Assembly: GCF_015223055.1 (NCBI RefSeq)
Contig: NZ_JADFBX010000005.1
Span: forward strand, 1 to 64,000
Direction: 5' to 3'
DNA from: Pedobacter sp. MC2016-24
GTDB lineage: Bacteria; Bacteroidota; Bacteroidia; Sphingobacteriales; Sphingobacteriaceae
DNA length: 64,000 nucleotides
Position numbers and translations under genes: made by a program. The stretch's first letter is position 1. Each line of letters begins with the position of its first letter. Below, piece by piece: positions 1 through 64,000 of this stretch. Below the pieces are notes generated by a model. That model made no database searches. It saw only the letters and a list, made by a program, of their open reading frames with translations, and was not told where the DNA came from.

Positions 1-124
1 GCCTATCGTTTTAGTTAAAATGAATTCGGGGACCTCCCGGTTCTTCCAAACATTTTTTAATATACGCTTTATTTTTGGGCAAAACAAATTTGAAGTTTTG
101 AGATTTTCGATGGGTTTAAATCAG

Positions 125-228
125 AAAAGTTATAAGTATACTTATAACTTTTACAAAATAAGGGTAAAATTATAATCATACTTATAGTTTACAGCCCATT
201 TCAAAAAAGTTATAAGTATAATTAAAAT
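125..228. repeat. Three palindromic operator-like sites at 40-bp period
   Basis: Bases 125-152 form a perfect 28-bp palindrome with half-site AAAAGTTATAAGTA. Degenerate copies follow: the decamer TATAAGTATA at 131-140 recurs as TATAATCATA at 171-180 and again as TATAAGTATA at 211-220, so the copies are exactly 40 bp apart. The right half decays across the array (CTTATAACTT at 141, CTTATAGTTT at 181, ATTAAAATAA at 221). The array lies just 3' of the lipoprotein gene that stops at 245. It could be an operator array for a gene to the left of the window, or the first palindrome could act as an AT-rich terminator for the lipoprotein transcript. The rest of 1-244 shows nothing I recognise. Confidence 0.6.
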
Positions 229-244
229 AACCTTGGCAAATTCT

Positions 245-868
245 CTATTTTAATGCACTTAGATCAAGTGCTTTCCTAAAGCTTTCCAATTCTGACAGGC
301 TGTATCCATTTCCATCCAGGCTCACCGAATAGCGATCCTTGTATAAAAATTTAATGGATGAATTGGCTGACTGCTCCGATTTGCTATCTTCTGTCTGTGT
401 ACGAACCCCATTGATCTCAGCAGTTTTGGTTACTTTACCATCAGCTTCTGACTCTGTGTCCATGCTTAAGGTCATTGACAACAAGGAAACCACGGCACTT
501 CCGGATTCGCCTGCGCCATCCATAATCATCACTTTGATGGTTTTGCTATTGTCATCCGCACCATACTCTGCTTCGACAGTACTGATACCGCTGATTGCTG
601 CACCACCGGCACTAAAACTTTTTCTTTTTAACCCGTTTAAGGTTTCCGGAACCACAGCCTTTAATTCTGCATTGGTTAATGGGGTTAGCCCTTTAAGCTT
701 TTTACCCATTTCTTCCATTTTATCGGCAGCACCGGACATTTTACTTAAATTTCCAACATTTTCAACGATGCCACCACCACTGGATTCCGCTGCTTTTTCT
801 TCTTTCTTTTCGTTACTACTGCAAGAGAACAGCAATAGTGCTGCACCGGCGATCAAAATTCTTTTCAT
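245..868 (-). CDS. Small lipoprotein of unknown function
   Basis: A 207-residue predicted lipoprotein. Residues 1-16 are a short basic and hydrophobic signal ending in the lipobox LLFSC, with Cys16 as the lipidation site. A low-complexity Lys/Glu/Gly linker follows (about 18-40), and then a soluble domain of about 150 residues rich in Ser, Lys and Asp. I do not recognise a family. It should be an anchored periplasmic or outer-membrane-facing protein. It is transcribed alone: 87 bp separate it from RemB upstream. A near-consensus -7 element, TACTTTAG, is read leftward at 890-897. The opposite-strand frame over the same bases is only a shadow. Confidence 0.8.
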   Translation of the reverse strand: MKRILIAGAALLLFSCSSNEKKEEKAAESSGGGIVENVGNLSKMSGAADKMEEMGKKLKGLTPLTNAELKAVVPETLNGLKRKSFSAGGAAISGISTVEAEYGADDNSKTIKVMIMDGAGESGSAVVSLLSMTLSMDTESEADGKVTKTAEINGVRTQTEDSKSEQSANSSIKFLYKDRYSVSLDGNGYSLSELESFRKALDLSALK

Positions 869-955
869 AGGGATTAGTTTTTATCTGCCCTAAAGTAAGA
901 ATTTTTATAGTTAATGATGTATTAAGGAATTATAAAAAATACGGGTTAGCAGATG

Positions 956-2563
956 TTAAAAATCCTGGTAAAGGTTTCTGAAGGATGATCTGAGACCGAA
1001 TGTAATTAATTTCGTACTCATCGGATTTACTGCATTGCTTTCTTTTCTATAAACAGCTCCTAGTTCTAAGCGGAGGTTATATTTCGGGTTAAGAAGATAG
1101 GCTACTTTAGCTTCGCCAAAATAAAGGTTTGTTTTAATGCCATTACCAACTTTACTTCCGTAGTCCAAGGATCTATCAGTGTAACTTTTAAAAATATCAT
1201 GCCCAAAATTCTGTCCGGCGGGATCTAGTCCATATGTAGCATAACTCAACTGCCCCTGGAAGTCAAAACGCTTATAGCTATAGTTTAGAATTCCCAAAAA
1301 CTCCCTGAATCCTGCACCAAGCGGATGTGCTAAAGGTTGGCTCATACCCGAGTAATTTGAGATCCGATCAAAGTGTGCATAGGTATAAGGTCTTGCTGTA
1401 TTGAACTCAGCTAAATAATTTAAGCTTTCTACTTTGAACAAATCAGAACCTCTAACACCAATTTGTGCAGCCCATTTATTTGCCCAATAACCTTTATTGC
1501 TGAAGAATTCTTTAGCAGTAAATTCATCAATCATGAACTGTCCGTATGCTGTTGTTTTATCCGAAAGCTTGTAACTTGTATTTAAACCCAAACGAAGTTT
1601 ATCAGGTGAATCCGCGTTAGATCCTTCAATTGGCCTCAGGAATACAAAGGGATGAACGTAGTTGAAATCAAACCCCCGCTTTCCTTCTTTCTCAGCATCG
1701 GACCAGGTAACAGCTTGAAAAAAACCAAGTGATAAACGATTGCTAACTGTCCAATCGATATAATGCATGGCATTCCATTTTGCTCTTGCACCTAATCGCC
1801 GATCTGTGGTCAGTCGTTCTGCACCATTATCTAACATGTAGGAAAAAATGGTTTGATATTGAACGTTCCCAACCGTCGCCCTTAAACGTAAAAAAGAATA
1901 ATTCCCGGCAACGTCAGACAAGAGCATCGAACGGTAGCCGTCACCGATGAAATTTTTATCATATCCCAAAGCAAAATTCAGGTGTTTATTCGGTGTATAA
2001 GAAAGCAAAGCGGTTACATAAGACCAATCTTTGGTTTTTCCATCTAATTTACCAGACATTTCGCTCGGAACGACTTTATTTGAATCAATAAATTTGGTCA
2101 GATAGTTTGCAAATACACCCTGGTTTTCAAAACCGTTCATATAAAATGAAAACTGCTTCCCAACTGTTCCGCCAACCTGAAAACCACGGGTATTTTTCCA
2201 TGTGGTTTTCTGTTCTTGAAATTCTCTCCCAATTTGCAAATCAGTTAGAAAGTCTGCATAAATATTATAATCAGGCCCCTTAAAATTCAACAAATGTTGT
2301 TCAGTTAATATGCGTCTCACCCAACTACGTCTGTTAAGGCTATCGGTACCCATATTCATTAATTCGAGATATCTGGCGTTTAAAAGACTATCGTCTGCAT
2401 AATAGCCTTTAATAGACGTATGCATTCTCGAGTTTACATCATAAACCGATTTGTTAAGCTTTTGATAAAATTGGTAGGAATATGGAATGTTAACATTTGG
2501 CGTCTGAGCATTGGCGCTTGTAAAAATAAAAGCGATCAAACTCATCCATAGGTATTTCTTCAT
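956..2563 (-). CDS. RemB-like outer-membrane beta-barrel protein
   Basis: 535 residues with a cleavable signal peptide (about 1-19, ending SANAQ). The mature chain is typical of an outer-membrane barrel: alternating aromatic strands, many Tyr/Asn/Gly turns and a terminal aromatic residue (LYQDF). It resembles the Bacteroidota family annotated as gliding-motility protein RemB, which is tied to surface polysaccharide and gliding in Flavobacterium; that function is family knowledge, not shown here. The gene starts three bases after the stop of the WbpM-like dehydratase, so it is probably the last gene of the polysaccharide operon. A role in polysaccharide export or attachment at the outer membrane is an inference. 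A Wzi-like capsule anchor is an alternative reading. Confidence 0.65.
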   Translation of the reverse strand: MKKYLWMSLIAFIFTSANAQTPNVNIPYSYQFYQKLNKSVYDVNSRMHTSIKGYYADDSLLNARYLELMNMGTDSLNRRSWVRRILTEQHLLNFKGPDYNIYADFLTDLQIGREFQEQKTTWKNTRGFQVGGTVGKQFSFYMNGFENQGVFANYLTKFIDSNKVVPSEMSGKLDGKTKDWSYVTALLSYTPNKHLNFALGYDKNFIGDGYRSMLLSDVAGNYSFLRLRATVGNVQYQTIFSYMLDNGAERLTTDRRLGARAKWNAMHYIDWTVSNRLSLGFFQAVTWSDAEKEGKRGFDFNYVHPFVFLRPIEGSNADSPDKLRLGLNTSYKLSDKTTAYGQFMIDEFTAKEFFSNKGYWANKWAAQIGVRGSDLFKVESLNYLAEFNTARPYTYAHFDRISNYSGMSQPLAHPLGAGFREFLGILNYSYKRFDFQGQLSYATYGLDPAGQNFGHDIFKSYTDRSLDYGSKVGNGIKTNLYFGEAKVAYLLNPKYNLRLELGAVYRKESNAVNPMSTKLITFGLRSSFRNLYQDF

Positions 2564-2566
2564 GTA

Positions 2567-4513
2567 TTAAGGTTTGTTTTGTATTTGAGCATCCAATTCT
2601 TCAAATACCGAATTTTTACTTTTAAACTCTGGAACGATTACTTTCATTTGTTGAACCACCTGCCTGATATTGTTCGTATTGGCACAAGCCAGCAATTGAT
2701 AAATTTGGCTTTCGATATCATTAAAAACATATTCCCTGACCTGACCAATCATAATCTTTTCATGGTGCGTAGGCATGGTGTTTTCGCTATCGTTCAATAG
2801 CTCTTCAAATAATTTCTCACCAGGTCTTAAACCTGAATAAGCAATTTTAATGTCCTGGTTAGGGATCAAGCCTGCTAATCGAATCATCTTTTTAGCCAGT
2901 TCAACGATTTTAACGGATTTACCCATGTCAAATACAAAGATCTCTCCACCTTTGCCCATGCAACCTGCTTCCAATACCAATCTACAGGCTTCAGGGATGG
3001 TCATGAAATAACGTGTAATTTCCGGATGAGTAACCGTAACCGGCCCACCTTTTTCAATTTGCTGCTTGAAACGTGGGATAACTGAACCGTTAGAACCCAA
3101 TACATTGCCAAAACGTGTGGTAATGAATTTTGTAATCGGCTTTACATTACCTTCATTTAAATAGCTTAAACCGTTTGAGAAAATCACATTTGGATTATTC
3201 AGGGAGTTGTTTAACGACTGCACATAGATTTCTGCAATTCGTTTGGACGCTCCCATCACATTGGTTGGATTAACTGCCTTATCTGTAGAAATCATCACGA
3301 ATTTCTGTACGCCATGTTTAACGGATAGATCAGCGATGGTTTTAGTACCTGAAACATTGGTTTTAATCGCTTCTCCAGCATTATCTTCCATTAAAGGAAC
3401 ATGTTTATAGGCAGCAGCATGGTACACATAATGCGGCTTATAAGTATCAAATAAATGCTGCATCCTTTTCTGGTCCTTTACATCACCTACAAAAGCATGA
3501 AAATTAGTATTGGCATGCGTCTCTTCCAACTCTAAGTAAATATGATGCAAGGCAGTTTCACTTTGATCGCAAAGGATGATCAATCCAGTTTCGAATTTTA
3601 ATAACTGCCTTACGATTTCACTTCCTATGGAACCTGCTGCACCGGTAATTAAGATGCGTTTACTTTTTAGTTGATTCTGAATACCTTCAATATCAATCTG
3701 TATAGTTTTTCTATTTAAGAGATCTTCGATATTGATATTTTGGATTTGCGCAGTAGTTACATCACCTTTCGCCCAAACTTCTGGCGAAGGAATATTTAAT
3801 ATTTTCACCTCATTTTCCAGGCAAATGTCAACGATTTGGTTTTTACGCTCTAAAGGAATCGTATATGAAGCAAAGATAATTTCATCTACTTCATGTTTGA
3901 CAATCAAATGCTCCAGGTTTGCAGCATCCAATATTTTTACCCCATCAATGGTTTTCCCAACTTTACGCACATCATCATCCACAAAAGCAATAATAGCTTT
4001 GTTTACTTTTGCATCATGGTCAAAGGTTCTTTTGGTTGCGACACCAGCCTCCCCAGCACCATAAATAATTATTCTAATCTGATCCAGGTTCGCATTTTTG
4101 ATGTACATAAAAAAGTACTTTACCATAATTCTGTAGGTTATTAACAACAGAAAGCTGAATAAAGTGTATACAATAATGGCGACATTACTAATTACATGTT
4201 GCCCTGTGATTACAATAGCTAAAGCATGAACAAAAAACAGGATTAAAGAGCTGAGTATGACAGCAAAGAGTATCCTAAAAGAATCTTGTGCAGATGTATA
4301 TCTCACAATTCCTGCAAATGTCTTCACACTATAAAAAACCAAGGAGTTAACTGCGATGACCAATACAACGGCCTTATAGAACGCTGCAAAATCAATGGTA
4401 ACTATTGCAAAGTTGTGCTGTAAAACTATAGCGAACAGCAAAGCAAAGATACTTAAACAAATATCTATAGTAAAAATAATCCAGCGAGATACAATTTGTA
4501 GTTTTGTAAACAT
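2567..4513 (-). CDS. Membrane-bound UDP-GlcNAc 4,6-dehydratase (WbpM/PglF/CapD type)
   Basis: 648 residues. Four membrane segments fill roughly residues 11-130. A first Rossmann-like domain follows (about 145-260), then the catalytic SDR domain from about residue 280, with the nucleotide-binding TGAAGSIGSE. The active-site motif is Met-x3-Lys within NVMGASKR, as expected for this dehydratase class, where Met replaces the usual SDR Tyr. The reaction would convert UDP-GlcNAc to the UDP-4-keto-6-deoxy sugar at the inner membrane. Directly upstream lie a WbpL-like transferase and an SDR; the order SDR, transferase, dehydratase matches wbpV-wbpL-wbpM of Pseudomonas O-antigen loci. The product probably feeds UDP-D-FucNAc or UDP-D-QuiNAc synthesis for the initiating sugar. 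Confidence 0.9.
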   Translation of the reverse strand: MFTKLQIVSRWIIFTIDICLSIFALLFAIVLQHNFAIVTIDFAAFYKAVVLVIAVNSLVFYSVKTFAGIVRYTSAQDSFRILFAVILSSLILFFVHALAIVITGQHVISNVAIIVYTLFSFLLLITYRIMVKYFFMYIKNANLDQIRIIIYGAGEAGVATKRTFDHDAKVNKAIIAFVDDDVRKVGKTIDGVKILDAANLEHLIVKHEVDEIIFASYTIPLERKNQIVDICLENEVKILNIPSPEVWAKGDVTTAQIQNINIEDLLNRKTIQIDIEGIQNQLKSKRILITGAAGSIGSEIVRQLLKFETGLIILCDQSETALHHIYLELEETHANTNFHAFVGDVKDQKRMQHLFDTYKPHYVYHAAAYKHVPLMEDNAGEAIKTNVSGTKTIADLSVKHGVQKFVMISTDKAVNPTNVMGASKRIAEIYVQSLNNSLNNPNVIFSNGLSYLNEGNVKPITKFITTRFGNVLGSNGSVIPRFKQQIEKGGPVTVTHPEITRYFMTIPEACRLVLEAGCMGKGGEIFVFDMGKSVKIVELAKKMIRLAGLIPNQDIKIAYSGLRPGEKLFEELLNDSENTMPTHHEKIMIGQVREYVFNDIESQIYQLLACANTNNIRQVVQQMKVIVPEFKSKNSVFEELDAQIQNKP

Positions 4514-4612
4514 AAGTCTATTTAATACATTGCTCTCAAAAGTAACAATAATTGAACCAAATTGGAATTACTTATGGTTGAGTTGATTGAGAGCTGCCGC
4601 AAAAATAGCTTA

Positions 4613-5554
4613 TTAATCCTTAAGCATCAACCTTGGTTTTAAAATAATGTAAACCAATGCCAAAGGTAAAGTAGACAAGAAGAACAATGTTACTAATCCT
4701 AGCGGAACAAAAACAACGATTGCTATGATGATCAATTGTATGGTTGCATATAGGCTTGATACCCATAGATGCGACCATTTTTGTTCATTGGCTAGAATTT
4801 GGTAGAAATGCAGTCGGTGCGCATCAAAAATATTTTGTTTTAAAATCAAGCGATGTACAATCGTCAAGACCGCATCCACCCCGTAAACCGCCAAAAACAA
4901 AATGTAAACATAGTTCCCTGTTTGCATAATAAGGTTTAAAATTAGATAAATGATGTAAAACGCAATCGTTACACTTCCAACATCCCCTGCAAAGCACTTC
5001 GCCCTTTTCCTGAAATTAAAGAAAAGAAATACACAACAGGACATAATGGGCAACCAGATAAGATCTGGATTTATAAAAGCAAACATTTTATAATTTACAT
5101 ATTGTAAGCCAGAAAGAATTACCAAACTGTACAAGCCCGTAATTCCATTAATACCATCCATAAAGTTGTAGGCATTGATAATTCCAATAACCAGAACATA
5201 TAACGCTGCACAAATGTACCAAGGAAAAAGCTGGAATATACTTAGCGAAAACAACATTAAGGTAACTGCCGTTAAATGGAAGATGATCCGGATTTTACTG
5301 GATAGAGTAATCCTGTCGTCTATAAAACTGATGGTGCCTATAGTAAACATGCCCAAAATGATCAACCAAGATTCTGGATGTAATATTAACAGACATAAAG
5401 CAACGAAGAGAAAAATGACTCCCCCACCACGTATTGTTACTTCACTATGAGAACTTCTTTCATTGGGATGATCAATGATATTGTAATGATCTGCTACTTT
5501 AAAGTAATAGATCATTACAACGAACATGATTATGATTAGAATCAGATAAAGCAT
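4613..5554 (-). CDS. Undecaprenyl-phosphate sugar-1-P transferase (WbpL/WecA family)
   Basis: 313 residues, almost entirely membrane segments (about ten). It carries the family signatures DHPNERSSH near residue 25, NFMDGINGI near residue 130 and FAGDVGSV near residue 190, which supply the acidic Mg-binding residues, plus a basic cytosolic loop containing HRLHFYQ. The protein belongs to the polyprenyl-phosphate N-acetylhexosamine-1-phosphate transferases and should start repeat-unit synthesis at the inner membrane by loading an N-acetyl sugar phosphate on the lipid carrier. Its flanking SDR and WbpM-like dehydratase suggest the sugar is N-acetylfucosamine or N-acetylquinovosamine rather than GlcNAc. 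A 98-bp gap separates it from the dehydratase. Confidence 0.9.
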   Translation of the reverse strand: MLYLILIIIMFVVMIYYFKVADHYNIIDHPNERSSHSEVTIRGGGVIFLFVALCLLILHPESWLIILGMFTIGTISFIDDRITLSSKIRIIFHLTAVTLMLFSLSIFQLFPWYICAALYVLVIGIINAYNFMDGINGITGLYSLVILSGLQYVNYKMFAFINPDLIWLPIMSCCVFLFFNFRKRAKCFAGDVGSVTIAFYIIYLILNLIMQTGNYVYILFLAVYGVDAVLTIVHRLILKQNIFDAHRLHFYQILANEQKWSHLWVSSLYATIQLIIIAIVVFVPLGLVTLFFLSTLPLALVYIILKPRLMLKD

Positions 5555-5556
5555 TA

Positions 5557-6462
5557 TTAGTTAATTTTTAGCCCCTTTAAAACAGGTTTTGGATTCCAGT
5601 TGAATGCGTTAACAGCGTTTTGATCATCAAACGTCAAATCACTGGTAATTTTATCAAGTTTTTTTGAATTTATCGGAGCGTATTTTCCTAGAAAATCTCC
5701 AAATTTCGCCATTAATTTGGTAATCCACATAGGTAAATTTAATGGTTGTTTCTTCCCCAATTGACGGGCAATATTCGAAGAAAGTTCAGAAAAACTCGGA
5801 TGATATCGATCCGTCAGATTGTAAACCCCACCAATCCTAGCAACTTGAGGAAGTATCATGGCGACGTCTTCTGCGAGCACTACACTTTTACGTGCCCTAC
5901 CTCCAGCAACATCAAAGTAATATCCCCTATTAATTCCATTAATCATTGCACCAAGATTACCTGGAGGGTTAACGCCAACCAATAATGGCAACCTCAAAAT
6001 AGTACAGATTACACCTTTTCTTTTACACCAGGAAAGAATTAGGTGTTCTGCTTGTATTTTGCTCAAGCCATAAGGATCATTTGCAAGTAAAGGGGTTTCT
6101 TCATTGATTTCAGATCCTTCATCTTTTCCATATACAGCTACTGAACTAATAAAAACAAATGATTTTAACCGCGTTGGCATTTGTTCAAGGCTATTTAATA
6201 AATTTTTTGTACCGATTACATTGATATCAAAAAATTCCTTTTTTTCATTTTCTGATTTCGGAATGAAATGTGCTTTTCCAGCACAATGAATAACTAAATC
6301 AGGGCAATCTGATAATTGCGGTCCTTGTAATGATAAATCACAACTTATCGAGTTTCCGACACCCCTTCCTATGGTTTCAACAACATAGCCTTTTTCGATT
6401 AAATGATCATTGATATACTGACCTAAAAATCCATTTGCACCAGTGAGGAGTACTTTTAACAT
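5557..6462 (-). CDS. SDR nucleotide-sugar 4-reductase (WbpV/WbpK-like)
   Basis: 301-residue extended SDR. The N-terminal dinucleotide site is TGANGFLG (residues 8-15) and the active site is Tyr-x3-Lys in PYGLSK, with the Ser in FISSVAVYG ahead of it. The likely reaction is NAD(P)H-dependent reduction of the 4-keto-6-deoxy sugar made by the WbpM-like enzyme, giving UDP-D-FucNAc or UDP-D-QuiNAc; stereochemistry cannot be read from sequence. The gene lies two bases from the WbpL-like gene, which supports joint function. A general NDP-sugar epimerase is the main alternative. Confidence 0.8.
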   Translation of the reverse strand: MLKVLLTGANGFLGQYINDHLIEKGYVVETIGRGVGNSISCDLSLQGPQLSDCPDLVIHCAGKAHFIPKSENEKKEFFDINVIGTKNLLNSLEQMPTRLKSFVFISSVAVYGKDEGSEINEETPLLANDPYGLSKIQAEHLILSWCKRKGVICTILRLPLLVGVNPPGNLGAMINGINRGYYFDVAGGRARKSVVLAEDVAMILPQVARIGGVYNLTDRYHPSFSELSSNIARQLGKKQPLNLPMWITKLMAKFGDFLGKYAPINSKKLDKITSDLTFDDQNAVNAFNWNPKPVLKGLKIN

Positions 6463-6487
6463 ATTTAATGGTATCTATTATTGATTA

Positions 6488-7537
6488 TTAATTGGAAAAT
6501 TTTCTATAAAGAGAAACATATTTTAATTTGTTTTTATCCAAATCAAAGTTTCTTTTGAATAGCGATAAAGAGCCCTTTTTAAAATTGCTAAGGTCTTCTA
6601 TACATCTATCAATTCCTTTTGCAATCGACTCTACTTGATTATCTACCAGAACACCATTCCCGTCAATTAATTCACTACATCCGCCAACATTGCTCAAAAG
6701 CAAGGCATTCGAGCAAGACATGGCTTCTATTGCTGATATAGGTAAACCTTCACTTTCAGAAATAAGTGCGAAAATATCATAATCTACAAATTGCTTAAAC
6801 CCGTCTATTTTCCCTAACATTTTAATGTTTTTCAGTTGATTTGCTTCAATTTTCTCATTGATTAAATTAGCTTGTTCGCCCTCACCAACAATTGTCAATT
6901 GTACATCTGAACGGTTTTTTAGTGCATCTACAAGTAAATCAATTCTTTTAGGATGCTGCAGCCTAGCAACAGCGAGCATTTGAATTAAATTTGAAGAACA
7001 TAGAGATTTTTCAGGATCCAAAGCTTTAATTCCATTAGAAATATGAATCAACTTCTTCGCTGAAATTTTTATTTTAGTTCTAGCCACGATCATATCATTC
7101 TCAGATACACAGATAATCATGGAAGTCAATTTAGATAAGCCCCATTCTATCCTATTAAATATCATGGAAAAAAAACCCCCATTATACACTGAAGACCAAC
7201 CATGGCTAACATATATCGAATTGATCTGAGAATAAGCTGCAACAAGTCTACCATAGACACCTGCAATAGCAGAATTACATATTACTAGTTTTATACGATG
7301 CTCCTTGATAAAAGATGCTAGCCTAATAAAGTAAGACATTGACAATGAGGACACTCCACTATGAATCAATTGACCTACTACCTTCCCTTTAACTTCTTCT
7401 GTTAACCAGTTCTCTTCATTAGTAGCCAAATAACAATCAAATCCATGATCATTAGAAATTTCAATCTGTTCCTTTACAAACTTTTGGGCTCCCCCAATTT
7501 CACTTTTAGTAATTAAAAACAGAATACGCTCTCTCAT
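6488..7537 (-). CDS. Glycosyltransferase, family 4 (GT-B)
   Basis: 349 residues, a two-domain GT-B enzyme with no membrane segment. The N-terminal acceptor domain has the opening ILFLITKSEIGGAQ typical of GT4. The C-terminal donor domain carries VARLQHPKRIDLL, the glycine-rich turn VGEGEQ and the Glu-x7-Glu motif inside ESEGLPISAIEA. It should add one sugar of the repeat unit on the cytosolic face of the inner membrane; donor and acceptor are unknown. The start fits the short gap to the acetyltransferase upstream (13 bp). Confidence 0.85.
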   Translation of the reverse strand: MRERILFLITKSEIGGAQKFVKEQIEISNDHGFDCYLATNEENWLTEEVKGKVVGQLIHSGVSSLSMSYFIRLASFIKEHRIKLVICNSAIAGVYGRLVAAYSQINSIYVSHGWSSVYNGGFFSMIFNRIEWGLSKLTSMIICVSENDMIVARTKIKISAKKLIHISNGIKALDPEKSLCSSNLIQMLAVARLQHPKRIDLLVDALKNRSDVQLTIVGEGEQANLINEKIEANQLKNIKMLGKIDGFKQFVDYDIFALISESEGLPISAIEAMSCSNALLLSNVGGCSELIDGNGVLVDNQVESIAKGIDRCIEDLSNFKKGSLSLFKRNFDLDKNKLKYVSLYRKFSN

Positions 7538-7550
7538 AAAACATTAACAC

Positions 7551-8228
7551 TTAAATTCTTTCTCTCATCCAATCTATATTGGATTTTATTACAACCGCAG
7601 GAAACCCTCCCAATATGCAATTCCCTTCTTCAAAAGAACTGGTAACCATTGCCCCAGAAGCTACAATTGAATGATTAGAAACACCTGCACCTTTACTTAA
7701 TACTGCCTTATGGCCAATCCAAACGTGATTTCCGACAACTACATTTCTTGAAGGATTAATTCTTTTCCCTTGAAGATCAACTATGCTGTGACTATCACCT
7801 GTACGCACAACAATGTCACTAGATAACATACAATCCACTCCAATAGTAATATTGCAGCCCTCAATGCAGGCAAGCTCAGTATCTTTTTCAATCGTCGTAG
7901 CATTCCCTATCAAAATCTTATTATTCTGATCTTCAACCCAAAATTTAGTCCCCTTAACGCTACAGTTTTCACCGATTTCAATCACGTTATTATCACCATA
8001 AATCTTAATATCGACCTCTAGTCTACTTTGATTGCCAAATGTAATGGCATTATTATTTCCCTTAATAAGTATCCTAGAATTTAGCAAAAGCGCAGTACCA
8101 TAATCAATCTGGTTATTTATTCCCTTTTTTGCAATTTTATTATTTCCAGTTATTTTATTAGTTATAAATGATCTCCATTTCCAAAAGAATTTTGATGTTT
8201 TAATTTTACTTTTTATAGTACTTATCAT
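7551..8228 (-). CDS. Hexapeptide-repeat acetyltransferase
   Basis: 225 residues. Imperfect hexapeptide repeats run through most of the chain (for example NNAITFGN, NNVIEIGE, CNITIGVD, NVVVGNHVWIGHKAVL), which predicts a left-handed beta-helix, with a probable catalytic His in GDSHS. It resembles WbbJ/LpxA-superfamily O-acetyltransferases acting on polysaccharide sugars using acetyl-CoA. The N-terminal 40 residues are basic and not part of the helix. It starts one base after the flippase stop, so translation is probably coupled. Confidence 0.85.
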   Translation of the reverse strand: MISTIKSKIKTSKFFWKWRSFITNKITGNNKIAKKGINNQIDYGTALLLNSRILIKGNNNAITFGNQSRLEVDIKIYGDNNVIEIGENCSVKGTKFWVEDQNNKILIGNATTIEKDTELACIEGCNITIGVDCMLSSDIVVRTGDSHSIVDLQGKRINPSRNVVVGNHVWIGHKAVLSKGAGVSNHSIVASGAMVTSSFEEGNCILGGFPAVVIKSNIDWMRERI

Positions 8229-8229
8229 A

Positions 8230-9777
8230 TTATTGTTTTATAAATGGTAACTTACTCAATAAAGATCTAAACATTTGTTTTTCTGATTCATTGATTCCAA
8301 AGAAAAACATTAGGAAACCATAAATGAAACTCAAAGCAATCGCTTTTGGTGCAAACATAAAAAGATTATGAGCTGGATAATATTTATTGATTAAAAATCC
8401 GATGATCAGCGTTAGTCCTAAAGGCATTAATAACCCTAAATAACATTCTTTAAAAAATCTAAAAATATTTAGCTTTAGTACCTTCCAGTAAACATAATTC
8501 ATACCAATAACATGACATGACATCGTAGCTATAAATATACCAATCGCACAACCTAAAGCCCCAATGGATGGCGACAAGACAATACCAATGATCACACTCA
8601 CAATAGAAGCTACAATGAAAATACCTGCTCTATATCTGACCTCATTTACAACAAACAAATAGGTGGATGCGATCTCCTGAGTTAAAGTAATAATACCAGG
8701 CAAAACTAATAATAAAACAATTTGATAGGAGGGCTCAAATTCTTTACCCATCCATAACATAATAAACTCTTTTCCAAATGTGACCAATCCAATAATTAAA
8801 AGTCCCATAATTAATAATTGCAGACGTCCAACTTTAATCATTAAATCAGTGATTTCCTTTTGGTTGTTGGATTCCAGGTGCATTTTTGAAACTTTTGGGA
8901 GAAATAAGCCATTCAGTGCATGTGCAAAAGTCCAGGTATAGCCTTCAATAATAATTCCGATTGAAAAAATAGCAATTTGCTCAGTTCCTGAATATCTTCC
9001 AAGAATAGTAGGAACTATATTAATTAACAGTCGCTGTGCAATTCCAATGATCGTAATCCATAAAGAAAATTTGAACAATTCCTTTAAAAGCTTATTATTT
9101 TTGTAGTTAAACTGCACTTTAATCGGAATGTTTTTATGAATATAAGTTAGTTTTATGAGGATAATGATAATGCCAATAGCTGCATTGATGGCCACAAGTG
9201 CATATAATTTATAACCTAAAAGCAGGGCTATAACCATTAAGATAATCACCCCAACTTTACTTATGATATCACTGAATTTCAGGATAACGAATTTCTCATA
9301 GGCGATTAAGATTCCATCCATAGGCATAAAGGGAAATGACAGGAGGCTAAAAAAGCCCGCTATGCAGAAAATCACATAAAATTTTTCTAATTCTGAGGGT
9401 GTTAATTCCGTAAATATTTGACCTAAAAACGCATAAACAACCAGAAGTGCCACAAATATCCCTAAACTGATATATAAATAAAAACGACTGGTTAAGCCAA
9501 GCAATTGGTTGACCTTCTCATCATCGTGTTGAGACCTATATTTTGCAATAAAACGTGCTATGGCCGAACCTAGGCCAAAATCCATCACAAAGTAGCTCAA
9601 AAATGAGGTAACCAAGATGTATAAACCATAATCCGACCTCCCAATTTGCTTAATCATCCAGGGTGTATAGATGAGGCCTGCAACAATATTAAAGATGATT
9701 GCAGCATAAGAAATTATCGCACCACGCTTAATTTGGTGAGATGAATTTACATTTTCGATATTCTCATTTTTCATCAA
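8230..9777 (-). CDS. Wzx-type oligosaccharide flippase
   Basis: 515 residues with about twelve to fourteen hydrophobic segments and few soluble loops. The opening GAIISYAAIIFNIVAGLIYTP and the motif DYGLYILVTSFLSYF are characteristic of the polysaccharide-specific transporter (PST) branch of the MOP superfamily. It should flip undecaprenyl-linked repeat units from cytosolic to periplasmic face. The presence of a Wzy-like gene in the same operon supports Wzx/Wzy-dependent assembly. The specific symbol is withheld because Wzx sequences are too diverse for exact naming. Confidence 0.88.
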   Translation of the reverse strand: MMKNENIENVNSSHQIKRGAIISYAAIIFNIVAGLIYTPWMIKQIGRSDYGLYILVTSFLSYFVMDFGLGSAIARFIAKYRSQHDDEKVNQLLGLTSRFYLYISLGIFVALLVVYAFLGQIFTELTPSELEKFYVIFCIAGFFSLLSFPFMPMDGILIAYEKFVILKFSDIISKVGVIILMVIALLLGYKLYALVAINAAIGIIIILIKLTYIHKNIPIKVQFNYKNNKLLKELFKFSLWITIIGIAQRLLINIVPTILGRYSGTEQIAIFSIGIIIEGYTWTFAHALNGLFLPKVSKMHLESNNQKEITDLMIKVGRLQLLIMGLLIIGLVTFGKEFIMLWMGKEFEPSYQIVLLLVLPGIITLTQEIASTYLFVVNEVRYRAGIFIVASIVSVIIGIVLSPSIGALGCAIGIFIATMSCHVIGMNYVYWKVLKLNIFRFFKECYLGLLMPLGLTLIIGFLINKYYPAHNLFMFAPKAIALSFIYGFLMFFFGINESEKQMFRSLLSKLPFIKQ

Positions 9778-9778
9778 T

Positions 9779-10777
9779 TTATAACTGTGATGGTAAATCC
9801 CTTTTGCTTCTAATTCCCATTAATAAACTGTATGCCTTATCCAATTTCAACTTAAAAGCTATTTGCAGGCCAATAAAAATCAATACAGAAGCCAAACACA
9901 AATAGATAATTGGATTTATAAACTCAACAAATTGATTGTGAATTAAAAGACGTCTAAATGGGAAAACAAGAAAATGAATAAGATAAATTGAAAATGTAAA
10001 GGCTGAAATGGAATAAATGTATTTATTATCAAAAAAAGACAGCGCAGATAAATTCCAAAAACATATAGCTCCTAATATTTCACAAGGAATAGCCAATTTA
10101 GAAAAATATCCTCCCTTTTCTGGTTCAATCAATAATCCCAAGCCTAAAAACAAAATAAATAGTAAAAAGAATAAGTACTTATGCTCTGCCAATTTTGCAT
10201 TAATACTTTCCATTTTCCCTCTAGAAATCATCCCAAGAATAAAAAAGCCGAGCCAGTTGAAACAATTTAAATAATTATATACCTGACTTATACCAAAAAA
10301 ACGATTACTAATTTGATCAAGATATCCAAAGGAAGTTAGTATCAAAGAAGTAACCGTTAATATAAGCAATCCCAACTTCAACTTGTTATTTTTAATTTTA
10401 AACATAATCAGATAACAAATCATCAATGTAGTTAAGTAATATAAATAACTTCCATTACCAATTAGCCAATTTAACCAGGTTCCTAGTTCAAATCTATTTA
10501 TGACTAAATACACTACAGTACCTGTAAAAACCCATGGTACTAAAATTGTAGTTACTTTATTATAAAAAAAGTTCTTGAATCCATATTTATCAGGGTTAAA
10601 AAAATATCCTGCGATAAACAGAAAGCAAACGACACCTATTGTACCTAGTCTTTCTGTTATAATACTTAAAAAACCGTAATCTACACTTCTTGAATGAGCC
10701 ATAATCACAGATATTATAGAAAATACTTTCAAAATATCTATGCGCCTATTGATATCCTTAGTCAAATTACTTACCAT
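9779..10777 (-). CDS. Membrane acyltransferase (acyltransferase 3 family)
   Basis: 332 residues with about ten membrane segments. The N-terminal part has the pattern RRIDILKVFSIISVIMAHSR, whose His is the conserved catalytic residue of acyltransferase-3 proteins, and a Leu/Phe-rich core follows. Family members such as OafA and NodX move an acetyl (or other acyl) group onto polysaccharide sugars at the inner membrane. With two soluble hexapeptide acetyltransferases nearby, the polymer is probably multiply acylated. The start overlaps the stop of the upstream glycosyltransferase by 11 bases. Confidence 0.8.
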   Translation of the reverse strand: MVSNLTKDINRRIDILKVFSIISVIMAHSRSVDYGFLSIITERLGTIGVVCFLFIAGYFFNPDKYGFKNFFYNKVTTILVPWVFTGTVVYLVINRFELGTWLNWLIGNGSYLYYLTTLMICYLIMFKIKNNKLKLGLLILTVTSLILTSFGYLDQISNRFFGISQVYNYLNCFNWLGFFILGMISRGKMESINAKLAEHKYLFFLLFILFLGLGLLIEPEKGGYFSKLAIPCEILGAICFWNLSALSFFDNKYIYSISAFTFSIYLIHFLVFPFRRLLIHNQFVEFINPIIYLCLASVLIFIGLQIAFKLKLDKAYSLLMGIRSKRDLPSQL

Positions 10778-11786
10778 TAAAAGTTAATCTTCTAATAAAG
10801 CCCTTTTTTAAATTTTCGAAATCACCTATTGATAAACGTCTAAATCCTGATTCTAAAGCACGATAAAACTTCACTAATGGATATCCATTGGCCATAATTC
10901 TATCCAATTTCCTTCTAAAATTCACGTCTTCCATAATGTATTTAGGATGAGTTAGTGGAAGTTCAATCTCATAAGTTTTCATAAAGAAAATACCTCTAAT
11001 TCCTTTGGGTAAAATCTCCATTGAAGTAGCTCCATGAGCTGCATTCATACCAATCCCGATATTAGATATCAAATTATATTTAGGTACAATGTTCAAATGG
11101 TTATTCAAATAGAAACAAGCACCCAATATTGACTCATAATGCTCTTTTCCTGATTCTCTATTTGCTGAAGCCACCTTTATAAAATTACTATAATCCTTAT
11201 CACCCATTACTCCCTTTAGAACTCTATGTGCATGAGGATCATCCAGCCATTTATATGTGCTATCCCAAAGATCAATATTCCGTTTCCAAGTGGCCCAACC
11301 AGTAATCGAGCCTGATTTAGTAAAGATATAACTATCAGGAGTATCTTGATAAACCTCCATTTGGTTCATTCCACAAATAATTCCAATTCTTTTATCGTCT
11401 TTATACCTTTCCAAAAGTTCTTTACAGTACGGAAAAAAATTTAAGGCAGCAACGTCATCATCTTCTAACACCACCCCATACTCTTCAGTGCTGAACATCC
11501 ATTTTTGGGCAATATATTCAGATGGATCGACTCCACAATTCTTCTCCTGATACATCTTATGCACCTCGCAATTCCAGTCAATATCCTCCACGATTTTTCT
11601 ACATAGCTGAATATTTTCCACATCATCTGGCCTATTTTCACGTGCACCATCCTGATACAGATACAACTTCGAGGGTCTCGCTAATTTAATTTGTTCAAAG
11701 ACTTTAAATAAAGGCTCTGGTCTTGCAAAGAAAATTATCAAAACTGATAAATCTATTTTAGACTCTTTACTTTGGTTTTGTAACAT
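10767..11786 (-). CDS. Glycosyltransferase, GT-A fold (HlpA/GT2-like)
   Basis: 339 residues, soluble. The N-terminal half has a GT-A layout: a VLIIFFARPEPLFKVFEQI opening strand, YQDGARE, and an acidic metal-binding cluster VLEDDDV followed by FFPYCKELLERYKDD. This arrangement is typical of proteins annotated as GT2-like or hemolytic protein HlpA-like nucleotide-diphospho-sugar transferases in O-antigen and capsule loci. It probably adds one repeat-unit sugar. Donor specificity is unknown. The second half (about 200-339) is not recognisable beyond the family. Confidence 0.75.
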   Translation of the reverse strand: MLQNQSKESKIDLSVLIIFFARPEPLFKVFEQIKLARPSKLYLYQDGARENRPDDVENIQLCRKIVEDIDWNCEVHKMYQEKNCGVDPSEYIAQKWMFSTEEYGVVLEDDDVAALNFFPYCKELLERYKDDKRIGIICGMNQMEVYQDTPDSYIFTKSGSITGWATWKRNIDLWDSTYKWLDDPHAHRVLKGVMGDKDYSNFIKVASANRESGKEHYESILGACFYLNNHLNIVPKYNLISNIGIGMNAAHGATSMEILPKGIRGIFFMKTYEIELPLTHPKYIMEDVNFRRKLDRIMANGYPLVKFYRALESGFRRLSIGDFENLKKGFIRRLTFNGK

Positions 11787-11799
11787 GTTATAACAATTT

Positions 11800-12345
11800 T
11801 TAGTTCCTAAATTTAATTACTTTTGCTGGAGTACCTATGGCAATTCCATAGGCTTCTATTTCAGAATTGACTAAACTCATCGCTCCTATAACAGCTCCAT
11901 TATTAATCTTTGATCCTTTTAAAACTTTACATCCAGCAGCGACCCATACATCATCCCCGATATAAATCCCTTCGTTGTCAACCGAAAGCATTTGTGAAGT
12001 AATTAGCTGGTCTTTTTTAATCCCATGGTTACTATCAATTATATAACAATGGGCGGCAATATTTGAATTATTTCCGATCCGTACGGACTTCTTTGAAAAG
12101 ATGATTGTACCAATTCCAATATCTACATTATCTCCGATCACAATCTCACCATCCCCCCAAAAATAGACTCCTGGATAAATGGTCACATTTTTTCCAATCG
12201 TTATATTAGTTGCATTTACATATACTTTACCTAATACTTTTACACAGTCGTTTGCTCCTTTTATTCTTCCTAAAAAAACCCCTTTACGATAAACGGACAG
12301 CAATTTTTCTTTTATCCTATCTAGGATTACCCAAAAGTTGATCAT
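11800..12345 (-). CDS. Hexapeptide-repeat acetyltransferase (WbbJ/maa-like)
   Basis: 181 residues. Repeats of the hexapeptide type (VYVNATNITIGKNV, GEIVIGDNVDIG, KSVRIGNNSNIAA, GIYIGDDVWVAAG) predict a trimeric left-handed beta-helix; IIDSNHG holds the likely catalytic His, and the C-terminal GTPAKVIKF is the usual cap of sugar O-acetyltransferases. It should acetylate a sugar of the repeat unit. The first 29 bases overlap the 3' end of the upstream glycosyltransferase gene, so the two are translationally linked. Confidence 0.85.
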   Translation of the reverse strand: MINFWVILDRIKEKLLSVYRKGVFLGRIKGANDCVKVLGKVYVNATNITIGKNVTIYPGVYFWGDGEIVIGDNVDIGIGTIIFSKKSVRIGNNSNIAAHCYIIDSNHGIKKDQLITSQMLSVDNEGIYIGDDVWVAAGCKVLKGSKINNGAVIGAMSLVNSEIEAYGIAIGTPAKVIKFRN

Positions 12346-13486
12346 CGTTAAAAATCAAAATTATTTCATTTATAAAATTATCATTTAAATCAGAGATTAC
12401 CTGAAAACTACTAACTGATAGATTCAAATTCGTTTCTTTGATCGCTGTGGCAATCTGTTCTGGATTATCCTCCGTATAATATTTTAAAAGATGCCCAATT
12501 TTAGACTTTTCAACACAATGAATCTTACCAGAGACTACACAAAGTCCCATTGAGAGATAAGATAATACTTTACTAGGGAAGGAAGTGTCCAAATATTTCC
12601 CTGACATCTTTTGAGTACTCAATCCGATATGACATGTCTGACAATATTCAATAAATTCATCACCACTTTTTGAGCCATCGAAAACAATCTTACAACCAGC
12701 TCCACGGTCATTATTTATCTCTTCAATACGTTTTAATAATTTTTCGACTTCGCCAAAGCCAATAATGTGCATTCTATATAAATCAGATAAATACATGGCA
12801 CTTTCAATTGCATTGAACGCACCTGCTTTTTCAGAATCAATAATTCCAGCGTAAACAAGGTGTATTTTACCATCATCTGGTGGCGAGCTTTTTCTTTCTA
12901 TCCTTTCATAACTACCGTAAATAATAACATTTGGTTTACCCTGATCCACACGATTCACCAAAAAATCAGTAGCCAAAAGGTAGCCATCAGCGCAGCGTAT
13001 AATTTTGTCTTCTAACCTATCAAAATAGGAATGTAGGGAAGAAACGTCTCCGTAGATCTCCTCTACTTCCAATATTAATTGGAATTTTTTTAGCTTTTTT
13101 GCCAATAAGACTGGAAGTGCTAGCCAAGGGGAGTGATAAACTAAAACTTTTTCATTCTTTTTTATCTTAAGCAGCATGAAAAAGAATAACCACAATAAGC
13201 TATATACCACTTTTAATTTGAGCATCAATTTGTTCATTGTTCGAAAAGTGGGACAAAAGATGACCTTTTTTGCCTTGTGAACTGAAAACTCATTCTTCGA
13301 AAAAATTACTTCTCCAACTTTCGTATCATCTCTCCAGGATGGTGAAATCACCAGTACATTAAAACCAGCATTATTGATCGCATCACAGATATAATTCATC
13401 TTATTGACGGCAGCAGGAGAGGATACTCGATTGGTGTTCATGGAAGGAACATCAAAGAACCCAATATATTTTATATCTTTTGTCAT
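12317..13486 (-). CDS. Glycosyltransferase, GT4-like
   Basis: 389 residues, GT-B layout. The acceptor half begins IKYIGFFDVPSMNTNR and contains a hydrophobic stretch around residues 85-105 (VVYSLLWLFFFMLLKI) that may rest on the membrane. The donor half contains LVYAGIIDSEKAGAF, MHIIGFGEVEKLL and SYLSMGLCVVSG. The canonical Glu-x7-Glu motif is weak, so it is a divergent GT4-type enzyme. Target sugar unknown. It overlaps the Wzy-like gene by four bases. Confidence 0.75.
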   Translation of the reverse strand: MTKDIKYIGFFDVPSMNTNRVSSPAAVNKMNYICDAINNAGFNVLVISPSWRDDTKVGEVIFSKNEFSVHKAKKVIFCPTFRTMNKLMLKLKVVYSLLWLFFFMLLKIKKNEKVLVYHSPWLALPVLLAKKLKKFQLILEVEEIYGDVSSLHSYFDRLEDKIIRCADGYLLATDFLVNRVDQGKPNVIIYGSYERIERKSSPPDDGKIHLVYAGIIDSEKAGAFNAIESAMYLSDLYRMHIIGFGEVEKLLKRIEEINNDRGAGCKIVFDGSKSGDEFIEYCQTCHIGLSTQKMSGKYLDTSFPSKVLSYLSMGLCVVSGKIHCVEKSKIGHLLKYYTEDNPEQIATAIKETNLNLSVSSFQVISDLNDNFINEIILIFNDDQLLGNPR

Positions 13487-14601
13487 AAATATACGTCATT
13501 TAACTGCATTTCTTGCCAGAAAAATTTATACTCTGAGCCAATATTTGATCTTACATACATCCCTACCAATAGCAAAATCAAGAAAGCATAAATTATATTC
13601 TGTATTTGCTTTGAAAAAATAGTTAAAGATTGTATAGATAAGGGAACCAAAACCATAATGAATACAGAGAAGTATTGTACAATTCTTAAAAAAGCATGTA
13701 TCTCAAATACTAAGGATAAAAAAAACACCGCCATAACCATAGCCGCATATTGCATTTTCGCAACAGGTAGTATTTCAACAACTTTTGTATAACGGAATAA
13801 AGCCAGCAAAGAGACAATCAAGAGCATTACTGTAAGTGTAACCGGTTTAAATTCTTCCATGTGCCCATACTCCTCATAAGATTGGGAAAGTCCGATAAAC
13901 AACAAGGAAATCTTACTGCTCAGTAATAGTAATAACGGAAAAAACAAAGTCAATGGCCAAAGAATAATGTCCGGTCTCTTAATCCGTGCAATAAAATAAA
14001 ATGGTAAAAATATCAAACAAGATTGATGTATGGTAGAAGCTACAAGAATCAAGATTACATAACGGATAAGTTTACGTTGTTTAATCCATTCAAATCCAAT
14101 TAAGGTTGCGGCTGTTGCTATTGTTTGCCGATGTCCAGTTATAGAAAAAAAAGAATAAAAAAGTACTGCGTAAATTACGTACGCGAGAATTGCGCTTTTA
14201 AGAGTTGTTGTATTCTTATAGATAAAATTCCCTAAAACCGGAAAAAACATCATAGCAATCAAAAAAAGAAAACCTTGATAATCACTAATAAAGATTTGTA
14301 CTATTTTTTCAAAAACCATGAACCCTGGGTCCTTTCCAACTCCTATAGTATAATGAAGTACAAATTCAAGTATAACTTCATCCCAAGGGGTAGTCTTGAC
14401 CGTCTCAAACATATCAAAATATGCATAAGTGTCTGTTCCTACTGCTACATTTCTTAATCCAGATTGTAAGATTAAAATTGCAGAGATTATGAAAATATAT
14501 TGCTTTCTATTCGAATCACTATCTGGCAAACCTTTTATCCCTGTCGAGTAAACAACGCCAATAGCAATTATTAGAAACATAACAAATAGATTAAAAATCA
14601 T
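13483..14601 (-). CDS. Wzy/EpsG-type polysaccharide polymerase
   Basis: 372 residues with about ten membrane segments. The region LRNVAVGTDTYAYFDMF (from about residue 48) matches the EpsG-family pattern in which an Arg and a GTD/Y cluster sit in the first periplasmic loop, and SITGHRQTIATA recalls the conserved RQ region. EpsG and Wzy proteins polymerise lipid-linked repeat units in the periplasm. No other gene in the locus is a candidate polymerase, which supports the call. The start overlaps the stop of the next gene upstream by 11 bases. Confidence 0.82.
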   Translation of the reverse strand: MIFNLFVMFLIIAIGVVYSTGIKGLPDSDSNRKQYIFIISAILILQSGLRNVAVGTDTYAYFDMFETVKTTPWDEVILEFVLHYTIGVGKDPGFMVFEKIVQIFISDYQGFLFLIAMMFFPVLGNFIYKNTTTLKSAILAYVIYAVLFYSFFSITGHRQTIATAATLIGFEWIKQRKLIRYVILILVASTIHQSCLIFLPFYFIARIKRPDIILWPLTLFFPLLLLLSSKISLLFIGLSQSYEEYGHMEEFKPVTLTVMLLIVSLLALFRYTKVVEILPVAKMQYAAMVMAVFFLSLVFEIHAFLRIVQYFSVFIMVLVPLSIQSLTIFSKQIQNIIYAFLILLLVGMYVRSNIGSEYKFFWQEMQLNDVYL

Positions 14602-15805
14602 TGCTTCTCATTTTCTTATATAAATCAATCGTTTTTTGCGTCAGTCTTTCATAATCGAAATTTTCTAATACAAACTTGCGGCATTTTAAAGAATAATATG
14701 ATTTCCCTTCATTTTGAATGATTTTAATCGCATTCATTATTTGATCGATATTATTCGTATCAACAATATAACCACATCCCTCACCAACGATCTCCGGACA
14801 GGCGGTGCTGTTATATACAACAGCGGGAGTACCACAACTTAATGATTCCGCGATAACCTTACCAAAAGTATCCTCAGTGGATAAATGAACATATACATCT
14901 GCAGCTGCATATACCTTCGCCATTTTATATTTGCCATCCAAATAAGGGATATGAATAATATCTTTCGGTAATTTTTTTATGTCATTCAGTTTCCCCACCA
15001 TTAAGAGTTTCATCTTTGAATCCAATCTGTTAACCAGCTTAATTAATCCCTGATATTTAGCATCACTTTCAGACCAACTTGCACTTACTACCAAGATTAT
15101 AAACTCAGATACTGAGATCGAATAATCACCCCTCACATCAACCTGATTAGGATTAAATGTCTCATGATCAATCCAATTATAGATGGGTTGAATTGGATAT
15201 TTATTTAGAAAAGAAAAACTTGCTTGACTAGCTAACCATTTGGAGACAGGAATTACTGTCATTTTTTTTATCGCAGTAAAGTATTCCTTTTTATCATAAA
15301 AACTAGATCTAGAACGATCTAACCAAATGCTTGCAGGATATTTTCTTACTTGTGGGCATTGGTCACATTCGGATTTCCATTTAAAACAGGCTACATCAGT
15401 ATAATGTGCACATTTCCCTGTATAAGCCCAGCAATCATGTAAGGTCCAAACTATAGGAATATCTGAATTTGAAAGATAGGAAAACAACAATTTAAAATTC
15501 AGATAGTTCCCATGCAGGTTATGCAAATGAATTACATCAGGCTGCTCAGCCTGTATTCTTCTAATTAGTTTTCTAGTCCCGAATTGAGAAAAATATCCTT
15601 GTTTACCTGTTATTCTGGACAAAAGATTATGCAAATGATTTTCAAAACGAGTACCAATTTTATAAGCGTCAGGGTATTTCGTAGTTCCTTGTCCGTAAGC
15701 AATTGTACAGCTATGTCCTTCTCTGATTAATACCTCCGCCAAGTCAACACAAATACTTCCCGTACTTCCGTAACCACTTACCGTATTAATTTGAAAGACT
15801 TTCAT
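14591..15805 (-). CDS. Glycosyltransferase, family 4
   Basis: 404 residues, GT-B. The opening VFQINTVSGYGSTGSICVDLAE is the GT4 acceptor-domain start; VIHLHNLHGNYLN and WTLHDCWAYTGKCAHY follow, with several Cys residues (CAHYTDVACFKWKSECDQC) that resemble a small Cys-rich insertion seen in this GT subgroup. The donor domain has EDTFGKVIAESLSCGTPAVV (Glu-x7-Glu) near residue 320. It should act on the lipid-linked repeat unit; the donor is unknown. It directly abuts the CapG gene. Confidence 0.88.
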   Translation of the reverse strand: MKVFQINTVSGYGSTGSICVDLAEVLIREGHSCTIAYGQGTTKYPDAYKIGTRFENHLHNLLSRITGKQGYFSQFGTRKLIRRIQAEQPDVIHLHNLHGNYLNFKLLFSYLSNSDIPIVWTLHDCWAYTGKCAHYTDVACFKWKSECDQCPQVRKYPASIWLDRSRSSFYDKKEYFTAIKKMTVIPVSKWLASQASFSFLNKYPIQPIYNWIDHETFNPNQVDVRGDYSISVSEFIILVVSASWSESDAKYQGLIKLVNRLDSKMKLLMVGKLNDIKKLPKDIIHIPYLDGKYKMAKVYAAADVYVHLSTEDTFGKVIAESLSCGTPAVVYNSTACPEIVGEGCGYIVDTNNIDQIMNAIKIIQNEGKSYYSLKCRKFVLENFDYERLTQKTIDLYKKMRSNDF

Positions 15806-16954
15806 TTATATTGAATTTTTTGACCAAACAACTCGTTGAATATAATCCACATAACTAATGATAATCCGGACTACCTTTTCAGATACATTAGGCATAGAAT
15901 AATCTGCAACTAACTGTAATGTTCTTTCCGTTCCTCTGGTTTGATTTCGTAGGTGTACCAAGCCCTGCATGATCCTATTAGAATTCATTCCGACCATCAT
16001 CACCGCAGCTTCTTCCATCGCTTCCGGGCGTTCATGAGCATCTCTGATATTTAACGCTGGAAAATTCAATATAGATGACTCTTCTGAAATGGTGCCGCTA
16101 TCTGACAATACAGCAAAAGATCTCATTTGAAGCGCATTATAATCATTAAATCCCATCGGTTTTAAGAATTGTATTTCTGGCCTCACTTCGATCTTCATTG
16201 CATCAATCATATTTCTAGTACGTGGGTGAGTACTAACAATAATTGGATAACCATAAGTTTCAGCGATACAATTCAAGCTGTAGATCAATCCAGTGAAATT
16301 TTTCTCACTGGAGATATTTTCTTCCCTATGAGAGGATACCACAAAATATTTATTCTCTTCAAGATTTAATCTAGATAAAATATCTGATTCTTCTATTTGT
16401 GGTAAATAATGATTCAACACCTCAAACATTGGAGAACCTGTTTTAATGATTCGATCTGCAGGCAATCCTTCCCTTAACAAATATTCTCTAGCGATGTCAC
16501 TATAGGTCAAGTTGACATCTGAAATATGGTCTACAATCTTTCTATTTGTTTCTTCGGGTACTCTTTGATCAAAGCAACGATTTCCGGCCTCCATGTGAAA
16601 AATAGGAATATGTCTTTTTTTTGCTGGAATGGCACATAGACAACTGTTGGTATCGCCCAAAACCAAGAAAGCATCTGGTTTTTCAGATTCCAATACGCCA
16701 TCTATTTTAATGATAATCTGACCTATAGTTTCCGTTGCTGTTGCTCCAGCTGCATTCAGAAAAAAATCAGGCTTACGTATGCCCAGGTCATCAAAAAAGA
16801 TCTGATTTAGCTCATAATCATAGTTTTGTCCTGTATGAACGATAATATGATCTATTGCTTCTGATGCATCTAAAGCAAACATGACCCTAGATAGTCTAAT
16901 GATTTCGGGTCTAGTGCCGACAACAGTCATTACTTTTAACTTGTTCTCCATCAA
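15806..16954 (-). CDS. capG: UDP-N-acetyl sugar 2-epimerase (CapG/FnlC-like)
   Basis: 382 residues of the non-hydrolysing UDP-GlcNAc 2-epimerase family (WecB/CapG/FnlC). The start VMTVVGTRPEIIRLSRV, the MEAGNR motif near residue 121, VPEETNRKIVDH and the late SDSGTISEE loop are all present. In the company of CapE and CapF the substrate should be the UDP-L-talosamine/pneumosamine derivative, epimerised at C2 to UDP-L-FucNAc. The usual WecB reaction, making UDP-ManNAc, is the alternative; the neighbouring genes favour FnlC. It lies nine bases from CapF. Confidence 0.85.
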   Translation of the reverse strand: MMENKLKVMTVVGTRPEIIRLSRVMFALDASEAIDHIIVHTGQNYDYELNQIFFDDLGIRKPDFFLNAAGATATETIGQIIIKIDGVLESEKPDAFLVLGDTNSCLCAIPAKKRHIPIFHMEAGNRCFDQRVPEETNRKIVDHISDVNLTYSDIAREYLLREGLPADRIIKTGSPMFEVLNHYLPQIEESDILSRLNLEENKYFVVSSHREENISSEKNFTGLIYSLNCIAETYGYPIIVSTHPRTRNMIDAMKIEVRPEIQFLKPMGFNDYNALQMRSFAVLSDSGTISEESSILNFPALNIRDAHERPEAMEEAAVMMVGMNSNRIMQGLVHLRNQTRGTERTLQLVADYSMPNVSEKVVRIIISYVDYIQRVVWSKNSI

Positions 16955-16963
16955 TATATATTA

Positions 16964-18085
16964 TTAAACATTTTCAAAATAGGTATCATGATCAATAGGA
17001 TCATAAAACTCATTTATCCAAAAGTTGGTGTATAAATCCTCATCGCCAATATTCTTAATATTGTGAGTATACCAAATAGGCATATCTACATAGGCTGGTT
17101 CAGCTCCATTAAGGTAAAAATCCAAGACCTCAGTTGAGCCAATTCTCCTTAACTGAATTAAAGCTCTCCCCTTAATTACGGCAAAACGTTCAATTTTGCG
17201 GGTATGATAATGATTCCCTCTTGTTATTCCCGGTACAGTCGTAGAAAATGAAACCTGTCCTCCAACATTTAACCGTATCACTTCTACAAAAGTCCCTCTT
17301 GGATCAGTATGCTGAGTAAACTTAACTGGAAAATGGTTTGGAATATCCATATAACACCGGAAAGTATTAAACAGGTTTATTTCAAAATTGCTATTCAGCG
17401 CTGGAATAATTCCCAATTTTGTATACTCCTTATGATATTTAATCAATAGCTCCAACACTTCAGAAACTTTGCATTCATCTGTATGAGGGATCACATAAAA
17501 AGGATTAGAAACCTCCGTTCCAATTTCATTAATAATGATTTTTACTAAATCCCCAACATACAGCAATTTCACTTCGCCATCAACCTCAATTTTCGGTTGT
17601 TCTCCTAAATTTAGCTGATGTGAAAAAGTCGCTATAAAAGAATTATAATAAGGATGACCAAAGGGCCCAAAAACATTTGGAATAACCAATCCACTAAATT
17701 TGGCGCCAGCCTTTCTAGCCCATGCTTCAATTAAGATTCGACCTTCCCTCTTACTCTTCCCATAAAGATTATCTTTGTTCTCCTGAGAAGACGATGAGAA
17801 TAAGACGTCCGGTTTATTCCCCGTAGCCTCCAAAGCTTTGATCAATTTTGAAACGAGTCCAACATTCGTCTCATAAATAACTTCAGGATCATTATGCCTA
17901 TTCATTGCCGCGAGGTGAACAATCACGTCACACTGACGTACAAAATCATTCATTTTCTCCTCATGACAGAAAAAATCCTTGTCAAATTCGATACGTTCAA
18001 AATCGTCTGGATATAGTCCAAGAGTATGGTATAAGTGTTTTCCTATAAATCCATTCTGACCGGTTATTCCTATTTTAGTTCGCAT
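16964..18085 (-). CDS. capF: Bifunctional CapF/FnlB-like reductase-epimerase
   Basis: 373 residues in two domains. Residues 1 to about 245 are an extended SDR with TGQNGFIG and Tyr-x3-Lys in LYGKSKREG. Residues about 255-373 are a cupin: the conserved metal/sugar pocket appears in GITRGNHYHTRKIERFAVI. This domain pair is the signature of CapF/FnlB, which epimerises and then reduces the 4-keto intermediate from CapE on the way to UDP-L-FucNAc. It lies between the cupin gene and CapG, in pathway order. Confidence 0.9.
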   Translation of the reverse strand: MRTKIGITGQNGFIGKHLYHTLGLYPDDFERIEFDKDFFCHEEKMNDFVRQCDVIVHLAAMNRHNDPEVIYETNVGLVSKLIKALEATGNKPDVLFSSSSQENKDNLYGKSKREGRILIEAWARKAGAKFSGLVIPNVFGPFGHPYYNSFIATFSHQLNLGEQPKIEVDGEVKLLYVGDLVKIIINEIGTEVSNPFYVIPHTDECKVSEVLELLIKYHKEYTKLGIIPALNSNFEINLFNTFRCYMDIPNHFPVKFTQHTDPRGTFVEVIRLNVGGQVSFSTTVPGITRGNHYHTRKIERFAVIKGRALIQLRRIGSTEVLDFYLNGAEPAYVDMPIWYTHNIKNIGDEDLYTNFWINEFYDPIDHDTYFENV

Positions 18086-18101
18086 TATAAATATTTAATG
18101 T

Positions 18102-18530
18102 CTATTTCAAATTATTGAAGTAATCTGCATTATATTGCTGGTCATCATGCTTTGCATCTTCGATACTAGTATCTGCAAATACCATCACAGTAGCATCTGA
18201 TTCTAATGCTCTTAAACTAGTTGCATGACCTTTAGGAACATGAAGAACATGAGGATCATTCACAGACAAAATGTAAGTTTTGATCTCTAAGTTTTGATCT
18301 GGTTTTTCAAAATCATTAATCTTTACAACATGGATTTCGTAGCTACCTTTCGTTACAAAAAACCACCTCTGTTCAATTTTATGTCCTCTCCATTTTCTAC
18401 GGAACTTTGTATCAAAGTGACTAATCAAATACATCCTTTTGACATCTTTCATGTCAAAAACATTAACAAAAGCCAATATTCCAAAGCTGTCGGCGTGATT
18501 ACCGCCAGGCATTAATGATACACTTGCCAC
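18102..18530 (-). CDS. Cupin sugar epimerase/isomerase-like protein
   Basis: 142 residues, a single cupin (WxcM/RmlC-like) domain. It includes RRKWRGHKIEQRWFFVTKGSY, LHVPKGHATSLRAL and VMVFADTSIEDAK, typical of small sugar-epimerase-like cupins found beside capE and capF in other genomes. Its exact reaction is not established from sequence; it may be a second C3/C5 epimerase or a stabiliser of the CapF step. It sits between capE and capF with a three-base gap to CapE, which argues for a part in the same pathway. Confidence 0.75.
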   Translation of the reverse strand: MASVSLMPGGNHADSFGILAFVNVFDMKDVKRMYLISHFDTKFRRKWRGHKIEQRWFFVTKGSYEIHVVKINDFEKPDQNLEIKTYILSVNDPHVLHVPKGHATSLRALESDATVMVFADTSIEDAKHDDQQYNADYFNNLK

Positions 18531-18533
18531 CTC

Positions 18534-19568
18534 TTAGCTTGGATATTGAATCGCCGTAACATCACCAAAAACTTCTTTTTTGATCAAAGGAAGCCCAGAC
18601 AATAATGTTTTCATACCCTCTACACCCTGCTGCTCAGTATTGTGAGAGTGATAATCTTCAATTCTTGAAATATCGGTTTCACCTTCAGAAAAATACTGTG
18701 CATAATTTAAATCTCTATTGTCGGCAGGTATACGATAAAAATCACCCATATCTTGGGCCTTTACCATTTCTTCTCTAGTGCATAATGTTTCATATAGTTT
18801 CTCTCCATGACGGGTTCCAATTACCTTAATTTCATTGTCGGCATTACATAATTCCTTTAGCGCTTGGGCCAAATCACCAATTGTACCAGCAGGAGCTTTA
18901 TTTACAAATAAATCACCAGGATTACCATGTTCAAAAGCAAATAATACTAAGTCTACTGCATCCTCCAATGACATCAAAAAGCGAGTCATGTTAGGATCGG
19001 TAATCGTCAGTGCTGAGCCTTGTTGAATCTGCTTTAAGAACAATGGAATAACAGAGCCTCTCGAAGCCATTACATTTCCGTAACGGGTTAAACAAACTAC
19101 GGTTTCCGTGGAATTCCTTGAAGCTGCTATAGCAACCTTCTCCATTAATGCTTTAGAAATCCCCATTGCATTAATAGGATAGGCAGCCTTATCAGTACTC
19201 AGGCAAATCACTTTTGCAACATTATTTGATATAGCCGCATCGATTACATTTTGAGTGCCAAATACATTAGTTTTAGTGGCTTCTAAAGGAAAGAACTCAC
19301 AAGAAGGAACCTGTTTAAGTGCTGCGGCATGGAAAACATAATCGACATCTTTCATCGCGTTACTGATACTACTGGCATCACGAACGTCTCCAATATAAAA
19401 TTTTAATTTATCACTTTTTAGCGTATTACGCATGTCATCCTGTTTCTTTTCATCTCTGCTAAAAATGCGAATTTCAGAAAAGTGCTCAGTATGTAAAAAA
19501 CGGTTCAGTACGGCTGAGCCAAATGAGCCGGTACCACCTGTAATTAATAATGTTTTATTTTTAAACAT
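18534..19568 (-). CDS. capE: UDP-GlcNAc 4,6-dehydratase/5-epimerase (CapE/FnlA)
   Basis: 344 residues, soluble short-type dehydratase. The nucleotide site is TGGTGSFGS (residues 10-18) and the active site is Met-x3-Lys in NAMGISKALMEK, as in CapE/FnlA, unlike ordinary SDRs. TDKAAYPINAMG precedes it. The first step of UDP-L-FucNAc formation is its expected role. The protein lacks the membrane domain seen in the WbpM-like gene at 2567-4513, so the locus has two different UDP-GlcNAc dehydratases. It overlaps the upstream glycosyltransferase by eight bases. Confidence 0.9.
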   Translation of the reverse strand: MFKNKTLLITGGTGSFGSAVLNRFLHTEHFSEIRIFSRDEKKQDDMRNTLKSDKLKFYIGDVRDASSISNAMKDVDYVFHAAALKQVPSCEFFPLEATKTNVFGTQNVIDAAISNNVAKVICLSTDKAAYPINAMGISKALMEKVAIAASRNSTETVVCLTRYGNVMASRGSVIPLFLKQIQQGSALTITDPNMTRFLMSLEDAVDLVLFAFEHGNPGDLFVNKAPAGTIGDLAQALKELCNADNEIKVIGTRHGEKLYETLCTREEMVKAQDMGDFYRIPADNRDLNYAQYFSEGETDISRIEDYHSHNTEQQGVEGMKTLLSGLPLIKKEVFGDVTAIQYPS

Positions 19569-20886
19569 GAGTTTGAGTATTTGAAACTAATTCTTTAAAA
19601 TCTCTATATAAATTATCCTGAATGACAGTGCCTTGGTGATTCTTCTTACCACAAACATAGGCCTTTTTAGCATATTCATCTATTAAATCTGGCTGATCAA
19701 CAATCTCGTTAAGTACCTTTGCAATATCTTCTCGATTATCTATGCAGAAAGCGGCATTCTCCTTTTGAAGATATTTTAATCCAGAATGTTCCTTCCAGCT
19801 AACTGCCATCACCGCACACCCGCTTCCTAAACAATCCACAATCTTAGTAGAAAAAGACAAACGAGTTAAGAGCCGGTAAGATCGATCAAAAGACTCGGCG
19901 TGTAGCGCAATATCGCTTGCCATATAAACATCTTTTAATTCAGACTGAGCTATGGATTTATGTAAAAAAATACTTTCTCCATCATTCAATCTTTCCTGAA
20001 CTCTTTTTGAGCATTGAGTTGGTGTATAAATATCCAGACGGATTTTAACTCGATCCTTATTTATAGTTTTTAAAATTTTTCCAATATCGCCTAGCGTTTT
20101 CCATCGTCCACAGTAAACTCCTCCTGCAAAAACTATTCGAATCGGATCATTGATTACCTTTTTTGAATACTCCCCTTTAAAATCTATTCCTTTACGTAAA
20201 ATTTTCATATTGGCATTCAATGCCTTGCTAAGTTCGTCCTTTTGTTCCTCTGTCATCGTATAAACCAGCGAATAACATGGAAATGTTTTTTTTAGAGCGT
20301 TCCTCAAAAATAACCTGTTCAACCAAAAAAATGGGGAATAGTTCCAGTGTCGAAATGTATAATGATCATCTGAAATATAAGAAATCAGTCGGCAATTTTG
20401 CTGTTTAGCGACATGTCTTGATAACCTAAGCATAAACAAATTTGCATAACAAGGGGCAAAAATGATATCTGGTTTAAAATCCTGTATAAAATCATCTAAT
20501 TGCGTATTATTTGAATTGGCTAATTTCCATAACACTTCACGTGCAAAATCAAATATCGTCCAGTGAAATTTTTTGAAAAAAGAATAAAACTTATTTGGTT
20601 TATCCTCTGCCTGAGCTTCTTTCGGGTTTTCCCTCAACTCAAATTGATTTCCAACCTTACCTTTTCCCAAAATATTCTTAATCATCATAAAATCCGTCAT
20701 CTGGAAATATTTACGACATATACCATTCATTGGCACACCAGGGCTACAATATATCTGAGCAAATTCAGCATCCATATTCTGAAATAGATTACTCAATACG
20801 TTGCCCCCGCTATTATCCGTTCTCCAAACTTCGTATGATAAAATAAGGATTTTCATCCTACCCTTAGCCTCGTTTACAATATTCAT
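19561..20886 (-). CDS. Glycosyltransferase (GT-B, GT4-like)
   Basis: 441 residues from the first Met. A second start at 20856 (MKILILSYEVWRTDNSGG) gives the normal GT4 beginning and is preceded by an AGG-containing stretch, so it may be the true one. The donor half includes RIVFAGGVYCGRWKTLGDI and ALHAESFDRSYRLLTRLSFSTKIVDCLGSG, resembling GT4 enzymes. The acceptor half has a basic, partly hydrophobic surface. The sugar is unknown. It is followed directly by capE. Confidence 0.75.
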   Translation of the reverse strand: MNIVNEAKGRMKILILSYEVWRTDNSGGNVLSNLFQNMDAEFAQIYCSPGVPMNGICRKYFQMTDFMMIKNILGKGKVGNQFELRENPKEAQAEDKPNKFYSFFKKFHWTIFDFAREVLWKLANSNNTQLDDFIQDFKPDIIFAPCYANLFMLRLSRHVAKQQNCRLISYISDDHYTFRHWNYSPFFWLNRLFLRNALKKTFPCYSLVYTMTEEQKDELSKALNANMKILRKGIDFKGEYSKKVINDPIRIVFAGGVYCGRWKTLGDIGKILKTINKDRVKIRLDIYTPTQCSKRVQERLNDGESIFLHKSIAQSELKDVYMASDIALHAESFDRSYRLLTRLSFSTKIVDCLGSGCAVMAVSWKEHSGLKYLQKENAAFCIDNREDIAKVLNEIVDQPDLIDEYAKKAYVCGKKNHQGTVIQDNLYRDFKELVSNTQTHV

Positions 20887-20944
20887 GTTGTTTCAACTGT
20901 TATAACTATAGTCCTCATTATGGTAAGAGTAGATTGAAGAAATA

Positions 20945-21991
20945 TCATTTAAAAACCTGAGTTATAAGTTTTGACACTTCGTTCCAGGAAAATTCTTTTT
21001 TCTTTAAAGCCATTTTATGCTTTAAAGACCAAAACAAATCTTTATCATTTAATAACGATAGTAACCCAGTCTTTAAAGATTCCTTATTAGGTTCAACCCA
21101 AATACACTCGTCAGATTTCAATTGTTCTTGCAGTCCTCCAACTTTAGTGCAAACCATTGGCAGTTCCGCATATATCCCCAATGTAATGACACCTGACTGT
21201 GTCGCTTCTAGATAAGGAATAACTAAAATATCGGCCCAACTAAGTAATGCACCGATCTCTTCATCAGTTAGAAACTTATCTTTAATCTTTATGCTTTCAG
21301 AAGTTGAACGATTTACAATAGGATAAAGACTCTTGCCCGCTATTATCAACTGATCAAAATCAGGCAAAATATCACTAGCTGCATCTATCAGTAATTCTAC
21401 ACCTTTATACTTTCCTATTCTACCCACAAAAAGAATGTTCTTACTCAAATGCTGCTCCTTTATAGTTACAAACTCATTTTCATAAATGCCATGAGGAATG
21501 ATATGAAGACGTTTGTTAGCCTTCATTCTATTTATCACTTGATTCTTGACAAAAACAGTTAGGAAAATAACATCTGTAGCCAATTTAATCTTTAAATCAC
21601 TATCCAATTGTAACCATTTATTATTCTCCCCTTCATGTAATATACCATCATGGATGGTAATCACGACCTTCCTGCCAAGAATTCTAAATAAGATCATGAA
21701 AGGAAGTGCCCAGAAATGATTATAGGGCAAATATAATGTATTATATTCCCTGCACATCTTTGGAAGTAACATCATGAACTTAAAAGGCAAATAAAATAGA
21801 GTCCTGAACAAGAAAGATAGTATACCACTGTAAGTAGACATCACTATGGTGTGATCCAAACCATAATTTGCTGTTGCCTGCTTTGAAATTAACACATCAT
21901 ACTCTACACCTTCAAGCTCTTTTATAATTGAAGACGCATAATTTGGTAATCCACCGTTTCGCCCAAGAGAAATTATTAGTACCTTTTTCAA
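20945..21991 (-). CDS. Glycosyltransferase, family 4
   Basis: 348 residues, GT-B. The start VLIISLGRNGGLPNYASSII is a typical acceptor-domain opening; ITIHDGILHEGE and IPHGIYENEF mark the hinge, and the donor half contains FVGRIGKYKGVELLIDA and a glycine-rich loop. The terminal motif is TQSGVITLGIYAELPMVCTKVGG, a Glu-poor version of the Glu-x7-Glu region. Likely adds a repeat-unit sugar. It is the first glycosyltransferase after wzz, with a 59-bp gap upstream. Confidence 0.85.
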   Translation of the reverse strand: MKKVLIISLGRNGGLPNYASSIIKELEGVEYDVLISKQATANYGLDHTIVMSTYSGILSFLFRTLFYLPFKFMMLLPKMCREYNTLYLPYNHFWALPFMILFRILGRKVVITIHDGILHEGENNKWLQLDSDLKIKLATDVIFLTVFVKNQVINRMKANKRLHIIPHGIYENEFVTIKEQHLSKNILFVGRIGKYKGVELLIDAASDILPDFDQLIIAGKSLYPIVNRSTSESIKIKDKFLTDEEIGALLSWADILVIPYLEATQSGVITLGIYAELPMVCTKVGGLQEQLKSDECIWVEPNKESLKTGLLSLLNDKDLFWSLKHKMALKKKEFSWNEVSKLITQVFK

Positions 21992-22050
21992 AAAAACTAT
22001 TTTAAGTTATAATTAGAGATCATTCTTCCATTGAGGACTTGAATTAAGAC

Positions 22051-23154
22051 TTATTCCTTAGCCATTATATCCCTAAAATATTTTTTAACTACCAAAACGA
22101 CTATACCAATAAATACTGCTCCTATTGCAGAAAACACCATGAACATTAGCCTTCCCCTACCTTCCAAAGGTAATGGTAAAGTGGGTGAATCCACCACTTG
22201 AATTAAGGGTGTCTCTTTTCTGAGAGAGATTTTTGAAAGTTCTAAATTTTTAACCAGTTCAAGTAATATCCCTTTATTCGTCTCCGCACTGAATTGTGAT
22301 TTTTGTATAGGTGCTAAGCGTTGAACGGTTCTTGTTGGATTCAAGTTAGGCGTAGCATCTGCTACAAATGCCGCTGTATAAATAGCTCCGTCCATCACAG
22401 CTCTTACAGAATCTACTTTCTGCTGCAGAATTTTCACATTATCCATCGATTTTCTGGTTTTAGTCTGGATGTAAAAATCACTTACATTTTTAACGATCTG
22501 ATCATTGAATGATTTAGAGAAAAATTCGTTGCTAGACTTCACATCTGCTTTGATAATACTCAATTTTTTATCGGGCTTTAAAACATTTAGGTAATTCTTA
22601 TTTATATCATTCACAATAATACTTAAAATACTATCCTGTACACGATTTAAAGTAGGTAATCCCCTATCAAGACTACCCATTGGTTTAAAAATCAAGTCTT
22701 TCAACTCACCTTTCTCTGCCCATGTCTTTCTAAGATTATTAATATCGATATATCTATCAACTAGCAATACTTTAGTCCCCTGATAGGAAACTTCGGTCAA
22801 TAAGGTCTTAACAATCATACTTCTGGATCTATATAATGCTAAAATATTATCACCTTGGAACAGGCCACCACCTCCATTAATATCCATTCCAGCCATTGAC
22901 GCTAGCCCCATTATAGAGCCTAAACCTCCCCCCCCCACTTTGTCCTCTTCAAGTACAAAGGTAGTTGTAGCAGTATATTGTATTTTTCTAGAATAAGTAT
23001 AAGCAAAACCGATAACTGCTCCTAAAATTCCAAAAGAAAGTATCAACATCCATTTAGAAAGCAAGTAAGTAGTCCATTCGTTAATCTTAAAGATTAGTTC
23101 TTTCAAAGACATTTCATAGTGATCTTGCTTCTCCTTTGGTTTCTCTAAGTCCAT
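22051..23154 (-). CDS. Wzz-type polysaccharide chain-length determinant
   Basis: 367 residues. One membrane helix lies near residues 30-52 (LSKWMLILSFGILGAVIGFAY) and a second near 332-358, flanking a large periplasmic coiled region. A proline-rich TLPLPLEGRGRLMF precedes the second helix, as in Wzz/PCP proteins. There is no C-terminal Walker/tyrosine-cluster kinase, so this is a kinase-less PCP. It should set chain length and link the periplasmic polymer to the SLBB channel. Codons for a Gly-rich segment contain nine consecutive G residues (C run 22928-22936 on the plus strand), a possible slippage site. Confidence 0.87.
   Translation of the reverse strand: MDLEKPKEKQDHYEMSLKELIFKINEWTTYLLSKWMLILSFGILGAVIGFAYTYSRKIQYTATTTFVLEEDKVGGGGLGSIMGLASMAGMDINGGGGLFQGDNILALYRSRSMIVKTLLTEVSYQGTKVLLVDRYIDINNLRKTWAEKGELKDLIFKPMGSLDRGLPTLNRVQDSILSIIVNDINKNYLNVLKPDKKLSIIKADVKSSNEFFSKSFNDQIVKNVSDFYIQTKTRKSMDNVKILQQKVDSVRAVMDGAIYTAAFVADATPNLNPTRTVQRLAPIQKSQFSAETNKGILLELVKNLELSKISLRKETPLIQVVDSPTLPLPLEGRGRLMFMVFSAIGAVFIGIVVLVVKKYFRDIMAKE
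22928..22936 (-). repeat. Nine-base G tract inside the Wzz gene
   Basis: Nine consecutive C residues on the plus strand read as G9 in the coding strand, spanning codons for Val-Gly-Gly-Gly in the segment DKVGGGGLGS. Gain or loss of one base would shift the reading frame in the first third of the protein. Such tracts are rare in AT-rich DNA. The glycines themselves are common in this family, so protein constraint may explain part of it. Confidence 0.85.
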
Positions 23155-23163
23155 ATCAATCAG

Positions 23164-25656
23164 TTATCTTAACAAACTTACAACAATAGCTGCTAAAGAA
23201 GCAAAAGCAGTCCCTATACCTATCCAACTTTGTGCAGTCATTTTTTCTCTGTCCGCTCTTTTTGGAACTAGAATCTCAGCACCCGGTTTTACTTTCGGAA
23301 AGTTATTAAAGAATAAAAACTTCTTCGCAGCCTCTACAGAGCCATTAGCGTACTTAATGTAAGCACCTCCTCTAAGCGCACTAGCTGTAAATCCACCTGC
23401 ACCATTTACATAATCTTTAAATCCTCTATTGTTAGCATAAACAATGCTATTAGGATTCAAAACCTCTCCTGTGACCTTAACTGTTTGCAATTGTCTCGGT
23501 ACACGGATCACATCACCGTCCTCTACAATTAGATCTATTCTAGACAATGGTTTTTTCAAAATTCGCTCCAAATCAATCCCAACCAAATCTGATTGAATCA
23601 ATTTTTGCTCAACATCAGCCTTTACTGTATCCTTAACTCCCGCTTCCTGAGCTCGTTTCAGCCCCAAAAGCTTCTTATCTTCTTCTTCTTTATTGTTGAT
23701 GGCATTTTTATCTGAAGGATTTACTTTCTCAGCTCCTGGTCTTTTTAACGAAGCACCTTCAATATAAGCGGTTGGCGTTAATCCACCTGCCCGCTTAATC
23801 AAATCAGAAATTCTTTCATTCTTATTGGTAATCGTGTATATACCGGGATACAGCACCTCACCTTCCAATTTCACTTGCTTTTGCACCTGATAACCTTCAG
23901 AATTACGTACAGATATCACATCGAAAGGTTTCAGCACAAAATTATCATCCACAACCTTTAAATTCGCATCCACATTTACAATAAATACCTCTGCTGTCCT
24001 TGCAGATGCAGACATTGCGTCACTATTTTTGATCCTTCTGGATATCTCAATCCGGTTTGGCGTCGCACCTTCCTTAAAACCACCAGCCATTTGAATCACA
24101 TCTTCTAAATTCATGTTATCTGCATAGTCAAATGTACCTGGAGCTCTTACTTCACCTTGAATACTCACCTTATATTCATCACGTAAATCAAACAAAGAAG
24201 AAATACTAACCTTATCTTCTCTTTGTAAAGTAACATCAGGATCCGTACCAGCTAAAACCTTCGCCACATCAAATGAAATTAAAGCGAGTGTATTATCAGC
24301 GTTCAAACGATTGATATAACCCCTATTTAAAAAAGCATCTTCGGTTAAGCCATCTGCCTTACGAATTAATCCCTTCAATGTCAAACCTTTGTCCAACTCA
24401 AACTTTCCAGGACGAAAAACTGCTCCAGCAATCTCTACTCTATTTTCAAAACGATCCAATATTGTTTCCACTAAATACTTATCGCCATTTAAAGGCCCAT
24501 AAGTGGCATATTGGCTTGCAGGAACATCAATAATTCTACGTTCCTTATTGGTGTTTTGCAAAACTTTAATTTGTGCTGTATAGGCCTGATTGGTAAAGCC
24601 CCCTGCAAAGCGAATCACATCATCCAGATTTTCTGTACTCAAAACCTCAAATAAAGCCGGTCGTTTTATTTCTCCAGCGATTTCAACCCTACTTTGATAA
24701 ACAGGGATATTGATGATGTCCTGATCTTGCAAACGAATATTCCCCTTCTGAATCCCGTTTAATAAAAAATCGTATACATCAATTGTTGAAACCACTTTAT
24801 TATTTCTAATCACCTGTATCTTCCGAAACGATCCATTGGTATTTGGTCCTCCAGAAGCATTCAAGGCATTAAAAACAGTAGACAGAGAGGATAGCGTATA
24901 AGTACCTGGTTTAACCACCTCTCCCAAAATAGTAATCTTAATGCTTCTAATGTTTCCTAAGTTTACTGAAACTACCGTTCTACCATTTCTTAGTGATGGG
25001 TAAGTACCTCCCAGTTTAGAAGTTATCTTTGCGGTAGCCTGTTCAATAGATAAGCCCCCTACTGAAACAGGGCCAGCATATTGTAAACGAATAATACCTT
25101 CTGGATTAACCTTTAACTTATAATTCGCTTCATTATCACCACTTAAATCTATTAAGAGCTCGTCATCGGGGCCAATTACATAACTCTTTGGCGTAGCCAT
25201 CCTCAAATTGGGCTCAAATGTAATATTGCTATTGGCAAAAAGTTCTGCACCAAAAATCTTAGGTTTTAAATCCTCCAGGGGATTGACATCTTTTTTTACT
25301 GGACTTTTAGCCTGTATAGCATTCTTTTCGGTAGCACCCTCCACTTTTCTACCAGCGACTTCATCATCTGAAGTCTCCGTTGTATTAGATGAAGTACCAC
25401 CCTGCTTCCGCACCTTTTCCACACGCAAGCGCAATTTGGCAATCTCATCAGCCTTCATGCCCTGCGCCGCAGCCATTTGCTCCAACTGTGCATCATTATA
25501 ACCCACAGATTCAGCCTTTTGGATCATCTGTTTGATTTGTGCATCAGACAATTCATCCACTTTGACGTTCGCATAATTGGTTTGCGACATCGCAGTCTCT
25601 GATATAAGTACCGCACACAATAATAAAATTGCGGCAATTGTTCTCTTAAAATTCAT
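23164..25656 (-). CDS. SLBB-domain polysaccharide export protein (Wza-like)
   Basis: 831 residues from the start at 25656, chosen because it begins a clear signal peptide (about 1-25, MNFKRTIAAILLLCAVLISE); a longer reading to 25761 would add 35 residues with no signal. A charged spacer (about 30-130) precedes the Poly_export domain (PKSYVIGPDDELLIDLSGDN), and then several SLBB repeats each begin with a form of 'V.I.GEV..PG.Y'. A hydrophobic helix (IGIGTAFASLAAIVVSLL) ends the chain. The protein should form or line the outer-membrane export channel for the polymer. It directly precedes wzz. Confidence 0.9.
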   Translation of the reverse strand: MNFKRTIAAILLLCAVLISETAMSQTNYANVKVDELSDAQIKQMIQKAESVGYNDAQLEQMAAAQGMKADEIAKLRLRVEKVRKQGGTSSNTTETSDDEVAGRKVEGATEKNAIQAKSPVKKDVNPLEDLKPKIFGAELFANSNITFEPNLRMATPKSYVIGPDDELLIDLSGDNEANYKLKVNPEGIIRLQYAGPVSVGGLSIEQATAKITSKLGGTYPSLRNGRTVVSVNLGNIRSIKITILGEVVKPGTYTLSSLSTVFNALNASGGPNTNGSFRKIQVIRNNKVVSTIDVYDFLLNGIQKGNIRLQDQDIINIPVYQSRVEIAGEIKRPALFEVLSTENLDDVIRFAGGFTNQAYTAQIKVLQNTNKERRIIDVPASQYATYGPLNGDKYLVETILDRFENRVEIAGAVFRPGKFELDKGLTLKGLIRKADGLTEDAFLNRGYINRLNADNTLALISFDVAKVLAGTDPDVTLQREDKVSISSLFDLRDEYKVSIQGEVRAPGTFDYADNMNLEDVIQMAGGFKEGATPNRIEISRRIKNSDAMSASARTAEVFIVNVDANLKVVDDNFVLKPFDVISVRNSEGYQVQKQVKLEGEVLYPGIYTITNKNERISDLIKRAGGLTPTAYIEGASLKRPGAEKVNPSDKNAINNKEEEDKKLLGLKRAQEAGVKDTVKADVEQKLIQSDLVGIDLERILKKPLSRIDLIVEDGDVIRVPRQLQTVKVTGEVLNPNSIVYANNRGFKDYVNGAGGFTASALRGGAYIKYANGSVEAAKKFLFFNNFPKVKPGAEILVPKRADREKMTAQSWIGIGTAFASLAAIVVSLLR

Positions 25657-25760
25657 ACGTGTGTTCGAGAGGTTAATGCAATAGGGTAAATAGGATATTA
25701 GTTTCACCTGCAAATATATCAAATTTATTAAATTCCGATACATATCTGTAATTCTATCCA

Positions 25761-26459
25761 TTACCTGTTAATTCCCAAATGAAACTGAATGCCCACAGAG
25801 ACCGGATTCAACAAAAATTCCGTCTTCCTGTATTTGTTAAACGTTTTGGTATTACTGGCATCCTGCATCACCGTCTCCTGCCGTTCATAGGAATTGAAGA
25901 AATCCATACTGCTTTCCGCAAAAATACTGATTTGAGGAATCGGGTTAATTTTTATACCAACTACTGGCGCAGCAACAAAACCAGCCTTGCTTGCCTCAAC
26001 AATCGTAGGTGTTATGGCCGTAGAAGATACAGCATCCAACAATGTATTTCTATTGGTTAAGGTTCCATCAAATTTATTATACCTAAATCCAACATCCAAA
26101 CCAAGATAAGGTTGAATCCTGGAGAAGTTAAGGTTTTTCTCGAACCCAATTTTGAAAGCATAATCTGTTAATTTTCCATCTGCTTCCTGGCAAGTCGCAC
26201 AGTTATTAACCAATTTGACATTTTTCTTGATGTAAGATCCATTCAAACGATAACTAAACTGGTTATCATTGAATTTGATCATGAGACCATTGAAAGCAGC
26301 ATTGGTAAATTGCTCGGCATTTTTCTGACTTAAAACTCTGGGCATTTGCACCATACTGAACCCTCGTACTGCAATCGTATAATTGTAATCCCCATTCATT
26401 TGTGAAAAGGCAACATTACTCAGCAGCAAGCAGAAAATAATTAGTAGATTTTTATTCAT
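25761..26459 (-). CDS. Outer-membrane beta-barrel protein, locus-first gene
   Basis: 232 residues with a cleavable signal peptide (1-19, ending VAFSQ). The chain has eight or so amphipathic strands (for example FSYRLNGSYI, PYLGLDVGFRYNKF, NPVSVGIQFHLGI) and resembles small porin-like barrel proteins of Bacteroidota. A CATCQ loop near residue 89 could make a disulfide. It is the first gene of the leftward polysaccharide locus and sits just upstream of the export protein. A function in the export complex is likely only by position. I see no clear TAnnTTTG promoter in the 272 bp ahead of it. Confidence 0.7.
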   Translation of the reverse strand: MNKNLLIIFCLLLSNVAFSQMNGDYNYTIAVRGFSMVQMPRVLSQKNAEQFTNAAFNGLMIKFNDNQFSYRLNGSYIKKNVKLVNNCATCQEADGKLTDYAFKIGFEKNLNFSRIQPYLGLDVGFRYNKFDGTLTNRNTLLDAVSSTAITPTIVEASKAGFVAAPVVGIKINPIPQISIFAESSMDFFNSYERQETVMQDASNTKTFNKYRKTEFLLNPVSVGIQFHLGINR

Positions 26460-26732
26460 TTACACTCCCCTTTGTTAAACTTTGTTAGAAAAGATTTTAA
26501 ACCTATCCTAAAAGTTACTCTGCACCGATAAGCATTTATTATGCCACAAATCAGTTTCAACAGTTTGGTAACTTAAATTCAAGCCGAGGGCGTTAATTCA
26601 CTATATTAAAGCTACGATTTGTTTGGTACAAAAAACACTAAGTATAAAATATTGCATAATTTTCTAAACACATGGTTCAAACCTGGCCATTGGTCTATAG
26701 TTGACCTATCCCATTTATACTGTGTTGGATAT

Positions 26733-27518
26733 CTACTGAAATACTTCTTTCGCTTGCATACGTGCTTTAAACTGCGTTATCACCAACTTATGCAATGCGG
26801 CAATCTCCTTTTCCATCAAATCTGCTTTAGACAAGATTTCTAACAATTGATTCCGATTGATTAAGTAAATAAGCTCATACCGAACCGAGCGGTAAGCCTC
26901 ATCCAGCAGGGTAAGCAATGACATCTCTTCTTCATCATCAGGATTAAAAATTACCCCCAATTCTGGTACGTAACGGTACATCAACCTTTGATGGCTACGA
27001 ACAGCATGAGAAATTTTCTCCCTCCCCATAATCAACAACTCCGCTGTGCGATAGCTCAATTCAATTACCTGATGCAGCATAAAGGCAGCGAGCGGATAGT
27101 TGTCCTCTTCGAGATAGAATTGAAACCCTTTCTTAAAATCGCTTACTTTTTTCCATTCTAGTTTGAAGTTTCGCTTCGCCTTTTTCAAGACAGCTTTGGC
27201 ATCCAGATCGTTCGACAGTTCCGTATGGTAACAATCCGATTGATAAATTAGGTTTTCATCCCTGCAGATGGTATAAAACACCAGGCTTCCAGATTGTAAT
27301 GACCGTTTGATTTCCTGGATATAAAATATCCTAAAATGATATTCCGGATGGTCAGAGAGGGCCATACTCACCAATGGTCTGGCTTCCGTGATGTGCATTT
27401 TGGCAGAATTCGGCAGCAGAATGATCAATTCACTAAACCGGGTTCCTTTATATTTAAAATCATTCAAATAGATGCGCTCCATACGAATGAGCTGAGTAAG
27501 CCTGTCGATTAATTCCAT
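26733..27518 (-). CDS. HEPN-domain protein with degenerate nucleotidyltransferase half
   Basis: 261 residues from the start at 27518; a longer reading to 27596 overlaps the upstream gene and adds a basic tail, so I prefer the short one. The C-terminal half (about 135-261) is helical and contains LAAFMLHQVIELSYRTAELLI and Arg166-EKIS-His171, a HEPN RxxxxH motif of RNases and toxins. The N-terminal half (about 1-105) follows the fold of MNT nucleotidyltransferases (RFSELIILL, then SGSLVFYTICRDENLIYQ) but lacks the GSxAR and DxD catalytic motifs. It starts four bases after the partner gene. Function is unknown; an RNA-targeting toxin or regulator is a reasonable inference. Confidence 0.6.
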   Translation of the reverse strand: MELIDRLTQLIRMERIYLNDFKYKGTRFSELIILLPNSAKMHITEARPLVSMALSDHPEYHFRIFYIQEIKRSLQSGSLVFYTICRDENLIYQSDCYHTELSNDLDAKAVLKKAKRNFKLEWKKVSDFKKGFQFYLEEDNYPLAAFMLHQVIELSYRTAELLIMGREKISHAVRSHQRLMYRYVPELGVIFNPDDEEEMSLLTLLDEAYRSVRYELIYLINRNQLLEILSKADLMEKEIAALHKLVITQFKARMQAKEVFQ

Positions 27519-27522
27519 CGCG

Positions 27523-28197
27523 TTATTTTTTCGTTTTATAAAACACCAAACCATCCTGTTGCTGAATCTGAAACTCATTTGAATAAATATGAGCATAGAC
27601 GAGATCCCTCAAATTGGTTAAAAATCGCGGCTTCCATTCTTCAGCGATGATCAGATTAAGCTTTTGATACAAGAACAATGCTGTACAGCCCCGATCGAAA
27701 CAACCGGTCTTTTTTAAGTCGAGTAAAAACTCATAAACGAACTCATTTATTTGGAGATCCTGTTCTGCATTACGATACAAATCTTCTGTGATGGTTATTT
27801 GTACATCTTCCCCTTTTATTTTCCAGGGATGCACAAACTGAAAATGGCGCTCGCTTTCAGTTTCACTAACTGTTCCCCTGATCATCCGCCTTTCGGCTGA
27901 GACATCGATGTTATCGATTCTGGTTTGAAAAACAGGCACTGATGGAGGAACATGCTCAAAAACTAAAGCCATTAGCTCATAATCCTGATAAGATAGCTTC
28001 ACATGCTCACTCAAATGCTCATAGTCATTTATTTCATAAGTCGTCTTCCCAAATAAAAATGACATTTCATGTCTTGAAAAGCCATTGATGACCCGCTGCA
28101 TGGTAAAGATGTAACGTTCGATGAATTCATGCTGGTTGAGCATGCCGGAAATTTTAAGGATTTGATTGTTAACCATTTGCTCATTTTTAATAGTCAT
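27523..28197 (-). CDS. Hypothetical protein paired with HEPN gene
   Basis: 224 residues, soluble, no signal or membrane helix, acidic in the middle. I do not recognise a family. The first half is helical (MVNNQILKISGMLNQHEF, FSRHEMSFLFGKTTYE) and the second has mixed strands (RMIRGTVSETESERHFQFVHPWK) ending in LVFYKTKK. It is the first gene of a two-gene unit, four bases before the HEPN gene, and its start codon follows a 130-base structured leader. This gene order suggests an antitoxin-, adaptor- or regulator-like partner, but nothing in the sequence proves it. Confidence 0.6.
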   Translation of the reverse strand: MTIKNEQMVNNQILKISGMLNQHEFIERYIFTMQRVINGFSRHEMSFLFGKTTYEINDYEHLSEHVKLSYQDYELMALVFEHVPPSVPVFQTRIDNIDVSAERRMIRGTVSETESERHFQFVHPWKIKGEDVQITITEDLYRNAEQDLQINEFVYEFLLDLKKTGCFDRGCTALFLYQKLNLIIAEEWKPRFLTNLRDLVYAHIYSNEFQIQQQDGLVFYKTKK

Positions 28198-28335
28198 AAA
28201 AATGAGTCCCGAAGGGATTTAGGAAAGCGCCATAAAAAGCGAAGATGCAAATAGCGGGCTCTAAATACCGCCCCTCTAGGCTTTCTCACGGCCTGGCAAA
28301 ACGGAATTACAATAGAGCCCATGACGCTATTTGCA
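28198..28335 (-). promoter_or_regulatory. Structured 5' leader (candidate ncRNA/regulatory RNA) of the HEPN pair
   Basis: Read leftward, the arm TGCAAATAGCG (28335-28325) pairs with CGCTATTTGCA (28256-28246). A second block, GGCTCTA (28319-28313), pairs with TAGAGCC (28263-28257) after a five-base bulge. Inside lie a CCG/CGG step (28304-28302 with 28270-28268) and an AGGC/GCCT hairpin (28094-region 28294-28291 with 28281-28278). A second small hairpin, TCCC-TTC-GGGA (28217-28207), ends ten bases before the start codon at 28197 and could limit ribosome access. The predicted transcription start from the -7 box at 28340-28347 falls at the very 5' end of the long stem, so the structure is probably transcribed as the leader. 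A cis-acting control or an independent short RNA are both possible. Confidence 0.55.
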
Positions 28336-28339
28336 CCTG

Positions 28340-28347
28340 CAAAAGTA
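28340..28347 (-). promoter_or_regulatory. Bacteroidota -7 promoter element for the HEPN pair
   Basis: The leftward sequence TACTTTTG matches the TAnnTTTG -7 consensus of Bacteroidota exactly. The start of transcription would lie about seven bases on, near 28333, at the beginning of the stem. No good -33 TTG is visible at the usual spacing, so the site remains a prediction. Confidence 0.45.
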
Positions 28348-28580
28348 CAACAAATATGGTCATGGGCATTAATCTACTGTCTCGTTTGCCGTAATGTGAG
28401 AAATTTAGAGGGCGAGACTCTTGAATTAATACCTCATTTAAGAAGTAATGATATGTTGTTGTATTTCTTTATTTCACCATATATAAGTTTTATCAGTTCA
28501 GTTTATTCCGATCATTTCAAGGTTTACCCGATAATTTGAACCCCATTTATGCACAGGATAGTTTCTGATTCCTTCCCAAC

Positions 28581-28605
28581 TTGAGGTCGCAATTTGCGAC
28601 CTCAA
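28581..28605. repeat. Perfect 12-bp inverted repeat, operator-like
   Basis: TTGAGGTCGCAA and TTGCGACCTCAA flank a single central T. The symmetry is exact over 24 of 25 bases, and the GC content is higher than that of the surrounding DNA. It has no T tract on either side, so it does not look like an intrinsic terminator. A binding site for a dimeric regulator, perhaps left over from a lost gene, is the simplest reading. Confidence 0.55.
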
Positions 28606-28683
28606 AGATTTCTATACGAAGATACCGACAACCATTTAAACAAACAAATATTTCACAATAATTAATATTTTAGAAGAAAATAA

Positions 28684-28711
28684 AAAATATTGAGCGTTTT
28701 CACAATATTTT
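28684..28711 (-). terminator. AT-rich hairpin downstream of the MFS gene
   Basis: AAAATATTG (28684-28692) and CAATATTTT (28703-28711) make a nine-base stem with a ten-base loop. Read leftward, the stem runs into TTTTTTATTTTC, which fits an intrinsic terminator for the leftward MFS transcript that stops at 28788. Confidence 0.4.
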
Positions 28712-28787
28712 GGTTGTTACAGCTTTGACTCTTCGTTAAGAGAGTCCTGGAACGTCAAGCTAAAAGAAAGCAAAATCACACCTAAAA

Positions 28788-30023
28788 CTAGGCAACTTTC
28801 TTCTTCCGTTCCAGGTTCGGCAGGAAACCAGTAATTACCCCGATCAGTGGTAAAAATGCACAGATCTTAAATACATATTCTATACTGTTGTTATCTGCAA
28901 TTTTACCCAGGATAGCAGAACCCAATCCGCCCATACCAAAAGCAAAACCAAAAAACAAGCCTGCAATCATACCAACCTTACCCGGAACCAATTCCGTAGC
29001 ATAAACTAGGATGGCCGAGAAAGCGGATGAAATGATCAAACCAATTACAACCGATAAAATACCTACCCAGAATAAAGAAACATAAGGCAGCAATAACGTA
29101 AATGGAGCCACGCCTAAAATGGAAATCCAGATGATGTATTTCCGGCCAAAGCGGTCGCCCAAAGGCCCACCAATCAAAGTGCCTGCCGCAACAGCTCCCA
29201 AAAAAGCAAACAAATAAATCTGTGATTCCTGTACAGAAACATGGAATTTATCAATCAGGTAAAAAGTATAATAACTGGTCATACTGGCCATGTAAAAGTA
29301 TTTGGAGAAAATCAGGACCAGCAAAATGCCTAAAGACCAGATTACCCGGTTACGGGAAAGGTTATGATGGTTTTCCTCTACAGCCACCTGTTTCCTGGCA
29401 GCTTTAATCACCAGTTGTTCCTGGTACCATTTTGCAATGACAGAAAGTACAGCGATACCCACAATAGCGATTAGCGCAAACCAAATGATATAAAACTGTC
29501 CGTAAGGCACCACAATTAGCGCTGCCAACAACGGCCCGATTGCACTACCTGCATTACCACCCAATTGGAAAATAGACTGCGCCAGCCCCTTTTTACCACC
29601 CGATGCTAAATGCGCTACGCGCGATGCTTCCGGATGAAATATCGAAGAACCAATCCCGATTAAACTAACCGAAAGCAGGATGTTTACAAAACTTGAGGCA
29701 AAAGACACGGCAATCAAACCCATCATGGTAAAGCCCATGGCGATAGCCAATGAATAAGGTCTTGGTTTACGATCTGTATAAAAGCCGATAAAAGGCTGCA
29801 AGATAGAAGCGGTCAACTGATAAGTCAGGGTAATTAAACCAATTTGGGTGAAGCTCAGGCTAAATTTTTCTTTCATCACGGGGTAAACCGCTGGAATAAC
29901 AGCCTGAAGCATGTCATTGATCAAATGACCAAGACTGATGGTAAATAAAATAGAAAAGACTGTGTTCTGAGCCAATTTCTTCGGATCAATAACAGCGGCA
30001 GTGGAAAGGGAATTATTTTTCAT
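28788..30023 (-). CDS. MFS transporter, fosmidomycin-resistance (Fsr) type
   Basis: 411 residues with twelve predicted membrane segments. The segment SLGHLINDMLQAVIPAVYPV and the motif FIGFYTDRKPRPYS (MFS motif A) between helices 2 and 3, plus GSSIFHPEASRVAHLASGGKKG, are characteristic of Fsr-like proton-driven drug exporters. The real substrate is unknown. A regulator gene (GntR/FCD) lies just upstream, and an operator-like palindrome sits 14-24 bases before the start codon, so expression is probably repressed by that regulator. The long central cytosolic loop contains a His-rich KQVAVEENHHN segment. Confidence 0.88.
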   Translation of the reverse strand: MKNNSLSTAAVIDPKKLAQNTVFSILFTISLGHLINDMLQAVIPAVYPVMKEKFSLSFTQIGLITLTYQLTASILQPFIGFYTDRKPRPYSLAIAMGFTMMGLIAVSFASSFVNILLSVSLIGIGSSIFHPEASRVAHLASGGKKGLAQSIFQLGGNAGSAIGPLLAALIVVPYGQFYIIWFALIAIVGIAVLSVIAKWYQEQLVIKAARKQVAVEENHHNLSRNRVIWSLGILLVLIFSKYFYMASMTSYYTFYLIDKFHVSVQESQIYLFAFLGAVAAGTLIGGPLGDRFGRKYIIWISILGVAPFTLLLPYVSLFWVGILSVVIGLIISSAFSAILVYATELVPGKVGMIAGLFFGFAFGMGGLGSAILGKIADNNSIEYVFKICAFLPLIGVITGFLPNLERKKKVA

Positions 30024-30030
30024 GATTAAT

Positions 30031-30047
30031 ATCAGATCATCTGATGA
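30031..30047. promoter_or_regulatory. Operator candidate ahead of the MFS gene
   Basis: ATCAGAT-C-ATCTGAT (30031-30045) is a perfect 7-bp palindrome around one central base, and the 11-mer TCATCTGATGA at 30037-30047 recurs ahead of the GntR gene. Its place between the regulator's stop and the MFS start suggests that it controls the transporter directly. Confidence 0.55.
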
Positions 30048-30061
30048 ATGTATATAAATTT

Positions 30062-30727
30062 TTATTGTGATACGTGCCCTATGATTTTTGCAGCGATGTT
30101 CCAGGCTTTTTTAGGATCGCCGGCAACAATACTTTTCAAAAGTTGTTCGTGAATGGCGTATGATTCCTGGAAAACAGCTGTATCCGGATAGATCTCATTA
30201 AACCAATGTTTAAGGTGTATCGATACAGAACGATACAGGTCTACAAAGATTTCATTTTTAGAAGCCCGGGCAATCGCCATGTGAAATTCGATATCGGCAT
30301 TGATGCAATCCTGGAGTAAACCCAAATCGGCCCCTTTCTTACGATCAGCAAGGTGTTTCTTGATCAGGATAATGTCCTGATCCGAACGATTGAGCGCTGC
30401 CTTTTCTGCAATTTTCATTTCCAGCAACCTCCGCACCTCGTCCAGGTCTTTAATTGCAGCTCTTTTTAAACGCTGATCCATCGGTTCGCGGCTTCCGCTT
30501 ACTTCTTCAACAAAAGTACCGACACCCTGCATAACCTTCAACAAACCCGAGTTGGCCAATATTTTAATGGCTTCCCGAATGGTAGAACGCCCAACGCCAA
30601 AACTTTTCATCAGTTCCGGCTCGATAGGCAGCTTTTCCCCCACTTTATATTGGGCCGATGAAATCTGTTCCTGCAGCCTGGCAGCAACTTCATCGGCAAG
30701 GGATTTCCTGGGAATTAATGTTTTCAT
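30062..30727 (-). CDS. FadR/GntR-family transcriptional regulator (FCD domain)
   Basis: 221 residues from the start at 30727 (MKTLIPRKSLADEVAARL). A GntR winged-helix domain (about 8-75) contains GEKLPIEPELMKSFGVGRSTIREAIKIL, and an FCD effector domain (about 85-215) carries the usual metal/ligand residues in DIEFHMAIA, the HLKHW region and AIHEQLL. Starting at 30742 instead would put the shared operator over the start codon, so the shorter start is favoured. It probably represses itself and the neighbouring MFS gene in response to a small carboxylate or sugar acid; the ligand is unknown. Confidence 0.88.
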   Translation of the reverse strand: MKTLIPRKSLADEVAARLQEQISSAQYKVGEKLPIEPELMKSFGVGRSTIREAIKILANSGLLKVMQGVGTFVEEVSGSREPMDQRLKRAAIKDLDEVRRLLEMKIAEKAALNRSDQDIILIKKHLADRKKGADLGLLQDCINADIEFHMAIARASKNEIFVDLYRSVSIHLKHWFNEIYPDTAVFQESYAIHEQLLKSIVAGDPKKAWNIAAKIIGHVSQ

Positions 30728-30738
30728 AATTGCTAAAT

Positions 30739-30759
30739 TCATCTGATGATACGATGAAT
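30739..30759. promoter_or_regulatory. Operator candidate ahead of the GntR gene
   Basis: The 11-mer TCATCTGATGA (30739-30749) matches the MFS-side operator exactly and is followed by a further GATGAAT half-site (30753-30759), forming ATTCATC...GATGAAT arms. This suggests autoregulation by the adjacent GntR/FCD protein. Confidence 0.5.
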
Positions 30760-30776
30760 CGCAAAGGTATTATTTT

Positions 30777-31601
30777 TTATTCAAACACAACAGTTTTGTT
30801 TTTATAAACAAATACCCGGTCGCTCAAAACCAGTCGCAGCGCTTTTGCCAATACCGCTGTTTCGATTTCCTTACCAGACTTTACCATGTCAGCCGCGGTA
30901 TGTGAATGGTTTACGGGAATAATCTGCTGGGCAATGATTGGACCTTCATCCAAATCGTCGGTTACAAAATGTGCGGTAGCCCCGATCAGTTTTACGCCTC
31001 TTTCAAAGGCTTGCTTATACGGACTAGCGCCGGCAAAAGCTGGTAAAAAAGAATGGTGAATATTGATTACCCTGCTCGGAAAATTGGCCACAAAAGCAGG
31101 AGAAAGAATCCGCATGAACTTAGCCAGCACAATATAGTCGGGATTATAGCCTTGAATCTTCTCAATCATTGCCCGCTCCGAAACCATTTTATCTTCGTGA
31201 TAGGGGATTAAAAAGAAGGGCACACCAAAGCGTTCGCAAATCTGTTGCAAAGTACTGTGGTTACCAATCACAAAAAGCACATCAGCACCCAGCGTTCCAA
31301 AATTATTACGGACCAGGATATCAGCCAGACAATGGTATTCCTTGGTGACCATCACTACAATTTTCTTATCAGGTACCGGATTGATCCCGATTATAGCACC
31401 TTCAGGCAATACTTCCTGCATTTTTTGCTCTACAGCCAGCTCATCGGCTACGCCATCTGTTTCCAAACGCATAAAGAAACGCGCCTCAGCTTTGTCTACA
31501 TGCTCGCGCATGGACACAATATTTAATCCGGCTTCCGATAATATCCTGGAAATGTCCGCAACAAGACCCACACGGTCTTTACATTGTATTATTATAATCA
31601 T
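30777..31601 (-). CDS. purU: Formyltetrahydrofolate deformylase
   Basis: 274 residues. The N-terminal ACT domain (about 1-75, IIIQCKDRVGLVADISRILSE) is followed by a formyltransferase-like hydrolase domain from about residue 85. The catalytic core is visible as INIHHSFLPAFAGASPYKQA and, later, TDDLDEGPII, which hold the expected His and Asp. It cleaves 10-formyl-THF to formate and THF, helping purine synthesis and the one-carbon balance. It is the only gene of that pathway here and stands apart from the divergent EamA gene to its right. Confidence 0.93.
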   Translation of the reverse strand: MIIIIQCKDRVGLVADISRILSEAGLNIVSMREHVDKAEARFFMRLETDGVADELAVEQKMQEVLPEGAIIGINPVPDKKIVVMVTKEYHCLADILVRNNFGTLGADVLFVIGNHSTLQQICERFGVPFFLIPYHEDKMVSERAMIEKIQGYNPDYIVLAKFMRILSPAFVANFPSRVINIHHSFLPAFAGASPYKQAFERGVKLIGATAHFVTDDLDEGPIIAQQIIPVNHSHTAADMVKSGKEIETAVLAKALRLVLSDRVFVYKNKTVVFE

Positions 31602-31682
31602 CCTATTGCAATACTAAATAAAAAAGTAATATAATCATACGCTGTCCGAATTTATTACTACCAGCTTAGTCGTCTTTTGGTG

Positions 31683-31690
31683 TATTTTTG
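31683..31690 (+). promoter_or_regulatory. -7 element ahead of the EamA transporter
   Basis: TATTTTTG matches TAnnTTTG and lies 27 bases before the start codon at 31717. The -33 region is not clear. Confidence 0.4.
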
Positions 31691-31716
31691 CATATTCCCT
31701 TCAACAAAATCAGAAT

Positions 31717-32688
31717 ATGCCCGCTCAATCTATAAAAAAAGCCAATCCAATACTCGTTATACTCGCTTTTGCAGTAGTGTACGTGGTTTGGGGCTCCACC
31801 TATTTTTTCATCCAAAAAGCTTTGGCCGGATTTCCGCCCTTCATTTTAGGATCGTTTCGATTCCTCGCGGCTGGTGTATTGTTAATGGGCTGGTGTATTT
31901 TTAAAGGCGAAAAGATATTCGATAAAAAAAGTGTAAAATATGCAGCCATTAGCGGCTTGCTGATGCTTGGTGTAGGAAACGGCCTGGTGATTTGGGTAGA
32001 ACAATCTATCCCAAGCGGCCTGGTGGCCATTATGGTATCTTCCGCAGCCATTTGGTTTGTGATTTTAGATAGGCCAAAATGGGGAGAAAACTTAAGCAAC
32101 AAATCGACTGTAGCGGGCTTAGTGATTGGCTTTATCGGGGTGATCCTCTTATTTGCCGAACAGCTTTTCCAAACCCTGGCCCAAAATCAAAGCAGCACGC
32201 AGATCATCGGCATCATTTTATTGCTGATTGCACCAATTGGCTGGGCTGCGGGTTCTTTATATTCCAAACACACTTCCTCCGGTAATAAAATTTCTGTTTC
32301 GGTAAATACAGCCTGGCAAATGTTGGCTGCTGGCTGTGCTTTTATTCCGGGCGGATTAATAACGGGGGAATTTAAAAATTTCAACTGGCAAACGATCCCA
32401 ACAGAAGCCTGGCTATCTGTTGGGTATCTCATTATTTTTGGATCTATAGCCGCATTTAGCGCCTATGTGTGGTTGTTAACCGTTCGTCCGGCAACACAAG
32501 TCAGTACCTACGCCTATGTCAACCCGGTTGTCGCCGTTTTGCTGAGCGTGGCATTTACGCAGGAAAGGGTAACCATAATCCAGATTATTGGATTGGTCGT
32601 CATCCTTGCCAGTGTATTGTTAATCAACCTGGTTAAATACAGGAAGGAAAGCCAGCAAAAGCAAGCTGTGCCTATTCAAAATAGTTGA
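31717..32688 (+). CDS. DMT-family transporter (EamA domain)
   Basis: 323 residues with ten membrane helices arranged as two EamA repeats (about 15-145 and 165-310). Signature stretches include [32 protein letters not shown] and [22 protein letters not shown]/EamA proteins usually export amino acids or small metabolites; the substrate is unknown. Its 3' end overlaps the 3' end of the convergent gmd gene by 17 bases, so no terminator separates the two. Confidence 0.9.
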
Positions 32689-33808
32689 GTGTCTTATAAC
32701 CACCCTGCTTCAGGTATTCATCTTTCTTCATCAGGTGTAAATCTGACTGAACCATATCCTGAACCAATGCAGGTAAATCATATTTAGGTTTCCAGCCCAA
32801 TTTCGTATTGGCTTTGGTTGGATCGCCTAGTAAAAGGTCAACCTCTGTAGGACGGAAATATTTTTCATCAACTTGTACAACCACCGTACCTGGTTTCAGA
32901 TAGGTATCGTTTAAGCCCAATTTAGCTACGATTTCCTGATCTACATCAATGATTACACCCCGCTCATGCTCATCCTTACCGCTAAACTCAACTTCTATAC
33001 CCAATTCTGCAAAACTCATTTTCACAAAATCCCTAACTGTAGTTGTGATTCCTGTAGCAATCACATAATCCTCAGCCACTTCCTGCTGAAGGATCAACCA
33101 CATGGCTTCGATGTAATCTTTGGCATGTCCCCAATCTCTTTGCGCAGAAAGGTTACCCAAATACAGACAACTTTGCAATCCTAGGGCAATTTTACAAGCT
33201 GCACGGGTAATTTTACGTGTTACAAAGGTCTCTCCCCTAAGCGGACTCTCGTGATTAAATAAGATTCCGTTGCAGGCATACATTTGATATGCTTCCCTAT
33301 AGTTGACGGTAATCCAATAGCCATACATTTTAGCAACCGCATAAGGTGAACGCGGATAAAAAGGCGTGGTTTCACTTTGCGGAACCGCTTGTACCAATCC
33401 ATACAATTCAGAAGTGGAAGCCTGGTAAATTTTTGTTTTTTTCTCCATTCCTAAAATCCGAATGGCCTCTAACAACCTTAAAGTACCGATACCATCTGCA
33501 TTTGCGGTATACTCTGGCATTTCAAAACTCACATGCACATGGCTCATCGCCGCTAGGTTGTAAATTTCGTCAGGCTGGGTTTCCTGGATGATCCGGATCA
33601 AATTGGTCGAATCTGTCAAATCACCATAATGCAATTTAAAATTCACACCTTTCTCATGCTGATCCTGGTATAAATGGTCAATCCGATCGGTGTTAAATGA
33701 TGAAGCACGTCTTTTCAAACCGTGCACAAAATATCCTTTCTTCAGTAAAAATTCGGCTAAATATGCACCATCTTGTCCGGTAACACCGGTTATTAACGCT
33801 ACTTTCAT
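32672..33808 (-). CDS. gmd: GDP-mannose 4,6-dehydratase
   Basis: 378 residues, extended [18 protein letters not shown] is the NAD(P) site; ASTSELYG and Tyr-x3-Lys in [12 protein letters not shown] form the catalytic centre, and [15 protein letters not shown] is the family loop. It makes GDP-4-keto-6-deoxymannose, the precursor of GDP-fucose or GDP-rhamnose. No GDP-fucose synthase (fcl) or rhamnose reductase is adjacent, so the product must be used by genes elsewhere. It stands apart from the main polysaccharide locus. Confidence 0.95.
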
Positions 33809-33899
33809 TGTATATCTATTGTTTATTGTTGTTAGATTCCTGCCTAAAGACCTTTTGTTTTCAGCACCGTAAACATACGGAAATATTTATTTTTTTTTC

Positions 33900-35174
33900 C
33901 TACAGCCTTGCATCCGCAAACTTGCGGTCAATACATGATTTGGTATCAAATACAATGGCGCCCTCGTCCTTGTATAGCTGATAATCGATGGTTAAAAATT
34001 CGTCATGTGCCACTGCAATCACAATCGCCTGATAATCCCGGGCTGCAAGTGTCCTTTCCAGCTTTATCCCATACTCCTGCTCCACTTCATCCGCATTGGC
34101 CCAGGGATCGTAAACATGAACGTCCATCCCATATTGCTGCAACTCAGCATAAATGTCAATTACCCGCGTATTGCGGATATCTGGGCAGTTTTCTTTAAAA
34201 GCGAAGCCCAAAATTAGAGCCTTTCCACCTTTCACAGGCGCATCTTTGGCAATCAGCATTTTAACCACTTTACTGGCCACAAACACACCCATATTTTCAT
34301 TCACCCGCCTGCCAGATAAAATGACCTGTGGGGTATAACCGAGTAAGTTCGACTTATGGGCAAGGTAATAAGGGTCTACACCAATACAATGTCCGCCAAC
34401 CAATCCGGGTTTATATTTTAAAAAATTCCATTTCGTTCCCGCAGCAGCAATCACATCTGATGTATCAATATCTAGTTTATCAAAAATGAGGGCCAGTTCA
34501 TTCACAAAGGAAATGTTCACATCCCGCTGTGCATTTTCTATGGCTTTCGAAGCCTCGGCGACCTTAATGCTCGGCGCCTTATGTGTCCCGGCCGTAATGA
34601 TACTGCCATATAAGTTATCGATCCAATCGGCCACCGCCGGAGTAGATCCCGAGGTCACTTTAATAATTTTAGTTAAGGTATTGACCTTATCGCCCGGGTT
34701 GATGCGCTCCGGGGAATATCCACAGTAAAAATCCTGATTGTATTTCAAGCCAGAGTACTGTTCCAGAACGGGAACACAATCTTCTTCAGTACAACCCGGA
34801 TAAACGGTAGATTCATAAATGACAATATCCATTTTGGATAAATAACCTGCCAACATTTTAGACGCGGCCAGTAAAGGACGTAAATCAGGCGCCTTAAACT
34901 GGTCGACCGGCGTAGGCACGGTTACAATATATACATTACAATCCTGCAGCAGGTCCGGATTGGCTGATAAAGTCAGCCCATTTCCAAGTACCTGTTGCAA
35001 GGCATGCAGATCTGCTTCTTTGGTCAGGTCTTTTCTGGCAAGCAAATCTGCCACCCGGTTTTCGTTGATATCAAATCCCAAAACCTGGTATTGTTTGGCA
35101 AATTCTATGGCTAAAGGTAGTCCAACGTAGCCCAGTCCAATAATGGCAATGTATGGTTTATTTGCTGCTGACAT
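33900..35174 (-). CDS. Nucleotide-sugar dehydrogenase (WbpO/TviB-like)
   Basis: 424 residues from the start at 35174 (MSAANKPYIAIIGLGYVG); a six-codon longer start is possible. The N-terminal NAD site is IGLGYVGLPLA. The catalytic Cys lies in LVGGHCIGVDPYYL (about residue 265) and the C-terminal UDP-binding domain begins at ALILGFAFKENCPD. The family oxidises C6 of UDP-GlcNAc, UDP-GalNAc or UDP-ManNAc to the uronic acid. LVGGHCIGVDPYYL fits the WbpO/TviB/WecC group rather than the UDP-glucose group. It is adjacent to gmd but outside the main polysaccharide locus. Confidence 0.87.
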   Translation of the reverse strand: MSAANKPYIAIIGLGYVGLPLAIEFAKQYQVLGFDINENRVADLLARKDLTKEADLHALQQVLGNGLTLSANPDLLQDCNVYIVTVPTPVDQFKAPDLRPLLAASKMLAGYLSKMDIVIYESTVYPGCTEEDCVPVLEQYSGLKYNQDFYCGYSPERINPGDKVNTLTKIIKVTSGSTPAVADWIDNLYGSIITAGTHKAPSIKVAEASKAIENAQRDVNISFVNELALIFDKLDIDTSDVIAAAGTKWNFLKYKPGLVGGHCIGVDPYYLAHKSNLLGYTPQVILSGRRVNENMGVFVASKVVKMLIAKDAPVKGGKALILGFAFKENCPDIRNTRVIDIYAELQQYGMDVHVYDPWANADEVEQEYGIKLERTLAARDYQAIVIAVAHDEFLTIDYQLYKDEGAIVFDTKSCIDRKFADARL

Positions 35175-35265
35175 ACCGGCAAACATACACAAACCGTATT
35201 ATTTTCCACAATTATAATCTATAACAATACCAGGCGGTATCACAATTCTTTTTGCCGAAAATCCA

Positions 35266-37179
35266 TTACCGCTGCTGTTCCAGCAAAACATCAATTTGCG
35301 CAGCGAGCTTATGTTCCAGTTCAGCACCTTCAAAACCTATGGTACGGAATTGCATCAAACCATTCTGGTCCAGAACGGCAATTGTAGGAATCACCGTAAA
35401 ACCGACCTTTTCACCAATGTCCGGATCATTGTTAAAATACAATGGAAAGGTGTATTGCGGATTTTTAGCCTCCCAGCCTATCGCATCTTTAATCGTATTT
35501 CTGGCGCCGCTATTGACCACCATAAACATCACTCTTGGATGGTCTTTATATTTATCATAAACTTTTTGCAAATAAGGCATTTCCTGCATACAAGGCACAC
35601 ACCAGGTCGCCCAAAAATCTAGGATGACGATTTTATTCTTCATCATCTCCTTTGTCACAGCCTGTCCCTTCAAATCCATTAGCTTTCCCAGGTCCGGACC
35701 GGGCTTATGCATCATGATCTTTTTCAGCGACGCCTTTAGCTGTGTATTTTTTAATACTTCAAGGGCTTTTACTTTCGTAGTAAAGGCTCCCTCAGCATTA
35801 TTGAATTTACTGAAATTCGTTTTGGCAAGCTTGATGACAGCAGTATCTGAAGGATTTTTTAAAAGCACCTGCCATAAAGCTTCAAAAGCTTGTTCAGGCT
35901 TACCTGTCTGTTCATAGACTTTGGAAACATCGATCAGGCTTTCCCGGTTTGCACCTTGCTTTTCAGCCTGAGCAGCAAAATTTAAGGCTTCTGTCCTATT
36001 GCCCAGATACAGCTTGTTTAAGGCAATGATCGCATATAAAGTTGACTTCGCTTCCGCGATGCCTGTTAACCTGTCACTTTCGGGTACGTATGGCAAAATG
36101 TATCCATATTCAGGAAAATACCGGATTAAGCCTAACGGCCATTGTGCTACCATTTTTAAAGATTTTTCTGCATACGCAATCGCTGTGTCCGGCGCAAGCT
36201 TATTCGCCGTAAGTAAACCTGCAATGTCCTTAAGTTCTTCTGGAGTACGTGGATTTTTTTTGCCTAAACTCCTGCTGGCATGGTATACCGACTTATCGCC
36301 ATTTCCAACAGAAGCATAATGCCTGAACAGTATTTTATGGATTTGCTGTGCGTTTTCATTCCCTTGTTCATCACGCTGCTTAAGTAAAGCTTCCAGTTGG
36401 GCAATCTTCAGACCAGTATCCTGCTCCCTGGCAATGGCCGAAATTTTAAAATCTCTTGCGATTTCTGAATTCGGATAGCGCTGCAACACCATTTTGTAGA
36501 CAGAATCTGTTCTTTTTTCACCAATGGTAAAAAAAGCAGCAGTCACACTATTCAGGTTTGCTGCAACGGTCGGATTTTCTTCAAACTTATCGGAAATGAT
36601 TTGATATACAAGCTCACGCTCCTTTTGTTTATCTGCCGGTGTTTTAGCAAGCGCCATTTTAACCACCTGCAGGTAAACTTTAGCCTCAAAATTATCCGGG
36701 TAAATTTCCAGTTCTTTTTGTAGCAATGCGTATTGCGCGGGACGCAGGTTTGGAGATTTGGGCATTTCTGCGCTCAGGCTGTAAGCCTCATACAAATAGC
36801 TCGACTTTTCTCTTTTATCCCCTTTATAAACCTTGAGGTTATAATGGCGTTCGGCACTGGGCTGGTCGACAAGATCCCCGCTCTGAAAAGTAAAAGAAGC
36901 ATAGGTTGCATAGCGCTGCAGCACGAAAGAAGTTACCCAATCTGCTCCCTGCCTGGTCATTGGCAATTTAAGCGGCAACTCATAAAATCTTGAAAAGGTG
37001 AAGTTCAGGTCAACCGAGCTTGCACCTTTCCCAATTTTGGCACCTGATGCACCTGGATGATAGATGATCGTTACTTTGTCACCCCTTTGCGGGTTTTCTG
37101 GTTTTATTTCAACAACCTGTGCTTGTAGTTGCTGTACTGCAACTACAAGACAGATCATGAGGAACATTTTCTTGATCAT
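35266..37179 (-). CDS. TlpA-like thiol-disulfide protein with helical N-terminal repeats
   Basis: 637 residues with a signal peptide (about 1-20). After a beta-rich N-terminal region (about 25-130), residues 140-480 are helical and resemble TPR repeats, and the C-terminal 140 residues are a thioredoxin fold. The active site is Cys527-Val-Pro-Cys530 in WATWCVPCMQ and the cis-Pro loop is TVIPTIAV. It is the last gene of SusC/D locus 1, twelve bases after susD. TlpA-type partners of such loci act in the periplasm on disulfides; the target is not visible here. Confidence 0.82.
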   Translation of the reverse strand: MIKKMFLMICLVVAVQQLQAQVVEIKPENPQRGDKVTIIYHPGASGAKIGKGASSVDLNFTFSRFYELPLKLPMTRQGADWVTSFVLQRYATYASFTFQSGDLVDQPSAERHYNLKVYKGDKREKSSYLYEAYSLSAEMPKSPNLRPAQYALLQKELEIYPDNFEAKVYLQVVKMALAKTPADKQKERELVYQIISDKFEENPTVAANLNSVTAAFFTIGEKRTDSVYKMVLQRYPNSEIARDFKISAIAREQDTGLKIAQLEALLKQRDEQGNENAQQIHKILFRHYASVGNGDKSVYHASRSLGKKNPRTPEELKDIAGLLTANKLAPDTAIAYAEKSLKMVAQWPLGLIRYFPEYGYILPYVPESDRLTGIAEAKSTLYAIIALNKLYLGNRTEALNFAAQAEKQGANRESLIDVSKVYEQTGKPEQAFEALWQVLLKNPSDTAVIKLAKTNFSKFNNAEGAFTTKVKALEVLKNTQLKASLKKIMMHKPGPDLGKLMDLKGQAVTKEMMKNKIVILDFWATWCVPCMQEMPYLQKVYDKYKDHPRVMFMVVNSGARNTIKDAIGWEAKNPQYTFPLYFNNDPDIGEKVGFTVIPTIAVLDQNGLMQFRTIGFEGAELEHKLAAQIDVLLEQQR

Positions 37180-37190
37180 AGGATTTTTTT

Positions 37191-38636
37191 CTAATTGTAA
37201 CCCGGATTTTGTAACATATTCGGATTGGTCAGCATGGGTTCAGAAGGTATTGGAAACAAAATAGCAGTCGACTTCCAGGCTGTTTTGATGGGAGCCAATA
37301 CATCATCAGCACGGGTTTTTGTCGGATCTCCGGTGACACTTTTCCAACGTTTCAGGTCAAACCAGCGATGTCCCCATTCTGTGAACAGCTCCAGGCGACG
37401 CTCTTTTTCTACCTGCGCCATGGCTGCAGCCTGATCAGCAACCAGTGGTAAAGCTGCCAGACCCGCCCGATCCCGGATGACATCCAGATCTTCTTTCATC
37501 AAAGAAAATTTGTTCTGTTGCGCGCGGGCTTCAGCACGGATCAGATAAGCTTCAGCAAATCTCAATACCATTGAATACTCTGTAGGCGCATTGATTGTAC
37601 CTACCCTTACTTTGTATTTTGCCGGGAAATAATGCGTTACGGGCGGCACAGCTGTGGTTATATACTCACCCACCCAATTTGTTTTGCGCAGATCATTTGT
37701 CCCAAAAGCTTCAACCAGACTTCCGGCTCCTTTGTTTAACCTGTAAAAAGGTGCCCCTGTAGAAAGCAGGGTATTGCCTTCCCAGGTATTTCTACCGGTG
37801 CTGGTATTAATGGACTGCAATTGCCAAACCGCCTCTGAACTGTTCTTTAAAAATACCTTAGTCATGTGGGCAGCATTGTTTGGATCTGGATTTTTAAGCA
37901 ATGCATACCCTGTGGTATTGATCACCTCGGTAGCCTCCTGTTCAGCCAGAGCATTGTTGCCTACATACAGATAAGTTCTGGAGAGCAATAAAGAAGCAGC
38001 CGTTTTATTTGGACGAATCCGTTCTGCATTTCCGGGATATGGCAAGACCAGCAATTTCTTGGCCTCTGTTAAATCATTGATCACAGATGCATATACTTCG
38101 GCTTTGGCCGTTCTAGGTAAACTGGTATTTTTGAGTACATCTGTATCCAGGATCAGGGGTACATCACCAAAAAAATTAACGAGATAAAAATAACAGAAAG
38201 CCCGGATAAACAAGGCTTCTCCCAGGAGTTGATTTTTAACTGCCGGACTTAGCGTTGTCGAAGCATTTACGCCTGCAATCACCGTATTTGCCCGGTAAAT
38301 AAAGCCATATGGCTGCGTCCACATGGTACCTACGTATTGATTACCCGAGGTAACTGCATTATTTTTGAATTCATCAAAAGGTGCAGAGGCTGAAGCATAG
38401 GTAAATTCGTCAGCAGCCATGGCACACATAAATGTAGTAACAACATTGGCAAACTGGTAATTAAACCCGTTCATATCACTGTATATGCCTGTGATGGCCG
38501 CTGTGGCGCTTGCATCATTTACAAACACAACAGAATTTACCAATTGATCCTTAGGAGCTCCGACGTTTACATATTTTTTGCAGGAAACTATTGCACTTAA
38601 AATGGCAATAGACAAAATTGAATATAATATTTTCAT
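37191..38636 (-). CDS. SusD/RagB-family outer-membrane lipoprotein (locus 1)
   Basis: 481 residues with a lipoprotein signal (about 1-19, lipobox AIVSCKK). The chain is TPR-rich and has the family features LLLSRTYLYVGNNALAEQEA, FAEAYLIRAEARAQ near residue 360 and the C-terminal ERRLELFTEWGHRWFDLKRW. SusD proteins bind ligand as the lid of the SusC pore at the outer membrane. It follows the SusC gene by 74 bp. No glycoside hydrolase is nearby, so the ligand may not be a polysaccharide. Confidence 0.93.
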   Translation of the reverse strand: MKILYSILSIAILSAIVSCKKYVNVGAPKDQLVNSVVFVNDASATAAITGIYSDMNGFNYQFANVVTTFMCAMAADEFTYASASAPFDEFKNNAVTSGNQYVGTMWTQPYGFIYRANTVIAGVNASTTLSPAVKNQLLGEALFIRAFCYFYLVNFFGDVPLILDTDVLKNTSLPRTAKAEVYASVINDLTEAKKLLVLPYPGNAERIRPNKTAASLLLSRTYLYVGNNALAEQEATEVINTTGYALLKNPDPNNAAHMTKVFLKNSSEAVWQLQSINTSTGRNTWEGNTLLSTGAPFYRLNKGAGSLVEAFGTNDLRKTNWVGEYITTAVPPVTHYFPAKYKVRVGTINAPTEYSMVLRFAEAYLIRAEARAQQNKFSLMKEDLDVIRDRAGLAALPLVADQAAAMAQVEKERRLELFTEWGHRWFDLKRWKSVTGDPTKTRADDVLAPIKTAWKSTAILFPIPSEPMLTNPNMLQNPGYN

Positions 38637-38710
38637 CAGTATATATTTTTAGTTGTTATGAAGCTTGCAATGCAGGCCATGTTTGACCAGCTATTGCTTG
38701 CCGGTATGTA

Positions 38711-41700
38711 TTAAAATGCCAATTGTAAACCTGCCGTATAAACCCTTAGTGGTGGCAGTGCATAACCCTTGGTTTCCGGATCAAAACCATCATACGAGGT
38801 GATGGTAAATAGGTTTTGTCCCTGAACATATACACTTAAATTATTAAATTTCCGGTTTTTTAAAAGGTCAGATAAATTGTATTTGAGGGAAACATTTTTA
38901 AGCCTGATGAATGAAGCATCAACCCAGTTTGCGTTAGAAAGTCTGTATTGATTCTGATAAGCATTAAAGATCGCTTTGCCTGAAGTTGTACTTGCTCCGG
39001 GAATGGTCGCTTCCTGACCTTCAGTTTTCCACCTATCCAGCGCGCTCGCATCCTTGTTCTTTAAATAGCCATTTGAATAGGTCAGATAGCCATAATTTAA
39101 GCCCGGACCTTCCTGTTTGGCGAATTGGAAAAAGAAATCCAGACTAAAGTTTTTATAGCTCATGCTGTTTTGCAAGCCCCCATAAAACTTTGGCATGGTA
39201 TTACCCATAACAACCATATCCTTAATATCGGTAAGCGCCCCATCGCCATTAACATCCCTAAACTGAGGAACACCTGTTGCAGGGTCTATGCTCAAAAAAT
39301 CATAGCCTTTAACAAGGGTTAGCGGCTGGCCAATGACATAGACGTTGGCATTGGAGGAATTCGCAAGATCCGGATAGGACAATAACTTATTTCTGGCGAT
39401 GGTCAGATTGGCTGAAGTCGTCCAGTTAAAGGCCTTACCGCGGATGTTGGCCGAGGTCAGCTCAAACTCAAAGCCCTGGTTCTGTACAACCGCAGGTAGA
39501 TTTGCCGTATACTGTGTAAATCCCGATTGCGAGGAAAGGGTATAACCGATGAGTTGATTACCTGAACGGGTCCGATAAAAATTGGCAGTCAGTAAAAACC
39601 GATCTGCAACAAATCCCAAATCAATACCTGCTTCAAGCTTTTTGTTTACTTCCCAACTGTAATCCGGATTGGGGAAACGGCTTGGATAAATTCCTGCAGT
39701 ACCACCATAAGGAAGACTGGTAGATGACCAGCTGTCAAGATACTTGTAGTTTCCAATCTGATCGTTACCCACAGTACCATAACTTCCCCTTAGTTTTGCA
39801 AACGACAAGACATGCAGGTTATCTTTCACAAAGGATTCATTGCTGATTAACCAGGCTGCACCAACAGCACCAAAATTACCAAATCGCTTGCCTGGCCCAA
39901 ATCTGGAAGAACCATCTCTTCTAAATGTCCCGTTGATGATATACTTTTCCTCCCAATTGTAGGTTAACCTTCCGAAAACAGAAGCATATCTATATTTGGA
40001 GTACATATAAGTGCGCGGCGTTACCACTGTTGCGGCTTTAATATTCTCCAATTGTTCATCACTGATGTAACCACCACCTACTAAGGACTGGGCTTCTGTT
40101 ACGCTATGCTGGAAGGTACTTCCGGCCAAAGCAGAAAGGTTTCCTTTACCCAATTTAACGGTATAGTCCAGTTGTGGTTCAAGGATATAAGAGTTTAAGG
40201 AACCATTGCCATAATTGGCCGTACTCCCACTATAACTGGCAGGGTTGAAACTGATTTTAGGTAAGGTCTGGAGTTGCTTCGAATCCATGCGGTTATAACC
40301 CGCACTTAACTTTGCATTTAGACCGTTAATGATGGTGTAGCTGAGTGAGGTATTGGCAAATAAATTATTGGTATTGGTCACATTTTTCCGTTCCAATAAA
40401 GCAAAAGGATTCTGCTCGATTGTATTGAACCAGAAATAATTACCCTGGGCATCATAAATAGGCATGTTCGGTACCAGGTTAAATGAACCTGCGAGATCCG
40501 TGATTGCTGCATTGTTCTCGTCCAGGGCATATTTTATCGAAGTAGTCAACCTAAACTTATTGTCTTTCGAGTTATAGTTCAGGGAAGAATTCAATGCCCC
40601 TCTTTTGTACCCGGTATTCCCCGGCAAAACTGATTTTTCATTACGGTATGTCCCGCCGATTAAAAAATTGGTTTGTTCCGTTCCACCGCTTAAACTGAGC
40701 TGTGCTTCTGTTAAGTTTGCCGATTTACCAAATAATTTTTCCTGCCAGTTCTGATCCAGATTCGGATCCCACTGAAAATCCGGAGCCTGGGCATCCGTCG
40801 GGGTTATGCCATCATTTTTGAAAGCCTCGCGCCGCAATTCCAGGTACTCAGCTGTACTGAGCATGTCTACCTTGTGGCTCACTGAAGACACCCCCTGGTA
40901 TATATTAAACTTTGTTTCCGCTTTGCCGGATTTTCCTTTTTTGGTCGTGATCAGGATGACACCATTTGCTCCCCTTGAACCGTAAATCGACGTTGCATCG
41001 GCATCTTTCAGCACATCGATCCGTTCAATATCGGCAGGATTGATGCTGCTTAATGGACTTTGGGTTCCGTTTGCTCCATTAAACTGGCTCAAACTTTCTG
41101 AGATAAATGGAATTCCATCTACAATATACAAAGGTGAGTTACCTGAAGAAATCGAGTTTTGTCCACGCAAACGCACATTATAGCCTGAACCCGGGTAACC
41201 AGTAACTGCAGAGATATCAAGCCCTGCAACCCGCCCCTGTAATGCGGCAAGCGGATCGGTAACAGGCTGGTTTGCGATATCTTTTGAGGTTAAAGACGAT
41301 ACTGAACCGGTATTATTCCTTTTGGTTGTTGTTCCATATCCGATAACGACAACCGCATCCAGCGTACCCACATCTGGTTTCAAAGAAACATTCGTCATCC
41401 GCCCGTTCTTTACCGGGGCTTCTGCCGTAACATAACCGATATAGCTAAAAACAAGAACGGCATTTTCATCAGGTACCTGTATGATGTATTTACCCTGGTT
41501 ATCTGTAGTCACGCCTTTATTTGTACCCTTAATCTTCACAGATACACCTGGCAGCGGAAGTTGATGCTCATCTGTAACCAATCCATTGATGTAAACATCC
41601 TGAATGGTCGCATGCTGCGTTTCAGCTGCAAGTTTGAAAATAATGACACTGTTGTTGACTTGTTTATAACTTAAGCCCGTTCCCTTTAAGAGTTCGTCCA

Positions 41701-42031
41701 GCGTATTTTTCACAGAACGTTGTTCTTCACTCAGGCGCAGGTTTTTAAACGCAGAGATCAGCTCATTGCGGTACGCAAATCTGAAATCCGTTTGCTTTTC
41801 AATCTGGGAGAATGCACTGCGAAGTGTTCCATTGTTTACGCCAACAGAGACTTTCACATCTGTGAGGGTTTGTGCGGAACCGGTAGAAGCCGTTAGGCTA
41901 CCAATCGTAAAAAAGATGACCAATAAAAGGATCGCGTTCACTTTCATAAAAAATTTTAATTTTTTAATATTAAACGGAGCATAAAATGCCGGAACACACC
42001 GGCTTGCAAAACGAGTAGAATTGTAATACAT
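38711..42031 (-). CDS. SusC/RagA TonB-dependent transporter with STN domain (locus 1)
   Basis: 1106 residues from the first Met, although the signal proper starts near 41947 (MKVNAILLLVIFF). An STN secretin/TonB N-terminal domain (about 60-120) lets it talk to FecR. A carboxypeptidase-like beta domain (about 145-220), the TonB plug (VVIGYGTTTKRNNTGSVSSL, then SIYGSRGANGVILITTKKG) and a long barrel follow, with a terminal aromatic strand. It imports a ligand captured by SusD, powered by TonB. The STN domain predicts induction through FecR and the ECF sigma factor upstream. Confidence 0.94.
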   Translation of the reverse strand: MYYNSTRFASRCVPAFYAPFNIKKLKFFMKVNAILLLVIFFTIGSLTASTGSAQTLTDVKVSVGVNNGTLRSAFSQIEKQTDFRFAYRNELISAFKNLRLSEEQRSVKNTLDELLKGTGLSYKQVNNSVIIFKLAAETQHATIQDVYINGLVTDEHQLPLPGVSVKIKGTNKGVTTDNQGKYIIQVPDENAVLVFSYIGYVTAEAPVKNGRMTNVSLKPDVGTLDAVVVIGYGTTTKRNNTGSVSSLTSKDIANQPVTDPLAALQGRVAGLDISAVTGYPGSGYNVRLRGQNSISSGNSPLYIVDGIPFISESLSQFNGANGTQSPLSSINPADIERIDVLKDADATSIYGSRGANGVILITTKKGKSGKAETKFNIYQGVSSVSHKVDMLSTAEYLELRREAFKNDGITPTDAQAPDFQWDPNLDQNWQEKLFGKSANLTEAQLSLSGGTEQTNFLIGGTYRNEKSVLPGNTGYKRGALNSSLNYNSKDNKFRLTTSIKYALDENNAAITDLAGSFNLVPNMPIYDAQGNYFWFNTIEQNPFALLERKNVTNTNNLFANTSLSYTIINGLNAKLSAGYNRMDSKQLQTLPKISFNPASYSGSTANYGNGSLNSYILEPQLDYTVKLGKGNLSALAGSTFQHSVTEAQSLVGGGYISDEQLENIKAATVVTPRTYMYSKYRYASVFGRLTYNWEEKYIINGTFRRDGSSRFGPGKRFGNFGAVGAAWLISNESFVKDNLHVLSFAKLRGSYGTVGNDQIGNYKYLDSWSSTSLPYGGTAGIYPSRFPNPDYSWEVNKKLEAGIDLGFVADRFLLTANFYRTRSGNQLIGYTLSSQSGFTQYTANLPAVVQNQGFEFELTSANIRGKAFNWTTSANLTIARNKLLSYPDLANSSNANVYVIGQPLTLVKGYDFLSIDPATGVPQFRDVNGDGALTDIKDMVVMGNTMPKFYGGLQNSMSYKNFSLDFFFQFAKQEGPGLNYGYLTYSNGYLKNKDASALDRWKTEGQEATIPGASTTSGKAIFNAYQNQYRLSNANWVDASFIRLKNVSLKYNLSDLLKNRKFNNLSVYVQGQNLFTITSYDGFDPETKGYALPPLRVYTAGLQLAF

Positions 42032-42077
42032 TGCGTTGGTTTTAGTTTGAACTGAAAGGAAAATTTAAGACCGCTTT

Positions 42078-42105
42078 GCAAACTCCGGTTGCCGCCGGGG
42101 TTTGC
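42078..42105. other. Hairpin in the fecR-susC gap of locus 1
   Basis: GCAAAC-t-CCGG (42078-42088) pairs with CCGG-g-GTTTGC (42095-42105) around a six-base loop. The T run follows on the plus side, so on the leftward transcript the stem is preceded by A residues, not followed by U. It therefore does not look like a normal terminator; processing, or stabilising of the susC mRNA, is possible. Confidence 0.5.
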
Positions 42106-42175
42106 TTTTTAGTCTGCGTATTTAAACAAGGGCGAAGCTTTATTCCTCATGGTATGGTTTAGGTTGGTTATAGGT

Positions 42176-43180
42176 TTAACATCCTGGTCCGTCAATCTGA
42201 ACCAGGTTATCTTTTAAAGTCAATGTTGCCCCGGTAATTTCTCCAACTACCTTTAACACCTGACTAATGTCATTTTTATTCAGAAATGCCGCTGTAAACC
42301 GGCAAGCCTTCACTTTTTCATTTTCAAATTGAACTTTTACAGCATAGCGCTCAGCAATAATACCGGCGGCTTCCGCTAAGGTAATGTCATCCATGATGAG
42401 GTCATGTTTTTTCCATTCCAGGGCCGCCACAGCATTTACTTTTAATTTTACGGCCGAACCTGCTTTTGCATTCCACGACAATTGTTGATCGGGTGTTAAA
42501 ACCGCAAGCGTTTTTTGCTCATCTTCTACCTTGACTTTACCCCGCGTTACGGTAACCACCACCAATTGATTGGCCGCATCGGCCTTGATGTTAAATGCAG
42601 TACCCAGAACTGTAGTTTTGATTTTACCCGTATGGATGACAAAGGGATGTTTAGGATCATGCTTAATATCGAAGTAGCCTTCGCCAATCAATGTGACCTC
42701 ACGCAATGCTTTACCTTCAAATGAATCTGCATACTCAAGATGGCTATCCTGATTGAGTTGTACCGAACTTCCATCTGGCAATTTGATCCATTTGTGCGCC
42801 GTATGTTGGTGTTTAACCGGGTTTTCTGTTTTTAACATGGATGTTTCATTCTTCGGACCAGCAGGTTGATTTAACCATACCGCCAGGCTGCCCACCAGCA
42901 ACACCGCAGCTGCAATGCCCAACCATTTCCAGGAATGTTTTTTTACAGGATCGGGCTGAAGCGCAATTTTTTGTTTGATCTTCTGAAGCAGTTCAGCTTC
43001 ATTGAGCTCAGGCTCTGTAAATTTACCATCGGTAAATAATGCCTGTGATGTTTCCATTGCTTCACGCCATTCGGCTTCATAACCTCCTGACCTGATCAGC
43101 TCCTGTACCTGAGCAATCTCTTCCGTACTGCAACGGTTAAGAATAAAATTTTTAAATAATTGTATGACCGGTTTTTCCAA
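42176..43180 (-). CDS. FecR-family anti-sigma factor (locus 1)
   Basis: 334 residues. An N-terminal cytosolic sigma-binding region (about 1-80) is followed by a single membrane helix (WLGIAAAVLLVGSLAVWL, about 85-102) and a periplasmic FecR domain. The domain has IKLPDGSSVQLNQDSHLEYADSF and VLGTAFNIKADAANQLV, and a C-terminal DUF4974-type part follows (LAEAAGIIAERYAVKVQFEN). It should hold the ECF sigma factor until the SusC STN domain signals ligand. It stops 144 bases before the SusC start, with a hairpin between. Confidence 0.92.
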   Translation of the reverse strand: MEKPVIQLFKNFILNRCSTEEIAQVQELIRSGGYEAEWREAMETSQALFTDGKFTEPELNEAELLQKIKQKIALQPDPVKKHSWKWLGIAAAVLLVGSLAVWLNQPAGPKNETSMLKTENPVKHQHTAHKWIKLPDGSSVQLNQDSHLEYADSFEGKALREVTLIGEGYFDIKHDPKHPFVIHTGKIKTTVLGTAFNIKADAANQLVVVTVTRGKVKVEDEQKTLAVLTPDQQLSWNAKAGSAVKLKVNAVAALEWKKHDLIMDDITLAEAAGIIAERYAVKVQFENEKVKACRFTAAFLNKNDISQVLKVVGEITGATLTLKDNLVQIDGPGC

Positions 43181-43275
43181 TTTACACCCTGTTTAATAGT
43201 AATACAATTAACATAGGGGGTACATGTACTCCGCTTAAAAATAATTTATACTTTTTTAAGGTGTGCCTGAGCAGA

Positions 43276-43857
43276 TTAGCTGCGATGGATAAATAGCAGC
43301 AATAAAGCGCCATTTTTAACCATAAAATCTTTGATTGTCCGGATGGCCTTCACCATCTGACTATTTACAGTGCTGTCTTTAATGCCTAATTTCTCGGCTG
43401 CCTGCTTATAGGTATAACCCGAATTGTGGCAAAGGTTATAGATAAGTTTACGCTGCGGTGGAAGCTGGTTGATGGCCTGATTGATGAATGCCCGCGTTTC
43501 CTTGTGTTCTGTATACTGCAAGCCATTTTCTGATTGATGAATCGCATTTTCAGCAATTTCATCCGAGATCCAGACTTCACGTGAAGCGCGTTTGATGACA
43601 TTCAAGGCCTGGTTTTTTGCAATTGTGAACAAATAAGCCTGGATTGACCGGTCTGTATGGATCAATGCACGATGTTCCCACAGTTTAACAAAGGTATTTT
43701 GAGTGACATCTTCCGCCAGTTCAGCAGATTTGAGGATACTTAGCGCATAGGCATAGATTTTCCTTACGTACAGGTTGTACAATTGCTCAAAGGCATTTTC
43801 ATCCTGTAGTTTAAGTTTTTCCAACAATGCGATTTCACTGGTACTCCCCAACCCCAT
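43276..43857 (-). CDS. ECF sigma-70 factor (locus 1)
   Basis: 193 residues. Sigma region 2 spans about residues 20-90 (FEQLYNLYVRKIYAYALSILKSAELAEDVTQNTFVKLWEH) and region 4 about 125-180 (LPPQRKLIYNLCHNSGYTYKQAAEKLGIKDSTVNSQMVKAI). A short hydrophobic tail ends the chain, as in many Bacteroidota ECF factors. It should direct transcription of its own SusC/D locus when freed by FecR, which starts 95 bases downstream. Confidence 0.93.
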   Translation of the reverse strand: MGLGSTSEIALLEKLKLQDENAFEQLYNLYVRKIYAYALSILKSAELAEDVTQNTFVKLWEHRALIHTDRSIQAYLFTIAKNQALNVIKRASREVWISDEIAENAIHQSENGLQYTEHKETRAFINQAINQLPPQRKLIYNLCHNSGYTYKQAAEKLGIKDSTVNSQMVKAIRTIKDFMVKNGALLLLFIHRS

Positions 43858-43944
43858 AGTCTACAAATCTAGTAGATTTTAATTCAAAAGCTTGACTTTT
43901 CGATTATTATTGGGAAAGTTACATAAATTTAACAGTATTCAAAA

Positions 43945-44002
43945 GTCAGCACCAAATTGTGGGTTGCCGCTCACTAGTGCGACTCCCCACAACCTGGCTG
44001 AC
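43945..44002 (-). terminator. Nested hairpin ending locus 2
   Basis: GTCAG..CCA (43945-43954) with TGG-CTGAC (43995-44002) encloses TTGTGGG (43957-43963) with CCCACAA (43986-43992). Read leftward from the TlpA gene that stops at 44028, the stem ends in CTGACTTTTG, so it is a plausible intrinsic terminator between the two SusC/D loci. The loop contains an eight-base palindrome. Confidence 0.5.
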
Positions 44003-44027
44003 CCTAGAGGTGATTCATGCTTTATGA

Positions 44028-45170
44028 TCAATTCAGCAACGCTGCAAGTTTTTCATTCAGCACTTCACCCATCAAATGGGAACCAATAATTTTTCCGTCC
44101 GGACCAATCAGAAAGTTAGCAGGAACTCCGGTAATTCCATATACTTTCCTTGCTTCATTATCCCAACCCTTCAGATCAGAAACCTGAGGCCAGGTTAACC
44201 CATCTTTTTTAATGGCTTCAAGCCACTTGGCTTTATCACTATCTACGGATACGCCAAGGATTTCAAATCCCTTTGATTTGAACTTAGCATATTGTTTTAA
44301 GAGATTGGGACTTTCTGCACGACATGGAGAACACCAACTGGCCCAGAATTCTACCAATACATATTTCCCCTTAAAGTCTGATAAAGCCAAGGGCTTTCCA
44401 TTCACATCATTCTGGATAAAGTTGGGTGCACTTACACCCAATGCAGTTACAGCATGTGCATTTAACAATTTGTATAAACTCTGCCCACTATAAGAAAGGC
44501 GGAGCTTGTCATTCAATTTATTGAATATAGGAAGCGCGACTTCCGACTTTACTGAATATCCGCCCACAAGCTCAGATAATGCCTGTAAGGAGAAATAAGC
44601 GTTTGGATTTGCTTTGGCAAAAGCCAGCATTTTCTCGCCTCTGGATTTTCTGAATGCCTGCACTTGTTTATCCAGCACCTTAAAATAAAGTGTATCGGCT
44701 TGTTGTTCGGGAGTAGCACGATGAATGGCCACATTCGCATGATGGTGCACGGTCATCACAGTTGGTCCAACTTCCTGATCAAAAGCTTTCATTTCTTCAT
44801 AAACTTTTGAGCCTTTCCAATGCGCATTATAAAGTGAATCTGCAGAATTAATCTGGATATTTTCCTGACCAAAACTCACATAGATTACATCACCTAAGCC
44901 TTTAGTACCATAAATTTCCTTATCCCTGATCCCTTCACGAGACAAGGTCATTCTTCCGCTGGCATAACCAGCGATGTTACCTGTAAATTTAAATGTCCCG
45001 TTCAGCAATTCACAGGAATCAGTCCCCCCCTTACCTTCTGAATTGTAGTCCAGGTAAATTTTTGCTGGTTTATTTAAGTTCCCGATTTTACCACTGATGG
45101 TAAAGTTGGGTGTTTGTGCTATGGCCAGGATGGGTAATAAAGTGGCCAGCATTAAAATTTTTAGTTTCAT
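44028..45170 (-). CDS. TlpA-family thiol-disulfide protein with DUF4369 domain
   Basis: 380 residues with a signal peptide (about 1-18). The N-terminal DUF4369-like domain (about 24-110) starts FTISGKIGNLNKPAKIYLDY, a helical middle follows, and a thioredoxin domain occupies about 240-380. Its active site is Cys280-Ser-Pro-Cys283 in FWASWCSPCRAE, with the cis-Pro loop TGVPANFL. Family members are secreted reductants or oxidoreductases. It is the last gene of SusC/D locus 2; locus 1 ends with a TlpA protein too, so the pairing is not chance. Confidence 0.88.
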   Translation of the reverse strand: MKLKILMLATLLPILAIAQTPNFTISGKIGNLNKPAKIYLDYNSEGKGGTDSCELLNGTFKFTGNIAGYASGRMTLSREGIRDKEIYGTKGLGDVIYVSFGQENIQINSADSLYNAHWKGSKVYEEMKAFDQEVGPTVMTVHHHANVAIHRATPEQQADTLYFKVLDKQVQAFRKSRGEKMLAFAKANPNAYFSLQALSELVGGYSVKSEVALPIFNKLNDKLRLSYSGQSLYKLLNAHAVTALGVSAPNFIQNDVNGKPLALSDFKGKYVLVEFWASWCSPCRAESPNLLKQYAKFKSKGFEILGVSVDSDKAKWLEAIKKDGLTWPQVSDLKGWDNEARKVYGITGVPANFLIGPDGKIIGSHLMGEVLNEKLAALLN

Positions 45171-45206
45171 GATTGTTGTATTTTTAGCTATTTCTTGTTA
45201 GAAAAG

Positions 45207-46640
45207 TTAATTTGCCCTGATTAAAAAGTCGACAGGTGAGCCCGGTATACCATTTATGGTACTCAGGATATTTCCTTTCTTAGTGCCAGAGATGTCAAGC
45301 GTATGTAGGGCACCCGCTACACCAACATATAGTTTGTTCCCGTCATCGCTGATTTTAATCATGGAAATCTTCTTTCCGGCAAAATCTGCCTCCTGCAATT
45401 CTAAGTTCTGCCCGATGGGATTGTAGCGGTAAATTTTATCATTGCTTGAAAAATAGAATACGTTAATACTGTTTCGTACCCATTTGGAATCTGCCTGAAC
45501 AAGCGAAGACCCTGCAAAAACACGCTTTTCTTCAGCTACGATTGACTTGGTATCTGCGGTAAGCTGATTGTTAAATCTCAATTCGTAGGTATTGCCATCA
45601 GGTTCTTTGAAAAAAGCGTAGGTTGTTCCAGCAGAACTTGCTTTCATATAAATGGGATTTGTGAGCCCGATATTTTTAGGATCAAATGGAGCTGTCGGCA
45701 ATGTACTTGAAGTATAGGTTTTACCCAGGTAATTTCCGCCACCGTCAAACGTAACAAGACTTTTAGATTTAAGGTCATAACCCAAATAAAAGGCACCACC
45801 ATAAGTAAAATAAGGCGATAAGGTGTAGTCGCCATTTTGCTCATTGGCAAATTTGCCATAATCAGGGGCGAATGGTGCGGTAGACTGCACGCCTATAAAC
45901 AGCTTTCCATTAATCACCCCCTGGGCAACTGTACCCATTAATGTCTCCACACGTCCTGGTGTAATGGTACTTGCCGGCAGAAAAAATTGAGACCTGAAAT
46001 TGTCTTTGTACAATAGCGTGCTTGGATTAACAATCACACTTCCTGTGGATGGATCATTACATAATATCCAATATTCCTCTTTAGACAGCAATTGGTAAGG
46101 AAGTGGTTTTGAATAATAAAGCTGCACCGGATTTTTAGGCAGAGATCCCGTTTGAAGGCTCTCATATATATTTGCCAAAACGGTATTGTCAGGCTTTACA
46201 AAAGAGAGTTTAGCGGTTCCGCCATCATCACTGAGAATGAGCGTTCCTTGGGAAAACTGTGTAGTTCCGGTGATTTTAAACTTGTATTTATAGATCAGGC
46301 CATTCCTTTTATCGGTAACAATTAAGGTTGAACTACGCTCACCAGTCCCCAGATTAAACAGCATTTTTAATGGGTAGCCTGTATAGCTCACCTCTCTTAA
46401 ATCTTCCAGCAACAAAATACGCCATTCAAAAGTAAGATCCTTTAAAGGGTCTGCTCCGGCCAGGCTGACTTCAGGCTTAATGATGAGCGAGTCGCCTATT
46501 AAGGCAGAAATGTTAGCATTCAAAATGCCTTTCACGACTGGCTCTGACGGTGGGGAATAGGTATAGTTACCCAGGTCCTTTTTACAGGAGGTATAAAAGA
46601 TGGCTGCAAAAGCCAGTAGATATAGAAGTTTCTGTTTCAT
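45207..46640 (-). CDS. PKD-like domain lipoprotein
   Basis: 477 residues with a lipoprotein signal (about 1-19, YTSCKK). The N-terminal part (about 35-130) resembles PKD-like domains of Bacteroidota lipoproteins (LIIKPEVSLAGADPLKDLTFEWRI). The rest is a beta-propeller-like series with repeated SKSLVTFDGGG, NDKIYRYNPIG and DDGNKLYVGV strands. Located between the DUF4843-like lipoprotein and the TlpA gene in locus 2. It may be a surface-exposed accessory protein of the SusC/D complex; its ligand is unknown. Confidence 0.75.
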   Translation of the reverse strand: MKQKLLYLLAFAAIFYTSCKKDLGNYTYSPPSEPVVKGILNANISALIGDSLIIKPEVSLAGADPLKDLTFEWRILLLEDLREVSYTGYPLKMLFNLGTGERSSTLIVTDKRNGLIYKYKFKITGTTQFSQGTLILSDDGGTAKLSFVKPDNTVLANIYESLQTGSLPKNPVQLYYSKPLPYQLLSKEEYWILCNDPSTGSVIVNPSTLLYKDNFRSQFFLPASTITPGRVETLMGTVAQGVINGKLFIGVQSTAPFAPDYGKFANEQNGDYTLSPYFTYGGAFYLGYDLKSKSLVTFDGGGNYLGKTYTSSTLPTAPFDPKNIGLTNPIYMKASSAGTTYAFFKEPDGNTYELRFNNQLTADTKSIVAEEKRVFAGSSLVQADSKWVRNSINVFYFSSNDKIYRYNPIGQNLELQEADFAGKKISMIKISDDGNKLYVGVAGALHTLDISGTKKGNILSTINGIPGSPVDFLIRAN

Positions 46641-46652
46641 GATGGTAGGTGC

Positions 46653-47507
46653 TTAATTCATGATAATTTGATTGCCATTCTCATTGATGAAAAAGTAGCT
46701 ATTGACTTGCGGGAAAAATTTAAGATATACCTTAATGGTTGGCGCATCAACATGATAAAAGTCGTAATCTTCAGTCCCGTCTGTTCTTTTCGTGAGCACA
46801 TAGCCTTTTTCAGGATACCTTGCTACCCAGGCAAAAGGGTTCCTAGTGAAGTTACGTGCATTTTCGAGGTAATAGAGAGACCTTGGAATACCAAGAAATC
46901 CATTCGGAGCGCTGGTATTAACGAGTTCTCCACCACCGGAAATCAGGTACAACTTGTGTGCGGTTCTGCTGTAAGTACCCAGGTTTCCCTGCCACCATCC
47001 CCACCATACCGGCTGTTCCAATCTGTTGGAATATATAATTCTCTTTGTACGAATGGGAACCGGCAAAAGACCTTCAAAATCTTCACCACCAACAACTCTC
47101 AACCCGAGAATAACCGAGTTATTGGCGAGTTCCGGATCTATATTCTTGAGGACAACTGGAACCATTATCTTTCCTGAATCTGCAGGTAGCACGTAGTAAG
47201 GTTTTAACGCCTCATAATGTTGGTTAACGCGAGCAGTGGTTAAGCTGTCGACCACAGTTAAAACAAATTTTCTGGCTGTCGGCAATCTTTTACCTGCTAC
47301 GGTAACGGGTACAAAAATCGTATCGCTGGACAGGCCAGGATTTTCAGCAAAAGAATAGGTTATCGCCGCCGTATCCGGATTGCCTTTGACATCTAGATAA
47401 TTCAGGGAAATATTATCCTTAAGACCTTCGTACTGAACGATCTCATTTTTTTTGCAGGCAAACAAAAGTATGCTCAGCAAAAGTATGTAGTTGATATTGG
47501 TTTTCAT
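46653..47507 (-). CDS. DUF4843-type lipoprotein
   Basis: 284 residues from the start at 47507 (MKTNINYILLLSILLFACKK), chosen because it gives a clean lipoprotein signal; a longer start overlaps the susD stop. The body has two beta-domains of the DUF4843 type (LDVKGNPDTAAITYSFAEN and VPVTVAGKRLPTARKFVL), common in the gene that follows susD in Bacteroidota. The function is unknown; a surface-exposed helper of the SusC/D pair is likely. The opposite-strand frame over the same region is a shadow. Confidence 0.8.
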   Translation of the reverse strand: MKTNINYILLLSILLFACKKNEIVQYEGLKDNISLNYLDVKGNPDTAAITYSFAENPGLSSDTIFVPVTVAGKRLPTARKFVLTVVDSLTTARVNQHYEALKPYYVLPADSGKIMVPVVLKNIDPELANNSVILGLRVVGGEDFEGLLPVPIRTKRIIYSNRLEQPVWWGWWQGNLGTYSRTAHKLYLISGGGELVNTSAPNGFLGIPRSLYYLENARNFTRNPFAWVARYPEKGYVLTKRTDGTEDYDFYHVDAPTIKVYLKFFPQVNSYFFINENGNQIIMN

Positions 47508-47520
47508 GGTTCTTATCAAT

Positions 47521-49005
47521 TTAATTTCTGTAACCCAACTCATCGAGTGGCATTGGAAAAACAAAGATTTTATCAGATGCGGGATAGATCAATCCATTGG
47601 TGCTGATTATATCCCGGTTTAATCTTTTGTGCATATAGAAAATCTGGCTTTCTCCGTAAAACTCTTTCCTGGCATCTTTGACCAATTCACTAATAAAATC
47701 TCCTTTTACGATGGTTTTCGGTAAGAGTATACGAATTCCACGGTGAAGCCGTACACTATCAACGTATGCTGTTGCCTGGTTGGGGTTGCTGTCGAAACTA
47801 GCCTCGGCAGCTATATAAAACATTTCAGAGAGACGGATGGCGGGAGCAACTACCGGATGCAGGTTGCGCAGTGGGGTTGAGTTCCTGGTATATTTTTGAA
47901 GGTTGGAACGTTTAGCCCCAACATTATCTAAAAACCACTGTCTATACCTCCAGTCTTCTCCCCCCAACCCAGATTCATAAATCAGGTCTTTTTGCGTAAT
48001 TGTAGGTACAAATGCAGCATTAACATCAGAAAAACGATTTTCGAAATGTTTCATTGCGTCAACACCTAAAGCCCATGAGGAAATTAATTCGGGATAAAAA
48101 AGTTTGTCCCGCTGTTCTTTGTTGGTGTTAAATACATCTACCTGCTGGGCCCATGGGAACTTCTTAGATTCAATCACTTCCTTCGCATTGCTCAGACTAT
48201 TGATCAGGTCCTGCTTGTATAAATAAGCTCTGGCCAATTCTCCGCAAGCACTGAAATAATTCATCCGGTGCCTTCTGTTCTGGAGGAAAAGAGATGGATT
48301 TCTGGTCTCTGTAGATTTTGCACTTTCTGCAGTACCTTCCGGATACGTTTTATCAGGATAGCCAACTTTGTAATCTGCAGCCAGGATCGGATCTGAAGCC
48401 TTCAATAATGTTTTGGCCTCATTAAGATCTGCAACGACCTTATTCAACACTTCTGTAACATTGGAAAATGGGGTAGCCTTAATGGAAACCGCTGTTACAT
48501 AAGGAATAGCCTTAGCCGTTGGATTATTTTTGTAAGAAGGTGCATACATTCTTAATAGATCAAAGTGCAGGTATGCCCTCAAGGTGAGTGCTTCGCCTTT
48601 GATCAGTTCGTAGTTTTTACCCTGGAAGAGAGATTTCTTTTCATCGATAACTTCGAGGATTGCATTGCAATACCCGATTGCTTTATAGGCATTGGTCCAG
48701 ATCTGTGCAGCTTTACTCACCCATTGCGGGTCGTCATATTTAAAGGCAGCTATGTTTTGCGTATTCAAATCGGTAAACTCGTAATTCTGCGCAATGATAT
48801 CAAGGTTGCTCACCGTCAGGTTACCCCCGTACAAATCCAGGGTACTACAGTAGGTATAAACTCCATTTAGTGCCTCTTTAAAGCCCTCTTCAGTACTAAA
48901 TAACTGTTCTTTGGTCACATCTGATTCCGGCTGAACATCCAGAAATTTTTTGCATGAGGTAAATACCAGTATGCAAGCGATGATGTATAAATATTTTATT
49001 TTCAT
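47521..49005 (-). CDS. SusD/RagB-family outer-membrane lipoprotein (locus 2)
   Basis: 494 residues with a lipoprotein signal (about 1-18, VFTSCKKFLD). The SusD pattern is clear: EALNGVYTYCSTLDLYGGNL, GEALTLRAYLHFDLLRMYAPSY near residue 135 and IRLSEMFYIAAEASFD near residue 385. The C-terminal RKEFYGESQIFYMHKRLNRD is the usual end region. It should cap the SusC barrel and bind the ligand. It follows the SusC gene by 53 bp. Confidence 0.93.
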   Translation of the reverse strand: MKIKYLYIIACILVFTSCKKFLDVQPESDVTKEQLFSTEEGFKEALNGVYTYCSTLDLYGGNLTVSNLDIIAQNYEFTDLNTQNIAAFKYDDPQWVSKAAQIWTNAYKAIGYCNAILEVIDEKKSLFQGKNYELIKGEALTLRAYLHFDLLRMYAPSYKNNPTAKAIPYVTAVSIKATPFSNVTEVLNKVVADLNEAKTLLKASDPILAADYKVGYPDKTYPEGTAESAKSTETRNPSLFLQNRRHRMNYFSACGELARAYLYKQDLINSLSNAKEVIESKKFPWAQQVDVFNTNKEQRDKLFYPELISSWALGVDAMKHFENRFSDVNAAFVPTITQKDLIYESGLGGEDWRYRQWFLDNVGAKRSNLQKYTRNSTPLRNLHPVVAPAIRLSEMFYIAAEASFDSNPNQATAYVDSVRLHRGIRILLPKTIVKGDFISELVKDARKEFYGESQIFYMHKRLNRDIISTNGLIYPASDKIFVFPMPLDELGYRN

Positions 49006-49058
49006 CAGTATATCTTTGTTTTTAATGGTAAGAAGCTATCATAAACATATTGATTGTG

Positions 49059-52000
49059 TTAAAATGAAGCCTGTAGGGAAAAAGTAATATTTCTTGCAAA
49101 GGGAGAATCAATACCACGCTCTATTCCTACACTTGAGGTCCTGAATATATCGTTCATGGTAATACTTGTCCTTAATGTCTGGAAACCCGCTCTGCGGATA
49201 AAGTCCTTTTTAAAATCGTAGCTCATGTAAACAGATTGCAGTTCAATTAGGTTTTCCTTCTGTACGAACCTTGAACTTACCTTTGTTGCCGTTAAATCAG
49301 CAATATTTTTATATAAGGCCCGATCGCCTGGCTTCACCCATCTTTGTGATAGTGCCCGGCTGTCTACGTTGAAACGGGGATCTGCATTCTCGATCCTATC
49401 TACCAAGGTCTGATTGTAAGTCTGCCCACCGAAACGGTAATAAAGGCTGAAGCTTAGCATAAAGCCCTTATAACTGATATTACTTCCTAAATTTCCAGAG
49501 ATTTTTGGAGTGCCATCACCAATCGGCTGCGTATCTGTGATGTCATAGTCATAAGTTAAACTACCATCCTTTTTAACATAAATTTCTCTTCCGTTCTCCG
49601 GATCAATACCAAGTGATTTAACCCCATATATCGTGTACAGAGATTGGCCTTCAGCATAGCGTACGATAGGGATTGTCGCCAAACCGATCTCCCCTTCTTT
49701 ATTATTGTCCGGGCTGTTTTGTATGCTGTTGATTTTATCATTGAAGGCCTGCAGTGAATTGGACAACTTGACTAATGTATTGGTATTGTGTGTTGCATTT
49801 GCCGTCACGTTAACATTCCAATCCGCATTTCGGAAGGCATTTGCCGTCAGATATAATTCAAACCCTTTATTGGCAATATCGCCCAGGTTTTCCTTGTAGG
49901 TTGTAAAACCGGTAGATGGAGGGAGTGTGATATCCGTAATCAATCCTTTAGTCAGTTTGTAATAATAACGCGGAGAGATCACGAAACGATCCTTTAGTAG
50001 TCCTAAATCCAGACCAGCATCATAAGTTGTTGTTTTTTGCCATTCCAGGTTGTCATTCCCGTAGCCTACAAGTGTAGCTCCAATGCCTGTAGAATACCAG
50101 TTGCCTGTCTGATACTGATAAATAGCACGTGACATGTAAGGATCAAAACCAACTGATCCTACCTGCCCTGTACTTGCTTTTAACCTCAACTGGCTGATGA
50201 TTTCAGATCCCTGCAGAAAGCTTTCGTTATGTATGTTCCATCCCAAACCTGTAGCCCAAAAAGGAGCGAAACGTTTGTTTGATCCAAATGAAGAGGAACC
50301 GTCCATTCTGAATGAAGCATCTGCCAGATATTTGTTTTTATAAGAATAGTTCCCGGAAAAGAAAGCACCCAGGGTACGGTTGATAAGCACATTACCACCA
50401 GGAGCCGATTCCTCTTTATAAATGCGGGCAAAGCCAATATTGGTAAATTTATCATTGGAGAACCCTTGGGCCGAGATAGATTTGAAATCTGATTTTCTGG
50501 CAATCACATTTGTACCGAGTACCAGATTGAAAAAGTTTTCGCCAAGTTGTTTATTATAATTCAGCGTTACATTTCCATCAATACCGAGTGCATTGGTAGT
50601 GGTATAATCGTAAGTTCCCCGATTATTTAGTTTGTCTGTGGTATAGTCGTAAAACTGACTGCTCAAAGGAGAAACAAAACGATCAGACTTTGAGGTGGTT
50701 TGATTCAGGCTCATCAAAGCTTTTAACCGGAAACTTTCAGACAATTTGTAATCTATGGTGAATGCATCTATCAATTCCAGATAGCTGTCCTTGTTAAAAT
50801 TGTTCAAACCCGCCTCAAAAAGAGGGTTAAATACGTATGCCGTTCTATACTGACCATTTACTGGATCTGTGTAGCCACGATCGATGCTCCATCTGGCCAA
50901 TTCCTGTACAATCCTGCCTGTGCTGTCCGTTTTCGGGTAATAAGGATTCATCAAAGCATAAGTAGAAAAACTTCCGTAAGGTGAATTTGCCCCATTGGTT
51001 TGATTGACAGAAAGGTTGTTTCTAAAAATTAGTTTTTTAGACGGCATATAAGTAAAATCCATGCCCCCACTGTACCGGTCTCTGGTTACCCCTTTCATTA
51101 CGCCGGGTTGAGTCTGGTAACGCATATCAATACCATAACGAAAACTTTGGTCTCCGCCTTGAATATTCAGGGAATGCTTCTGTGCATATGCATTACGAAG
51201 TGGTTGAGATAACCAATAGGTATTTACGCCACTGGCTACATTTTTCAACTTATTAAAAAGTTCCTGATCAAGGGCATCCTGAGTAAGATCACCTACACCT
51301 GGCGTAAGTTTGCGGTACAAGCCGGCCATTTGTTCATAAGCAATTTTATCTTTTGCATTAAGCACATCGTAACCAGATAAGTCCGGAGCTGAAAGGGTAA
51401 GTTCCGAATTGTAAAACAACTGCAGTTTGCCAGATACAGGTGCTTTAGTGGTGATGACCATTACACCGTTGGCAGCTCTTGAACCATATACGGCGGTGGC
51501 CGCCGCATCTTTTAATATATTTATTGACTCAATGCGGTTGATGTCCAGGTCAACAACCTTTTGTAAGGACACCTCAAAACCATCCAGGATAAAAGCAGGT
51601 AGGTTAAAAGAGCTGGATAGGTTATTGCGGTCCAAAACGTCGTCTTTATTCAGTGGCAGTCCCGGCAAAGCGGTTGCACCTCTTACATTTATTCTGGGCA
51701 TCGCATTTGGATCTGATCCGGCTAAGTTGTTATCTAACAACCTGAAAGAAGGATCGAAACTTTGGATGGCCTTGAGCACATTTTGCGGATTTGTTCGTTT
51801 TAAGTCATCGCCTTTTATGGTAATGGCATTGCCGGTGTAACTTTCCTTTTTAATGGTTTGATACCCCGTAACCACGATGTCTTTCATTGCATTTACTTCC
51901 GACTCCATCAATACGGTTAAAGTTTTGCTATCTGTCACTTTAACCTCTACCGGCTTATATCCAATGTAACTAAATAACAATAGCTCACCAGGTTGTGCTT

Positions 52001-52529
52001 CCAACTTAAACCCACCATTTTCGCTGGTCTGGGTTCGTCTTCCCGGTATCCCCTTAACCGATACATTGACGCCGGGGATAGATTGATTGGTTTCTTTATC
52101 AAATACCCTTCCCGTAACGGCGAGCAGAATTGGCCTGGCTTCATTTCCAGAAGCGCCCCTATCTGTTTGTTTTGGACTGAGCACAATGGTTTTATTTACA
52201 ATGATAAAGCTTAGATTGTCGTTTTGCAGGCACACCTGAAGCGCTTCATACAGGGGTACGTTTTTTAATTCAACATTGAGGCGCTGATCTGAGGTTTTAA
52301 CTTTTCCTGTATAGAAAAATAAGTAACCAGTTTGTTGTTTGATTTCCTTTAATATTGTTGCCAGCGTAGCATTTTTCCTCGAAATGGTCACAGTCTGGGA
52401 AAAACTTGCGGCTGATAAATGTAAGGTTCCGATCAGTAATAAAATAGCGGTTAATTTCATCACTAGTAATAGTTTGTACTTTACCTGCTGTATCTGAAAT
52501 ACAGGGTTGTAAAGAAAAGTTAATTTCAT
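49059..52529 (-). CDS. SusC/RagA TonB-dependent transporter with STN domain (locus 2)
   Basis: 1156 residues. Signal and leader occupy about 1-45 (MKLTAILLLIGTLHLSAASFSQ begins at residue 24). The STN domain (about 46-120, ISRKNATLATILKEIKQQTGYLFFY), carboxypeptidase-like domain (about 138-215), plug (VVTGYQTIKKESYTGNAITI; AVYGSRAANGVMVITTKAP) and barrel follow in order. The STN domain marks it as a signalling transporter, paired with FecR and the ECF factor at 52712-54574. Ligand unknown. Confidence 0.94.
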   Translation of the reverse strand: MKLTFLYNPVFQIQQVKYKLLLVMKLTAILLLIGTLHLSAASFSQTVTISRKNATLATILKEIKQQTGYLFFYTGKVKTSDQRLNVELKNVPLYEALQVCLQNDNLSFIIVNKTIVLSPKQTDRGASGNEARPILLAVTGRVFDKETNQSIPGVNVSVKGIPGRRTQTSENGGFKLEAQPGELLLFSYIGYKPVEVKVTDSKTLTVLMESEVNAMKDIVVTGYQTIKKESYTGNAITIKGDDLKRTNPQNVLKAIQSFDPSFRLLDNNLAGSDPNAMPRINVRGATALPGLPLNKDDVLDRNNLSSSFNLPAFILDGFEVSLQKVVDLDINRIESINILKDAAATAVYGSRAANGVMVITTKAPVSGKLQLFYNSELTLSAPDLSGYDVLNAKDKIAYEQMAGLYRKLTPGVGDLTQDALDQELFNKLKNVASGVNTYWLSQPLRNAYAQKHSLNIQGGDQSFRYGIDMRYQTQPGVMKGVTRDRYSGGMDFTYMPSKKLIFRNNLSVNQTNGANSPYGSFSTYALMNPYYPKTDSTGRIVQELARWSIDRGYTDPVNGQYRTAYVFNPLFEAGLNNFNKDSYLELIDAFTIDYKLSESFRLKALMSLNQTTSKSDRFVSPLSSQFYDYTTDKLNNRGTYDYTTTNALGIDGNVTLNYNKQLGENFFNLVLGTNVIARKSDFKSISAQGFSNDKFTNIGFARIYKEESAPGGNVLINRTLGAFFSGNYSYKNKYLADASFRMDGSSSFGSNKRFAPFWATGLGWNIHNESFLQGSEIISQLRLKASTGQVGSVGFDPYMSRAIYQYQTGNWYSTGIGATLVGYGNDNLEWQKTTTYDAGLDLGLLKDRFVISPRYYYKLTKGLITDITLPPSTGFTTYKENLGDIANKGFELYLTANAFRNADWNVNVTANATHNTNTLVKLSNSLQAFNDKINSIQNSPDNNKEGEIGLATIPIVRYAEGQSLYTIYGVKSLGIDPENGREIYVKKDGSLTYDYDITDTQPIGDGTPKISGNLGSNISYKGFMLSFSLYYRFGGQTYNQTLVDRIENADPRFNVDSRALSQRWVKPGDRALYKNIADLTATKVSSRFVQKENLIELQSVYMSYDFKKDFIRRAGFQTLRTSITMNDIFRTSSVGIERGIDSPFARNITFSLQASF

Positions 52530-52597
52530 ATTTTTGGAATAGAATTAAGTGAATAAATAGCAACCCGGTCTCAACATCTGGCTGCTGACTTTTTTTG

Positions 52598-52625
52598 AAC
52601 CGGAAGTGGTGAGATACTTCCGGTT
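52598..52625. other. Hairpin in the fecR-susC gap of locus 2
   Basis: AACCGGAAGT (52598-52607) pairs with ACTTCCGGTT (52616-52625) around an eight-base loop. T6 follows on the plus side and T7 precedes the stem there, so the leftward RNA has A-rich flanks. As in locus 1, it sits between fecR and susC, where a normal terminator would be unexpected. Confidence 0.55.
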
Positions 52626-52711
52626 TTTTAGTCAAATCATTTTATCGTTTCCCGATCTATTGTAGTTTTCTTATCATCTGATTTGGTTTAGTTGGTTAAA
52701 GAATAGGTTCA

Positions 52712-53881
52712 TTATTTATTATTCTGCAGATTTGATACAGGTATTCGTTGGTTATACGAAACCTTAATGGTTTTCCCTGCTACATCAAAATGTACATTTT
52801 CAATTTTCAATATTTTAAATACTTCCGATAACTTGCTGTTTCGAAAAATCTCTCCATAATATTTCTCCTCGCTTACCGGGCCTACGTAGATCACATTGAC
52901 GTCATACCACCTCGAAACCTGTCGCATGACAGACCTAATGTCTTCTCCGTCAAATGAAAAAACACCATTGATCCAGGCCGTTTCCTGCGCTGTATTTACG
53001 CGATGCTTAACCAGTGCATCCCCATAAGCCTTATTCCATACTGCCTGCTCACCCGGTTCAATGGTCTCAGCCGCTCCAGGCGTGAAAACTTTCACGGCTC
53101 CTTCAAGAAGCGTTGTTTTTATTGCTTCTTCGTCAGCATAGGCGTTGACATTAAAATGGGTACCCAATACTTCAATCGTTTGTTGTCCCGAAATTACCCT
53201 GAAACGACTATTTTTATGCTTTGCCACTTCAAAATATGCTTCCCCTTTAAGCTCAACCAGCCGGTCTTTCTGATTTAAAGCAGTGGGAAACGTTAGAGAA
53301 GAAGCCGCGTTGAGCATTACTTTAGTACCATCTGAAAGCATAATGGTGTATTGTCCGCCGTTGGGCGTAGAAATTGTATTGCGTATGGTTGTTGTAGATT
53401 CTTCCTCAGCAGCAACTGCTGTGTAAATCAACTCGCCATCTTTGGATTTGCTGACCGTGATACCTGACTGCCTGGTAATTTCACCTTTCGCAGCATCATT
53501 GAGTACAATTTTTTGCCCATTTGCCAAGGTAAGAATTGCTTTATTTCCACCGGGTGCAATATCAGCTGCAAGCTGGTTATTCAAGGAGCGATTACCCTGA
53601 TAAAAATATAAACTCAGGCCTACCACCATCAATATCGCTGCGGCTGCAACAATACGTGGCCATAATGCTAAACGTTTCGGGACTGATTTGCCAAGTCCGG
53701 ACTTCTGCAGTGTGGCAATCCAGATCTTCTCCTTTAAATGTAGAAAATCTGCTTCCTTTTCAGAAAACTGAAATTTACGCGATTCGTCCAAGTACCAGTT
53801 TTCTACCCAAGCCCTTTCTTCAGCATTAGCGAATCCATTGTTATACCTTTCTACGAGTTCTTTTGCTTGTTCCCTGTTCAT
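52712..53881 (-). CDS. FecR-family anti-sigma factor (locus 2)
   Basis: 389 residues. Cytosolic part about 1-75, one membrane helix (LALWPRIVAAAAILMVVGLSLYFY, about 70-92), then a periplasmic domain with KAILTLANGQKIVLNDA, ISTPNGGQYTIMLSDGTKVMLN and LVELKGEAYFEVAKHKN, all FecR signatures, and a terminal DUF4974-like region (SEVFKILKIENVHFDVAGKT). It should restrain the ECF factor whose gene ends 111 bases upstream. The 182 bp to the SusC start hold a hairpin. Confidence 0.92.
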   Translation of the reverse strand: MNREQAKELVERYNNGFANAEERAWVENWYLDESRKFQFSEKEADFLHLKEKIWIATLQKSGLGKSVPKRLALWPRIVAAAAILMVVGLSLYFYQGNRSLNNQLAADIAPGGNKAILTLANGQKIVLNDAAKGEITRQSGITVSKSKDGELIYTAVAAEEESTTTIRNTISTPNGGQYTIMLSDGTKVMLNAASSLTFPTALNQKDRLVELKGEAYFEVAKHKNSRFRVISGQQTIEVLGTHFNVNAYADEEAIKTTLLEGAVKVFTPGAAETIEPGEQAVWNKAYGDALVKHRVNTAQETAWINGVFSFDGEDIRSVMRQVSRWYDVNVIYVGPVSEEKYYGEIFRNSKLSEVFKILKIENVHFDVAGKTIKVSYNQRIPVSNLQNNK

Positions 53882-53992
53882 TATTGCTTGATATTGACAG
53901 CCAATTTAAAAGAAGAACAGGCGAAACTGCCTTTGGGGGTATACAAAATGTAAATAAATTTAAAAAGCCAGCAATTCTAACAAAAAACGCAC

Positions 53993-54574
53993 TTATCGCA
54001 GAAAAAACATCACCAAAATCCCTGATCCTAACATTGGAACTTTGTTTTTTATGATTTTCAGTGCATTCTGAACCTGCTTCTTAACAGTTTGAGGTGAAAT
54101 GTTCAATTTTTCTGCAATTTCTTTGTGAGACAGATTTTCCTTTCTGCTCATTTCAAAGATTTCCCGCATCCTTGGTGGCAAGTTCCTGATCTCAGCTTCC
54201 ACAATTTCCAAGATTTCCTGCTCATCAAAAAATGCAGAAGAAGTAGTAGACTGTGAAACAAAATTTGCTACGGAGCTCAAGTAGTCGTTACGCACTTTGT
54301 TTTGGGCTACAAGATTGAGGACCTTATTCCTGACCGAAACATACAGATATCCTGATAATTTCGTATTCACATTCAATGAAGATGACTTCAGCCATAAGCT
54401 GCTAAAAACGTCCTGTACAACGTCTTTGGAGCTGTCTTCATCTTTGAGCATGCGAAACGTATGATAATACATTTCAGCCCAGTAGCGATTGTAAATTTCA
54501 GTAAATGCAATTTGATCCTCCTGTTTCAACAAAATGGTCAGTTCCTCATCACTAAAATTGTTATAGACTAACAT
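53993..54574 (-). CDS. ECF sigma-70 factor (locus 2)
   Basis: 193 residues. Region 2 (about 22-92) has FTEIYNRYWAEMYYHTFRMLKDEDSSKDVVQDVFSSLW, and region 4 (about 130-178) has NLPPRMREIFEMSRKENLSHKEIAEKLNISPQTVKKQV. The hydrophobic end VPMLGSGILVMFFLR parallels that of the locus 1 factor. It should drive the downstream FecR, SusC, SusD and accessory genes. Confidence 0.93.
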   Translation of the reverse strand: MLVYNNFSDEELTILLKQEDQIAFTEIYNRYWAEMYYHTFRMLKDEDSSKDVVQDVFSSLWLKSSSLNVNTKLSGYLYVSVRNKVLNLVAQNKVRNDYLSSVANFVSQSTTSSAFFDEQEILEIVEAEIRNLPPRMREIFEMSRKENLSHKEIAEKLNISPQTVKKQVQNALKIIKNKVPMLGSGILVMFFLR

Positions 54575-54673
54575 GGTTTAACTGAGCTGATTGGAGCAGA
54601 ACGAAAATAGGCTTTTTAATTGAATTTCAAAAATCCGGCCTAAGTAGCCTAACATTCTTCTTCATATTTTCTA

Positions 54674-54681
54674 TAGATTTG
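54674..54681 (+). promoter_or_regulatory. -7 promoter element of the aminopeptidase gene
   Basis: TAGATTTG fits the TAnnTTTG consensus exactly. A start about seven bases on would leave a leader of roughly 19 bases before the ATG at 54707. No strong -33 element is visible. Confidence 0.45.
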
Positions 54682-54706
54682 CCAAAGGACATAAAAAACT
54701 GAACAT

Positions 54707-56482
54707 ATGACTTATCAGGAAAAATTAAGCAAAATACGCGAACAAATGAAAGCCGACAACGTTCAGGCTTACATCATCCCTTCCGCAGATCCGCATATTA
54801 GCGAGTACTTACCTAAACATTATAAATGCATTCCTTTTGCCTCAGGATTTACAGGTTCTGCAGGCACATTGGTCATCACGGCCGACTTTGCCGGTCTGTG
54901 GACTGACTTCCGTTATTTTGAACAGGCTGAAGAACAGCTTGCCGGAAGCGGTTTTGACCTGGTAAAACAGAAAGTTCAGCATGCACCGGAATATATCCAA
55001 TGGCTTCAGGAAAAATTGGAAAATGGCGCAGTTGTTGCCAGCAATGAAAAATTGTTGTCGATTTTACTTGGCGACCTGCTAACCCAGCAATTGGGCATTA
55101 AAAACATCACACTGGCCAACAAGGATTATCTGGATCCAATTTGGGAAAACAGGCCAGCCTTGCCTGCTGAGCCTGCATATTTAATTGAGGACAGACACAT
55201 CGGACAATCGGTAAGCAGTAAAATTGCCGCGGTAAGAACCAGCCTGCAAAAACATGCGGCGGCTTATCACCTGATTTCTTCTTTAGATGACATGGCCTGG
55301 TTGTTCAACATCCGCGGCAAAGATGTCAGTTACAATCCCGTAGTATTGAGCTTCGCCCTGATCAGTCAGGATCATGCCAAGCTATTTGTAAATCCTGACA
55401 AACTGGATACCGCAGCTAAGGAACTTTTGTTGAAAAGCGGCGTAGAAGTTTTCGCTTACGAAGAAATTGAAACGGCATTACAACGCATTCCTGAAAACAG
55501 TAGCATCCTGATCGATCCAAAGCGCAATTGCTTTGCTTTCAGCAAACTGATTCCCGCTTCTGTGAAACTGATTAAGGAAACCAATCCCACAACCAATTTT
55601 AAAGCTGTTAAAAATGAAACAGAGCTGAACAATACCCGCACAGCAATGCTTAAAGATGGCGTGGCCATTACCCGGTTTTTAAAATGGCTGTCGGAACATA
55701 TTGGCAAAACAACCATTACTGAATTGTCTGCCGCAGCAGAATTGCGAAAATTCAGAGCAGAGCAGGAAGGCTTTGTTGGCGACAGCTTTACCACCATCAG
55801 TGCTTACAAAGCACATGGTGCCCTCCCTCATTATGGTGCTTCTGAAGAAAGTAATGTGGAAGTGAAGGCCGAAGGCTTATTCCTGGTAGATTCAGGTGGT
55901 CAGTATTTTTATGGAACCACAGACATTACCAGAACCATCCCTATGGGAAACAATACGGAAGAAGAAAAAACAGATTATACGCTGGTTTTAAAAGGTATGA
56001 TTGATGGTTGTAAAGTCCGGTTCCCTAAAGGTACTTGTGGCTATCAGATTGATGCGATTACTCGCAAGCCATTATGGGATTATGCCATTAACTATGGTCA
56101 CGGCACAGGTCATGGTGTAGGTTATTTCCTAAATGTTCATGAGGGCCCACAGGTCTTTAATGCAACTGCGACTCCGGTTGCCATCGAACTGGGTATGATT
56201 ACTTCCGTAGAACCGGGGGTTTACCGCCCTGGCAAACACGGCATCCGCATCGAAAACCTGGTAAACACAATTAAGGATGTGAGCAATGCGTTTAATGAAT
56301 TCTATGCTTTCGAAACTTTGACCATTGCACCGATCAGCACCACTATTGTAAAAAAAGAGCTGCTGGAGCAATCGCAAATCGACTGGTTAAACAGCTATAA
56401 TGCTTTGGTATTTGAAAAACTTAGCCCGCTGTTAAATACAGAAGAAGCAGCCTGGTTAAAAACTGAAACGAAAGCGATATAA
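54707..56482 (+). CDS. Xaa-Pro aminopeptidase (aminopeptidase P, M24B)
   Basis: 591 residues, the length of the three-domain eukaryote-like aminopeptidase P family. Two creatinase-like N-terminal domains (about 1-310) precede the pita-bread M24 domain. Metal ligands are visible: Asp in LFLVDSGGQYF and in TDITRT, His in GHGTGHGVGYFLNVHE, and Glu in SVEPGVYRPG and in GIRIENLV. It cleaves the N-terminal residue ahead of Pro in peptides and is probably cytosolic; no signal peptide is present. It is the only rightward gene in this half of the window and converges on the fucose operon. Confidence 0.93.
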   Translation: MTYQEKLSKIREQMKADNVQAYIIPSADPHISEYLPKHYKCIPFASGFTGSAGTLVITADFAGLWTDFRYFEQAEEQLAGSGFDLVKQKVQHAPEYIQWLQEKLENGAVVASNEKLLSILLGDLLTQQLGIKNITLANKDYLDPIWENRPALPAEPAYLIEDRHIGQSVSSKIAAVRTSLQKHAAAYHLISSLDDMAWLFNIRGKDVSYNPVVLSFALISQDHAKLFVNPDKLDTAAKELLLKSGVEVFAYEEIETALQRIPENSSILIDPKRNCFAFSKLIPASVKLIKETNPTTNFKAVKNETELNNTRTAMLKDGVAITRFLKWLSEHIGKTTITELSAAAELRKFRAEQEGFVGDSFTTISAYKAHGALPHYGASEESNVEVKAEGLFLVDSGGQYFYGTTDITRTIPMGNNTEEEKTDYTLVLKGMIDGCKVRFPKGTCGYQIDAITRKPLWDYAINYGHGTGHGVGYFLNVHEGPQVFNATATPVAIELGMITSVEPGVYRPGKHGIRIENLVNTIKDVSNAFNEFYAFETLTIAPISTTIVKKELLEQSQIDWLNSYNALVFEKLSPLLNTEEAAWLKTETKAI

Positions 56483-56499
56483 TTGGCCTTCAGGTCAGC

Positions 56500-56586
56500 A
56501 AAAAACCAGCTATGTTAAGAGAAGTCCCAGACCCTGCAACTACAGGGCAGCAGATGCCGGACTTCGACTAATACAGCTGGTTTTTT
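56500..56586. terminator. Nested bidirectional terminator between convergent genes
   Basis: The outer stem AAAAAACCAGCT (56500-56511) with AGCTGGTTTTTT (56575-56586) ends in T6 in both directions, so it can stop both the aminopeptidase and the fucose-operon transcripts. Within it lie GAAGTCC (56521-56527) with GGACTTC (56559-56565) and CCCTG (56532-56536) with CAGGG (56543-56547). The 63-base insert makes it longer than an ordinary terminator and might be a stable small RNA. Confidence 0.6.
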
Positions 56587-56600
56587 ATGTAAAAGGAGTA

Positions 56601-57389
56601 CTATTCCGGACTAATCGATCTGTCTAAATGCACATATCCCCCATCTACATACACCAATTGTCCAGTAGTATGGCTGGATACCTCAGAAAGTAAAAACACT
56701 GTAGCATTTGCCAGTTCTTCTGCCGTTGTCATCCTTTGTTCAAAAGGAATCTTTGCTTTAATGGAAGCCAGTTTCTCCTCCGGATTTGGAATGGAGTTGA
56801 TCCAGTTCTGATACAAAGGTGTGTAACACTCTGCAACAATGACTGCATTTACACGGATGCCATAAGGCAATAATTCTACAGCCCATTCCCTGGTCATGGC
56901 ATTTCTTGCACCATTTGAAGCGGCATAAGCAGAAGTGCCTCCTTGTCCGGTATCTGCTACTTTAGAACTGATGTTGACGATTGAACCTCTGGACTTTTTA
57001 AGTGCAGGTAAAGCATAATGAGCCATCATGTAATAATGGATCACATTTTTATGTAAGCTAGCCACGAAGCGGTCATAATCACCACTCTCCAGACCAACAC
57101 CATCATTAACACCTGCATTATTGATCAGTCCGTCAATCCTGCCATATTTTTCCAGAACCAGGTTAACTGCTTTTTCACTTTCTTTAGGATCCATCAGTTC
57201 TGCTGCGACCTGGAAAGCCTGACCGCCATTGGCGACCAACTCATCAACTACCTTTTGGTTATCTGCAGCATTACGGCCAACAATCACAGGAATTGCACCT
57301 TCTTTTGCCAATACCTGGACGATGCCTTCGCCAATTCCTTTTGCCCCACCGGTAACGATTACGACCTTATCTTTTAATCTCAGATCCAT
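56601..57389 (-). CDS. SDR sugar dehydrogenase with Asn in place of catalytic Lys
   Basis: 262 residues, classical SDR. TGGAKGIG (14-21) is the NAD site, NNAG and Ser in VNISSKV are present, but the active-site tetrad reads Tyr-Ala-Ala-Ser-Asn in SAYAASNGARNAM. The Lys that normally follows Tyr by four positions is Asn (codon AAT on the coding strand). The rest, including RVNAVIVAECYTPLY, resembles L-fucose dehydrogenases that start non-phosphorylating fucose oxidation. It is the last gene of the operon. Either a lineage variant with altered chemistry or an impaired enzyme is possible. Confidence 0.75.
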   Translation of the reverse strand: MDLRLKDKVVIVTGGAKGIGEGIVQVLAKEGAIPVIVGRNAADNQKVVDELVANGGQAFQVAAELMDPKESEKAVNLVLEKYGRIDGLINNAGVNDGVGLESGDYDRFVASLHKNVIHYYMMAHYALPALKKSRGSIVNISSKVADTGQGGTSAYAASNGARNAMTREWAVELLPYGIRVNAVIVAECYTPLYQNWINSIPNPEEKLASIKAKIPFEQRMTTAEELANATVFLLSEVSSHTTGQLVYVDGGYVHLDRSISPE

Positions 57390-57402
57390 ATTTTTGTATT
57401 GC

Positions 57403-58236
57403 TTAAATTAAATTGTAAAAATTAGTGGCATTGCCGCCCCAAAACAAATCACGTTCGTTTGCAGACAGTGCTTTGGTATATTCATCAACAAGGTTCAGCA
57501 CAGCTCCGTAGCTACCTGCAAGCAGGCAAACTGGCCAATCTGAACCATACATGACCCTTTTGGGACCAAATGCCTCGAAAACTACATCCAGGTAAGCTTT
57601 AAAGTCCCCCGACTTCCAGTCAGACCAATGCGCTTCGGTAACCATTCCAGAAACTTTGCAGGATACATTTTCCAATGCGGCCAGTGCCTGAATATCCTGT
57701 TGCCAGTCAGCGATCTTTTGATTCTTGATATCTGGTTTAGCGATATGGTCCAACACAAATTTCTGATCTGGAAAACGGGCTGCAAGCGCTGTGGCAAACT
57801 TCAGCTGATCCGGAAAAATCAAAATGTCATAGGTATAGTCAAAAACCTTTAAGGCCTGAATACCGTTTAAAAAAGCGGGTTTCAGCATCAGCGCCCGATC
57901 GGCTTCACCTTGCAGGATGTGGCGAAACCCTTTTAATTTTTTAAAACTACGCCAGGCAGCAAGCTGATCCTTGATATCTGCCGCTTGTAAATCCACCCAG
58001 CCTACAACACCTTTGATGAAATCATAGGCATCGGCATTTGCGAGTTGGAAACGATTTTCTGCGTTCGACTGATCGGATTGTACCACAATACAGCCGTCAA
58101 ACTGATGTTGTTGAAGTACCGGAAGTAAATCTCCCGGTAAATAATCCTTACGGAGTACGGCCATCTCTTCCGAGATCCAGCTGTCCCTTATTTCATCATA
58201 CACCCAGAAATGCTGGTGTGCATCAATTTTTAACAT
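57403..58236 (-). CDS. L-fuconolactone hydrolase-like amidohydrolase
   Basis: 277 residues, a TIM-barrel metal hydrolase of the COG3618 group. DAHQHFW near the start supplies the HxH ligands; FVLDHIAKPD and MYGSDWPVC hold later His and Asp residues. COG3618 members open the lactone made by sugar dehydrogenases. Its 5' end overlaps the stop of the FAH gene by 14 bases, so translation is coupled, and the neighbours give the substrate as L-fuconolactone. L-rhamnonolactone is the main alternative. Confidence 0.85.
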   Translation of the reverse strand: MLKIDAHQHFWVYDEIRDSWISEEMAVLRKDYLPGDLLPVLQQHQFDGCIVVQSDQSNAENRFQLANADAYDFIKGVVGWVDLQAADIKDQLAAWRSFKKLKGFRHILQGEADRALMLKPAFLNGIQALKVFDYTYDILIFPDQLKFATALAARFPDQKFVLDHIAKPDIKNQKIADWQQDIQALAALENVSCKVSGMVTEAHWSDWKSGDFKAYLDVVFEAFGPKRVMYGSDWPVCLLAGSYGAVLNLVDEYTKALSANERDLFWGGNATNFYNLI

Positions 58237-59080
58237 AGTTCTTCACTTCTTGCTTCGAAGTACCCAGTCCGTCAATACCCAGTTCTACCACATCGCCATG
58301 TTTAAGATATACCGGTGGGTTGAAGCCCAGACCAACACCAGCTGGCGTACCTGTAGAAATTACATCTCCAGGCAATAAGGTCATAAACTGACTTACATAA
58401 GAAACCACAAAAGGTACATTAAAGATGAAGTTAGACGTATTTCCATCCTGCATCTTTTCACCATTTACAGTTAACCAGAGACGCAGGTTATTGACATCCT
58501 TAATTTCGTCTTGTGTAGCCAGGAAGGGGCCTAAAGGCGCAAAAGTATCACAACCTTTACCTTTGTCCCAGGTACCATTTCTTTCAATCTGGAACTCACG
58601 CTCAGATACATCATTGTGCAATACATAACCAGCAACATAGTCCAAAGCCTCGCCCTCTTCTACATAAGATGCCTTGCGGCCAATCACTACAGCCAATTCA
58701 ACCTCCCAATCTGTTTTTACCGAGTTTTTAGGGATGGTGATGTCATCATTCGGGCCTACCATTGCGGTAGTTGATTTCATAAAAATCACAGGTTCCGGTG
58801 GTATAGCTGCACCGGTTTCACGGGCATGATCGGCATAGTTCAAACCAATACATACTATTTTTGAAGGACGTGCAATTGGCGAACCCAAGCGTGTTCCTGC
58901 CGGAACTACAGGCAAATTGCCTTCATTCGCTTTTAAAAATTCTCCCAGTCGTACCAGACCGTCATTGTTAAAAAACTGCTCGTTATAATCACCACCAAAG
59001 GACGACGTATCGTACCAGGTATCATTAATTATTACACCGATTTTTTCCTGATCGGCTGCTCCCCATCTGATTAATTTCAT
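58223..59080 (-). CDS. Fumarylacetoacetate-hydrolase-family protein (2,4-diketo-3-deoxy-L-fuconate hydrolase candidate)
   Basis: 285 residues. The FAH fold follows a short N-terminal domain (about 1-70), and the metal site appears as SKIVCIGLNYADHARETG, DWEVELAVVIG (Glu ligands) and NDVSEREFQ, with GTPAGVGLGF closing the pocket. FAH-family hydrolases cleave 2,4-diketo acids to pyruvate and a second acid. In this operon the products should be pyruvate and L-lactate. Ureidoglycolate-type activity is less likely given the neighbours. Confidence 0.83.
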   Translation of the reverse strand: MKLIRWGAADQEKIGVIINDTWYDTSSFGGDYNEQFFNNDGLVRLGEFLKANEGNLPVVPAGTRLGSPIARPSKIVCIGLNYADHARETGAAIPPEPVIFMKSTTAMVGPNDDITIPKNSVKTDWEVELAVVIGRKASYVEEGEALDYVAGYVLHNDVSEREFQIERNGTWDKGKGCDTFAPLGPFLATQDEIKDVNNLRLWLTVNGEKMQDGNTSNFIFNVPFVVSYVSQFMTLLPGDVISTGTPAGVGLGFNPPVYLKHGDVVELGIDGLGTSKQEVKNYVKN

Positions 59081-59127
59081 TTGTTAAGTATATTTTTTTT
59101 GAAGATAATAATTCTTTTCCAACCAGA

Positions 59128-59892
59128 CTAGTTGTTCAACTTGATAAAACCACCATCCAAAGGATAATCGTTTCCAGTTACAAAACCAGCTTCGTCGGAA
59201 CACAGATAAAGCGCAAGGGATGCGACTTCTTCTGGTTTTCCCATTCTGCCTATCGGCTGACTCTTCGATAATTTTTCAAATATCTCTGCTTCTTGTCCGG
59301 CATAGTTCTTGGCAATAAAGCCATCCACAAAGGGAGTATGTACCCTGGCAGGAGAAATGCTGTTGCACCTGATGCCATCGGCCATATAATCCCTGGCCAT
59401 AGACATGGTCATGGCATATATCGCACCTTTACTCATCGAATAAGCAAAACGATCGGCAATGCCAACTACAGCGGCAATAGAAGCCATATTGAGTACCACA
59501 GCCGAGCTGCTCTTTTTCAAAGCGGGTATCGCAGCATATAAACAATTATAAGCCCCTTTTACATTCACATTAAATACCTTTACAAAATCTTCTTCACTGG
59601 TATTTTCTACTTTCCCCACATGGGCAATTCCTGCATTATTAACCAGGATATCAATCGCACCAATCTGATCAAACACGGCAGTTACCGTAGCCTGGTTACT
59701 CACGTCACAGCCAAAAGCCGTTGCGGTACCACCTGCCGCCTTAATTTCTTCCACAGCTTGTTCAGCTGCTTCAGCATTTAACTCAATAATGTTGACATGC
59801 GCACCTTGTTTTGCGAAAAGCAGGGATATTGCTTTTCCTATACCGCTACCGCCCCCCGTAATAATTGCTGATTTTCCTTTTAAACTAAACAT
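59128..59892 (-). CDS. SDR, 2-keto-3-deoxy-L-fuconate dehydrogenase candidate
   Basis: 254 residues, a complete classical SDR: TGGGSGIGKAI (12-22), NNAGIAH, Ser in LNMASIAAV, and Tyr-x3-Lys in FAYSMSKGAIYA. The tail IGRMGKPEEVASLALYLCSDEAGFVTG matches SDRs of non-phosphorylating fucose clusters that oxidise 2-keto-3-deoxy-L-fuconate at C4. It is intact, in contrast to the other SDR of the operon. It lies between the UxaA-like and FAH genes, the expected pathway order. Confidence 0.85.
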   Translation of the reverse strand: MFSLKGKSAIITGGGSGIGKAISLLFAKQGAHVNIIELNAEAAEQAVEEIKAAGGTATAFGCDVSNQATVTAVFDQIGAIDILVNNAGIAHVGKVENTSEEDFVKVFNVNVKGAYNCLYAAIPALKKSSSAVVLNMASIAAVVGIADRFAYSMSKGAIYAMTMSMARDYMADGIRCNSISPARVHTPFVDGFIAKNYAGQEAEIFEKLSKSQPIGRMGKPEEVASLALYLCSDEAGFVTGNDYPLDGGFIKLNN

Positions 59893-59901
59893 GGTATATA
59901 A

Positions 59902-61560
59902 TTATAATGAAACTCCTCTTTTCCATGGAATAAAGTCGTCCTGATTCAACAAAACTGCTTTGGGGATGATCTCACCACTTGCAGCCTTAATGCAATATTC
60001 CAGGATTTCTGCCCCCATCTCTTCAATCGTTTTCTCGCCCCGGATAATTCCGCCCGTATCAATGTCAATAATGTCACCCATCCTGGTAGCCAATGCCGTA
60101 TTGGTCGCAATTTTAATTACCGGACACACCGGGTTTCCTGTTGGCGTACCTAAACCTGTAGTAAACAAGATCAGGGTAGCACCACTGGCCGCTTTTCCGG
60201 TAGTGGCTTCCACATCATTGCCGGGTGTGCAAACCAGGCTTAGACCCGGTTTTGTTGCAGGCTCTGTATAATCCAGTACATCAACCACCGGAGATGTCCC
60301 GGCCTTTTTCGCAGCTCCAGTGCTTTTTATCGCATCGGTAATCAAGCCATCTTTGATATTACCTGGCGAAGGATTCATGTGAAAACCGGAGCCCACTGCA
60401 TGAGCCTGGGCATCATAATCCTGCATCAAGGTAATGAATTTTTCGGCTGTTGCCTGATCCTGACAGCGGTCAATGATGTTTTGCTCTGCTCCACACAATT
60501 CCGGAAACTCTGCCAGCAAAACTTTGGCACCTAAAGCAACCAGTAAATCGGAGGCGTATCCCACCGCAGGATTGGCTGAAATGCCGCTAAACCCATCGCT
60601 ACCGCCGCATTTAACACCCACACATAAGGCACTTAAAGGAGCTGGTTTTCTTTCTATTTTATTGATTTCCTCTAAACCCACAAAGGTTTGAAGGATAGCT
60701 TCTTTAATCAACTGCTCTTCACTCTGGCTTTGCTGTTGTTCAAAAATAAGCACCTTTTTTCCGAATGAAGGGTTGCGGGATTTGATGTCGTCCAATAGGT
60801 TTTGCGTCTGCAAATGCTGACAGCCTAAACTCAACACCGTAATACCGGCAACATTGGGATGATCCGCGTAGGCAGCGAGCAATTTACTCAGCAAGTCCGA
60901 ATCCTGCCGGGTACCACCACATCCGCCCTGGTGATTTAAGAATTTGATTCCGTCAACATGTTTAAACACGCGGTGTTTATTCAGATCGGCAGTACCAATT
61001 GTATCTATTTTAAAGGAGGAGATCGATTCTCCGGCTTTAAAAGCTTCCAGTAGTTCTGCTGTAAACTGTTTGTATTTATTGGTTACATTGTAACCTAAAG
61101 TATTGTGTAACGATTCCTTGATCACATCCAGGTTCCTGTTTTCACAGAAGACTGTCGGTACAAAGAGCCAGTAATTGGCTGTTCCAACCTTACCATCAGC
61201 ACGGTGATAGCCCTGAAATGTACGGTTCTTAAAAGCGCTGACATCAGGTGCTTTCCATTGATAATTTACATTGCGATAAGCGTAATCCTGCGAAGCATGG
61301 TGGACGTTATCTGTAGTCATTAATCCGCCCTGCGGTATAAAGGCTGTTGCTTTACCAACCAATACACCATACATGATCACTTCTTCCCCGATATTTAAGT
61401 CATTTATAAAGAATTTATGCTTGGCATGGATATCATCTTGTAAGGTAATTTCCGTCTGGTTCCAGGGAATGACCTGCCCTTTAGGCAAATCCTGTAAAGC
61501 CACCAAAACGTTATCGTCGGGGTGGATTTGTAAAAAACTTTTATTTGTTAGTATTGACAT
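59902..61560 (-). CDS. UxaA-family dehydratase (putative L-fuconate dehydratase)
   Basis: 552 residues, length and domain plan of altronate/galactarate dehydratases. An N-terminal SAF-like domain (about 1-90) is followed by the UxaA core: GYHRADGKVGTANYWLFVPT, NHQGGCGGTRQDS, LCVGVKCGGSDGFSG and FPELCGAEQ, whose Cys and His residues match the family's metal centre. The textbook L-fuconate dehydratase belongs to the enolase superfamily, so this would be a non-homologous replacement; D-altronate dehydratase is the sequence-only alternative. The start ATG shares one base with the stop of the mutarotase gene (TAATG). Confidence 0.85.
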   Translation of the reverse strand: MSILTNKSFLQIHPDDNVLVALQDLPKGQVIPWNQTEITLQDDIHAKHKFFINDLNIGEEVIMYGVLVGKATAFIPQGGLMTTDNVHHASQDYAYRNVNYQWKAPDVSAFKNRTFQGYHRADGKVGTANYWLFVPTVFCENRNLDVIKESLHNTLGYNVTNKYKQFTAELLEAFKAGESISSFKIDTIGTADLNKHRVFKHVDGIKFLNHQGGCGGTRQDSDLLSKLLAAYADHPNVAGITVLSLGCQHLQTQNLLDDIKSRNPSFGKKVLIFEQQQSQSEEQLIKEAILQTFVGLEEINKIERKPAPLSALCVGVKCGGSDGFSGISANPAVGYASDLLVALGAKVLLAEFPELCGAEQNIIDRCQDQATAEKFITLMQDYDAQAHAVGSGFHMNPSPGNIKDGLITDAIKSTGAAKKAGTSPVVDVLDYTEPATKPGLSLVCTPGNDVEATTGKAASGATLILFTTGLGTPTGNPVCPVIKIATNTALATRMGDIIDIDTGGIIRGEKTIEEMGAEILEYCIKAASGEIIPKAVLLNQDDFIPWKRGVSL

Positions 61561-61910
61561 TAGGCTTTTAACTCAAATATTCTATTCATCATCATCCATT
61601 TCTCTCCCGGCTTGGCTCCGGGTATCGCTTGCTGGTATTTCCACATCAGCTGCTCCCATTCCTGTACTTTTTCATTCTCCGCATCTGCTGCTGCTTTTTG
61701 ATCAAAGCTGAACGCATCGTTTACTTCCATAATCATGAACAAACGATTTCCCGTTCTGTAAATCTCCATCGCCACAATGCCCGAGTCTTTGATGCTTGCT
61801 TCAATCTCCGGCCAGACCTGCTCATGCATCACCTCATATTCTTTAATGAGCTGAGGATCGTTAACCAGATCAAGCGCTAAACAATATCTATTCATCTTTG
61901 TATTAGTCAA
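61560..61910 (-). CDS. RhaM-type sugar mutarotase (L-fucose mutarotase role)
   Basis: 116 residues, the RhaM/YiiL fold. RYCLALDLVNDPQLIKEYEVMH opens the domain, MHEQVWPEIE has the catalytic His region, and MEIYRTGNRLFMIMEV with KWMMMNRIFEL closes it. It interconverts the anomers of a 6-deoxyhexose so that the dehydrogenase gets its form. With FucP alongside, the sugar is likely L-fucose. A start six codons on (61895) is also possible. Confidence 0.87.
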   Translation of the reverse strand: MTNTKMNRYCLALDLVNDPQLIKEYEVMHEQVWPEIEASIKDSGIVAMEIYRTGNRLFMIMEVNDAFSFDQKAAADAENEKVQEWEQLMWKYQQAIPGAKPGEKWMMMNRIFELKA

Positions 61911-63110
61911 TTAGTTTTTAATTATTTTGTAACCTCTGATTCCATACAGGAACACCACAATAAAACAAATCATAGGAACTACATAAGAGATTGGCGTTGA
62001 GTAATGATCTGCAATTGTACCCATCACATATGGAACCAAGGCTCCACCAACAATGGACATGATGACAAATGAAGACGCCTTTTTAGTATGCTGACCAAGA
62101 TCTTTAATGCTGAGTGCAAAAATTGTTGGAAACATGATTGACATGAAGAAAAACAAAGCCATTAATGAATAAACCGAAAGCCAGGCATTATTCCACATGA
62201 CAACTGCACATAACAAAACATTAACTACAGAATAAGTTGCCAGTAATTGATTTGGCTTGATCACACGCATCAACGCAGTACCAATAAAACGACCAGCAGT
62301 AAATAAAATCAGTCCAATAGAAAGTAGTTTAGCGGCCATTGCATTATCAATACCGATATGACTTTCCGTACAATAATTAATAAACAAGGTAGCGACACCA
62401 ACTTGCGCTGCAACATAGAAAAACTGGGTAACTACACCAAGACTAAAATTACTATGACTAAATAGAGGCTTTTGATTAAAGACCTCGGAACTTACGGTTT
62501 CATTGTCTTTAATTTCAGGTAACTTTGTACGAACAAAGATTGCAGCTACGATGAGTACCAATATACCAATCACCACATAGATCATCTTAACAGAATCAAG
62601 ATTTCCATTATCAGTACTACTCTTCTCTCCAAAAAACAGATAAGATGCTATAATTGGCCCTAAAAAAGATCCGACACCATTAAAGCATTGGGACAAATTC
62701 AATCGGGTTGCAGAAGTTTCTGGTGTACCTAATACCGTTACATAAGGATTTGCAGCAGTCTCTAAGCAAGCCAGTCCGGATGCAAGAATAAATAGTGCAA
62801 GAAGAAATGCATTAAAACTGGATTGTTCTGCAGCCGGATAAAATAAAAATGCACCTACGGCATACAAAATCAAGCCCATAATGATACCTTTTTTGTATCC
62901 ATATTTATTCATAAAAATACCAGCAGGCAATGCTACCAGGAAGTATGCGCCAAAATAGGCCGCCTGCAATAAGGTAGATCTTGATTTGGTTATATTTAGC
63001 GCCTCCTGAAAATGTTTATTTAAAACATCTAGCAAGCCATAAGCAAAGCCCCACATGAAGAATAATGAGGTAATCATGATTAAAGGAAAAAGGTATTTAT
63101 TTTTAGCCAT
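61911..63110 (-). CDS. fucP: L-fucose:proton symporter
   Basis: 399 residues with twelve membrane helices. FMWGFAYGLLDVLNKHFQEAL carries the Asp and ACLETAANPYVTVLG the Glu known to matter in E. coli FucP; ARLNLSQCFNGVGSFLGPI follows. It should import L-fucose with a proton. It is the first gene of a seven-gene leftward operon. The 228 bp ahead of it contain an inverted repeat and a structured hairpin that may control it. A related sugar such as L-galactose cannot be excluded. Confidence 0.9.
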   Translation of the reverse strand: MAKNKYLFPLIMITSLFFMWGFAYGLLDVLNKHFQEALNITKSRSTLLQAAYFGAYFLVALPAGIFMNKYGYKKGIIMGLILYAVGAFLFYPAAEQSSFNAFLLALFILASGLACLETAANPYVTVLGTPETSATRLNLSQCFNGVGSFLGPIIASYLFFGEKSSTDNGNLDSVKMIYVVIGILVLIVAAIFVRTKLPEIKDNETVSSEVFNQKPLFSHSNFSLGVVTQFFYVAAQVGVATLFINYCTESHIGIDNAMAAKLLSIGLILFTAGRFIGTALMRVIKPNQLLATYSVVNVLLCAVVMWNNAWLSVYSLMALFFFMSIMFPTIFALSIKDLGQHTKKASSFVIMSIVGGALVPYVMGTIADHYSTPISYVVPMICFIVVFLYGIRGYKIIKN

Positions 63111-63167
63111 TGGTCTAATTATTTGGTTTATCCAAAGGACGCGATTTATACCGCAATTTATTTTATG

Positions 63168-63211
63168 ATTTTATCATATCATTAAGCAATTTTTACATAA
63201 AATGATAAAAT
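63168..63211. promoter_or_regulatory. Inverted repeat upstream of fucP
   Basis: ATTTTATCAT (63168-63177) and ATGATAAAAT (63202-63211) are exact inverted copies 24 bases apart, within 102 bases of the fucP start. The pair suits a looped or dimeric regulator site that responds to fucose. No regulator gene is present in the operon as seen here. Confidence 0.4.
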
Positions 63212-63220
63212 GACCATTCT

Positions 63221-63281
63221 CTTCGAGGCTGCATAATTTGTGCTGAAGAAGCACAAAAGACGCTATGCCTCCTCAGAGAAG
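63221..63281. other. Multi-stem hairpin between the beta-helix gene and fucP
   Basis: CTTC/GAAG (63221-63224 with 63278-63281), GAGG/CCTC (63225-63228 with 63271-63274), GCATA/TATGC (63231-63235 with 63264-63268) and an inner TTTGTGCT/AGCACAAA (63237-63244 with 63250-63257) nest in one structure. It could end the beta-helix transcript, though a strong T tract is missing. Confidence 0.45.
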
Positions 63282-63338
63282 GTAATTTTATTTCCAATTG
63301 GACGTAAACCGTACAAACGTAACACTTATGGTGCTCAG

Positions 63339-64000
63339 TTATTTTAACACATTATCGAGTTTAATTTTTAAAGGCGATTGGTTGCGAAAAACAGTCAGTT
63401 CAATACTTTGATTGGTTCGGCTCCGTTCCTGCTCTTCGAGCAGGTCAGGTATTTTAAGCAGTTTTCGTTGCCTGTAGGCAATCAACACATCATTTGGTTT
63501 GAGATAATTAGCAAACGGGCTATTTTCGGCAATACTCAGAACCAGAATGCCGGTTTCATCAGGCATTCCGGTAGCGGAACGTTCGCCAAGCGTTTCCAGG
63601 TTTTTTATTTTCAGTCCGAACCACTCTACAATGCTTCCTTTGGATATTGCTGCTGCCTTAGTGAGTACTGGAATGGGTGCTTTCTTCGCGAGCCTCTTTA
63701 AATCTGTTGAGGTTACACCGAATTGATCCATTGGAAAGTTTTTGAAGCCAACAAGAAGTGCTCCGGAGCCCGGCTTTACACGATAATCTCCGGCAGCAGG
63801 ATTGATAAATTCAGGATTCCCATAGGCTGAATGCTGGTCATTTCCCATTTCCCGGGATTTATGCAGGGATGCTAAATCCGGAAAAAAATTATGGTCTATA
63901 TGCTTTCCCCAATCGGTGATTCTGATTGGATAATAATTGCGTGTTACCAGGTTGTGTTCAAAGCGGTCGCCACTATCTTCAAACCAGACATGCGGATGGA
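63339..64000 (-). CDS. Secreted beta-helix protein with C-terminal PDZ-like domain (partial)
   Basis: The frame stays open from 63339 to the window edge, so the N-terminal part lies beyond 64000; an internal Met at 63848 is not the true start. The visible 220 residues begin in a beta-helix tail (HNLVTRNYYPIRITDWGKH, then NPEFINPAAGDYRVKPGSGA, the usual end of right-handed parallel beta-helix enzymes). A PDZ-like domain covers about the last 105 residues (TGILVLSIAENSPFANYLKP, NDVLIAYRQRKLL). Many Bacteroidota proteins of this plan are polysaccharide lyases or glycosidases. It precedes the fucose operon in the same direction, so a fucosylated polymer is a tempting but unproven substrate. Confidence 0.7.
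   Translation of the reverse strand, partial: HPHVWFEDSGDRFEHNLVTRNYYPIRITDWGKHIDHNFFPDLASLHKSREMGNDQHSAYGNPEFINPAAGDYRVKPGSGALLVGFKNFPMDQFGVTSTDLKRLAKKAPIPVLTKAAAISKGSIVEWFGLKIKNLETLGERSATGMPDETGILVLSIAENSPFANYLKPNDVLIAYRQRKLLKIPDLLEEQERSRTNQSIELTVFRNQSPLKIKLDNVLK

Follow-up and report, generated by a model that had tools for sequence, protein, structure and literature searches.

A run of nine Gs in a gene for polysaccharide chain-length control raises the question of whether such a tract serves as a genetic switch or is a by-product of the protein sequence around it. The tract lies in the window, the 64,000-nucleotide stretch of Pedobacter sp. MC2016-24 DNA that we analysed, and the original prediction held both that it can slip and that it works as an on/off switch. 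We consider it likely, if not assured, that the tract is an incidental G homopolymer, a consequence of the glycine codons that encode a flexible loop rich in this residue, and that it was not shaped as a switch. The gene and its glycine codons are placed as follows.

22051-23154, minus strand: wzz-like polysaccharide co-polymerase gene, 367 aa, no kinase domain (open reading frame, Pfam and fold).
22928-22936, minus strand: G9 tract (C9 on the plus strand), from the third base of wzz codon 73 to the second base of codon 76 (sequence).
22864-22875, minus strand: second glycine cluster, GGA GGT GGT GGC, with no long G run (sequence and translation).

The tract begins in GTG (codon 73), runs through GGG GGG (codons 74 and 75) and takes two bases of GGA (codon 76); no other run of G or C in the 64-kb window exceeds 7. 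We calculated the product of the gene for different tract lengths. Nine Gs give the full 367 aa, while G8 gives 77 aa, G10 92 aa, G7 91 aa and G11 78 aa, and G12 restores a long product of 368 aa. The gene therefore has what is expected of a contingency locus at this level, a coding homopolymer of at least 8 bases whose slippage truncates the protein. In these respects the original prediction was accurate: it had placed a nine-G homopolymer inside the chain-length gene, had stated that a one-base change removes all downstream domains, and had pointed to nearby glycine codons that avoid long G runs, as those of the second cluster do. When the codons of this gene alone were shuffled synonymously, a G9 was reached in the region in 19 of 1000 shuffles (1.9%).

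Judged by Pfam matches and predicted fold together, the gene encodes a polysaccharide co-polymerase, one that lacks a kinase domain; the best PDB matches of its AlphaFold model are Wzc, KpsE and WzzE. The window protein itself matches Wzz (PF02706) over residues 31-73 with 22.3 bits, below the cut-off of 25.5, and 42 of 50 aligned homologues match this family at E 0.001; a PDB search by sequence profile returned no match. In the model (mean pLDDT 85), helices 35-55 and 335-366 flank the long helices 210-266 and 273-314. The two terminal helices would span the membrane, so that the predicted structure has the co-polymerase architecture of two membrane helices around a periplasmic domain of long helices. 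The loop encoded at the tract, residues 72-85, lies between strand 59-68 and helix 101-109 and has a pLDDT below 50, and its glycines therefore probably form a flexible linker. Among 17 loci, the named relatives are 16 Pedobacter and one Arcticibacter.

The neighboring genes belong to a Wzx/Wzy-type polysaccharide locus. The flippase, the polymerase and the initiating transferase listed below share one long run of minus-strand genes with wzz.

23164-25761, minus strand: Wza-type SLBB polysaccharide export protein, 865 aa, upstream, 9 bases before wzz.
20945-21991, minus strand: glycosyltransferase, 348 aa, downstream of wzz.
13483-14601, minus strand: EpsG-family (Wzy-like) polymerase (PF14897).
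8230-9777, minus strand: Wzx-type polysaccharide flippase, Polysacc_synt (PF01943).
In the same long run of minus-strand genes as wzz: initiating transferase (PF00953).

Of the eight other places listed for the genome as Wzz-profile matches, open frames were read at six. None of these six has more than 5 Gs in a row, and similar tracts in wzz paralogues were rejected as a candidate pattern on that basis; one of the frames (L122) resembles a pump protein and probably does not encode a Wzz.

We then compared the tract with known systems. The closest precedent is Amuc_1413, a Wzz/Wzc-type gene of Akkermansia muciniphila described in a 2026 paper. According to that paper, passage in the absence of mucin turned a G9 tract into G10 in 87-91% of reads, and this change came with loss of mucin binding (PMC13055324). 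Among 100 genomes surveyed there, the tract was G9 in 32, G8 in 3 and G10 in 1, with truncated products of 79 aa (G8) and 98 aa (G10). As in the window gene, the G9 falls in the Wzz-domain part (near codons 55-72 in Amuc_1413, where the paper states both numbers), and the likeness between 79/98 aa there and 77/92 aa here is striking, as an analogy drawn from product lengths rather than from an alignment of the two genes. Amuc_1413 differs in coming from another phylum and in encoding 735 aa with a Wzc-like kinase domain, against 367 aa and no kinase; moreover, slippage, mixed reads and phenotype were measured for it, whereas the window tract is known from sequence alone (PMC13055324). The tract also resembles the poly-G/C contingency loci of Campylobacter and Neisseria in that at least 8 consecutive Gs lie in the coding part of a gene for surface glycans and stop codons in the shifted frames follow closely (PMC4965091, PMC5084427). 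Such genomes have many runs whose length variation was measured, with 29 loci of 7 or more in C. jejuni NCTC11168 (PMC4965091, PMC5084427), and in Neisseria homopolymers of 8 or more are mostly variable (PMC5084427). The window genome, in contrast, offers 12 runs of at least 8 Gs from a single genome sequence, and several of these fall in genes of ordinary appearance. Within the Bacteroidota, a wzz deletion mutant of Bacteroides fragilis lacks high-molecular-mass polysaccharide (cited in PMC3090145). That gene is likewise a Wzz homologue of a Bacteroidota polysaccharide locus, while the phase variation described there for the large capsule is attributed to an invertible promoter and not to a G run (PMC3090145). 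None of the papers listed by our literature searches deals with a G tract in wzz of Pedobacter.

If G runs of this length were favored, they might be expected in excess in homologous genes. We collected 173 loci and reduced them to 151 distinct genes by removing duplicates (identical bases 150-600) and the low-scoring loci L047-L051, which an earlier tally of 62 genes still included; from one of the searches that supplied loci, the higher-scoring matches were fetched. Taking out named locus ids manually left a genus-only set of 110 genes. Over whole genes, runs of G8 or more occur in 10 of the 151, against 9.2 expected from synonymous shuffling (273 of 600 shuffles), and in the glycine-rich region in 8 of 151, against 8.6 expected. 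Runs of G9 or more occur in 5 of 151 genes, the window gene being one of them, against 2.03 expected (25 of 600 shuffles), in 5 of 110 genus-only genes against 1.55 expected (13 of 600 shuffles), and in the glycine-rich region of 4 of the 151 against 2.01 expected (136 of 1000 shuffles). This excess is weak, since the threshold was set post hoc by the finding itself and the window gene is among the five; leaving it out, four others against about 1.5 expected give a Poisson estimate of roughly 0.07.

The position of the tract is not conserved either. At the glycine cluster of the window gene, the longest G run is 9 in this gene only (1 of 151), 8 in one homologue, 7 in one and at most 6 in 148 of 151, and the other long runs of homologues fall in differing columns, several of them in the second glycine cluster. 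The original prediction had named strains with mixed glycine codons at the same site as evidence against itself, and between species this is nearly the situation, with mixed codons there in most of the 151 homologues. Known contingency tracts may be species-specific, and absence across species weighs less than strain data would. Two further observations were made in this family. One homologue (L103) carries an in-frame G10 at residue 46, in the region of the first membrane helix. In addition, the share of GGG among glycine codons of the 151 genes is 0.115 before another glycine codon and 0.165 before other codons; this rarity of GGG ahead of a second glycine codon points to a mild avoidance of G runs.

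At the scale of the genome, long G runs are not enriched. In the window genome, 21 overlapping G8 matches make up 12 runs of 8 or longer, 4 of which reach 9 or more, while synonymous shuffling of 309 long open reading frames (403 kb of coding sequence), scaled up to the coding DNA of the whole genome, predicts about 30 and 3.3, respectively. With counts at or below this expectation, enrichment was rejected. The genome is thus short of runs of G8 or longer relative to shuffling, a shortage that the wzz family does not share. Among 35 genomes of the genus, overlapping G9 matches number 0 to 10 per genome, and the window genome has 9, six of which come from a single G14 run. This run (G000:C27:31902-31915) lies 32 bases from the end of contig C27, is followed by T-rich sequence and GGGC repeats, and looks like an assembly-end artefact. 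Two genomes of the same class (G042 and G053) have 191 and 63 overlapping G9 matches, against the 0-10 of the genus. Four of the 12 runs in the window genome (L005, L007, L012 and L014), one of them a G9, lie in long frames that resemble, on reading by eye, SusC/TonB receptors. The genome also encodes the mismatch-repair families MutS1 and MutL, both above cut-offs.

We further searched for broken alleles. Of 145 same-genus genomes, 108 match wzz at E 1e-40, and every match listed begins at residue 29 or earlier; the portion ahead of the tract is thus present in all of them. Six candidate homologues with inner stops or short or partial matches were fetched and aligned. Five are one continuous match each (L267 stops at a contig end), and only L264, from a near-complete genome (G109), is frame-broken, at about 1415-1454 (residues 141-144), some 50 residues after its G7 run; as this break lies away from the run, L264 was rejected as an off allele. 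Two sequence patterns, each requiring at least 8 Gs ahead of an FQGDN motif, were found in 4 and 2 of 399 family genomes, a denominator that counts all family genomes with or without the motif, and each of the six tracts lies within a single in-frame tblastn match spanning both sides. The set of 151 genes contains 3 and 2 instances of these patterns, against 4.4 and 1.8 expected. All ten genes with G8 or more are in frame as well. These ten do not exclude switching, because genes entered the set on the strength of a long open frame, and ten in-frame genes would be expected by chance with a probability of about 0.3 if the off rate were that of Akkermansia (4/36). Altogether, no allele broken at a long G run was found among the homologues examined (151 genes and the fetched candidates).

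These results bear on how the tract may be explained. If it were a contingency locus, slipped-strand mispairing at G9 would turn wzz off (77 aa at G8, 92 aa at G10) and on again, and every population would at all times include both cells that have length-regulated surface polymer and cells that lack it, phage pressure being one such setting; the early stops may also cut expression of downstream genes of the locus through polarity. The calculated truncations, the Amuc_1413 precedent (PMC13055324), the variability of most Neisseria homopolymers of 8 or more (PMC5084427) and the weak family excess of G9 or more are in line with such a locus. The tract is nevertheless not conserved between species, runs of G8 or more show no excess in the family, all ten genes that carry them and all six pattern-found runs are intact, with the chance value given above, and the sole frame-broken homologue breaks well past its G run. 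We hence regard a contingency locus, together with its standing mixture of cells, as unlikely. The claim that the tract works as an on/off switch finds no support here, with at most 6 Gs in nearly all homologues, G8 runs as frequent as expected and no broken allele; the claim that it can slip is plausible, by the precedent of G9 to G10 in the Akkermansia gene (PMC13055324).

Two other accounts appear very improbable, to a similar degree. The tract might be a sequencing or assembly miscount hiding a true allele of another length, as homopolymers are error-prone and the G14 at the end of contig C27 in the same assembly looks like an end artefact; nine Gs, though, keep the frame open through 367 aa, and homologues align on both sides of the tract. 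Alternatively, RNA polymerase or the ribosome could slip on the G9 and yield a fixed share of short product in every cell with the DNA unchanged. Tract length and the quick stops in both shifted frames are all that speaks for such slippage, and the tract is not conserved.

The incidental origin of the tract is supported by the genome counts of G8 and G9 at or under expectation and the family count of G8 as expected, and further by the lack of conservation at the glycine cluster, the scattered columns, the low-confidence loop and the presence of MutS1 and MutL. Against it count the weak family excess of G9 or more, the shortage of G runs in the genome but not in the wzz family, and, by analogy, the Akkermansia Wzz/Wzc G9, which acts like a phase-variable tract (PMC13055324). 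The loop sits just past the first predicted membrane helix and first strand. Under an incidental origin, amino acids would be loosely constrained there, so that GGG GGG GGA could arise and disappear freely between species. The tract is probably slippage-prone, as some slippage is likely at its length. It would slip above the rate of average DNA and yield rare loss-of-function cells, which mismatch repair would keep rare; their polymer would be changed in length or missing, and they might at times be picked out by selection.

A broader possibility, which we hold to be doubtful, is that slippable tracts of G8-G10 keep originating in the glycine-rich loops of Wzz/Wzc co-polymerases, which would act as their nursery. 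In Pedobacter and the family around it, each tract would have its own origin at one of several columns, and Akkermansia would have followed the same path independently, with polymer-length control repeatedly exposed to reversible frameshift switching without a conserved switch. If the tract does not slip, it cautions against inferring switches from one homopolymer. If it does, the species would have an easy way of producing cells whose surface polymer is changed or gone, with a bearing on phage escape and biofilm. The view across the family outweighs the single case: roughly one Pedobacter wzz gene in twenty (5 of 110, the genus-only set) contains nine or more consecutive Gs, and wzz may be unusually exposed to frameshift loss simply from its protein sequence.
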